Positions 1 to 34,588 of a DNA stretch of 34,588 nt are shown in pieces (the stretch's first letter is position 1; every line of letters begins with the position of its first letter). The position numbers and the translations under genes are program-made. Source of the DNA: an uncultured Actinomycetes bacterium (GTDB lineage: Bacteria; Actinomycetota; Coriobacteriia; Coriobacteriales; Atopobiaceae); NCBI GenBank assembly GCA_900318935.1, contig ONMP01000034.1, positions 1-34,588 of the forward strand, in the 5' to 3' direction. Below the pieces are notes generated by a model. It ran no database searches, was not told the origin of the DNA, and saw only the letters and a list, made by a program, of their open reading frames with translations.

Positions 1-684
1 CCTCGTGCAGGCCAACAGTTGCTCATAGCGCATGACTCGGCCGAACGCGCACAGGAGCAGAGACTCGAGGAGGACCTGCTCTCGTCGCTCGAGTACGAGA
101 CACGCATCCTCGAGGGCTTCGAGCCGCGTTTCTTTGAGTGGAGCTTCGGTCGCCACGAGCTCGTGAAGTACGCTGGGGCCTACTTCACTGGTACCATCGA
201 CCGTATCGACGTGAGTCCGCACGGCACGGCGGTGATCATTGACTACAAGCACAAGAATCCTCTGGTTTTTGCCAAGGAGTACGATGCCTTGCAAGAGGGC
301 GTGCTGGAAGGGACGCTCCTGCCATCGCGCGTTCAGTCGCTCATATACGCGCAGGTCGTGCGGCGTGCCTTCGAAGGACGGCTGCGCCTCGTGGGCAGCG
401 TGTACCTCAGCTCGAAGGCTCCTCATGCGTTGGCAGGTGTTGCGGACGAAAGCGTCGTGGACCTCGTCTTTGGGCGTGTAAGCGCGAAGAGGCTGCCCTG
501 CGTAAGCGTTCCTCCCAACGACGAAGGAGAGCCGGGTATGAACGACCTGCTCGACCGTACCGAGGAACTCATCGCCGAACAAGTGCAGCAGATGCTCGCC
601 GGCAACGTCGAGGCGCGTCCGCGCGACCAGCATTCCTGTGACTATTGTCCCGTCATGCAGTGTGAGAAAAGGATGGCGCGCTAA
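1..684 (+). CDS. addB: AddB-type helicase/nuclease subunit, C-terminal part (5' end outside window)
   Basis: The reading frame is open from the first base, so the gene starts upstream and only about 227 C-terminal residues are visible. They form a RecB-type PD-(D/E)XK nuclease domain. A GTIDRID segment supplies the first acidic residue, VIIDYKHK supplies the D-x-K catalytic pair, and RVQSLIYAQ matches the following Q-x3-Y helix. The last residues contain a C-x2-C-x5-C cluster (CDYCPVMQC). In AddB proteins this helps hold an iron-sulfur cluster that staples the nuclease domain. The stop codon overlaps the start of addA (TAATG), which implies translational coupling. AddB and AddA together resect double-strand breaks for RecA-dependent repair. 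The nuclease assignment is strong. Calling it AddB rather than another RecB-like nuclease rests mainly on the Cys cluster and the neighbour. Confidence 0.85.
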   Translation, partial: PRAGQQLLIAHDSAERAQEQRLEEDLLSSLEYETRILEGFEPRFFEWSFGRHELVKYAGAYFTGTIDRIDVSPHGTAVIIDYKHKNPLVFAKEYDALQEGVLEGTLLPSRVQSLIYAQVVRRAFEGRLRLVGSVYLSSKAPHALAGVADESVVDLVFGRVSAKRLPCVSVPPNDEGEPGMNDLLDRTEELIAEQVQQMLAGNVEARPRDQHSCDYCPVMQCEKRMAR

Positions 685-3600
685 TGGCAACGATTGACCT
701 CTCCCGTCTGAACGACTCTCAGCGCGACGTGGTGCTCAGGCTCGACGAGCCCTTGTTTGTGGCGGCGGGCGCTGGCTCGGGCAAGACATTCACGCTCACG
801 GCGCGTCTCGTGCACGCCCTCTCGCAAGGCTCGGCACCGGATGGGGGGCGCTACCTCGACTCTATCGACGAGGCGCTCGTCATCACCTTCACCAAGGCCG
901 CCGCACTTGAGATCAAGGACCGAGTGCGCGCAGCCCTACGACGGGCTGGGGAAGAGGACCCCTACTTGCGGGAAGAGTCGCTTCGCGTGGACGGTGCCTG
1001 GATCTCGACCATTCACGGCATGTGCTCGCGCATCCTCAAGCGCCATGGAGTGGAGCTAGGCATCGACGCCAGCTTCGAGGTGTGCGAGGGCAGCGTGGCA
1101 GAGGCGCTTCTCGCTCGCGCGCTCGATGACGTGCTGTCCGAGGCGCAGCGGGATGAGTCTTTCAAGAATCTCTTTGGGGAGTTCGCCCTATGGGGAACGG
1201 GCGGGCAGGGGGATAGCTCGGTTGTGGGCATGATTCGACAGCTGCGCGACGAGGCCAGCAAGTGTGTGCATGGATATGACGACCTCGTCTGCCCACAGTC
1301 GAACCAGACATCCTCGGTGGTCGCACGGCTGCAAGCCAGCCTCGAGGCTCTAGCGGCTCAGAAGCTCACTGCCAGGCAAGCGGTTGATGTTGACACCGCG
1401 CTTGATGCCGTCAGGGAGTTCTGCAACCTGCCGATGGGGAAGCGCAATGCCGAGCGTGCATGCGAGGCGCTTGAAGGTTTGAAGGTCCCAGCCTTACGTA
1501 AGCGCGACCTAAAGCCGCTTGCTGACGATGCAAAGGAGGCGCTCGCCGAGGCAGTGGTGTGTGCCCACTACGAGCGCGTGCAGACGTACGTCTCGCAGCT
1601 CATAGAGTTGGCACGCCGTGTGGACATGCGTTATGGGGAGCTCAAGCACGAGCGTTCCTATCTGGACAACAACGACCTTGTCGAGCTTGCCCTGCGCGCC
1701 GTCCAGACGAATGCGCAGGTCGCGCGTGACTACGAAGGTCGCTTCAAGCTCGTGATGATCGATGAGTTCCAGGACACTGACGAGAAGCAACTGCGTCTCA
1801 TTTCGATGCTCTCGGGTGAGGATGCCTGTCACCTCACCACGGTGGGCGACGCTCAACAAGCCATCTATCGCTTCCGAGGCGGTGACGTCGAGGTGTTCCG
1901 CGCACGTGGGACAGGTTTGGATAAACGCCATCACGTGCAGATGGACGTCAACTATCGCAGCGACCATCATGTGCTCGCCCTCGTGGAGCGGGTGTGCGGG
2001 GATGCGGGACTCTTGGACGACTTCCTCAAGCTGGCGGGCAACGCGGGTCGCAAAAGCGGCTACGTAGCGCGTGTCGAGGAAGGCGTCGAGCCGCCGCGCG
2101 TGTTCTTGGAGGTGGCTACGGGTGGTACGGCCTCGCTCACGAGCGCGACGCTCGCGGCGCAGCTGGCGGATCGCATGGCGCAGCTAGCCCATGCTGGCCA
2201 GCCTGTGGGAAGCATGGCCCTCTTGCTGGGTGCCACGAGCAAGGTGAGCCTCTATCTGGACGCGTTGAGGGCACGCGGGCTACAGGCGGTGGTCACAGGC
2301 GGATCTTCCTTCACATCCACGAACGAGGTCGGGGTGGTGCAGGCTTTGCTGCATACCTTCGCAAATCCGCGCGACACCGAAGAGGGACTCTTCCGCGTCC
2401 TCTCCAGTGATATGTTCCGTTTGGACGCTGACGACTTCTGCCTCTTGGGAACGCGTCGGCAGGACGTGCTCGACGCGCCGACGAAGCGTACGTTGGAACA
2501 GTGTTTCGTGAGTGGGTGCCTCGAACTCTACGGTGACGCACGTCCGTCTGCCAGGCTCGTCGCAGCGCATGAGGTGCTGTCGCGCGCGTTCTCTCGCTTG
2601 GGTCGTTGGGAGCTTGCGGACGTCTGTCAGGCTGCCATCGAGGAGAGTGGCTGGCTCGCACGCTTGGAGCGGCAGGGCACCGACGGTCTCGCAGTGGCCG
2701 CTAACGTGCTGGCGGCAGTACGGTATGTGCGCGAGCTAACGAGCAGCCTCGAGCTGGGCGTGGCGAGAGCGGCCGAGGAGTTTGATCAGTGGCTAGCGGT
2801 GGCGAAGCTCACGCCAAAGAGCTTGGCTGGTGATGATATCGATGCGGTGCGGGTCATGACGATTCACGGGTCGAAGGGCCTGCAGTTCGGCGTGACGGCC
2901 GTCGCGGAGTGCTGGGGCAAAGCCGAGGCTAAGGGAAGGCTTGCGGTCGGTAAGGTCGAGGATCGGCGGGTGGTGTGCCTGAAGCCGAACGCTGCGGACT
3001 CGGACTCCTTCAAGAAATACCACAGCAATGTAGGATCGCCTGATGACGTGCGCTCCTGCTCGAACGTGTCGGAGTGGGCGGCATGGCTCAATGATGCGGA
3101 GATTCGAGCACAGGCGGCGGAGAAGGCGCGCCTGCTCTATGTGGCCCTTACGCGCGCCGAAGAGGCCTTGGTTGTGGGGCTGCCCGTTGCCGAGAAGGAG
3201 TGGTTGCGCTCCGACCTTGCCATGGGGATGCTGGGGGCGTTTGCCGACATGGACGAGCTCGCTGCGGGCGAGAGCACGGTGGACATAGAGCCTGAGCTAG
3301 GCATCGAGTGCGAGGATCGTGTGGACGACGGTATGGGGGGAACGGCCATCGTGCGTCATCGGATGGATGTGACTCCAGGTGTTGCGCGTGTTGTTGAACT
3401 GGTGCGAGGAGAGAACAAGGATGACCCGTGGCGGGCTTTCTCGCGCGGCACGCTCGCAGGCTTTGATGGAGAGCTTCCCGAGGCGGCATCGCTCATCCCA
3501 TTGTTGGGGACTGACGCCTCGGCCGATGATTCTGACATCGCCTCTCCGACAAGCTTCGAGCTCTACGACATGGAGCGTCGGCAGGTCGCGGCTTACGGCT

Positions 3601-4238
3601 GGCGCGAGCGTGAGGGTGTGTATAGCTACTCTTCGCTACGCGCAGAAGAGTTGGCCGCCGAGCGCGCTGCACACGGATTGGGAGAGGAGCCGCTATCAGA
3701 GGCCCAGCGCGAAGCAGAGGCCGAGGGTAGTGCCTATACTCGAGACTCGGATAAGGCTACTTCGCTTGGTTCGGCTTTTCATGAGCTTGCGCAGACCATG
3801 GTGGAGACGGGACAGCTTCACGATCCCGCCCGTCTAGAGGCACTTGCGCGGACGTGGCACCTCTCCAAGCGGCAGGTCACACGTCTACGTGCAGCGGTGG
3901 CATGCTGGGAGACGAGCGAGCTTAGGTGCGAGGCGCAGGGGTATGCGTTGTGCCGTGCCGAGGTGCCCTTCTTTGTGGCGGCGCCTGACTCTGTTCACGG
4001 CGCATATCTGGAAGGTGCCATCGACCTGCTGTGTACGGAGGGTACGTCATGTGCGGGGCATGCGCTGGTGGTAGACTACAAGACGGGAGATTTGGACCTC
4101 ACCGAGGACGAGGTGTACGAGCGTCACGAACGGCAGGCGAGACTGTACGCGGACGTGCTTCTCGCGCGGGGTTTCGCGGGGGTAAGCTGCGCGTTTATCT
4201 GTGTGGAGACCGGTGTCATCGCGCGCTGGGAGTATTGA
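684..4238 (+). CDS. addA: AddA-type ATP-dependent helicase/nuclease subunit A
   Basis: This 1184-residue protein has a complete UvrD/RecB superfamily 1 helicase core fused to a RecB-type nuclease. Visible motifs are Walker A AAGAGSGKT near residue 27, Walker B DEFQDTD near 360, the GDAQQAIYRFRGGD motif about 30 residues later, VMTIHGSKG near 723 and LLYVALTRAEEAL near 817. The C-terminal nuclease shows GSAFHELAQ (metal-binding His), the EGAIDLL acidic residue, LVVDYKTG near 1128-1133 and an ERQARLYADVL Q-x3-Y helix. The nuclease therefore looks active. Its length fits AddA. It follows addB with overlapping stop and start codons. The complex unwinds and degrades DNA ends up to a Chi-like signal and helps load RecA. 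No truncation or frameshift is visible. Confidence 0.92.
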   Translation: MATIDLSRLNDSQRDVVLRLDEPLFVAAGAGSGKTFTLTARLVHALSQGSAPDGGRYLDSIDEALVITFTKAAALEIKDRVRAALRRAGEEDPYLREESLRVDGAWISTIHGMCSRILKRHGVELGIDASFEVCEGSVAEALLARALDDVLSEAQRDESFKNLFGEFALWGTGGQGDSSVVGMIRQLRDEASKCVHGYDDLVCPQSNQTSSVVARLQASLEALAAQKLTARQAVDVDTALDAVREFCNLPMGKRNAERACEALEGLKVPALRKRDLKPLADDAKEALAEAVVCAHYERVQTYVSQLIELARRVDMRYGELKHERSYLDNNDLVELALRAVQTNAQVARDYEGRFKLVMIDEFQDTDEKQLRLISMLSGEDACHLTTVGDAQQAIYRFRGGDVEVFRARGTGLDKRHHVQMDVNYRSDHHVLALVERVCGDAGLLDDFLKLAGNAGRKSGYVARVEEGVEPPRVFLEVATGGTASLTSATLAAQLADRMAQLAHAGQPVGSMALLLGATSKVSLYLDALRARGLQAVVTGGSSFTSTNEVGVVQALLHTFANPRDTEEGLFRVLSSDMFRLDADDFCLLGTRRQDVLDAPTKRTLEQCFVSGCLELYGDARPSARLVAAHEVLSRAFSRLGRWELADVCQAAIEESGWLARLERQGTDGLAVAANVLAAVRYVRELTSSLELGVARAAEEFDQWLAVAKLTPKSLAGDDIDAVRVMTIHGSKGLQFGVTAVAECWGKAEAKGRLAVGKVEDRRVVCLKPNAADSDSFKKYHSNVGSPDDVRSCSNVSEWAAWLNDAEIRAQAAEKARLLYVALTRAEEALVVGLPVAEKEWLRSDLAMGMLGAFADMDELAAGESTVDIEPELGIECEDRVDDGMGGTAIVRHRMDVTPGVARVVELVRGENKDDPWRAFSRGTLAGFDGELPEAASLIPLLGTDASADDSDIASPTSFELYDMERRQVAAYGWREREGVYSYSSLRAEELAAERAAHGLGEEPLSEAQREAEAEGSAYTRDSDKATSLGSAFHELAQTMVETGQLHDPARLEALARTWHLSKRQVTRLRAAVACWETSELRCEAQGYALCRAEVPFFVAAPDSVHGAYLEGAIDLLCTEGTSCAGHALVVDYKTGDLDLTEDEVYERHERQARLYADVLLARGFAGVSCAFICVETGVIARWEY

Positions 4239-4269
4239 GCGCCGAGGTGAGGCGGATTCGTGGGGGTAC

Positions 4270-5337
4270 ATGATGAAGCGTGAGGTTTCCGCGACGATCT
4301 ATGATTCGTTTTTTCGGATTTCAGCGACGAGCGTGACCATCATAGCTGTCCTAGAAGTCCTGATGCTTGTGTACACGGTCGTGGACCCAAGCCTGTTTGG
4401 CGAGAACATAGCGACATACCGCCTCTTCTACGTGACTCTGCTCTCCGTCGCGCTTGTCTACATCGCGTTGAGCCTCTACGCGCGACGCGACCTCGAACGT
4501 CGATTCAGGTTGCTCGACGTGGCGAACCCGTTGTGCTGCCTCTGTTTTTACACGTGGTCGCTGGGCGTGACGTATCTTGATTCCTTGGTCTACCAGACGA
4601 TAGATCCCACCGTGTTCATGACGTTTGCTCTGTGCGTGCCTCTGGCGTTCTATCTGCAGCCGATGGTGTATGCCGTTTCCGCCACCATTGCGGACTGCCT
4701 CATGCTACGGCTGACCGCAACGGTGGCTGGATCCTTGGGCTCGCTCATCAACCTCTGCATCTTCTTCGTCTTTCAGCTCGTGCTCGGTGTCAGCTTCATG
4801 CGGCTCCAGAAGACTCTGGCTGAGCACATCGTCGAGGAGCATGAGAATGCAGTTCTCGATATCATGACGGGCTTCGCGAATCGTCGTGCATATGAGCAGG
4901 ACGTGAGCGAGTCTGAGTCGGAGCAGACGTTTGGTGACTTGGTATATATTGCCATAGACATCAACGGGCTTAAGACCGTGAATGACACCTTGGGCCATGA
5001 TGATGGAGATAGGCTGATCTGTGGTGCGGCACAATGCATGGAGCAGAGCTTTGGCCAGAGGGGCAGGCTGTACCGAATAGGTGGCGACGAGTTCGTGGCG
5101 CTGATTTCAGCTGAGGAGGACGAGCTGGGAACGCTCTTTGAAGACTTCGAAAAGGGCATGGAGCTATGGTCTGCCCAGAACGGCATACCGCTCAGCGCCT
5201 CCTATGGCTTCGTGCGTCGTGATGAGTTTCCAGACGAGCCACTATCCGAGCTCGGCAGGATTGCGGACGAGCGCATGTACGAAGAAAAGGACCGTTACTA
5301 TCAGGAGACCGGCGAGAAGAGGCGCGGCCTTGAGTAG
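4270..5337 (+). CDS. Membrane-bound diguanylate cyclase (six-helix sensor plus GGDEF)
   Basis: The first ATG at 4270 (a second lies at 4273) is chosen because a GGGGG stretch sits just upstream and the frame before it overlaps addA. The 355-residue product begins with about six hydrophobic helices (roughly residues 18-38, 50-69, 84-103, 113-150 and 153-173). A short coiled linker and a GGDEF domain follow. The active-site motif RIGGDEF is intact near residue 271, so c-di-GMP synthesis from two GTP is likely. No RxxD inhibitory site is seen in the expected place ahead of GGDEF, so product feedback may be absent. The membrane region matches no sensor family I can name. The gene follows addA after about 30 bp and converges on a second GGDEF gene 13 bp away. 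Confidence 0.85.
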   Translation: MMKREVSATIYDSFFRISATSVTIIAVLEVLMLVYTVVDPSLFGENIATYRLFYVTLLSVALVYIALSLYARRDLERRFRLLDVANPLCCLCFYTWSLGVTYLDSLVYQTIDPTVFMTFALCVPLAFYLQPMVYAVSATIADCLMLRLTATVAGSLGSLINLCIFFVFQLVLGVSFMRLQKTLAEHIVEEHENAVLDIMTGFANRRAYEQDVSESESEQTFGDLVYIAIDINGLKTVNDTLGHDDGDRLICGAAQCMEQSFGQRGRLYRIGGDEFVALISAEEDELGTLFEDFEKGMELWSAQNGIPLSASYGFVRRDEFPDEPLSELGRIADERMYEEKDRYYQETGEKRRGLE

Positions 5338-5350
5338 CACGTGCTGACCA

Positions 5351-6994
5351 CTATTTGGCTTTCATACGGCGTTTGTCCGAGTACATCGCGACGTCTGCAC
5401 GATGGAAGACATCCTCGGTTTTGGTGTCTCCGTCTTGGGAGCGTGCGAACCCCTTGGCCATCGACACGCGTTCCCAAGGTTCCTGTTCGTCCATGCTGCG
5501 TGCCATGCGCTCTTCGAGCTGGGCAAGCAACTCGTCGATTCCCTCGAGGTCGCCGTGTTCGAGCAGTACCACGAACTCGTCGCCGCCCACGCGGAACACC
5601 GGGCTGTGCTCGAACACGTGGCAGACCATCTGGCAGCACGTGCGCAGGTAGTCGTCACCGTGTCTGTGCCCATATACGTCGTTGATCATCTTTAGGTCGT
5701 TGATGTCGACGACGAGCAAGCCGAAGTTGTCGTCTCCGCATGTCAGCTCCTCGTCGAGGCGCGCGGTTGCCTGGTTATATGCGGCTTTGTTCTTCACTGA
5801 GGTGAGTGCATCCCGATAGGCTATGGTGCTCATGTCTCCGATGTAGGAGCGAAGACTGCCCACCGTTATCTCGAGGCTGCGTGAGAGGATGCCCACCTCG
5901 TCGTCACCGGCCTCGGGGAGCTCCACATCCAGGTCGCCGTTGGCGATTCTGTCCGCGACGTCCACGAGCTGGACGAGCGGTTTGGAGATCCGTTTTGACA
6001 CCTGCACGACCACGAGCGCTGCCACCGCCGAGAACGCAAGGGCAAAGACCGCGACTATGTGGACGAGATTGTATACAGGGGCGTTGATCTCGGATGTGTC
6101 GGCTGACAGCATGAGCACCATGCCGTTCTTTAGCAGGCAATATGTGAGCTTTCGTTTTGCCCCGCTTATCGTGTAGGTACTTGTCCGGGGAGTCTCGCCA
6201 AGCGTAATGTGTTTGAGATTCGTTACTACTTGCTTGAGCTCTGGTAATTTGTCCGAGATCGATGTGCCTTGCTCAAAGTCAGGATGGAACTGGACGATAC
6301 CGTCCTTCGACACGAGGAATGCCCTGCTGGATTTGTAGGGCTTGATATTGCGCACCATGCCCATGATGACGTTGAAGTTGATGTCTATGCCGACGACGCC
6401 AACGAAGGTCTTGTCCTTATAAAGCGGTGAGACGAAGGAAACCATATTGATGCCGAGATTCTTGTTGTAGTACGGATCCATCCATATGGGTTTGCCTGCG
6501 TCACGCGGTTGGTAGAACCAGCCCACACGTTCGGTGTCGGTAGAATCAAAGGCTTCGATGTCGGTCAGTTTCTCTTGCCTGAACTGTTCGTGTCTGTCTT
6601 GGCGCGTATACAAGAAACCAGCTAAGGGTTTGGAGAGACTTGGATCGAGCCGTAGGTAGAACGTGCAGACTCCGAAGGTGTTTCGAGCGAGGCTCGCCAT
6701 CATTTCCTCGGTGTGGACGAGATAGGATTCCAGAAACTCATCGTCTGAGAGTGACTCGACCGACGGGAGACCGTTCTCTACCAGGTCTGCGCTGCTCATC
6801 ACGGCGGTCTCGATGCCGCTTAGCTGCATGTCGAGTTCGTTTGCCTCTTCGCGGCATGTAAGCGCGAGTATCTGGTCGGATGCTTCCCGCTGAGTGCGGG
6901 CAGTGAACCAGATGCCAAAGCCACCCACGACTAGGGTGGAGAGCAGGATGCTCACCAGGCTCAGCGTCACGAACTTGCCTTGGATTGACTTCAT
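5351..6994 (-). CDS. Diguanylate cyclase with extracellular dCache-like sensor, HAMP and GGDEF domains
   Basis: This 547-residue protein has the layout of a transmembrane receptor. It has an N-terminal helix (about 9-31), an extracytoplasmic region of about 270 residues, a second helix (about 306-330), a HAMP linker beginning SKRISKPL and a GGDEF domain. The outer region contains segments typical of dCache/PAS-like sensors, such as WMDPYYNKNLGINMVSFVSP and GVVGIDINF. The catalytic motif RVGGDEF is at about residue 468-474. It should make c-di-GMP in response to an extracellular ligand that cannot be named here. No RxxD inhibitory site is apparent. The ATG at 6994 is preceded on the minus strand by AAGGGGGCG, a good ribosome binding site. 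It is transcribed away from dnaE and converges with the other cyclase gene. Confidence 0.9.
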   Translation of the reverse strand: MKSIQGKFVTLSLVSILLSTLVVGGFGIWFTARTQREASDQILALTCREEANELDMQLSGIETAVMSSADLVENGLPSVESLSDDEFLESYLVHTEEMMASLARNTFGVCTFYLRLDPSLSKPLAGFLYTRQDRHEQFRQEKLTDIEAFDSTDTERVGWFYQPRDAGKPIWMDPYYNKNLGINMVSFVSPLYKDKTFVGVVGIDINFNVIMGMVRNIKPYKSSRAFLVSKDGIVQFHPDFEQGTSISDKLPELKQVVTNLKHITLGETPRTSTYTISGAKRKLTYCLLKNGMVLMLSADTSEINAPVYNLVHIVAVFALAFSAVAALVVVQVSKRISKPLVQLVDVADRIANGDLDVELPEAGDDEVGILSRSLEITVGSLRSYIGDMSTIAYRDALTSVKNKAAYNQATARLDEELTCGDDNFGLLVVDINDLKMINDVYGHRHGDDYLRTCCQMVCHVFEHSPVFRVGGDEFVVLLEHGDLEGIDELLAQLEERMARSMDEQEPWERVSMAKGFARSQDGDTKTEDVFHRADVAMYSDKRRMKAK

Positions 6995-7018
6995 GAATTC
7001 GCCCCCTTGACGCTGTCA

Positions 7019-7027
7019 ATTCTAGCA
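7019..7027 (-). promoter_or_regulatory. Possible extended -10 promoter for the dCache-GGDEF gene
   Basis: Read on the minus strand, TGCTAGAAT fits an extended -10 element (TGnTAGAAT) about 25 bp upstream of the ATG at 6994. No good -35 hexamer is seen, which is common for extended -10 promoters. This is a motif match only. Confidence 0.35.
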
Positions 7028-7063
7028 TGCCGCAACGTTGACTTTTATGACTACGTGCCATTT

Positions 7064-7125
7064 GTGCTGCTTGGGGATACTCCCTTTTTGACATATGCAC
7101 TAAAGGGAGTATCCCCATGCAGCAC
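7064..7125. repeat. Large inverted repeat (24-bp arms, 14-bp loop) between divergent genes
   Basis: The arms at 7064-7087 and 7102-7125 are reverse complements at 23 of 24 positions, with cores GGGGATACTCCC and GGGAGTATCCCC. The 14-bp spacer begins TTGACATATG. The element lies 84 bp upstream of dnaE and about 70 bp upstream of the divergent cyclase gene. No T-run follows either arm, so it is not a standard intrinsic terminator. It could be an operator, a structured leader or a mobile palindromic repeat. Confidence 0.85.
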
Positions 7126-7208
7126 ACCCAATGCGGGAGGCGTGTATACCAACGCCGCTTAGGTGGGGTATCATGGTGTGCAGACACTCGACGGAGAGGA
7201 CGCGGCCT

Positions 7209-10200
7209 ATGGCATTCGTACAACTGCACAACCATACCGATTTCTCGATTCTCGACGGTGCCACGCGCGTCGACGACCTCGTGGGGCGGGCCGTTGAGTT
7301 GGGGATGCCAGCCGTGGCGCTCACCGACCACGGCTACATGTTTGGCGTGCCGAACTTTGACCTTGCCTGCAGGGGATACAACACCGGCCAGGCCGACTTC
7401 AAGCAGTGGTCGCATGACTTGGAGTGCTTCACCAAGGACTGGGACCTCGCGGAGCCCGACCCCGACGCTCCTGACGCAAAGCCGCACGATTGCGTGCACG
7501 CCCAGTGGGAGGGTGACGTGGCCGCTTGGCAGGCGGCTGGTGGTGCGGCAAACAAAGACGAGGCCTTGGCAGCCGTCAAGGCAAACAAGCCCGCCCCCCT
7601 CATCAAGCCCATCTTTGGCTGTGAGGCGTACTTCATCACTGACGACCAGATCGAGCGTGGCACGAAGCAGCGCCGTTACCACATGATCTTGCTTGCCAAG
7701 GACGAGCACGGGTACGTCAACCTCATGAAGATGATGTCAAAGGCCGCCAACGAGATGTACTACTACAAGCCGCGCACCACGCTCGACATGCTGCGGGAGT
7801 ACCACGAGGGCATCATCTGTCAGAGCGCCTGTGTCCAAGGCATCATCCCCCAGCACATCCTCGATGGCAACTTTGCTGAGGCCGAGCGGTGGGCACGTAT
7901 TTTTCAGGACATCTTTGGCGAGGACTTCTACATCGAGATTCAGGATCACGGCCTCACATTCCGCAATGGCTACGACGATCGCAAGCTCTCTGAGCAACTC
8001 GTGCGGCTTGCGAACAAGCTCGGCATCAAAGTGGTCGCCACCAACGACGTACACTACCTCAAGCGCGAGGATGCCCCGGTACAGGATACCCTCTCCTGCA
8101 TCGGCACGAACTCAAAGATCGACCAACCTGATCGCAAGCGTATGGATGGCTCGGAGTTCTACCTCAAGTCCGAGGATGAGATGCGCTCAATCTTTGGTTG
8201 GTGCCCGGAGGCCTGCGACAACACCTTGGAGATAGCGGCCAAGTGCAACTACGAGCTCGATTGGTCATCGATGTTCCTTCCGAAGTTCCCAGACCTGCGC
8301 CCGGGCGAGACGAGCGAGGAACGCTTTCGCGCGGAGTGCGAGGCTGGCCTGGCGATGCGCTATGGCGACGACTGGGACGGCAAGTCGATCAACGGCGTGG
8401 ACATCCGCGAACGCTTCGAGTACGAGTACGACGTCATCTGCACCAAAGGCTTTGCCGACTACTTCCTCATCGTGCAGGAATACGTGCGCTGGGCGAAGCA
8501 GAACGGTATCGGCGTGGGACCCGGACGCGGGTCTGCGGCGGGTGCCATCGTTGCCTATGCCATGGACATCACGACCTTCGACCCGCTAGAGAACGGTCTG
8601 ATGTTTGAGCGATTCCTCTCTGTCGAACGTTCCGAGATGCCCGATATCGACATGGACTTCGACGACGAGCGACGCCTGGAGGTCGTGCAGCATGTGCGCG
8701 AGCTCTATGGCGCCGAGCGAGTCTGCCACGTCATCACCTACTCAACGATTAAGGCAAAGAACGCCATCAACGACGCCGCCCGCGTCCTCGACTTCCCGGT
8801 CTACAAGGCGCAGCGTCTCTCAAAGATGGTCTCTTCCAGTCCCGCCGCCAAGCTCAAGTTCACGCTCCACAAGACCGAGGGCAAGGAGGACCTGTTCAGC
8901 CAGGACTTCGTCGACGCCTACAACAACGACACGGACGATCGGCGCATCATCGACTCGGCGCTCGCCATCGAGGGCCTCACGCGCGGAGAGGGCGTACACG
9001 CGTGCGCCGTCCTGATTGCTCCCACGCCGGTCAACGACCACGTGCCCACCAAGCTCGACACCAAGGGTGGCGTCGAGATCACGCAGTACGAGGGCCATTC
9101 CGTGGCAGACATGGGCCTGCTCAAGATGGACTTCTTGGGCCTGCGGACCCTTACCGTGATCACCAAGGCCTTGCGCAACATTCGGGCAAACAACGCCACG
9201 CCTGAGGCTGCGGCCTCGGCCCCGGAGGCAGTGCGCTCCACGCTCAGGCCGGGGGCCACGAGCGTGGACATCGACGTGGACAAGATCCCTTTCGATGACC
9301 CCAAGCTCTTTGGGCTCATGGCACGCGGCCATACGGCGGGCGTCTTTCAGATTGAGTCGGGTGGCATGACGGCCACCATCAAGGGCATGCGTCCGCGCGA
9401 GTTCAAGCACGTGGTCGCACTCATCGCCCTCTATCGTCCGGGTCCCTTGGGTGCGGGCATGGTCAGCGACTATATCGACCGCATGAACGGGCGCAAGCAG
9501 GTTGCCTTCTACGACGACCGTCTTTCCGACATCCTGGAGGAGACCTATGGCACCATGGTCTACCAGGAACAGGTCATGCAGATTTCGATGAAGATGTGTG
9601 GCTTCTCGGCAGGCGAGTCCGACTCGCGTATCCGCAAGCCCGTGGCAAAGAAAAAGATCAAGCTCCTTACGAGCACGGTCTTTCATTGGGAGGATGGCTC
9701 TGACGAGACGACCTACGACCATTGGATGAACGGCGCGGTCAAGAACGGCTACTCCCGCGAGATTGCTCAGAAGATTTGGGATGACGTTCTCGAGTTCGCC
9801 TCCTACGCATTCAACAAGTCCCACTCAGCTGGCTATGCCATCCTCGTCATGCAGACGGCTTGGCTCAAGGCCTACTATCCGCGCGAGTACATGGCCTCGG
9901 TGCTGACGAGCTACATGGGCAAGACGGACAAGATCGTTCACTACCTCAGCGCGTGCCGTCACGAGGGTATCGACATCCTCCCACCCGACATCAACGAGTC
10001 CGGCAAGGACTTCACCGCCGTGCCAGAGGGCATCCGCTTTGGCTTTGCGGGCATCCGTGGTGTGGGTGAGGGCGTCGGCGAGTCCATCATGGCCGAGCGC
10101 GAGAAGGGCGGACCGTTCAAGAACCTTCACGACTTCGTGGAGCGTGTCGACACGAGCGTGGCGAATCGCCGTGTCGTGGAGGCGCTTATCAAGAGCGGCG

Positions 10201-11120
10201 CGTTCGATTCCACTGGCTACACCCGTCGCCAACTGATGTTCTTTGTGGACAAGCTCAACCCGCAAAACATCCTTGACGCGGCGGCCAAGCGTCAGCGCGA
10301 CCGCGCCTCTGGGCAGGTGTCGCTCTTTGACATGTTTGCCGCCGTGGAGGGTTCGGGCTTCGACCAGGACGTGCCCAAACCGGACGGCGTCGAGTGGGAC
10401 CGCTCCATCAAGCTTGCGATGGAGAAGGAGGTGCTCGGACGCTACGTCTCGGACCATCCCTTGGGGCCTTTCGAGTATGCGCTCGCACAGGCGCGCGACT
10501 ACCAGATTTCCGACCTTGAGGCGAGCGACGAGGTCGTCGATCCACGCACGGGACAGACAAGCTCGGTGCCGCGTGTCGAAGAGGGCAAGACCATCCGCTT
10601 GGCAGGCATGGTGTCGGGCGTCGCGAAGAAGAACACAAAGACTGGCAAGGCCATGGCCATCGTCCAGCTGGAAGACATGGAAGGCGAGATCAGTTGTGTC
10701 GTCTTTCCCAATCTCTACGAGCAGTGTGCCGCGACGCTTGCCGGTGACGTTAACGTCGAGACCGGCGAGAGCGAGGGTGACATCTTTGTAAAGGTCACGG
10801 GCAAGCTCGAGCGCAGCGACCGGGGCAACCAGGTCATCTGCTCGGCGGTGGAGGCCTTGGAACTCTCGGAGGCCACAAACAAACCCAAGGTCATGGAAGT
10901 CGTGATGCCGTCCCATGGCATGAGTCGGGGACGGATGGAACGGCTGGGGCTGGTCTTCTCGCGCTACGAGGGAATGGACATCGTGGAGCTCTGCGTACGG
11001 GCGGACACGGGCGATGCCATGCGCCTCACGCTTCCGACACGCGTGGATGCACGAAACGTGCTTATGCTCGCCGAGGTTCGTGACGTCATCGGACGCGAGG
11101 GCGACGTGGTGCTGATGTAG
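7209..11120 (+). CDS. dnaE: DNA polymerase III alpha subunit, DnaE type
   Basis: This is a full-length 1303-residue replicative polymerase. The start at 7209 is chosen because GGAGAGG lies just upstream and the protein then begins MAFVQLHNHTDFS, the usual beginning of the PHP domain. Nine PHP metal-ligand positions appear conserved (HNH and D16 at the N-terminus, TDHG, GCEAYF, RRYHMILL, CQSACVQ and NDVH), so the PHP domain may be a working proofreading exonuclease as in mycobacterial DnaE1. The polymerase motif GPGRGSAAG is near residue 437. The catalytic pair lies in PDIDMDFD (D481 and D483). The C-terminal part carries the helix-hairpin-helix and OB-fold regions. About 70 extra residues sit inside the PHP domain, between TDHG and GCEAYF. 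The PolC layout with a built-in DEDD exonuclease is absent. Confidence 0.96.
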   Translation: MAFVQLHNHTDFSILDGATRVDDLVGRAVELGMPAVALTDHGYMFGVPNFDLACRGYNTGQADFKQWSHDLECFTKDWDLAEPDPDAPDAKPHDCVHAQWEGDVAAWQAAGGAANKDEALAAVKANKPAPLIKPIFGCEAYFITDDQIERGTKQRRYHMILLAKDEHGYVNLMKMMSKAANEMYYYKPRTTLDMLREYHEGIICQSACVQGIIPQHILDGNFAEAERWARIFQDIFGEDFYIEIQDHGLTFRNGYDDRKLSEQLVRLANKLGIKVVATNDVHYLKREDAPVQDTLSCIGTNSKIDQPDRKRMDGSEFYLKSEDEMRSIFGWCPEACDNTLEIAAKCNYELDWSSMFLPKFPDLRPGETSEERFRAECEAGLAMRYGDDWDGKSINGVDIRERFEYEYDVICTKGFADYFLIVQEYVRWAKQNGIGVGPGRGSAAGAIVAYAMDITTFDPLENGLMFERFLSVERSEMPDIDMDFDDERRLEVVQHVRELYGAERVCHVITYSTIKAKNAINDAARVLDFPVYKAQRLSKMVSSSPAAKLKFTLHKTEGKEDLFSQDFVDAYNNDTDDRRIIDSALAIEGLTRGEGVHACAVLIAPTPVNDHVPTKLDTKGGVEITQYEGHSVADMGLLKMDFLGLRTLTVITKALRNIRANNATPEAAASAPEAVRSTLRPGATSVDIDVDKIPFDDPKLFGLMARGHTAGVFQIESGGMTATIKGMRPREFKHVVALIALYRPGPLGAGMVSDYIDRMNGRKQVAFYDDRLSDILEETYGTMVYQEQVMQISMKMCGFSAGESDSRIRKPVAKKKIKLLTSTVFHWEDGSDETTYDHWMNGAVKNGYSREIAQKIWDDVLEFASYAFNKSHSAGYAILVMQTAWLKAYYPREYMASVLTSYMGKTDKIVHYLSACRHEGIDILPPDINESGKDFTAVPEGIRFGFAGIRGVGEGVGESIMAEREKGGPFKNLHDFVERVDTSVANRRVVEALIKSGAFDSTGYTRRQLMFFVDKLNPQNILDAAAKRQRDRASGQVSLFDMFAAVEGSGFDQDVPKPDGVEWDRSIKLAMEKEVLGRYVSDHPLGPFEYALAQARDYQISDLEASDEVVDPRTGQTSSVPRVEEGKTIRLAGMVSGVAKKNTKTGKAMAIVQLEDMEGEISCVVFPNLYEQCAATLAGDVNVETGESEGDIFVKVTGKLERSDRGNQVICSAVEALELSEATNKPKVMEVVMPSHGMSRGRMERLGLVFSRYEGMDIVELCVRADTGDAMRLTLPTRVDARNVLMLAEVRDVIGREGDVVLM

Positions 11121-11171
11121 GGGTGTGACACTGTCCCGACAGCGATTCACAACCATGGTAAGGAGTCACTC

Positions 11172-13082
11172 ATGAGGATGGCCATAGCACAGATCAACAC
11201 GCAGGCAGGCGACTTCGAGGCTACGTCGAAGCGTGTCGTGGAGCTCTCGCAGCAGGCGGCAAGGGACGGGGTTGACCTCATGCTGCTGCCCATGGCGGCA
11301 TTCACGGGGCCGTGCATTCCCGATCATGCCAGCTCCGAGGGATTTGCGCTTGATCTTGGTACGGTGATGGAGAGGTTGGCTCATAAGCTCGCTTGCGCGT
11401 GTCTCATTCCCGTCGCGATGAGTGAGAGGTTGGGAACTCCCTTCTCGCATGAGGCGTTGCTGATTCGTGATGGCGGCATCACGCCTGTGTGCTTTGCGTC
11501 GTGGCTCACGGGTAGCATGGCCGAGGAAGGTGATTTCCATACGCAAGGTACTTTCGAGTTCGGTGGGCTGCGTTTTGCCGTTACCTATACCTACGACGAT
11601 TTACAGACACTCGAGGACGAGGAAGCTGACGTTGATGTGATTCTCTATGTGCCAGATCAGGGTTTCGCGCTTGACGATTCCTCGAGTGCGTTGGGGGCCT
11701 CTTTGCTGGAGAGCAGGTTTCGTGACGAGGCATGGTCGTTCGACGCCTGGATCGTGGGCGTTGGCTCTTTGGGCGGCTATGACCTGCAGGTGTTTACCGG
11801 TTCGAGTTTCGTTCTGACGCCTAAGGGGGAGCTCGTCGCATGTGCTCCGGCCTTCGAAGAGGCCCTGCTCGTGGCAGATATCGATGACGATGGACGGGAT
11901 GTGCCGCAAGAGTTCTTGGAGCCTGAGATCTACGACCGTTCGCTGCACCTGTGGGAGGCGCTGACACTTGGTCTGCGGGATCAGTTGCACAAGCAGGGAC
12001 AGGGCGAAGTCGCGCTCGTGTTGGACGGACGGCTCAACTCGAGCGTCTTGGCGGCGCTCGCCACTGATTCTCTGGGACCCACTCATGTGCATGCGTTCGT
12101 CGACGAAAGTCAGGACGAGGAGCATAGGAGACTGGCTGAACGGATGGCACATGCCCTGCATATCGACCTACAGGCACCGCTGTGCACTGGTGCGAATGCG
12201 ACTGGAACCAGACCTTCACCCTTCAAAGTCGATAAGGACGTTTGGCACGATTTTGCTCAGGTGCGACTTGCGGCCCTTGCCCGCGAGCTTGATGCGGTGC
12301 CACTCTCTGCCATCGACAAGACCTTCCTCGCCTTGGAGGCAGAGCCTTCCACGTGTAATGCAGCTGCACTGGCACCATTGGGCGACGTGTACCGCAGCGA
12401 CGTCATCGAGCTGGCTCATCTGCGCAATACCATTTCCCCTATCATCGAGGCGGCATCCATTGCCTCGTATGACGTTCCCCTCATAGAGGGCTTAGACGAG
12501 GTGGAAACAACGCCCGAAGGTAAGCTGCGTCGCATTGACGTGGTCTTGGCCACGCACATTGAGTGGGAGCGCTCGCTCACCGACGTTGCCGCTCGTCAGG
12601 GCTGTGAGGAGATCTGCACAAATATCGTGAGGTCACTCGCAAGACGCGAGTTCGCCCGTTTGGCTCTGCCGCCCTGCATTGCCGTGTCGTCACGCACGGT
12701 GCGTGAGGCTCGCGTTCCGTTGGGCGTGGCATGGCATGACCATGTGCGTGAAGAAGAGTCCCGTTTGCCAAACGTTGACCTTCTGAGCGAGCTTGCTGCC
12801 AGTATCGGCCCGGATGCGGAGCTTCCCTCGGAGGGACCTGCGCAAAACGACAATGTCCAAGACCAGCTTTCCGCCCAGGTCGCCTCGATGCTCGAGAGAA
12901 TGCAAGAGGAGCTCGCGGAGGCCATTGACACGACGACCGACAGCGATGCACCTCAGCGGCAGGTAGGGGAGTTGCTGGGCCTCTTGCACGATATCCTGCA
13001 GGAGGGCAGCTTCTCCGGTGGTGTGGGTGGTGACGTGCCCTTCGGACCCCTCACGTGGGGGAGTCCCTTTTCTGAGAACTAG
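11172..13082 (+). CDS. Degenerate NAD+ synthetase-like protein (nitrilase plus NadE folds, both active sites lost)
   Basis: This 636-residue protein follows the two-domain plan of glutamine-dependent NAD+ synthetase. The opening MRMAIAQINTQAGDFEA is typical of the nitrilase-type glutaminase domain. The region from about 275 to 510, including GLRDQL, PLGDVYRSDV and an RREFARLALPP segment, follows the synthetase domain. Key residues are changed. The PEL glutamate is replaced (LPMAAFTG, Met41). The catalytic Cys segment reads VTYTYDDL with no Cys, and the Lys segment reads CFASWL. The SGGxDS ATP loop has become DGRLNSS (about 285-291), and the TGNKSE motif is not recognisable. The frame is intact, so this looks like a maintained pseudoenzyme rather than a pseudogene. 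Its function is unknown. The ribosome binding site AAGGAGT precedes the ATG, and dnaE ends 51 bp upstream. Confidence 0.8.
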   Translation: MRMAIAQINTQAGDFEATSKRVVELSQQAARDGVDLMLLPMAAFTGPCIPDHASSEGFALDLGTVMERLAHKLACACLIPVAMSERLGTPFSHEALLIRDGGITPVCFASWLTGSMAEEGDFHTQGTFEFGGLRFAVTYTYDDLQTLEDEEADVDVILYVPDQGFALDDSSSALGASLLESRFRDEAWSFDAWIVGVGSLGGYDLQVFTGSSFVLTPKGELVACAPAFEEALLVADIDDDGRDVPQEFLEPEIYDRSLHLWEALTLGLRDQLHKQGQGEVALVLDGRLNSSVLAALATDSLGPTHVHAFVDESQDEEHRRLAERMAHALHIDLQAPLCTGANATGTRPSPFKVDKDVWHDFAQVRLAALARELDAVPLSAIDKTFLALEAEPSTCNAAALAPLGDVYRSDVIELAHLRNTISPIIEAASIASYDVPLIEGLDEVETTPEGKLRRIDVVLATHIEWERSLTDVAARQGCEEICTNIVRSLARREFARLALPPCIAVSSRTVREARVPLGVAWHDHVREEESRLPNVDLLSELAASIGPDAELPSEGPAQNDNVQDQLSAQVASMLERMQEELAEAIDTTTDSDAPQRQVGELLGLLHDILQEGSFSGGVGGDVPFGPLTWGSPFSEN

Positions 13083-13104
13083 CAGGGCGTCTGCAGACTC
13101 CTGC
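13082..13104 (+). terminator. Weak hairpin after the NadE-like gene
   Basis: GCAGG and CCTGC arms enclose a short perfect palindrome (GTCTGCAGAC) directly after the stop codon. There is no T-tract right after it, so terminator activity is uncertain. Confidence 0.25.
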
Positions 13105-13177
13105 GGGCGCTATCGTTTCGCGAGTATGACCTCTTTCTTTGAGGCCTCGCTGTTGCGGGGCTTGTCTTGAAATTGTG

Positions 13178-13184
13178 GTATGGT
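13178..13184 (+). promoter_or_regulatory. Possible -10 element upstream of the DUF4012 gene
   Basis: TATGGT occurs about 38 bp upstream of the chosen start, in a locally AT-richer stretch. No -35 box at the usual spacing is convincing. This is a weak motif match only. Confidence 0.25.
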
Positions 13185-13221
13185 TTTGATTTGCGCACAG
13201 TGAGTGACGATGGGGGTTCGT

Positions 13222-15183
13222 ATGCCAGACAATCAGACCGGCAACATGCCGCCGGAGGGTTATACCGAAGACGAAATGGGCCTGTTTGTGGATCCGGATG
13301 GCACTGGTCCCCACGCGTTTGATTCTCCTGCTCCACCGCTTGAGATCTTTGCCCCTGCGGATTCTGCAGAAGAGGGGCTGGAGGAAGCCGAGATCGGAGG
13401 GATGAATCCTCGTACGCGTCGCCTGCTCTCAATCGCCGGCATCCTGCTTGCCGTCATCATCATCGTTGGGGGAATCGGCGGTCTTGTGCTCTTTCAGTCC
13501 GCCAAGCGCGTGCAGGGCATGGCCGAGAACGTAAGGTTGCAGGCTTCGACGCTCAAAGACTCTTTTTTTCAGGGCAACGAAGAATCGCTTCGGTCTACGG
13601 CGGCCATCATCGATACCGATATTGCCGACATGCAGAAAGAGATATCGTCACCCATCTGGTCCATTGCCGAAGGCCTGCCCATCGTGGGGACTGACGTCTC
13701 CAACGTTAAGACGATTGTGGCATGCGCCGACGACCTCTCGGATCGCGCGCTCATGCCACTCGTTGACGGACTGGGCGGAATTCGCTTTGCTGACCTGATG
13801 CAGGGCGGTCGCATCAACACTGAGATCGTCAAACGCATGCGCGAGGCGGTTGTGTCAGCGGCACCTGTCATCGTGGAGGATGCGGGTACGATGGCGAACC
13901 TTCCCACGGGTTCTGTTGGGCAGGTCAACGATGTGATCGACAAGCTGCGTGATCCCCTCGGAGAGGCGAGCACGTTGCTCGCCGATGCGGACGGCCTCTT
14001 TTCGATGCTCCTACGTATGCTCGGTGACGAGGGGCAGACGCGTAACTACATTCTGCTCGCGCAGACGAACAGCGAGATTCGCTCCGGCGGAGGCTTTCCC
14101 GGCTCGATTGGCGTCCTGAAGATTACAGACGGAAATATCGAGCTCAGCGATTTCTCGACCATTTATGGTCTCAAGGAGGCCGCGGTCGACAAAGGAGTTC
14201 GTGCGGGTGTCTCCGATGAAGAGTATGCGGCGTATTTCGACGCGATAGCGAGCGATGCAGCCGCGCCTACGTTCACGCCAAACTTCAGACGCTCCGGAGA
14301 GATCATCCGTGACTTCTGGACTGGCGCGTACGACGAGCGTGTGGACGGCGTCTTTGGCTTGGATCCCATCTTTGTGCAGCGTATGCTTGGCCTTACGGGC
14401 GGCATCATCGCTGAGGACGGCACCGAGGTCAATGGCGAAAACGCCGCTTTCGAGCTGCTGAGCAACGTGTACTGGCGGTATGGTTACGACGGTGATGATG
14501 CGGGTAACGCAGAGGAGGACGCGTTCTTTACCGATGTAGCGAACCGTGCTGCTGACAAGTTGCTCGAGAGCCTAGGCAACGTGGACTTCGAGCAATTCCT
14601 CGAGACGGTCACGAGGTCGGGTGCTGATCATCGTTTGCAGGTATGGATGGCGGACGGTCAGGAGCAGGCGTTCGTCGAGAGCGTTGGCATTTCGGGAAAG
14701 ATACAAGACGACATCATGAAGCCGGAGCTAGGTGTCTACGCCAACGACAACACTTGGTCAAAGATCTCGTGGTACCTCGATATTCGCACGGAGATGGACG
14801 ATGGCGTTCGCAATGAGGATGGCACGACCACGTATCACGTCACGGCGCACTTCGTCAACAACATCTCCGAGGATGAGGCATGGTCGGCGCCAATTTACGT
14901 GTATGGCTCCAACCCGCTCAAGCAGAATCGTGGTGACAGCGTGGACACCATTTACATCATGGCCCCCTTGGGAGCGACAATCGGAGATTTCGAGATACAT
15001 CCGACCCATGAGGGGGAGGGATTGGAGCCGGTCGCGCATGTGCCTGTGTATGAACGTGACATGTGGCGCGCGCAGATACTCATCGCCGCGCAGGGTGACA
15101 GCACCTGCACGTTCACGCTCACCATGCCACCCGAAGTGACCGAGCGCCCGACGGTGCGAACCTCGCCGCTCTGCCACGAATGA
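13222..15183 (+). CDS. Membrane-anchored DUF4012 family protein
   Basis: The product is about 653 residues. In-frame starts also exist at 13204 (GTG) and 13210 (ATG). The ATG at 13222 is preferred because GGGGGTT lies 5 bp upstream. The N-terminus is acidic and Pro-rich, followed by one hydrophobic helix at about residues 69-92, so most of the protein should lie outside the cell. The segment YILLAQTNSEIRSGGGFPGS is the hallmark of DUF4012, a family found in actinobacterial and other Gram-positive envelopes. Its biochemical role is not established. Some members lie near polysaccharide genes, but no such genes are seen here. The gene is flanked by gaps on both sides and is probably transcribed on its own. 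It ends about 28 bp before the ruvC promoter. Confidence 0.85.
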   Translation: MPDNQTGNMPPEGYTEDEMGLFVDPDGTGPHAFDSPAPPLEIFAPADSAEEGLEEAEIGGMNPRTRRLLSIAGILLAVIIIVGGIGGLVLFQSAKRVQGMAENVRLQASTLKDSFFQGNEESLRSTAAIIDTDIADMQKEISSPIWSIAEGLPIVGTDVSNVKTIVACADDLSDRALMPLVDGLGGIRFADLMQGGRINTEIVKRMREAVVSAAPVIVEDAGTMANLPTGSVGQVNDVIDKLRDPLGEASTLLADADGLFSMLLRMLGDEGQTRNYILLAQTNSEIRSGGGFPGSIGVLKITDGNIELSDFSTIYGLKEAAVDKGVRAGVSDEEYAAYFDAIASDAAAPTFTPNFRRSGEIIRDFWTGAYDERVDGVFGLDPIFVQRMLGLTGGIIAEDGTEVNGENAAFELLSNVYWRYGYDGDDAGNAEEDAFFTDVANRAADKLLESLGNVDFEQFLETVTRSGADHRLQVWMADGQEQAFVESVGISGKIQDDIMKPELGVYANDNTWSKISWYLDIRTEMDDGVRNEDGTTTYHVTAHFVNNISEDEAWSAPIYVYGSNPLKQNRGDSVDTIYIMAPLGATIGDFEIHPTHEGEGLEPVAHVPVYERDMWRAQILIAAQGDSTCTFTLTMPPEVTERPTVRTSPLCHE

Positions 15184-15210
15184 CGTCTCGCCTTTTTCCC
15201 AGCCGTGTGC

Positions 15211-15230
15211 TATCCTAGAACGCACGTTCT
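15211..15230 (+). promoter_or_regulatory. LexA (SOS) box overlapping the ruvCAB promoter
   Basis: AGAACGCACGTTCT at 15217-15230 is a perfect palindrome of the form GAAC-N4-GTTC, the Gram-positive/actinobacterial LexA operator core. A -10-like TATCCT (15211-15216) directly abuts it, so bound LexA would block transcription. It lies 23 bp upstream of ruvC. ruv genes are classical SOS genes in many bacteria. Motif and position are seen directly; LexA binding is inferred. Confidence 0.8.
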
Positions 15231-15252
15231 TTTTTGTGCTACGGGAGGCGGC

Positions 15253-15906
15253 ATGGTCATATTGGGCATCGATCCAGGGCTTGCGCATACGGGTTGGGGC
15301 ATCGTGGAGACGCGGGGTTCGTTGTGTCGTGCGCGTGCTTATGGTTGCGTGACCACGACGGCCTCCCAACCCCTTGCCGAGCGTCTCGGTGCGATTTTTT
15401 CCCAGCTCAGTGAAGTCATCGACCGATTTGGTCCCACGCAACTCGCCATCGAGAAGGTGTTCTTTGGCGAGAACGTCCGATCGGCCATGGCGACGGCTCA
15501 AGCACGAGGGGTCGCCATCGTGGCGGGTGCCCAGGCGGGACTCGAGGTCGGCGAATACACGCCCATGCAGATCAAGCAGGCCATCGTCGGGACGGGTTCG
15601 GCTGACAAGCGTCAGGTGATATACATGGTGCGCAACGTTCTTGCCCTCGATCATGACCCCCGGCCCGACCACTGCGCAGATGCCCTCGCCTGTGCCGTTT
15701 ACCACGCGAATCTCGTGCGGACGCGTGCGATTACGCGAGACCATGCGTCAGCACAGATGCTCGACCAGGAGCTGGCCCAGGATGCTGCCGATCGTGCCGC
15801 AGCCCGCGAGGTCACGGCGGCTGCGACGGCGGCACATCGAGGCACATCCCCCCACGGACAGAACCCGGCGACACGCCTAAGGCAGAGCAGGAGGTCCACC
15901 GCATGA
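15253..15906 (+). CDS. ruvC: Holliday junction endodeoxyribonuclease RuvC
   Basis: RuvC cuts Holliday junctions during recombinational repair. The ATG at 15253 is chosen because GGGAGG lies just upstream and the product then begins MVILGIDPGLAHTGWG, the normal RuvC N-terminus with the first catalytic Asp. Other visible motifs are LAIEKVFFGENVRSAMATAQ with the conserved Glu, and PDHCADALACAVYHA with the C-terminal acidic residues. The usual core of about 170 residues is followed by an Ala/Arg-rich tail of about 45 residues that may be disordered. The stop codon overlaps the ruvA start (ATGA), so the two are coupled. An SOS box lies immediately upstream. Confidence 0.95.
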   Translation: MVILGIDPGLAHTGWGIVETRGSLCRARAYGCVTTTASQPLAERLGAIFSQLSEVIDRFGPTQLAIEKVFFGENVRSAMATAQARGVAIVAGAQAGLEVGEYTPMQIKQAIVGTGSADKRQVIYMVRNVLALDHDPRPDHCADALACAVYHANLVRTRAITRDHASAQMLDQELAQDAADRAAAREVTAAATAAHRGTSPHGQNPATRLRQSRRSTA

Positions 15907-16529
15907 TCGTTTCGTTGACCGGAAGGCTTGTCGAGCTTTCGCCAGGTATCGCGGTTCTCGATGTCAGCGGTGTCGGTTATCTGATGGGCATCTCTGCCAC
16001 GACTGCCTCCTCATTGCCCTCCGTCGGTAGTCCTGGCGTGACGTTGCTTACGCGACTTGTGGTGCGAGAGGGGGCCATCGATTTGTACGGATTTGCCTCT
16101 GGGGAGGAACGCTCTCTCTTTGACCGCCTCACGCATATATCGGGTGTTGGCCCCAAGCTGGCCTTGTCGGTGCTCTCCACGTTCTCGCCGCAGGCGCTAG
16201 CCGGTGTGGTGGCCGACCAGAGCGTCACTCGCATGGCGAAGGTGCCTGGCGTGGGGAAAAAGACCGCGTCGCGTTTGCTCATCGAGCTCGCGGACGTGTT
16301 TGCCAAGGACGTGGTGCTGAGCAAGCTCATCGCCGCCCCGTCATCGGCTGAGGTGGAGGACACGGGTAATGAGGGGTCCGTTGATGCCGATGCGTATGAG
16401 GCACTACTCTCCATGGGATTCACGCAGAAGGAGGCGCAGCTTGCCCTTGAGGGCCACAGGGGGGCTGGGGCGCTCGGCACCGAGGCAGCGTTGGGATACG
16501 CACTCAGGCGTATAGGCGGTAGGGGGTAG
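15903..16529 (+). CDS. ruvA: Holliday junction branch migration protein RuvA
   Basis: RuvA binds four-way junctions as a tetramer and recruits the RuvB motor. The 208-residue protein has the N-terminal OB-fold domain (MIVSLTGRLVEL, DVSGVGYLMGIS). Two helix-hairpin-helix motifs follow (ISGVGPKLALSVLS and VPGVGKKTASRLLIEL). After an acidic linker there is a C-terminal UBA-like domain III (EALLSMGFTQKEAQLAL) that contacts RuvB. Length and domain order are normal. It overlaps ruvC by four bases and ends three bases before ruvB, so the three genes form one operon. Confidence 0.96.
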   Translation: MIVSLTGRLVELSPGIAVLDVSGVGYLMGISATTASSLPSVGSPGVTLLTRLVVREGAIDLYGFASGEERSLFDRLTHISGVGPKLALSVLSTFSPQALAGVVADQSVTRMAKVPGVGKKTASRLLIELADVFAKDVVLSKLIAAPSSAEVEDTGNEGSVDADAYEALLSMGFTQKEAQLALEGHRGAGALGTEAALGYALRRIGGRG

Positions 16530-16532
16530 GCC

Positions 16533-17609
16533 ATGTGGGAAGCGGATGCAGGGGATTTGTTTGCAGCTGCGGCGACGAATGCCTCGGGAGGGCCAGCGCG
16601 GGCTCGGCAGCGGGCTGTGACAGGCGAGCTTACGGGCGAGGATTTGGAGGTGGATCGTAGCCTCCGGCCTCAGACGCTTGATGACTATCTGGGGCAGGAG
16701 CGGGTGTGTGCGAACCTCCGCGTGCTCATACAGGCTGCTCGCGGACGTAAGGAGTCACTTGACCACGTGATATTCTCGGGGCCTCCAGGTTTGGGCAAGA
16801 CGACCCTTGCGGGTATCGTCGCGAACGAGATGGGGGCGCACATGCGGGCGACCTCGGGTCCGGCCATCGAGCGCACGGGTGACCTTGCAGCCATCCTTAC
16901 CAACCTCGAGGAGGGTGACGTGCTCTTTGTGGACGAGATCCACAGGCTCAACCATCAGGTCGAGGAAGTGCTCTATCCCGCCATGGAGGACTTCTATCTC
17001 GATATCGTTATCGGCAAGGGACCGGCAGCGCGCTCCATCCGCCTCGATGTGCCGCGCTTCACGCTCGTGGGGGCGACGACGCGTACAGGCTTGCTCACTG
17101 GTCCCCTGCGTGACCGATTCGGCATATCGTATCGCCTCGACTACTACTCGGTGGATGAGCTAGCGCGCATCGTGATGCGCTCGGCACGCATCTTGGGAGT
17201 CGAGCTCGACGAGGAAGCCTCTGCAGAGATAGCCTCGCGCAGCAGAGGTACTCCTCGCCTGGCAAATCGCCTGCTCAAGCGTGTGCGTGACTACGCACAG
17301 GTCCGTGCTGGAGGTAAGGTCACGTGGGAGGTCGCCGCCGAGGCCTTGTCATTCTTTGAGATAGACGAGATTGGTCTCGACTGGATGGACGTAAAGATAC
17401 TGACGGCACTTACACAGACGTTCAGGGGCCGTCCTGTGGGGCTGACGACGATTGCGAGTGCCGTGGCCGAGGACCCCTCGACCCTGGAGGACGTGTATGA
17501 GCCCTACTTGCTGCAGCGCGGACTCATGGTACGAACGCCCCAGGGCCGCCAGGCAACTCTTGCGGCCTTTGAGCATCTCGGCGTCACTCCGCCGTCGACT
17601 TCTGGGTAG
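16533..17609 (+). CDS. ruvB: Holliday junction branch migration ATPase RuvB
   Basis: RuvB is the hexameric AAA+ motor that drives branch migration with RuvA. The 358-residue product shows [11 protein letters not shown], Walker [11 protein letters not shown], Walker [10 protein letters not shown] and the sensor motif [11 protein letters not shown]. The arginine-finger region [12 protein letters not shown] follows. The C-terminal winged helix contains the conserved [11 protein letters not shown] segment. The first 35 residues are an extra Ala-rich extension common in Gram-positive members. It is the last gene of ruvCAB. Only six bases separate its stop from the stop of the convergent DUF389 gene, and no terminator is visible between them. 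Confidence 0.97.
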
Positions 17610-17615
17610 TGGCCA

Positions 17616-18722
17616 TTACTTCTTTGCTGAAGGGGAGGCTTGCGTTTCGGACTCAACCTCGAACGTCACGTGGTCGAGTTCCTCGACGTGTAGGCGAATG
17701 AGCCGCTCTATGCTTTTGCGCTTGCGCTCGTCAAGTTCCTTGGGTGTCTCGATGGTGGCCACGATGCTGCGGACGAGCTTGTGCTCCTCGAGATCGTATG
17801 CGTCCTCCTCTCCGATGCGGTAGCTCACGATGTCGGGGCAGAGCACCTGTAGTTCGTAAGTGGTCATCTCGGTGTCGTAGGCATCGACGGCCTCAAATAC
17901 CGTGCCGTTGGTCTCCATCGCCTGCTGTACGACTCTCACCGAAAAGAACAGGCACGGAACTGCGAAGAGCAGAGACCCTATGACAAGGCCGCGACGCATG
18001 GAATGCGAGCGTACGAGTGCCTCGGCCTGCTCGTCGGCCGAGACGATGCCGTCGCCGTCGACGTCAGCCTGAAGGGGTACGCGCAACAGCACAAACACGA
18101 TATGCGCGCCAAATGCGATGAAGACGACGTTGATGAGGAACTCGTAAAGGCCGGCTGCCGTGAAGACGAGGTCTCTTGCCGCAAGCCCATAACCTGCAGC
18201 GCAGAGGGGCGGCATGAGAGCCGTGGCGACGGCGACGCCTGCAAGCAACGTGGCGGGTTCTTGTTTGCGCGAGTTGCCGAGGGCTCCGGCGAAACCGCCC
18301 ACAAATGCGATGATTACGTCCCAGATGGTCGCGCTGGAGTTCGTGAGCAGTGCGCTCGTGGTATTTGCGAGGGGGGAAATCACGAAATAGAGCGTGGAGG
18401 TGGCGAGGCATACTGCCACTTGCACCACAAGGCCCACCAAGGACTCGTGCAGGAATCCCGTGTCCACGGATGCCACGGAGTATGCAATCGCGAGCACCGA
18501 GCCCATGAGCGGGCAGATGAGCATGGCACCTATGACAGCCTCGGTAGAGTCCATGTTGAGTCCGATTGATGCGATGAGCATGGCCGCGATGAGCTGGCAT
18601 ACGTGGATGCCGTCGATGACGGCGCTCTCGACAATGCGCTTTCGTATGGTCTTGTAGCGCGCGCGTCCTTCGCTGACGTTGAAGAAGCCACGTATGAGCG
18701 CCTTAAGCGATTTTGCGTCCAA
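17616..18722 (-). CDS. DUF389 family integral membrane protein
   Basis: The product has 368 residues starting at a TTG. GAGGA lies seven bases upstream of that codon, and no in-frame ATG is better placed. The central part has about six hydrophobic helices, including DGIHVCQLIAAMLIASIGLN, VIGAMLICPLMGSVLAIAYS and ATALMPPLCAAGYGLA. These match the conserved DUF389 core, where the ALMPPL motif recurs. The C-terminal stretch of about 80 residues is charged and probably cytoplasmic. The function of DUF389 proteins is not established, and a transport role is only a guess. The gene follows the EIIB-ROK gene on the same strand after about 100 bp. Confidence 0.85.
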   Translation of the reverse strand: MDAKSLKALIRGFFNVSEGRARYKTIRKRIVESAVIDGIHVCQLIAAMLIASIGLNMDSTEAVIGAMLICPLMGSVLAIAYSVASVDTGFLHESLVGLVVQVAVCLATSTLYFVISPLANTTSALLTNSSATIWDVIIAFVGGFAGALGNSRKQEPATLLAGVAVATALMPPLCAAGYGLAARDLVFTAAGLYEFLINVVFIAFGAHIVFVLLRVPLQADVDGDGIVSADEQAEALVRSHSMRRGLVIGSLLFAVPCLFFSVRVVQQAMETNGTVFEAVDAYDTEMTTYELQVLCPDIVSYRIGEEDAYDLEEHKLVRSIVATIETPKELDERKRKSIERLIRLHVEELDHVTFEVESETQASPSAKK

Positions 18723-18738
18723 AACAAGTCCTCGCTTC

Positions 18739-18831
18739 CTATGGAAGGGTACACGCGGCCACGCCGAGTGAGCGGTAGTGTGGGTTACGCAACTTCTGCA
18801 GAGCCATCGCCAGCTCGCCCAGATACACTAG
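18739..18831 (-). other. Possible frameshifted C-terminal extension of the EIIB-ROK gene
   Basis: Right after the TAG of the EIIB-ROK gene, the -1 frame reads LVYLGELAMALQKLRNPHYR and runs about 30 codons to a TAG at 18739. Joined to the in-frame end (IAPDAV), this gives a P-D-x-V-x-V-x-L-G-E-L-A pattern resembling the conserved ROK segment NPE-x-IVLGGEL. A single missing base near 18830 would explain it. It may be a real mutation or a sequence error. Confidence 0.45.
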
Positions 18832-20078
18832 ACGGCATCGGGTGCGATGAGGGCCATGCACGCCGAGACGACGTTGAGCGCCAGCTCGTGCATGCCATCG
18901 GCGCTCCACAGGGCATCGCCGTAGCTCATCGCGAGGTCAAAGCTGTGCTCGAAGTACTTGGGCTCACCGGCGAGGTTGAATCTGCCCTTGAGCAGCGTGC
19001 CGTCAATGACGGTGCCGAAGCCCCCAGCCTCGTGGCCGAACGCGTGACGATAAAAGACAAGGTTTTCGACTTCGTTCTGGCTTACGTAACAGCCTACAGC
19101 CGCGGCGTTGCAGTTGTTGTCGACGTAGACGGGGATGCCGAGGCGACGCGTGAGGTGAAGGCCGAGGTCGTAGCTCTCGACCGATGCGTTCGAGAGCGTG
19201 ACCGTGCCTCGGTAGGTGACGCCGGGGACCGCGATGCCTATAGCATCGAGTTTGCTGACCTCGATGTCGTGCAGGACGAGCGTGTCGATGAGGTCGTCGA
19301 TGTCGCGGAAGTCGAGCTCGGGCTTTCGGACTGCCCCCTGCGTAATGCCCACTCCGCTTTCGTAGAGGCGATAGCCGAGCCTGAAGTGGTCGCGCATGTA
19401 GAAGAGCGTGATGATGAGCACGCGACGATCGTCGGAGAGATCACGCACGGCGCGCAGCGTCGCGATGGATTTGGCATTGTCCGGGGCATCGCGCAGGGCA
19501 TGGAGCACAAGCCTAAGTGCGGTGCCGGCATCGTAGCTGCCAAACACCTTCGCAGGTATCTCAAATACAACCACGTTTGGATGGAGCTTCTTCATCTGGG
19601 TGCGCAGGTTCGCGACTTGAGGTGCGAGCAGTACGACAGCATAGTCGTCAGCCTCGGCCATAGCGCGCTCAACAGGTAGGGCACTGAACTCGTAGTCGAG
19701 CGAAAGCGTACGCGCTGCCTCGGCCATCTTTGCGGCAAAGAGCGAGGTTGTGAGGGCAGAGGTGCAGCAGAGGAGGACGTGTGTCGTTGTGCGGGCCTCC
19801 TCTTCTGCAAGCGCCTCGGCTAGCTGGCCAAAGAGCTCCTGTGCCCTAGACATGTCATCGAGGGCGAAGTGCAGAAAGAAGAACGGTTCGTTCTCGTGTG
19901 CTCGAATGATAAGAAACTCGACGATTTCGGATTCTTCACCGAAGTCGTAGAAGGTGACTTCTGCGCGTGCGCCCTTTGCCTCGATGATTATGTGGTTGTC
20001 ATCGAGTGCCGTTGGTGTGTGGTCGACCGGTCGCTGAGACAGTATCCAGCCACGAAATGTCTTGCCTATTTCCTGCAT
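18828..20078 (-). CDS. PTS EIIB-like domain fused to a degenerate ROK (sugar kinase/regulator) domain
   Basis: The ATG at 20078 is chosen because AAGGAGA lies six bases upstream. The 416-residue product has three parts. Residues 1-95 match nothing I recognise. Residues 99-185 resemble the lactose/cellobiose EIIB phosphocarrier fold: VLLCCTSALTTSLFAAKM carries the Cys of the phosphate loop, and VVLLAPQVANLRTQMKKL is the typical second half. Residues 218-416 follow a ROK domain (LDAIGIAVPGV, IPVYVDNNCNAAAVG). The kinase features are gone. There is no DxGGT phosphate loop, the NDAN catalytic Asp is Asn, and the CxCGxxGC zinc motif is missing. No helix-turn-helix is seen. A sensory or regulatory role in sugar metabolism is more likely than catalysis. 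The domain stops where ROK proteins normally continue, and a frameshift is suspected. Confidence 0.75.
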   Translation of the reverse strand: MQEIGKTFRGWILSQRPVDHTPTALDDNHIIIEAKGARAEVTFYDFGEESEIVEFLIIRAHENEPFFFLHFALDDMSRAQELFGQLAEALAEEEARTTTHVLLCCTSALTTSLFAAKMAEAARTLSLDYEFSALPVERAMAEADDYAVVLLAPQVANLRTQMKKLHPNVVVFEIPAKVFGSYDAGTALRLVLHALRDAPDNAKSIATLRAVRDLSDDRRVLIITLFYMRDHFRLGYRLYESGVGITQGAVRKPELDFRDIDDLIDTLVLHDIEVSKLDAIGIAVPGVTYRGTVTLSNASVESYDLGLHLTRRLGIPVYVDNNCNAAAVGCYVSQNEVENLVFYRHAFGHEAGGFGTVIDGTLLKGRFNLAGEPKYFEHSFDLAMSYGDALWSADGMHELALNVVSACMALIAPDAV

Positions 20079-20113
20079 GCCATCTCCTTCAGCAGTGCCT
20101 AAGCGCCAAGTAT

Positions 20114-20156
20114 AGCCGATGACCACTTTCCCACAGCGGGATCGTGGTCATCGGCT
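20114..20156. promoter_or_regulatory. Perfect 13-bp inverted repeat upstream of the EIIB-ROK gene
   Basis: AGCCGATGACCAC (20114-20126) and GTGGTCATCGGCT (20144-20156) are exact reverse complements separated by 17 bp. The element begins 36 bp upstream of the EIIB-ROK start and about 285 bp upstream of cpaB. No T-run follows on either side. An operator serving one or both divergent genes is plausible. Confidence 0.7.
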
Positions 20157-20440
20157 GTTGAAAACTCGTTTTCGGGAATGCGTGTGTATACGCATTGGTG
20201 CTTTCCTGCGAAAACGCTACGAATTTTGGCGCTAGAAGCCTACTTCCAAGGTTTTGCGCGCGAAATCTTCGATTTGTCTACCTGCGAAAACGTCGTTTTT
20301 CGCTCAATTGCTGCGAAATATGCGCAAACTTCGTGTCACCTGGGCCAAAGGACTCGCAAGCATCTCGTCTATACCGCCACACAATGGTCATACGGCCTAC
20401 ACGGGTCGTGAAGAAGTCTCGTCTACGCGGAGGTGTTGTC
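20157..20440 (+). promoter_or_regulatory. Gene-free, AT-richer leader of the Tad operon with repeated GCGAAA motifs
   Basis: This 284-bp stretch is visibly richer in A/T than its surroundings, and I see no supported gene in it. CCTGCGAAAACG occurs twice (20205-20216 and 20281-20292), and GCGAAA recurs near 20258 and 20311. GCGAAAACG followed by CGTTTTTCGC (20284-20303) forms a near-perfect hairpin. No clear -35/-10 pair was found. The region probably holds the promoter and a long 5' leader of the pilus operon. Confidence 0.5.
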
Positions 20441-21211
20441 ATGTCCAAGCGCCCAAGGGTCGTCATTTCGCTTGCCTGTGCCCTTTTTGCCGTCGCGATT
20501 TGCGCGGCATACGTGGGCAGCGTGCGCGAGGAAGTCGCGCGGGCCAGCACGGAGGCAATGCGTCGCTATGGGGGTGAGGTTGTCTCTCTCGTTGTGGCGA
20601 CAAGGACGATTGAGGCTGGGGAAGTGGTGTCCATGGTAGACGTGGAGACGCGTGAGTGGCTCTCGTCGTTAGCGCCTGAAGGAGCTCAGACGAGCGTAGA
20701 CGAGGTGGTGGGACGTGAGGTGAGCGTGCCTGCGTGCGCCGGGGCTCCGCTCACAAGCCTGAACTTCCGCGATCCGGGAGAGATGGCCGAGATACCTGCG
20801 GGGCATGTGGCGGTGTCCATTCCCATCACGGAGAAGCTCGGCGTCACGTATGGCATTGCCGTGGGAACCCACGTGGTCACCTATCGCGCCACGGAGGGTT
20901 CGGCCGAACTCATTGGCGGTGACGCTACGGTGCTCGCGGTGCCAGGAACCGGCAACTCCATGGGTAGGGGAAGCCTCACCATCGCCGTCACGGCCAAGGA
21001 CGTCCCAACAGTACTTGCAGCGAGCGCATCGGGAGATCTGCGGCTCGTGGTGCCTGCCGATGACGTGCGGGAGCTGGCAACTAGTGCGGAGGAAACGAAG
21101 ACGTCTGTGCCGCCGGCGCAGAAGAATCGCGAGGAAGGTTCGGCCCAAGACTCGGGCGAGAGTGCGGGCAAGGGCACGAGCGAGGACACGGTTGAGGGAA
21201 AGGACGAGTGA
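20441..21211 (+). CDS. cpaB: CpaB/RcpC-like SAF-domain protein of the Tad pilus
   Basis: The ATG at 20441 is preceded by GGAGGTG at good spacing. The 256-residue product has a hydrophobic helix at about residues 7-25, then a SAF domain (VVATRTIEAGEVVSMVDVE, about 50-115) and a second beta-rich segment (AGHVAVSIPITEKLGVTYG). The tail is low-complexity Glu/Ser/Lys-rich. This matches CpaB/RcpC, which in Gram-negative Tad systems works with the outer-membrane secretin. No secretin gene is present in this operon, as expected in a Gram-positive cell, so the protein probably acts in the cell wall. It is the first gene of the Tad operon, and the next start lies one base after its stop. Confidence 0.82.
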   Translation: MSKRPRVVISLACALFAVAICAAYVGSVREEVARASTEAMRRYGGEVVSLVVATRTIEAGEVVSMVDVETREWLSSLAPEGAQTSVDEVVGREVSVPACAGAPLTSLNFRDPGEMAEIPAGHVAVSIPITEKLGVTYGIAVGTHVVTYRATEGSAELIGGDATVLAVPGTGNSMGRGSLTIAVTAKDVPTVLAASASGDLRLVVPADDVRELATSAEETKTSVPPAQKNREEGSAQDSGESAGKGTSEDTVEGKDE

Positions 21212-21212
21212 G

Positions 21213-22625
21213 ATGACACGCATGTGGGCTTGTCTGGCGAAGGAGTCGGCCCGAGATGAGGTGAGGAGGGCGGTACAGCGGTATGCGCCTGACTCGAACG
21301 TGCTCTTTGTGGATTCGGCTGGCGAGTTGCGCTCCTGGGCACGCGATGCGGCACCAGGCATCCATGTGGCGGTAGGTCCGCTTGAGGATGGTGCATCGAC
21401 GCTCAACGTTGCGGCGGCACTCGTGCGTGACCGTGGAGCGTCTGAGGTTGCGATCGTGGTGTCGCATCCGGAGGAAGCATATGCGCGCAGGGCTCAGATG
21501 CTCGGGGCAAGTGTCGTGCTGGACTCGTCAATCGGGGGCGAGGATCTGGCGGACGGACTTGACGAGCCTCTTCTCCCTGATGAGGAGGTGCCGACGTTGA
21601 TCATGGGATGCCTCTCGCCCGAACATCGTGCGGCTTTGCAGGCGCTACCCACGGTCGAGGGCGTTTCGCAAGGAAGGACCGAAACCACGCGCCTTCCTAG
21701 TCGGAGTCGGGTAGGGTCGTCTGCCGAGGTAGGCTCTCGAGATGTGGGCGCCCAGGTGCCGCCCGCCGCGCCAAAGCGCTTGCCGCGACAGCTTGTGGGG
21801 TCCTCAGCTCCTGTTATCGTACTCGTATCCGGCAGAGGTGGCGTGGGCAAGACCTCCGTCGTAGCCGCGATGGCGACGGCAGCCGCGTCGTGGGGTATGC
21901 GAGTGGCGGCGCTTGACTTGGATCTGTCATGCGGGAACCTCTATAGCTGTTTCGGTATGGACGGCGCGGCTGACCTCGGCGCTCTCTCGCTCGAGAACCC
22001 CCCGACAGCTGACGAGCTCTATGCCTGTGGACGCCCAGCGGCCGATCGCGTCTTTATATGGGGGCCATGCGCGCGTCCCGAGATGGCAGATGTCGTGTGT
22101 CCGCAGACCGAGCGCTTGCTCGAGACGCTCTCTCATCGGAGCGACCTCGTGCTGGTGGACACTTCCACGGCAATTACCGATGCGGTGGCCCAAGCGGTGC
22201 AGCAGTGTGACCGACTCGTTCTCGTGGTGGATGGGCGTCATGGCTCGGCGGCGGCTCAGGCTCGACTTGGAAACCTTGCCGTTCGTTTGGGCGTGGCTCG
22301 CACGCGGATCGCGCGTCTCGCAAACAGGTGCGGGCGGAGGGGCCGCAAGGAGCCGACTATTGACCGCGGCGAGGTGGGTCTTGAGACGGCGCGTCCGCTT
22401 CGCGTGCTCGACGGTGGCGTGGAGGTGGCTGACTGTCTGGGAGAGGGCAAGGTGCAGGACCTCTTTGAGTTGGGTTCGAAGTTCGCCGAGTCGTCTGCCG
22501 AGTCGCTGGCAAAGCTTCTTAACGAGCTAGGCCGTCTGCCTGACGTCCCCCAAGCACGACGTCTGCTCGAGCAGCGGCAGCAGCGCAGCATCTGGACCTT
22601 CGGTCGCGTGAAGGAGGCGGTATAG
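21213..22625 (+). CDS. tadZ: TadZ/CpaE-like ParA-family ATPase of the Tad pilus
   Basis: The start at 21213 gives a 470-residue protein and follows an AGGA-type site within the end of cpaB. The first 140 residues look like an atypical receiver domain with poorly conserved phosphorylation residues. After a variable linker comes a MinD/ParA fold: VIVLVSGRGGVGKTSVV near residue 205, AALDLDLSCGN, and LVLVDTSTAITDAVAQAV. In TadZ/CpaE proteins this module places the pilus machine at a cell pole. The signature Lys of the deviant Walker A motif (KGGxGKT) is Arg here, so ATP-driven dimerisation may differ from that of MinD. Next is tadA, one base away. Confidence 0.85.
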   Translation: MTRMWACLAKESARDEVRRAVQRYAPDSNVLFVDSAGELRSWARDAAPGIHVAVGPLEDGASTLNVAAALVRDRGASEVAIVVSHPEEAYARRAQMLGASVVLDSSIGGEDLADGLDEPLLPDEEVPTLIMGCLSPEHRAALQALPTVEGVSQGRTETTRLPSRSRVGSSAEVGSRDVGAQVPPAAPKRLPRQLVGSSAPVIVLVSGRGGVGKTSVVAAMATAAASWGMRVAALDLDLSCGNLYSCFGMDGAADLGALSLENPPTADELYACGRPAADRVFIWGPCARPEMADVVCPQTERLLETLSHRSDLVLVDTSTAITDAVAQAVQQCDRLVLVVDGRHGSAAAQARLGNLAVRLGVARTRIARLANRCGRRGRKEPTIDRGEVGLETARPLRVLDGGVEVADCLGEGKVQDLFELGSKFAESSAESLAKLLNELGRLPDVPQARRLLEQRQQRSIWTFGRVKEAV

Positions 22626-22626
22626 G

Positions 22627-23949
22627 ATGTCGGTCCTCGAGCGCGTACGGGTGCAGGAGCTAGAGCAGTCGCGCATGGTTGTGGATTCGGGATCGGCCGA
22701 GCTTGCGCGTGCACGGGAGCGACTCAAGGCCGATTTGGTGGACAGCCTGGGTCTCTCGGCCGTCGCAGCCATGGCAATGAACGACCACATCGATGCGGCG
22801 CGGGCTGAGATTGGTGTGGCCTGCCATACCGTCCTGAACACGGGCGACTACCATGACCTGGTACCCGAGGACCGCGAACTCGTGGTGCGGCAGGTGCTCG
22901 ACGAGGTGTGCGGCTTGGGCCCGCTGCAACCGCTGCTCGAAGACCCGACCATTACCGAGGTCATGGTCAACGGCTGTGACAAGCTCTTTTATGAACGGGG
23001 CGGCGAGCTCTTTGCCGCGGAGCGCGTCTTTGACACCGCCGAACAGATCATGCTCGTCATCGACCGCATTCTCGCACCTCTGGGCAGGAGGCTCGACAAG
23101 GCTAGCCCCATCGTCAACGCCCGCCTCGCCAACGGCGATCGCGTGAACGCCGTCGCTGCACCCATCGCCATCGACGGTCCCGCCATGACCATTCGCAAGT
23201 TCTCGAATCGCATCACCTCGCTTGCGCGTCTGGTAGAGCTGGGGTCAATTCCGGCGTGGTACGCGACGCTGCTCACGTGGGCGGTCCGCACGCGCCAGGA
23301 CATTGCCGTGGCAGGCGGGACTGGCTCGGGCAAGACGACGCTGCTCAATGCGCTCTCGTGCGAGATTGACGAGCGGGAACGCATCGTGACCATCGAGGAC
23401 TCGGCCGAGCTGCGCTTCGACACGCACCCAAACGTCGTGCGGCTCGAGTCGCGGGACGCCTCGATCGAGGGGACTGGTGAGGTGACCATCCGTGACCTCG
23501 TCAAGAATGCCCTGCGCATGCGACCCGATCGCATCGTGGTGGGGGAGGTTCGCGGCGAGGAGGCGGTCGACATGCTCCAGGCTATGAACACGGGCCACGA
23601 CGGATCGCTCACGACCCTCCATGCCGGCGAGACGGAGGAAGTCGTGCCTCGTCTGGTGCTGATGTCGCGCTTCGGTATGGACCTGCCCACTGAAATCATC
23701 GAGCAGCAGATTGCCTCGGCGCTCGACCTCATCGTGATGTCGCACCGCTTTGCGGATGGTACGCGCCTCATCACGACGCTCTGCGAGGTCGGGCGTGGCG
23801 AGCGCGGCGGGGTCGAGTTGCGCGAGTGCGTGCGATTCGACGAGGGGACGCGAACGTGGCATCTGGTGAACGAGCCCTCGTTCGTGCGGCGCTCGATCAG
23901 GGAGGGACGTCTGGACGAGGAAGAGGTGCGCGGATGGATGCCTTCGTGA
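22627..23949 (+). CDS. tadA: TadA/CpaF secretion ATPase of the Tad pilus
   Basis: This 440-residue protein is the hexameric motor that powers Flp pilus assembly. The N-terminal part has the usual VCGLGPLQPLLEDPTITEVM segment. The ATPase core shows Walker A VAGGTGSGKTTLLNAL (near residue 228), the Asp box TIEDSAEL, the conserved VRLESRD segment, Walker B RIVVGEVRGEEAVDML and the His box TGHDGSLTTLHA. All catalytic motifs are intact. The gene sits between tadZ and tadB, with a 16-base overlap with the latter. Assignment is firm. Confidence 0.95.
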   Translation: MSVLERVRVQELEQSRMVVDSGSAELARARERLKADLVDSLGLSAVAAMAMNDHIDAARAEIGVACHTVLNTGDYHDLVPEDRELVVRQVLDEVCGLGPLQPLLEDPTITEVMVNGCDKLFYERGGELFAAERVFDTAEQIMLVIDRILAPLGRRLDKASPIVNARLANGDRVNAVAAPIAIDGPAMTIRKFSNRITSLARLVELGSIPAWYATLLTWAVRTRQDIAVAGGTGSGKTTLLNALSCEIDERERIVTIEDSAELRFDTHPNVVRLESRDASIEGTGEVTIRDLVKNALRMRPDRIVVGEVRGEEAVDMLQAMNTGHDGSLTTLHAGETEEVVPRLVLMSRFGMDLPTEIIEQQIASALDLIVMSHRFADGTRLITTLCEVGRGERGGVELRECVRFDEGTRTWHLVNEPSFVRRSIREGRLDEEEVRGWMPS

Positions 23950-24872
23950 GCCTTTCGATTGCGATTCTTGTAAGCGTCGCCACATGGACATTGCTTGGCT
24001 CTGCTACGCAAGATGAAGCGAGGCTTGAAGTCCGTGCGCGTGCGATGGCACATGTGGCGCGTCGCGGACTTGCGATCATGTCTTCGTCACAGGTCTGTAC
24101 AGCACTTCTTCGCAGGGACTCGTTTCGGCTTGCCGTGCAGGAGTTGGCTGGGCCACTCGGTCGCGTAGGCATCGAGCTTGATGAGGGGGAGCGTGCGACC
24201 TTGCTCGTACTTGGATCGTTTGCATCCTGCGTACTTGTCGGCGTCTTTGCGCAATCTCTTTTCGTTGCGATTGCAGCAGCCCCGCTTGTGGTGGTGGCCT
24301 ATCCGCTGAGAGCGGCCCAACAGGAGCGAGCCGAGCGGCGTGAGCTGGCGGAGCAGATGCCGGGGGTGTTGAGGACGCTTGCGACAGCCATGGGCTCGGG
24401 ACAGACGCTCATGCAGGCGATCGATTACGTCGGCCTGCACGAGGAGGGTTGCGCCTCCCAGGCGTTCGTCCGCGCTTCGCTCAGGCTGCGCTGCGGCATG
24501 TCGGCAGAGGAGGCGCTGGGACGGCTTTCCGATGAGCTCGATGCGCCCGGCGCACAGCTCATGGCGACAGCCCTCGCCATTTCTCAGAGGACGGGCAGCC
24601 CGCTGCGCGAACTCTTTCAGCGCTCGGCCCTGCTCGTGGAGCAGCAGGGAGAGTTCCAGCGGATGCTCTCGGTCAAGACTGCCCAGGTGCGTCTCTCGGT
24701 ACGCATCGTGTGCGTGCTACCAGTCGCGCTGGTCGTGCTGCTCTCGCTCATCTCGCCCGACTTCAGGCAGGGGCTGCACAGCGTACCTGGCATCGTGTGC
24801 CTGCTTGTCGGGGCGGTCATGGATGGCTTCGCCCTCATGCTGATTCGCTCGATTCTGAAGGGGGTGATGTGA
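23934..24872 (+). CDS. tadB: TadB-like inner-membrane platform protein (GspF fold)
   Basis: The ATG at 23934 lies within the end of tadA, with AAGAGGTG just upstream. The 312-residue product has an N-terminal helix, a pair of hydrophobic stretches (about 85-120), a cytoplasmic type II secretion F domain and C-terminal helices (about 255-310). The F domain contains LAEQMPGVLRTLATAMGSGQ and LMATALAISQRTGSPL, both characteristic of TadB. Together with TadC it should form the membrane base on which the TadA ATPase acts. Its stop overlaps the tadC start (TGATG). Confidence 0.9.
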   Translation: MDAFVSLSIAILVSVATWTLLGSATQDEARLEVRARAMAHVARRGLAIMSSSQVCTALLRRDSFRLAVQELAGPLGRVGIELDEGERATLLVLGSFASCVLVGVFAQSLFVAIAAAPLVVVAYPLRAAQQERAERRELAEQMPGVLRTLATAMGSGQTLMQAIDYVGLHEEGCASQAFVRASLRLRCGMSAEEALGRLSDELDAPGAQLMATALAISQRTGSPLRELFQRSALLVEQQGEFQRMLSVKTAQVRLSVRIVCVLPVALVVLLSLISPDFRQGLHSVPGIVCLLVGAVMDGFALMLIRSILKGVM

Positions 24873-25495
24873 TGGATGCAATCGTGGCGGTTTGTGCTGG
24901 ACTGGGGGGATTTGGGTTCACGTGGTTTCTCACGGGCGATGCGCGATCGGTTTCGTGGGCACCTCCGCGCCTCTCGGTGTCGCACCTGGCATGGGGCAAG
25001 GGATTCGACCTCGGGTTGGGTGCACGCAGGGAGGAGCGTGAGCGCAAGAAAAGCGCCACGCGCGACATGCCGGCGTTTCTTGACATCGTGACGCTCGGCA
25101 TCTCGGCTGGTCTCTCTTTTGATGCCTCCCTCGAGCTGTATTGCGATCGCTATGACACGCCACTCGCTCGGATGATGTCGGATGCGATTCTGTCGTGGCG
25201 CATGGGGGTGCGTGGGCGTGGGGACGCGCTGGAGGAGCTCGCGCGAGAGGTCGGCTCTCCTGCCATGGTGCGCTTCTCAACTGCGGTAAGCGATGCCTTG
25301 GCTTTTGGTACGCCGCTTGCGGAGGCGCTTGAGCGTCAGGCGCAGCTGATACGCGACGAGCAGCGTTCTCAGGTGGAGGAGGAGATTGAGCGGGTGCCGG
25401 TGAAGATGCTCATCCCCTTGGGGACGCTCATCGTGCCGGCGATGCTCGTCTCGATATTGGGGCCACTGCTGGGACCGGCTCTCAGCATGGCATAG
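24872..25495 (+). CDS. tadC: TadC-like inner-membrane platform protein (GspF fold)
   Basis: The start overlaps the tadB stop. The protein has 207 residues, shorter than many TadC proteins. It has an N-terminal helix, a basic linker, and a type II secretion F domain from about residue 65 (DMPAFLDIVTLGISAGLSFD, FSTAVSDALAFGTPLAEAL). A C-terminal helix follows (about 183-203). The first cytoplasmic and membrane part seems reduced compared with the family. It should pair with TadB. The flp gene begins 30 bp downstream with its own ribosome binding site. Confidence 0.88.
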   Translation: MDAIVAVCAGLGGFGFTWFLTGDARSVSWAPPRLSVSHLAWGKGFDLGLGARREERERKKSATRDMPAFLDIVTLGISAGLSFDASLELYCDRYDTPLARMMSDAILSWRMGVRGRGDALEELAREVGSPAMVRFSTAVSDALAFGTPLAEALERQAQLIRDEQRSQVEEEIERVPVKMLIPLGTLIVPAMLVSILGPLLGPALSMA

Positions 25496-25525
25496 GAGTG
25501 TGGGAACGGACGGAAGGAGTTTCAA

Positions 25526-25777
25526 ATGGCAAAGACAGACGATAGGGCTCGGGAGCACGCCAGAGCGGCGGGCGATTCGAAGCAGAGGCGGGTGGTCAGC
25601 TCGGTGCGACCTCGTAATCTCGATGAGCTTCTGCACGGGCAGAAGGGGCAGGGCACCACTGAGTACGCGATCTTGGTGGGTGTGCTGGTGGTCATCGCCA
25701 TCATCGCCATCGTCGCGTTTCGCGGCAGGATCAGCGACCTGTGGCAGGCGATAACGGATGGCATCAACTCGCTCTAG
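25526..25777 (+). CDS. flp: Flp-type major pilin
   Basis: The 83-residue product is preceded by GGAAGGAG. After a long charged leader it has the type IV prepilin signal KG|QGTTEYA, with Glu at +5 and Tyr at +6 after Gly41. This is the Flp hallmark. A hydrophobic segment follows (ILVGVLVVIAIIAIVAF), then a short C-terminus (ISDLWQAITDGINSL). It is the best candidate for the pilus subunit. The 41-residue leader is longer than in most Flp pilins. The prepilin peptidase that should cleave it is not in this window. Confidence 0.88.
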   Translation: MAKTDDRAREHARAAGDSKQRRVVSSVRPRNLDELLHGQKGQGTTEYAILVGVLVVIAIIAIVAFRGRISDLWQAITDGINSL

Positions 25778-26315
25778 CGGGTCGCGCGCGCGAGAGATCG
25801 CCGTGGTCGTGCTCTTCGTCGTGGTGGGGGTCGCAGCTGTGCTCGCGGCCCGCGCCGCGGCGCGGCGGGACGTGTCGGAGGTCGTCAGGGACGATCCGCT
25901 GCCTTTGGGAGAGGTGCCGAAGGGCGAGGGTTCTGTCGGCGCGTCCGACGGTATTGATGGCTCAGGTGCGGAAGAGGCGCCGGGGGTGTCGGACCTTGGG
26001 ATGGAGAGTCCCTTCATCGAGGAGCAGCTTCGGCTGGTTGCCGAGGAGTCGGACGCGACCATGCGGGTGGAGCGTATGAGCGAGGGGCTTGAGGAGTCTG
26101 CGCGGGAGGTGCTTGGGCGATATCAGAGCGACGGACGCTGCCTGCTCGTGAGTGCGGGCTACCTGGACTTGCTGGGGTCCGTTTGGGGATGCGTGCTGCA
26201 GGGTCCTGGTTGGGTTGACGTGTGCGTGATGAGTGAGGAGGCGGATGGTGGCTGCACGCTGCGCTCCGTTCGCTTGGAAGAAGGAAGGGAGGAAATGGGC
26301 GATGTCACACGATGA
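25758..26315 (+). CDS. Hypothetical single-pass membrane protein in the Tad operon
   Basis: This 185-residue frame overlaps the end of flp by 20 bases and the next gene by 14. It is supported by GC-rich third positions and by filling an otherwise empty gap in a tightly packed operon. It has one hydrophobic helix near the N-terminus (EIAVVVLFVVVGVAAVLAA). A Gly/Glu-rich acidic linker follows, then a small domain with two Cys-containing segments (DGRCLLVSAGYLDLLGSVWG, GCTLRSVRLEEG). I do not recognise a family. Its position suggests an accessory pilus-assembly protein facing the outside. Confidence 0.6.
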   Translation: MASTRSSGSRAREIAVVVLFVVVGVAAVLAARAAARRDVSEVVRDDPLPLGEVPKGEGSVGASDGIDGSGAEEAPGVSDLGMESPFIEEQLRLVAEESDATMRVERMSEGLEESAREVLGRYQSDGRCLLVSAGYLDLLGSVWGCVLQGPGWVDVCVMSEEADGGCTLRSVRLEEGREEMGDVTR

Positions 26316-26517
26316 TACCGGCCGGCGCGTGCGTGGACAGTCGACGGTGGAGTATGCGCTCGTTCTGGTTGCGTTCCTGTCGATGATCCTTGCCCTTGGG
26401 GCTGTATGGCGAGCGGCGCAGTCGGGTCGACTGTTGGGGGTTGCCCGTGATGCTGCCTCACACAACGCGGAGGGAGGTGTGGACCTTGGTCTCTTGCAAG
26501 ACCTCACGTCGTACTGA
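26302..26517 (+). CDS. Small TadE/pseudopilin-like protein
   Basis: The start at 26302 is chosen because a strong AAGGGAGGAA site lies upstream. The 71-residue product has the prepilin-like motif RG|QSTVEYALVLVAFLSMILA, with Glu at +5 after Gly12. It is followed by a hydrophobic helix and a short hydrophilic tail. This resembles both Flp pilins and the N-terminus of TadE, so it is either a minor pilin or a pseudopilin. It overlaps its neighbours on both sides, consistent with translational coupling. Confidence 0.75.
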   Translation: MSHDDTGRRVRGQSTVEYALVLVAFLSMILALGAVWRAAQSGRLLGVARDAASHNAEGGVDLGLLQDLTSY

Positions 26518-26989
26518 GCGAAGCCTCGTCCCGAGGGCTACGCGAGGACAGTCGACAGTGGAGGCGGCAGTCGTGCTGCCCGTGTTGATGGCGCTCTTTG
26601 CCCTGCTCATGCAGCCTGTGTGCGTGTTCTACACTCGCATGCTTATGCGTCATGCGGCGTCAGAGACCGCACGTGTGCTGGCGACCTCGGGAGACGAGGG
26701 CGTCTGTCGCTCCTTCGCCCTTAGACGCCTGCGCGCCGTTCCGGAGGCGAGCGTCTTTCATGTGGGTGGGAGTGACGACTGGGAGGTAAACCTATCTAGG
26801 TCCGGCGATGCGCAGACCTGCGAAGTCACGATTGCGGGACACCTACGTCCGATGCCGCTTCTGGGCGTCGTTGCCGACGCAATGGGAACGAGAGATGCGC
26901 AGGGATTGCGCGTGGAGGTGCGTGTGTGCGAACGGTTGCGCCCGCAGTGGTTGGGAGGTGAGTATGAGAGCTGGATGCAGGCATGGTGA
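26486..26989 (+). CDS. TadE-like pseudopilin
   Basis: The TTG at 26486 is preferred because AGGGAGG lies eight bases upstream; an in-frame ATG at 26450 has no such site. The 167-residue product carries RG|QSTVEAAVVLPVLMALFA, with Glu at +5 after Gly21, followed by a helix ending near residue 45. The C-terminal part is exported and contains three Cys residues. The layout matches TadE-type minor pilins. It overlaps the previous gene by 32 bases and the next by 26. Confidence 0.75.
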   Translation: MVSCKTSRRTERSLVPRATRGQSTVEAAVVLPVLMALFALLMQPVCVFYTRMLMRHAASETARVLATSGDEGVCRSFALRRLRAVPEASVFHVGGSDDWEVNLSRSGDAQTCEVTIAGHLRPMPLLGVVADAMGTRDAQGLRVEVRVCERLRPQWLGGEYESWMQAW

Positions 26990-28718
26990 GCCACGGATCG
27001 GTATCGAGACGTTCGTGGACGACGAGGGTGGCTATACCTCGGTGGCGACGGCGGTTGCGCTGCTCGTAAGCATCAGCCTCGTATTTGCGGTTGCTTCGGT
27101 GGAATGGACCGTTGCGAGGTCGGGCGACGTGCAACCGGTGGCGGATGCCTGCGCCATGGCAGGACAGAATACCGTGGCTGCCTACTATACCGTGGCACAG
27201 GTGCTCGACGCCTGCGTGCTGAGCATGGGTCTCACAGGGATGGCGGTCATGGGCGTCGGCTTGGTGACGGCTGCGATTCCCGGCGCACAAGCCGTATCCG
27301 CCCGGGCCGTGGCTATGGGAAGCGACATTCTGGAGGCGAGGCATACGTTCGCGCACAACGTCGCCTCGGGGCTCTCCAAGTTGGAGCGAGCGATACCGTA
27401 TGCCATCGTGGCGAACTCGGCGTCGTGCGTTGTCGCCAACTCGGCGGGCGACCTTGGCTATGCCGGCGTGGCGATTCCGTTCCCGATGTCGTCGCAGTCA
27501 GACTTCTCATCCATGGATGCCCTCGTAAACACAGGGGAGGTCTCAGGTGACACCGAGCGACTCCAGGACGCGACTAGGCGTTCGGAAGAGGCCAAGGAAC
27601 GTGCTGATGCCGCACGCGAGCGAGCATGGAGGGCCGACTGCGTGGACGAGCCGAGCTGTCTGCGCTCGAGGGCGATCTCCTTGGCGGGATTGGCGGACTA
27701 CGAGAATCCCTACGCTCTGTCGCCTGAGTCGTGGAACTTCGGCATGCCCATCACGCGGTCACGCGCCTATTACCTACAGCGGTATATCAGTGAGGCACCT
27801 CAGGCAGAGGACATCGAGTCCATCACCGATTCCATTGCGCGCTCGGCGTTCTACGAGTACGCGCTTGGGGAGGCGAACTCCGCATGGTACTTCGAGGAGC
27901 CCGATGGTCACGTGAGCATAAACATCCCACACCTCGCCCGCAACTCCAACGAGATGCGTGGGACCTGGCTCTACGACGACGGGCGTTGGCCGTGCAGTGA
28001 GGAGGAGGCGGGACGTACGCTCCACTCTACTTGGGCATGCCCAGGAGCTACGGGACCCGACGCGGGCACGGATAGCGTGGCCTCCGTGGATTCTGGCGCG
28101 GTGCGCCTGTGTGACGTATGCCGCATGGATGTGGTGGACTTGGGCAAGGTGGCATCGATAACCACATCGTCTACGAGCGGCTATGAGCACTATTGGCAGA
28201 TTATCGTAGAGGCAGCTCAGGACTACGAGCGGGCGCGAAACGAGCAGGCAGATGCCGAGCGCGAGATGCGGCAGGTGGCAGAGGAGGGCAAGAATGCCTT
28301 TCAGAGAGCTCTTGACCAGCTGGGCGTACCGAGGCCGCGCATTTGTCCGCCTGGGGCTTGGGGCTGTGTGTCGGTGGTGGTGCGCGGTGGCGGGACGACA
28401 GTGCCGAGCGAGCTTACCGATGCGTTCCTGACAGGCAGCGAGCTTCCGGCGGGGGCGGCCGTCTCGGCGGCAGCGCTTGCACCCGATGACGCCACGAATG
28501 GCAACGACATACTTTCGCACTTCCTTGACGGTATTGGTGCGAACAATGCGGGCACGACGGTACTTGGCGACGTGACGGGGCTGTGGGGTCGTCTGCTCGT
28601 TGCCTACGGAAATAGGTATCAGGACTTGGGGGACTTCGTCGAGAGTTTCTTTGGAGGATGGGCGGCGTGTTTGGAGGGACGGTGGGGTCATGGCTCCGGG
28701 AAAAGATCGTATGGGTGA
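26964..28718 (+). CDS. TadG-like large membrane protein of the Tad operon
   Basis: The ATG at 26964 follows GGGAGGTGAG. The 584-residue product has a helix at about 27-47 (TAVALLVSISLVFAVASV), a second hydrophobic region at about 84-105, and a large extracytoplasmic part. It lacks the Glu+5 of the pilin-like genes nearby. Two charged helical stretches look like coiled coils (near 205-225, and a DYERARNEQADAEREMRQ segment). Several Cys pairs are present (ADCVDEPSC, LCDVC). The overall layout resembles Gram-positive TadE/TadG-like proteins, but sequence similarity is limited. The last 19 residues look out of frame compared with what follows, so the gene may be frameshifted near 28650. Confidence 0.65.
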   Translation: MRAGCRHGEPRIGIETFVDDEGGYTSVATAVALLVSISLVFAVASVEWTVARSGDVQPVADACAMAGQNTVAAYYTVAQVLDACVLSMGLTGMAVMGVGLVTAAIPGAQAVSARAVAMGSDILEARHTFAHNVASGLSKLERAIPYAIVANSASCVVANSAGDLGYAGVAIPFPMSSQSDFSSMDALVNTGEVSGDTERLQDATRRSEEAKERADAARERAWRADCVDEPSCLRSRAISLAGLADYENPYALSPESWNFGMPITRSRAYYLQRYISEAPQAEDIESITDSIARSAFYEYALGEANSAWYFEEPDGHVSINIPHLARNSNEMRGTWLYDDGRWPCSEEEAGRTLHSTWACPGATGPDAGTDSVASVDSGAVRLCDVCRMDVVDLGKVASITTSSTSGYEHYWQIIVEAAQDYERARNEQADAEREMRQVAEEGKNAFQRALDQLGVPRPRICPPGAWGCVSVVVRGGGTTVPSELTDAFLTGSELPAGAAVSAAALAPDDATNGNDILSHFLDGIGANNAGTTVLGDVTGLWGRLLVAYGNRYQDLGDFVESFFGGWAACLEGRWGHGSGKRSYG

Positions 28719-28996
28719 CGCGCGTGCTGGGGTTGCAGCCAGCCGACATGAGGATGCGCAAGCCCGTGCTCGTGCATACGAGCAAGGTGCTGGGACAGGC
28801 GGGCGTGGAGCCCACGGGAAGGGTTCGCAGCCTTGTTCAGGCGTTGCCCCAGGGAGGGACGGCGCTCGAGCTTGCGCGCGCCTTGGGTTACTGGGTATGG
28901 GACGAGCAAGAGGGACACGCCTTTACCCTGGCGGAATTGCCCATTCCCGGTACTGGCATGAGCATACCGATCACGGTGGACCTCACGGGGTTGTGA
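28658..28996 (+). CDS. Short frame continuing the TadG-like protein (possible frameshift)
   Basis: This 112-residue frame begins with ATG directly after GGAGG, too close to act as a normal ribosome binding site. Its sequence (GTVGSWLREKIVWVTRVLGL, KPVLVHTSKVLGQAG) looks well coded and fits as the natural C-terminal continuation of the TadG-like protein in the -1 frame. The end of the upstream frame is Trp/Cys/Arg-rich and looks random. A single missing base near GGAGGATG would join them. The alternative is an independent small gene of unknown function that overlaps its neighbour by 61 bases. Confidence 0.55.
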   Translation: MGGVFGGTVGSWLREKIVWVTRVLGLQPADMRMRKPVLVHTSKVLGQAGVEPTGRVRSLVQALPQGGTALELARALGYWVWDEQEGHAFTLAELPIPGTGMSIPITVDLTGL

Positions 28997-29457
28997 TCGG
29001 GCGTGCGCATAGTGGCCAGGCGTCGGTGGAGCTTGCTGCCCTCATGCCGGTGGTCATTGTGGTGGCCCTCTTCTCATACAACCTTGCGCGTTTCGTAGCC
29101 CTGTGCGCGACCTTCGACCGCGTCTCGCTTGATGTCGTGGTTGCGCAGGGAGTCGCTCCGGCAGGGACGCAGTCGAAAATTGCGGCAGCCGGGGAGGTGC
29201 GCAGCTCCATCGAGTCCGCGCTCGACGCCTCGCAGGTCTGCTCGGTGGAGGTTGCGACGGAGCCAGTGGGCGAGACGGGGGAGGGAGTCCGCAGGCTCTT
29301 CCTCTCGCCGCTGCTCACGAGGTTCAGATGCACGCTGGTCTACCGACCTTGGCCTTCTTCGTTCGTGATTGCGGGCGTGACGTACGACATGCCTCTGGCT
29401 CTGCGCCACGAGCGCTCGTTGGTCGTGGATCGCTATCGACCGGGCGTGGTGATATAG
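28993..29457 (+). CDS. TadE-like pseudopilin
   Basis: A GTG at 28993 overlaps the stop of the preceding frame. The 154-residue product shows SG|QASVELAALMPVVIVVALF, with Glu at +5 after Gly8, again the TadE/prepilin-like signal. One hydrophobic helix and an exported C-terminal domain of about 120 residues follow. A TLVYRPWPSSF segment occurs near the end. It is the fourth product of this operon with this N-terminal signal and probably a minor pilin or assembly factor. Confidence 0.7.
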   Translation: MIGRAHSGQASVELAALMPVVIVVALFSYNLARFVALCATFDRVSLDVVVAQGVAPAGTQSKIAAAGEVRSSIESALDASQVCSVEVATEPVGETGEGVRRLFLSPLLTRFRCTLVYRPWPSSFVIAGVTYDMPLALRHERSLVVDRYRPGVVI

Positions 29458-29808
29458 ATGGCGATGACGCTTGTGTGCGACTCAGCAGACCGGATGCACG
29501 AACTCTGCTTCAAGGTACTCGTCTCGTGGCGTGAGCGTCTCGTCGGGCTTCTGGGCACGGATGCCGGTGCCGATCCGGTGACGCTGTCGCCGTGCTGGTC
29601 GGTGCATACATTCTTTATGCGGTACGCGATTGACGTTGCCTTCGTGGCGAGGGATGGAAGGGTCGTTGCGTCGAGGCGATGCGTTCCTCCGGGGAGGTTG
29701 CTTGCGGGACCGGGTGCTTGCTGGGCGCTCGAACGCCCGGCGCGCAGAGGCTGGTGGCCTCAGAAGGGCTTGGTGTTGCGCCTGACGACGAGGGAAGGGG
29801 AGGGATAG
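29458..29808 (+). CDS. DUF192 family protein
   Basis: The 116-residue product matches the DUF192 fold. The core SVHTFFMRYAIDVAFVARDG and the preceding LLGTD segment are the most conserved family positions, followed by PPGRLLAGPGACWALERPA. The function of DUF192 proteins is not established. No signal peptide is visible, although many DUF192 proteins are exported. It begins right after the previous stop, so it belongs to the Tad operon by position. A tie to the pilus is inferred only from this linkage. Confidence 0.8.
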   Translation: MAMTLVCDSADRMHELCFKVLVSWRERLVGLLGTDAGADPVTLSPCWSVHTFFMRYAIDVAFVARDGRVVASRRCVPPGRLLAGPGACWALERPARRGWWPQKGLVLRLTTREGEG

Positions 29809-29811
29809 GCC

Positions 29812-30360
29812 ATGGAGGGTACAGAGACCAAGGCATGCCCGCGTTGTGGGGCGCTTCTCTTTGCTGACATGGACATATGCTACGAGTGCCTGTACGAGTA
29901 CGAACGTGACGGAGGGGCGGACGAGGCCGATAACGTCGGTGACGAGGCGTCTAGTGCGCCTTCTGCCGAGTCCGTGCGTGAGCATGCGGACGAGAGGTGG
30001 GTCGAAGAAGAGGTGCCGCTTGAGGCCTATCCTGAGCAGGTCGATGCTGGTCTCGAAACGCAGCTGCCGAGTGGATGGGTGCTGCGCATGTCCACCGACC
30101 TGGTCGACGCAAGTGTGGTCGTGCCAGATAGGGGGTTGATTATCGGGCGCGGACAGACCTGCGACGTGGTGCTCCATGCCCGCTCCGTCTCGCGACAACA
30201 CGTCCGCATCGAGCCGGATGGCGAGGGAATCTGTGTGTACGACCTGGGCGCGCGCAACCCGCCTCTGCTCAACGGGAAACGTCTCGAGGGGGAGAAGCGT
30301 ATGAGTGCGGGAGACAGCCTGTCCGTGTGCGGTGCGACCTTCGTTCTCGACGCCCGTTAG
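29812..30360 (+). CDS. Zinc-ribbon and FHA-domain protein
   Basis: The 182-residue product starts with a zinc ribbon (C9-x2-C12 and C23-x2-C26). An acidic linker of about 60 residues and a C-terminal FHA domain follow. FHA landmarks are LIIGRGQTCDVVL (Gly-Arg near 112-113), SVSRQHVRI and NPPLLNG. FHA domains bind phosphothreonine, so the protein probably recognises a target of a Ser/Thr kinase. It is the last gene of the Tad operon, three bases after DUF192, and is followed by a palindromic repeat. No membrane segment is seen, so it is cytoplasmic. Confidence 0.85.
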   Translation: MEGTETKACPRCGALLFADMDICYECLYEYERDGGADEADNVGDEASSAPSAESVREHADERWVEEEVPLEAYPEQVDAGLETQLPSGWVLRMSTDLVDASVVVPDRGLIIGRGQTCDVVLHARSVSRQHVRIEPDGEGICVYDLGARNPPLLNGKRLEGEKRMSAGDSLSVCGATFVLDAR

Positions 30361-30363
30361 GAG

Positions 30364-30415
30364 GGTGACAGCGGGGACAGTCCCCCGGGTACCCGGGACT
30401 GTCCCCCCTGTCACC
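30364..30415. repeat. Palindromic GGGGACAGTCCC-type repeat after the Tad operon
   Basis: The left half starts GGTGACAGCGGGGACAGTCC and the right half ends with its near-exact reverse complement, GTCCCCCCTGTCACC. The centre CCCGGGTACCCGGG (30384-30397) is a perfect 14-bp palindrome. The halves differ by one base and a two-base bulge. It starts three bases after the FHA stop. It lacks a T-run, so it looks more like a dispersed REP-type element than an intrinsic terminator, though either could stop transcription. Confidence 0.75.
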
Positions 30416-30454
30416 GCAGACGCGCGCTGTACTCGTTATGGGTTTGTTCTAAGC

Positions 30455-30485
30455 TTGCGCCAAACGCAGAAGAATCGTCTACACT
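30455..30485 (+). promoter_or_regulatory. Possible guaA promoter
   Basis: TTGCGC (30455-30460) and TACACT (30480-30485) are separated by 19 bp, slightly more than ideal, and lie 35 bp upstream of the start codon. No riboswitch-like structure was recognised in the short leader. Confidence 0.35.
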
Positions 30486-30519
30486 GGCACGATACCGAAA
30501 CCTCGGCAAAGGAGCTATC

Positions 30520-31503
30520 ATGGACTTCACCTCAAATACCCGCCCCGATGATATGGCCCGCATCAATACGCCCGAGCTCGCTCAGGCCTTCATCGACGAG
30601 GCCGTGGCGGCCATCCGCGCGCAGGTGGGCGACGGCAAGGTGTTGCTCGCGCTGTCTGGCGGCGTCGACTCAAGTGTATGTGCGGCTTTGCTCATCAAGG
30701 CCATCGGCAAACAGCTCGTGTGTGTGCACGTCAACCACGGCCTCATGCGCAAGGGCGAGTCCGAGCAGGTCATCGACGTGTTCCAGAACCAGATGGATGC
30801 GAATCTCGTCTTCATCGATGCGACCGATCGCTTCCTGGACCTGCTCGCGGGCGTCGTAGACCCCGAGGCAAAGCGTCACATCATTGGCGAGGAATTCATC
30901 AAGGTGTTCGCCGAGGAGGCAGCCAAGCTCGAGGGCATCAAGTTCCTCGGCCAGGGCACGATCTACCCGGACATCCTTGAGTCCGAGGCCGGTGTCAAGG
31001 CGCACCACAATGTGGGCGGACTGCCTGAGGACCTTGACTTCGAGCTCGTCGAGCCCGTCAAGCTGCTCTTCAAGGACGAGGTGCGCGTGGTGGGCGACGC
31101 GCTCGGGCTTCCGCATGGCATGGTGTATCGCCAGCCGTTCCCCGGCCCCGGCTTGGGCGTGCGCTGCACTGGTGCCATCACGCGCGACCGCCTCGAGGCG
31201 CTGCGCGAAGCCGACGCCATCGTGCGCGAGGAGATCGACGCCGCCGGACTGGACATCTGGCAGTACTTCTGCGTGGTGCCCGACTATCGCGCCACAGGCG
31301 TGCGTGACGGCAAGCGTGCCTTCGAGTGGCCCTGCATCATTCGCTGCATCAACACCGTGGACGTCATGACCGCCGAGGTGCCCGAGCTCGACTGGGCCCT
31401 GCTCAAGAAGATGACCGACCGCATCCTCTCTGAGGTTCCCGGCATCTGCCGCGTGTGCTACGAGCTCAGCCCGAAGCCCATCGCCACCGTCGAGTGGGAA
31501 TAG
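30520..31503 (+). CDS. guaA: GMP synthase, ATP pyrophosphatase (synthetase) part only
   Basis: GMP synthase makes GMP from XMP, ATP and an amine donor. This 327-residue protein contains the ATP-PPase loop ALSGGVDSS (residues 46-52) and VNHGLMRKGE. The XMP-binding dimerisation domain follows (QPFPGPGLGVRCTGAITRDR, and the usual C-terminal motif KPIATVEWE). Most bacterial GuaA proteins are about 515 residues, with an N-terminal glutamine amidotransferase domain. That domain is absent here, and upstream sequence does not encode it. The protein would therefore need a separate amidotransferase subunit, as in many archaea, or free ammonia. The start follows AAAGGAG at good spacing. The intact frame and ends argue against recent truncation. 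Confidence 0.9.
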   Translation: MDFTSNTRPDDMARINTPELAQAFIDEAVAAIRAQVGDGKVLLALSGGVDSSVCAALLIKAIGKQLVCVHVNHGLMRKGESEQVIDVFQNQMDANLVFIDATDRFLDLLAGVVDPEAKRHIIGEEFIKVFAEEAAKLEGIKFLGQGTIYPDILESEAGVKAHHNVGGLPEDLDFELVEPVKLLFKDEVRVVGDALGLPHGMVYRQPFPGPGLGVRCTGAITRDRLEALREADAIVREEIDAAGLDIWQYFCVVPDYRATGVRDGKRAFEWPCIIRCINTVDVMTAEVPELDWALLKKMTDRILSEVPGICRVCYELSPKPIATVEWE

Positions 31504-31530
31504 GACCGCTACAAAATTGTGCGATTCTCC

Positions 31531-31564
31531 AGGCGCTCCGGACGTGATCCCGGGGCGCCTTTTT
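31531..31564 (+). terminator. Intrinsic terminator after guaA
   Basis: AGGCGCTCCGG (31531-31541) pairs with CCGGGGCGCCT (31550-31560) across an 8-base loop, with one G-U pair. A run of five T (31560-31564) follows. It lies 28 bp after the guaA stop codon. Confidence 0.85.
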
Positions 31565-31669
31565 GGTGCGTCTTGGGGACTCGTGTGCCTGTTAGCCTAA
31601 CGCGAGCAGCTGTATTCCCGGCCCCAACGCGTTCTCGTCAAACGACGGCTTCCTTAGAGTTGGACGGCC

Positions 31670-31761
31670 GCAAAACGTAGAATAATCTATCCGCATAACG
31701 CAGAGGTATACAGTCGCAAAACGTAGAGTATAATGGTCGCAAAATGGAGAATCTAGTAGAG
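31670..31761 (+). repeat. Four 23-bp tandem repeats in front of the AAA/DUF4143 gene
   Basis: Copies begin at 31670, 31693, 31716 and 31739, an exact 23-bp period. Each opens with a variant of GCAAAACGTAGA (GCAAAACGTAGA, GCATAACGCAGA, GCAAAACGTAGA, GCAAAATGGAGA); the remaining 11 bp are more variable and AT-rich. The array ends 13 bp before the start codon and contains the likely -10 element. It looks like a row of operator sites, though iteron-like or other roles are possible. Confidence 0.85.
31729..31734 (+). promoter_or_regulatory. Consensus -10 box inside the third 23-bp repeat
   Basis: TATAAT lies 40 bp upstream of the AAA/DUF4143 start codon. The -35 region at the right spacing (GTATAC) is poor, so an activator bound to the repeats may be needed, or the repeats may act in repression. 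Confidence 0.5.
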
Positions 31762-31774
31762 AGGACCATGGTAG

Positions 31775-33070
31775 ATGGGCTATGGGTCGCTTGCAAACCC
31801 GTCATACAGACCACGATGCGTGGACAAGTCGATAGACGAAGCCCTGTCCGTGTTTGGTGGTGCGCTCATCCGCGGACCGAAGTACTGCGGCAAGACGTGG
31901 AGCGGACGCAACCACGCCAACAGCGAGGCGACGCTCATGCCCACCGAGCAGAACCCCTCTCCGCTCGGCGTGTTCGCCGCCGCACCGTCGCTCGCCCTGC
32001 GCGGGGAGTCTCCCCACCTCATCGACGAGTGGCAGGAGCTGCCGCTGCTTTGGGACATGGCTCGCTCGGCAATCGACCAGACCGGCAAGGAGCGCAAGTT
32101 CATCCTCACGGGCTCGTCGACTCCCCGTCATCACAAGCCGAGTCACAGCGGCGTCGGACGCATCAAGCGCATCGACATGAGGACGATGACGCTGTCCGAA
32201 TCGGGTGAGTCAACATGCGAGGTCTCACTCAAAGCCCTGTTCGAAGGGGAGAGCCAGGTCGAGGGGCTTTCTCGTGGTGCCACGCCGGATGACGTCGCAT
32301 TCATAGTTGTGCGCGGCGGATGGCCGGCGGCGATTGACGTCTCGCCCGAGAGCGCCCGAGCCCTGCCGATGAGCTACATCGAGTCATTCATCGAAGAGGA
32401 TATGCATAAGGTTGACGAGCGACGGCGTGACAAGGGCAAGATGGCGCGCCTCATGCGCTCGCTTGCCCGCAATGCCGAGCAGGCGGCGACCCCCAAGACG
32501 CTCATCAGAGACATGACGGCGGAAGACGGGGCCACGCCCCTAGCGGACGAGACGATCGACGACTACATGGACGTCCTCGAGCGCACCTTCATTCTCGAGA
32601 AGATCGGTCCGTGGAGCCCTAACGTCCGCTCGCCGCTGCGCATAAACAAGAAGCCCAAGTACCACTACACAGACCCCTCTCTCGCTGCCGCCGTATTGGG
32701 GGTGACTCCCGACATGCTGCTGGGAGACTTCGAGACGTTCGGCTTCCTGTTCGAGGGCATGTGCACGCGCGACCTGCTCGTGTACGCGCAGACAATTGGC
32801 GGCAGGCTGTACTACTACCGCGACCGCGATGACCTAGAGATTGACGCCGTCATCGAGGCGTCGGACGGCGCCTGGGGAGGCTTGGAGATAAAGCTTGGCC
32901 ACAACCAGGTAGACAAGGCAGCCGCGAACCTTCGGCGAGTGCGCGACAAGGTCGTTGCGGCGGGCGGGAGGCCGCCCTCATTCCTCGCTGTGGTCGAGGG
33001 GCTCGGTACCTATGCGTATACGCGCCAAGATGGCGTGCATGTCGTGCCGATCCAAACGCTCTACCCGTGA
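31775..33070 (+). CDS. AAA_14/DUF4143 family ATP-binding protein
   Basis: The 431-residue product starts at the ATG at 31775, about 10 bases after AGAGAGGA. It has an N-terminal AAA-type ATPase domain. The P-loop RGPKYCGKTWSG (about 33-44) departs from the usual GxxxxGKT(T/S) but keeps GKT. The HLIDEWQELPLLWD segment (about 81-94) is the Walker B region, and FILTGSS is the sensor-like strand. The C-terminal DUF4143 part contains DDLEIDAVIE and GLEIKLG, the D-x(n)-E-x-K pattern of PD-(D/E)XK nucleases. Such genes are common and often solitary in gut and oral bacteria. Their function is unproven, with DNA maintenance, defence or toxin-like roles suggested. It stands alone behind the tandem repeats, in an accessory-looking region. 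Confidence 0.85.
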   Translation: MGYGSLANPSYRPRCVDKSIDEALSVFGGALIRGPKYCGKTWSGRNHANSEATLMPTEQNPSPLGVFAAAPSLALRGESPHLIDEWQELPLLWDMARSAIDQTGKERKFILTGSSTPRHHKPSHSGVGRIKRIDMRTMTLSESGESTCEVSLKALFEGESQVEGLSRGATPDDVAFIVVRGGWPAAIDVSPESARALPMSYIESFIEEDMHKVDERRRDKGKMARLMRSLARNAEQAATPKTLIRDMTAEDGATPLADETIDDYMDVLERTFILEKIGPWSPNVRSPLRINKKPKYHYTDPSLAAAVLGVTPDMLLGDFETFGFLFEGMCTRDLLVYAQTIGGRLYYYRDRDDLEIDAVIEASDGAWGGLEIKLGHNQVDKAAANLRRVRDKVVAAGGRPPSFLAVVEGLGTYAYTRQDGVHVVPIQTLYP

Positions 33071-33111
33071 GAGCGGAGGCCTGGGGCGCTGCTTGCCATT
33101 TTGGGTCCAGG

Positions 33112-33204
33112 CCGCCGCCCCATTTCCCCGTACCCGACGGCTGCTGGGAGGTCGCTTGGGACCTTGACCTCCAATACGACGAGGACGGCTTGCTGATGTT
33201 CTAG
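33112..33204 (+). pseudogene. Orphan C-terminal coding fragment
   Basis: The frame ending at a TAG at 33202 reads PDGCWEVAWDLDLQYDEDG and then LLMF. It looks like the natural acidic C-terminus of a larger protein, but no start or upstream domain is attached. It may be the tail of a gene deleted when this accessory patch was assembled. The family is not recognised. Confidence 0.35.
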
Positions 33205-33245
33205 AGTTATCATGTCTACCAGCGCAAACGCGGTCTAGTGACGCC

Positions 33246-33318
33246 ATGACGTCATCCGACTTCGAATAAGGCGACGTCACGGGTGCGGAAACGGCGCCCG
33301 TGACGTCGCTTTGACGTC
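33246..33318. repeat. GACGTC cluster with a 16-bp-stem hairpin
   Basis: GACGTC occurs four times in 73 bp, once inside the palindrome ATGACGTCAT (33246-33255). The middle two copies lie in inverted arms at 33271-33286 and 33294-33309 (GCGACGTCACGGGTGC and GCGCCCGTGACGTCGC). These pair at all 16 positions with one G-U, across a 7-base loop (GGAAACG). Only three T follow, so termination is possible but weak. Confidence 0.75.
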
Positions 33319-33480
33319 CGCAGGGAAGATAGTCAAAACTGCGGAGGAGACAGGAGACGTGGCGGAGCGTCTCGAGCCACCACAGGCCACCTCTACGACG
33401 CCTTTCAGATTGAGTGGGAGTAAACCGGAGGGCAAAACACTCTTTCACGGTTTACCACAAATACACAAGATGCAACGCGA

Positions 33481-33500
33481 TTCGCGAAATGTTTCGCGAA
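33481..33500. promoter_or_regulatory. Perfect 20-bp palindrome, probable operator
   Basis: TTCGCGAAA-TG-TTTCGCGAA has two exact 9-bp inverted arms around a 2-bp centre. It lies just upstream of the extended -10 promoter at 33522, covering roughly the -35 to -55 region, a usual place for a dimeric regulator to bind. Confidence 0.6.
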
Positions 33501-33521
33501 AAAGTTCTTTGCTTCCTAATT

Positions 33522-33530
33522 TGATATACT
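33522..33530 (+). promoter_or_regulatory. Extended -10 promoter
   Basis: TGATATACT fits the extended -10 pattern TGnTATACT in an AT-rich stretch. It lies 44 bp upstream of the chimeric frame at 33575. No clear -35 element is present. Confidence 0.5.
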
Positions 33531-33574
33531 GCAAAGAAACTTCGTTGGGCTTGCATGGGAGGACGGGCATCAAC

Positions 33575-33994
33575 ATGGAGCCTCAAACGCTGCAGCAAAT
33601 TCTCGCACGAGGAGAGACGGCCACAGTGAAGTTCAATGGGCGGGTCGTCGGCGTTCCCGAAGCGGCGATTTCAGACATACAGCGCAACATCGCAAATGGG
33701 CCGTTACACCAACGTTCCCGACACTACCTGCTGAGGGGGATCCGCGTCAGGAGCAGGGGGGAGCTCAAGGAGCGGATCCTCAGGCACTTCGACGAGGTCA
33801 ACGAGGTGCCCGTGCCCTACAGGTGGACGTGGGGCCTCGACGACATCGACCTCGGCGGGGAGGACGTGGACTCCATACCCTTCGAGGTGGTGAATGCCAA
33901 GGCCTGCCGCCCAGAGGACAGGGGCAAGAGGGCGCCGACGCCTCCCAGGAGGGGGCGACGGCCTAAGAAGGGGGACGGGCAAACTGCTCGCTAA
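33575..33994 (+). pseudogene. Chimeric frame: unknown N-terminus joined to an IS630-type transposase tail
   Basis: From the ATG at 33575 the frame encodes 139 residues. The first 40 (beginning MEPQTLQQILARGETATVKF) recall the start of AlbA/Schlafen-type ATP-binding regulators, a weak match. From about residue 53, HYLLRGIRVRSRGELKERIL followed by HFDEVNEVPVPYRWTWGLDD closely matches the C-terminal end of IS630 family transposases, where (K/R)GIRV-x-S-x-x-EL and E-V-N-x-x-P-V-x-x-W recur. The catalytic DDE residues are missing. The last 40 residues are Lys/Arg/Pro-rich. It looks like a transposase remnant fused to an unrelated start, possibly still transcribed from the promoter upstream. No terminal inverted repeats were identified. 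Confidence 0.65.
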
Positions 33995-34071
33995 TTACCG
34001 TGGCTTCTACTAGTTGTCCCCGAAGGCCGTTTCGAGCGACCTGCGGATGTGCATGCAGCGCATGAATGACG

Positions 34072-34588
34072 TTACTGCAAGGGAATCGCTTCGCTTACGA
34101 ACGTGCCCATTTCCTGCATGGTCGCCTCGTCGAAGTCCATCATGCGCACGGTGTGCGGCTTCGTGTCGCTGACAAACATCTTCACGTTCGGGTTGTCCGT
34201 GTCGTGCATGCGCAGCGAGTACCACGGGTCGCTGCTGCCGTAGATGAACATGATCTTCGCTTCCGAGGTGTCGATCCACTTGGTCACGCCCTCGTAGAAC
34301 GTGCCATCATAGGCGAACGCCTGCTGCTGCTCGGGCGTGAACACCATGTTGAACACGAAGTTCTCTTCGTCTTCGGGCTTCACCGTCAGCACGTCTCCGA
34401 GGCCCGCCGTCTCGCATGCCCGGCGCAGGTACGAGAAGTCGTAGTGGTACTGCCCGTACTGCGAAGCAGCTCCCACGTAGTACGGCCAGGCGGGATGGTT
34501 CGCCGCCCAGTCGGTGGGGCTTGCCAGGACGAAGAGGAACTGGAGCTCGGCTTCTAGCTTCGCGTTCTTCTCGCTATCGGTCCCCTCG
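34072..34588 (-). CDS. S37-type prolyl tri/tetrapeptidyl aminopeptidase-like protein, C-terminal part
   Basis: The minus-strand frame is open to the right edge of the window, so the N-terminal part and start are outside. About 171 C-terminal residues are visible. IMFIYGSSDPWYSLRM and DTKPHTVRMMDF fit the Asp and His positions of the Ser-Asp-His triad in peptidase family S37 (PS-10), a secreted tripeptidyl aminopeptidase family. The WAANHPAWPYYVGAASQYGQ region is also consistent with it. The nucleophilic Ser is not in view. No terminator is evident after the stop. Family assignment is moderate because only one end can be read. Confidence 0.65.
   Translation of the reverse strand, partial: EGTDSEKNAKLEAELQFLFVLASPTDWAANHPAWPYYVGAASQYGQYHYDFSYLRRACETAGLGDVLTVKPEDEENFVFNMVFTPEQQQAFAYDGTFYEGVTKWIDTSEAKIMFIYGSSDPWYSLRMHDTDNPNVKMFVSDTKPHTVRMMDFDEATMQEMGTFVSEAIPLQ

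Follow-up and report, generated by a model that had tools for sequence, protein, structure and literature searches.

The gene at positions 11172-13082 of the window (the whole stretch of 34,588 nucleotides analysed here) encodes a homolog of the two-domain, glutamine-dependent NAD+ synthetase NadE that has lost both active sites, evolves under purifying selection, has half-dead intermediates among its relatives, and ends in an invariant C-terminal peptide. We refer to it as pseudo-NadE, and consider it to be, with a probability of about 0.6, a maintained double pseudoenzyme that serves as a non-catalytic scaffold or adaptor acting through its tail. This reading is preferred because the C-terminal peptide, carried on a flexible tether, is the strongest functional signal that remains. 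Neither this peptide nor the half-dead intermediates were part of the initial annotation of this DNA.

A two-domain NadE fold with both active sites erased

The gene and the positions on which the argument rests are the following:

11172-13082, + strand: pseudo-NadE gene, 636 aa, ATG start and TAG stop; in the window's family, 134 of 140 genomes have a homolog
11160-11165, + strand: AAGGAG, Shine-Dalgarno-like, six bases ahead of the ATG of pseudo-NadE; read directly
11172-11906, + strand: pseudo-glutaminase (nitrilase-fold) domain, residues 1-245; Pfam CN_hydrolase, model and PDB match
11934-12746, + strand: pseudo-synthetase (PP-loop ATPase fold) domain, residues 255-525; Pfam NAD_synthase, model and PDB match
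11292-11294, + strand: Met41 at the catalytic Glu position; E in 0/102 orthologs and 20/20 outgroup enzymes
11496-11498, + strand: Ala109 at the catalytic Lys position; K in 0/102 orthologs and 20/20 outgroup enzymes
11589-11591, + strand: Thr140 at the catalytic Cys position; C in 0/102 orthologs and 20/20 outgroup enzymes
12024-12044, + strand: DGRLNSS replacing the SGGxDS ATP loop; SGGxDS in 0/102 orthologs
12318-12320, + strand: Lys383, kept from the former GNKSE motif; K in 102/102 orthologs
12384-12386, + strand: Asp405 of GDVYRS; D in 102/102 orthologs

The frame is uninterrupted over its 636 codons, and the two-domain NadE plan that the initial annotation had seen in it reflects real homology, as judged by Pfam, NCBIfam, and fold matching. 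In Pfam, the CN_hydrolase (2.1e-11) and NAD_synthase (4.5e-7) models both scored above their gathering cut-offs, with the nitrilase-like domain preceding the NAD synthase domain. The NCBIfam equivalog model for NAD+ synthase (NF010588) matched at 3.6e-35 with 121.4 bits, and its cut-off of 479 bits was not reached. An AlphaFold model built with 91 orthologs as input (mean pLDDT 88.8, pTM 0.85) matched the two-domain NAD synthetase 3n05 across both domains (VIA Z 31.0, rmsd 4.0 over 483 residues, model range 1-525), and so did a model (pLDDT 90.0) of an ortholog from f3, the other family that carries such proteins (Z 32.2, rmsd 2.6, 480 residues). The two-domain fold is thus predicted to be kept in both f3 and the window's family, f1. 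Pseudo-NadE shares its domains, domain order, and fold with the short-type glutamine-dependent enzymes (PDB 3n05, 5kha, and 4f4h), to which it is related in sequence. Unlike these, it has lost the whole glutaminase triad as well as the loops for ATP and substrate, and it has an additional tail of about 110 residues ending in FSxN.

In NadE of M. tuberculosis, the glutaminase residues are Cys176, Glu52, and Lys121 (PMC6946656). We compared the corresponding positions in 102 orthologs (82 from f1 and 20 from f3) with those in 20 outgroup enzymes of the class. As the list above shows, none of the orthologs has the catalytic Glu, Lys, or Cys, nor the SGGxDS loop, whose aligned position in the window protein reads 285-DGRLNS-290; the losses claimed in the initial annotation hold in all of these orthologs. 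No Glu, Lys, or Cys substitute at a shifted position was conserved across the 102 orthologs, a Cys one or two positions away being only sporadic. The same annotation held that the TGNKSE motif was gone, which was partly wrong: the segment reads AIDKTF and keeps the invariant Lys383, while the rest of the motif has changed. The alignment also showed loss or deletion of further segments in the pseudoenzymes: the nucleotide loops MPSRYSS, NLQAR, YGDMVGG, and PPSAEL...DQDSLPPY and, in the glutaminase, the YRE loop. Of the 82 window-family sequences, 80 have a deletion that removes the R and Y of MPSRY. The double loss of active sites characterises the whole family and is not peculiar to a single gene. 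Judged from these alignments, pseudo-NadE is all but certain not to make NAD by the known mechanism; a different catalytic activity may be present.

Such an activity could be built around Lys383, Asp405, and Thr384, the last of which is kept in 101 of 102 orthologs; together they could form a new active site. A review cautions that catalytic residues may have migrated in proteins classed as pseudoenzymes (PMC10211241). Against this, the folded part's other invariant columns hold Gly and Ser of the nitrilase-fold domain, the glutaminase domain shows no new invariant polar residue set, and a very diverged homolog in genome G017 retains the GD but not the DKT. We therefore regard an enzyme with a new activity as distinctly unlikely.

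The lost loops also bear on the suggestion, made in the initial annotation, that the protein senses NAD or glutamine. A sensor would use the ancestral pockets to bind NAD, deamido-NAD, ATP, or glutamine and would signal through the tail, and the retention of the fold with both domains and of one nucleotide-site Lys fits this idea. However, as the loops that would hold these ligands (SGGxDS, MPSRYSS, NLQAR, YGDMVGG, the P2-loop motifs, and YRE) are gone, sensing through the old pockets is highly unlikely.

Maintenance of the gene and stepwise decay among relatives

The pseudo-NadE frame is open in nearly all of the 134 f1 genomes that carry a homolog. In 20 close ortholog pairs, whole-gene dN/dS ranged from 0.046 to 0.348 and was low in both domains, these NG86 values being approximate and the pairs not all independent. 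A reading as a pseudogene in decay, open here by chance, could appeal to the lost catalytic residues and to the few relatives that lack the gene or carry frame breaks. The largely open frames and the purifying selection (0.05-0.35), together with an invariant C-terminal peptide that lies beyond a long, variable linker, make it extremely unlikely. Among these few relatives, a contig of G009 carries RuvC with no pseudo-NadE ORF upstream of it. In G026 (one contig, 99% complete), neither pseudo-NadE nor superoxide reductase nor RuvC was detected, as if the entire block had been deleted. Because pseudo-NadE is absent from G026 and from beside RuvC in G009, it is not strictly essential.

There is also a separate, canonical NadE. 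The window's own genome encodes a long NadE of 674 aa with an intact SGGxDS on another contig (C219), and 134 of 140 f1 genomes have a TIGR00552 match that exceeds the cut-off; long NadE was also found throughout the sampled f3 genomes. The f1 genomes without it are mostly incomplete assemblies. Contamination during binning is disfavoured as the source of the canonical gene, which is 81-86% identical to copies in four genomes of the same genus. The long type (that of M. tuberculosis, about 650-680 aa) has its overall domain plan in common with pseudo-NadE, but branches far from it in the NadE tree. It is likely that long NadE, and not pseudo-NadE, is the working enzyme of the window's genome. 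The universal residue loss, the low dN/dS, the canonical NadE encoded elsewhere, and synteny-supported orthology together bear out the earlier proposal of a maintained pseudoenzyme.

Dead paralogs of oligomeric enzymes often tune an active partner through mixed oligomers, and pseudo-NadE could in this way be a regulatory subunit of long NadE that adjusts NAD synthesis. Synthetase-dead copies are indeed seen only in two families that also have long NadE. This co-occurrence is equally explained by a relaxed need for the old enzyme after its replacement, however, and the distance between the two on the tree makes shared interfaces unlikely. In addition, the two genes lie on different contigs in the window's genome, and in G071, an f1 genome that is 98% complete, no long NadE was detected and pseudo-NadE is split into two frames. 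We consider this explanation rather unlikely, although a regulatory role of some kind may apply to pseudo-NadE.

Relatives of the gene show how the two sites may have been lost one after the other. Outside the order, homologs have about 535 aa and both sites intact. A half-dead form, in which the glutaminase Glu is replaced and the triad is incomplete while SGGxDS and NKSE are intact, was found in 30 genomes of the order, one of them from family f2 and the others from f4, f5, f6, f26, f28, and f29; most f2 genomes have a single-domain NadE of about 280-330 aa. Both sites are dead in f1 and f3, the families that also carry long NadE. The codes f1, f2, and f3 may correspond to Atopobiaceae, Eggerthellaceae, and Coriobacteriaceae, respectively. 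The half-dead proteins (L151-L154, L158, and L201-L228) share the dead glutaminase domain with pseudo-NadE and, in f5 and f6, a C-terminal end of the type aromatic/aliphatic-x-x-Asn that resembles its own. They differ in their intact synthetase motifs, with which they should make NAD from free ammonia.

In a tree of the synthetase domain, the half-dead and single-domain f2 forms made up one clade (96/98), and the f1 and f3 pseudo forms another (100/99.9), within the order's group (89/98). The branch to the pseudo forms is long, at 1.47 changes per site, and its exact placement is unsure. Long-type NadE was not seen in the f4, f5, and f6 genomes with a match in the class sample (G354, G316, G353, and G332), and the sampled genomes with half-dead or single-domain forms mostly lack it; synthetase-dead forms were thus seen only alongside long NadE. 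A scenario put forward by De Ingeniis and colleagues has the mosaic of one- and two-domain NadE arising with no further fission event (PMC3376133). The clade that joins the half-dead and the single-domain f2 forms suggests, by contrast, that the latter arose through loss of the dead glutaminase, and hence that a domain was lost in at least one lineage.

An invariant C-terminal peptide behind a variable linker

Beyond the synthetase domain, the protein continues with two further features:

12747-13079, + strand: C-terminal extension, residues 526-636, with a variable linker, predicted helices at 560-585 and 592-610, and an unstructured end, as judged from model confidence; absent from class outgroups
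13068-13079, + strand: FSEN, the invariant C-terminal Phe-Ser-x-Asn; 102/102 orthologs, codons vary

The exact C-terminus is F-S-x-N in every one of the orthologs, a common end that is newly described here. It follows a tail of 69-132 residues past the position of Trp521 that is rich in Gly, Glu, Ala, Asp, and Arg. A 91-row alignment has only eight invariant columns, of which Phe633, Ser634, and Asn636 make up three, while the remainder of the tail is among the fastest-evolving parts of the protein. As F, S, and N are encoded by varying codons and the genes end in three different stop codons, selection acts on the protein, and a DNA-level constraint at the 3' end was rejected. The tail had a pLDDT below 50 in both models, neither of which predicted docking of the tail within the monomer, a result that may reflect model limits. 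A flexible tether with a short peptide at its C-terminal end is an arrangement typical of docking motifs.

The peptide does not appear to be a general C-terminal signal. A search of four genomes for the pattern FSxN-stop, which required an extra pyrimidine-rich codon before F and was not exhaustive, returned the pseudo-NadEs as the only domain-size ORFs ending in FSxN; the other hits were one membrane-like ORF of 97 aa (FWLN) and short spurious ORFs. Among open-licence papers, nothing relevant was found on FSEN or FSxN motifs.

Similar ends are present in some half-dead forms. That of G316 (f5) ends in FSKN, and those of f6 end in F/I/W/Y-x-x-N; the f6 forms (L207-L210, L212, L215-L222, and L225-L228) have a conserved short end of approximately YL..I/L....P.G..F/I-L-A/E-N. 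No such tail was found in the f4, f26, f28, and f29 forms or in the single f2 form. Since the f5 and f6 proteins have an intact synthetase, the tail probably arose before that site was lost. The diverged homolog of G017 (L149:3163-6399) has 1078 aa, carries a long acidic insertion, and ends in NPFSIN; it sits at a dnaE-ruvCAB locus and shows 24% identity over part of its length only.

Genomic context and proposed role

In the window, pseudo-NadE lies among genes for replication and repair:

7131-11120, + strand: dnaE, 51 bases upstream of pseudo-NadE; Pfam DNA polymerase III alpha domains
13204-15183, + strand: DUF4012 protein gene, between pseudo-NadE and ruvC; PF13196, E 1.8e-31
15205-17609, + strand: ruvC, ruvA, and ruvB, conserved downstream neighbours; comparison of orthologous loci

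The usual position of pseudo-NadE in f1 and f3 is between a gene for desulfoferrodoxin (superoxide reductase) and ruvC-ruvA-ruvB; much of f1 also has dnaE farther upstream. A desulfoferrodoxin-like ORF lies upstream in 83 of 102 loci, and likewise upstream of the half-dead gene of G316; the window's genome has its best superoxide reductase match on a different contig. The DUF4012 gene directly follows pseudo-NadE in 6 loci of the window's genus, and a relative of it lies convergently beside the G316 gene. Part of the family has RuvC proteins (15205-15906 in the window; relatives in L018, L073, and L149) with a basic C-terminal end resembling RQSRRSTA/RQSRRNS, and such an end is absent from the f3 RuvC proteins shown. 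Farther downstream, at 30520-31503 (+ strand), a 327-aa GMP synthase-like ORF contains ATPase and GMP_synt_C parts and no glutaminase domain; elsewhere in the genome, frames of 520 and 532 aa match NAD_synthase and may include a complete GuaA.

For the scaffold or adaptor that we favour, the ancestor would have been the order's own two-domain NadE, whose glutaminase site died before the synthetase site, in the order's ancestor or close to it. In f1 and one related family, the distant long NadE would then have taken over NAD synthesis, and the synthetase site would have eroded after this takeover, an order of events that we infer. The two-domain body would have been retained to work without catalysis, its flexible linker of variable length presenting the invariant Phe-Ser-x-Asn-COOH to a partner protein. 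Candidate partners are RuvC and superoxide reductase, as products of conserved neighbours, as well as DnaE and long NadE. More tentatively, FSxN-COOH could be a C-terminal docking peptide that has so far escaped recognition and has a receptor of its own in the Coriobacteriales, the dead NAD synthetase being its adaptor carrier and possibly linking redox or nitrogen state to the adjoining replication and repair genes.

Our search of the open-licence literature for an earlier report of a NAD synthetase pseudoenzyme found nothing relevant. In its conserved fold, lost catalytic motifs, and maintained selection, pseudo-NadE resembles pseudoenzymes in general (reviewed in PMC10211241); it differs in having two different dead sites on one chain, together with a living series of intermediates. 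While pseudoenzymes are common, a doubly dead chain across two families with half-dead intermediates is a rare record of enzyme repurposing. Annotation by domain matches would label pseudo-NadE a NAD synthase and mislead metabolic models of gut bacteria. The invariant FSxN provides a direct handle on the new function and can be used as bait, in a bacterial order of the gut and rumen that retains the build of a NAD-finishing enzyme with both of its chemical sites erased.
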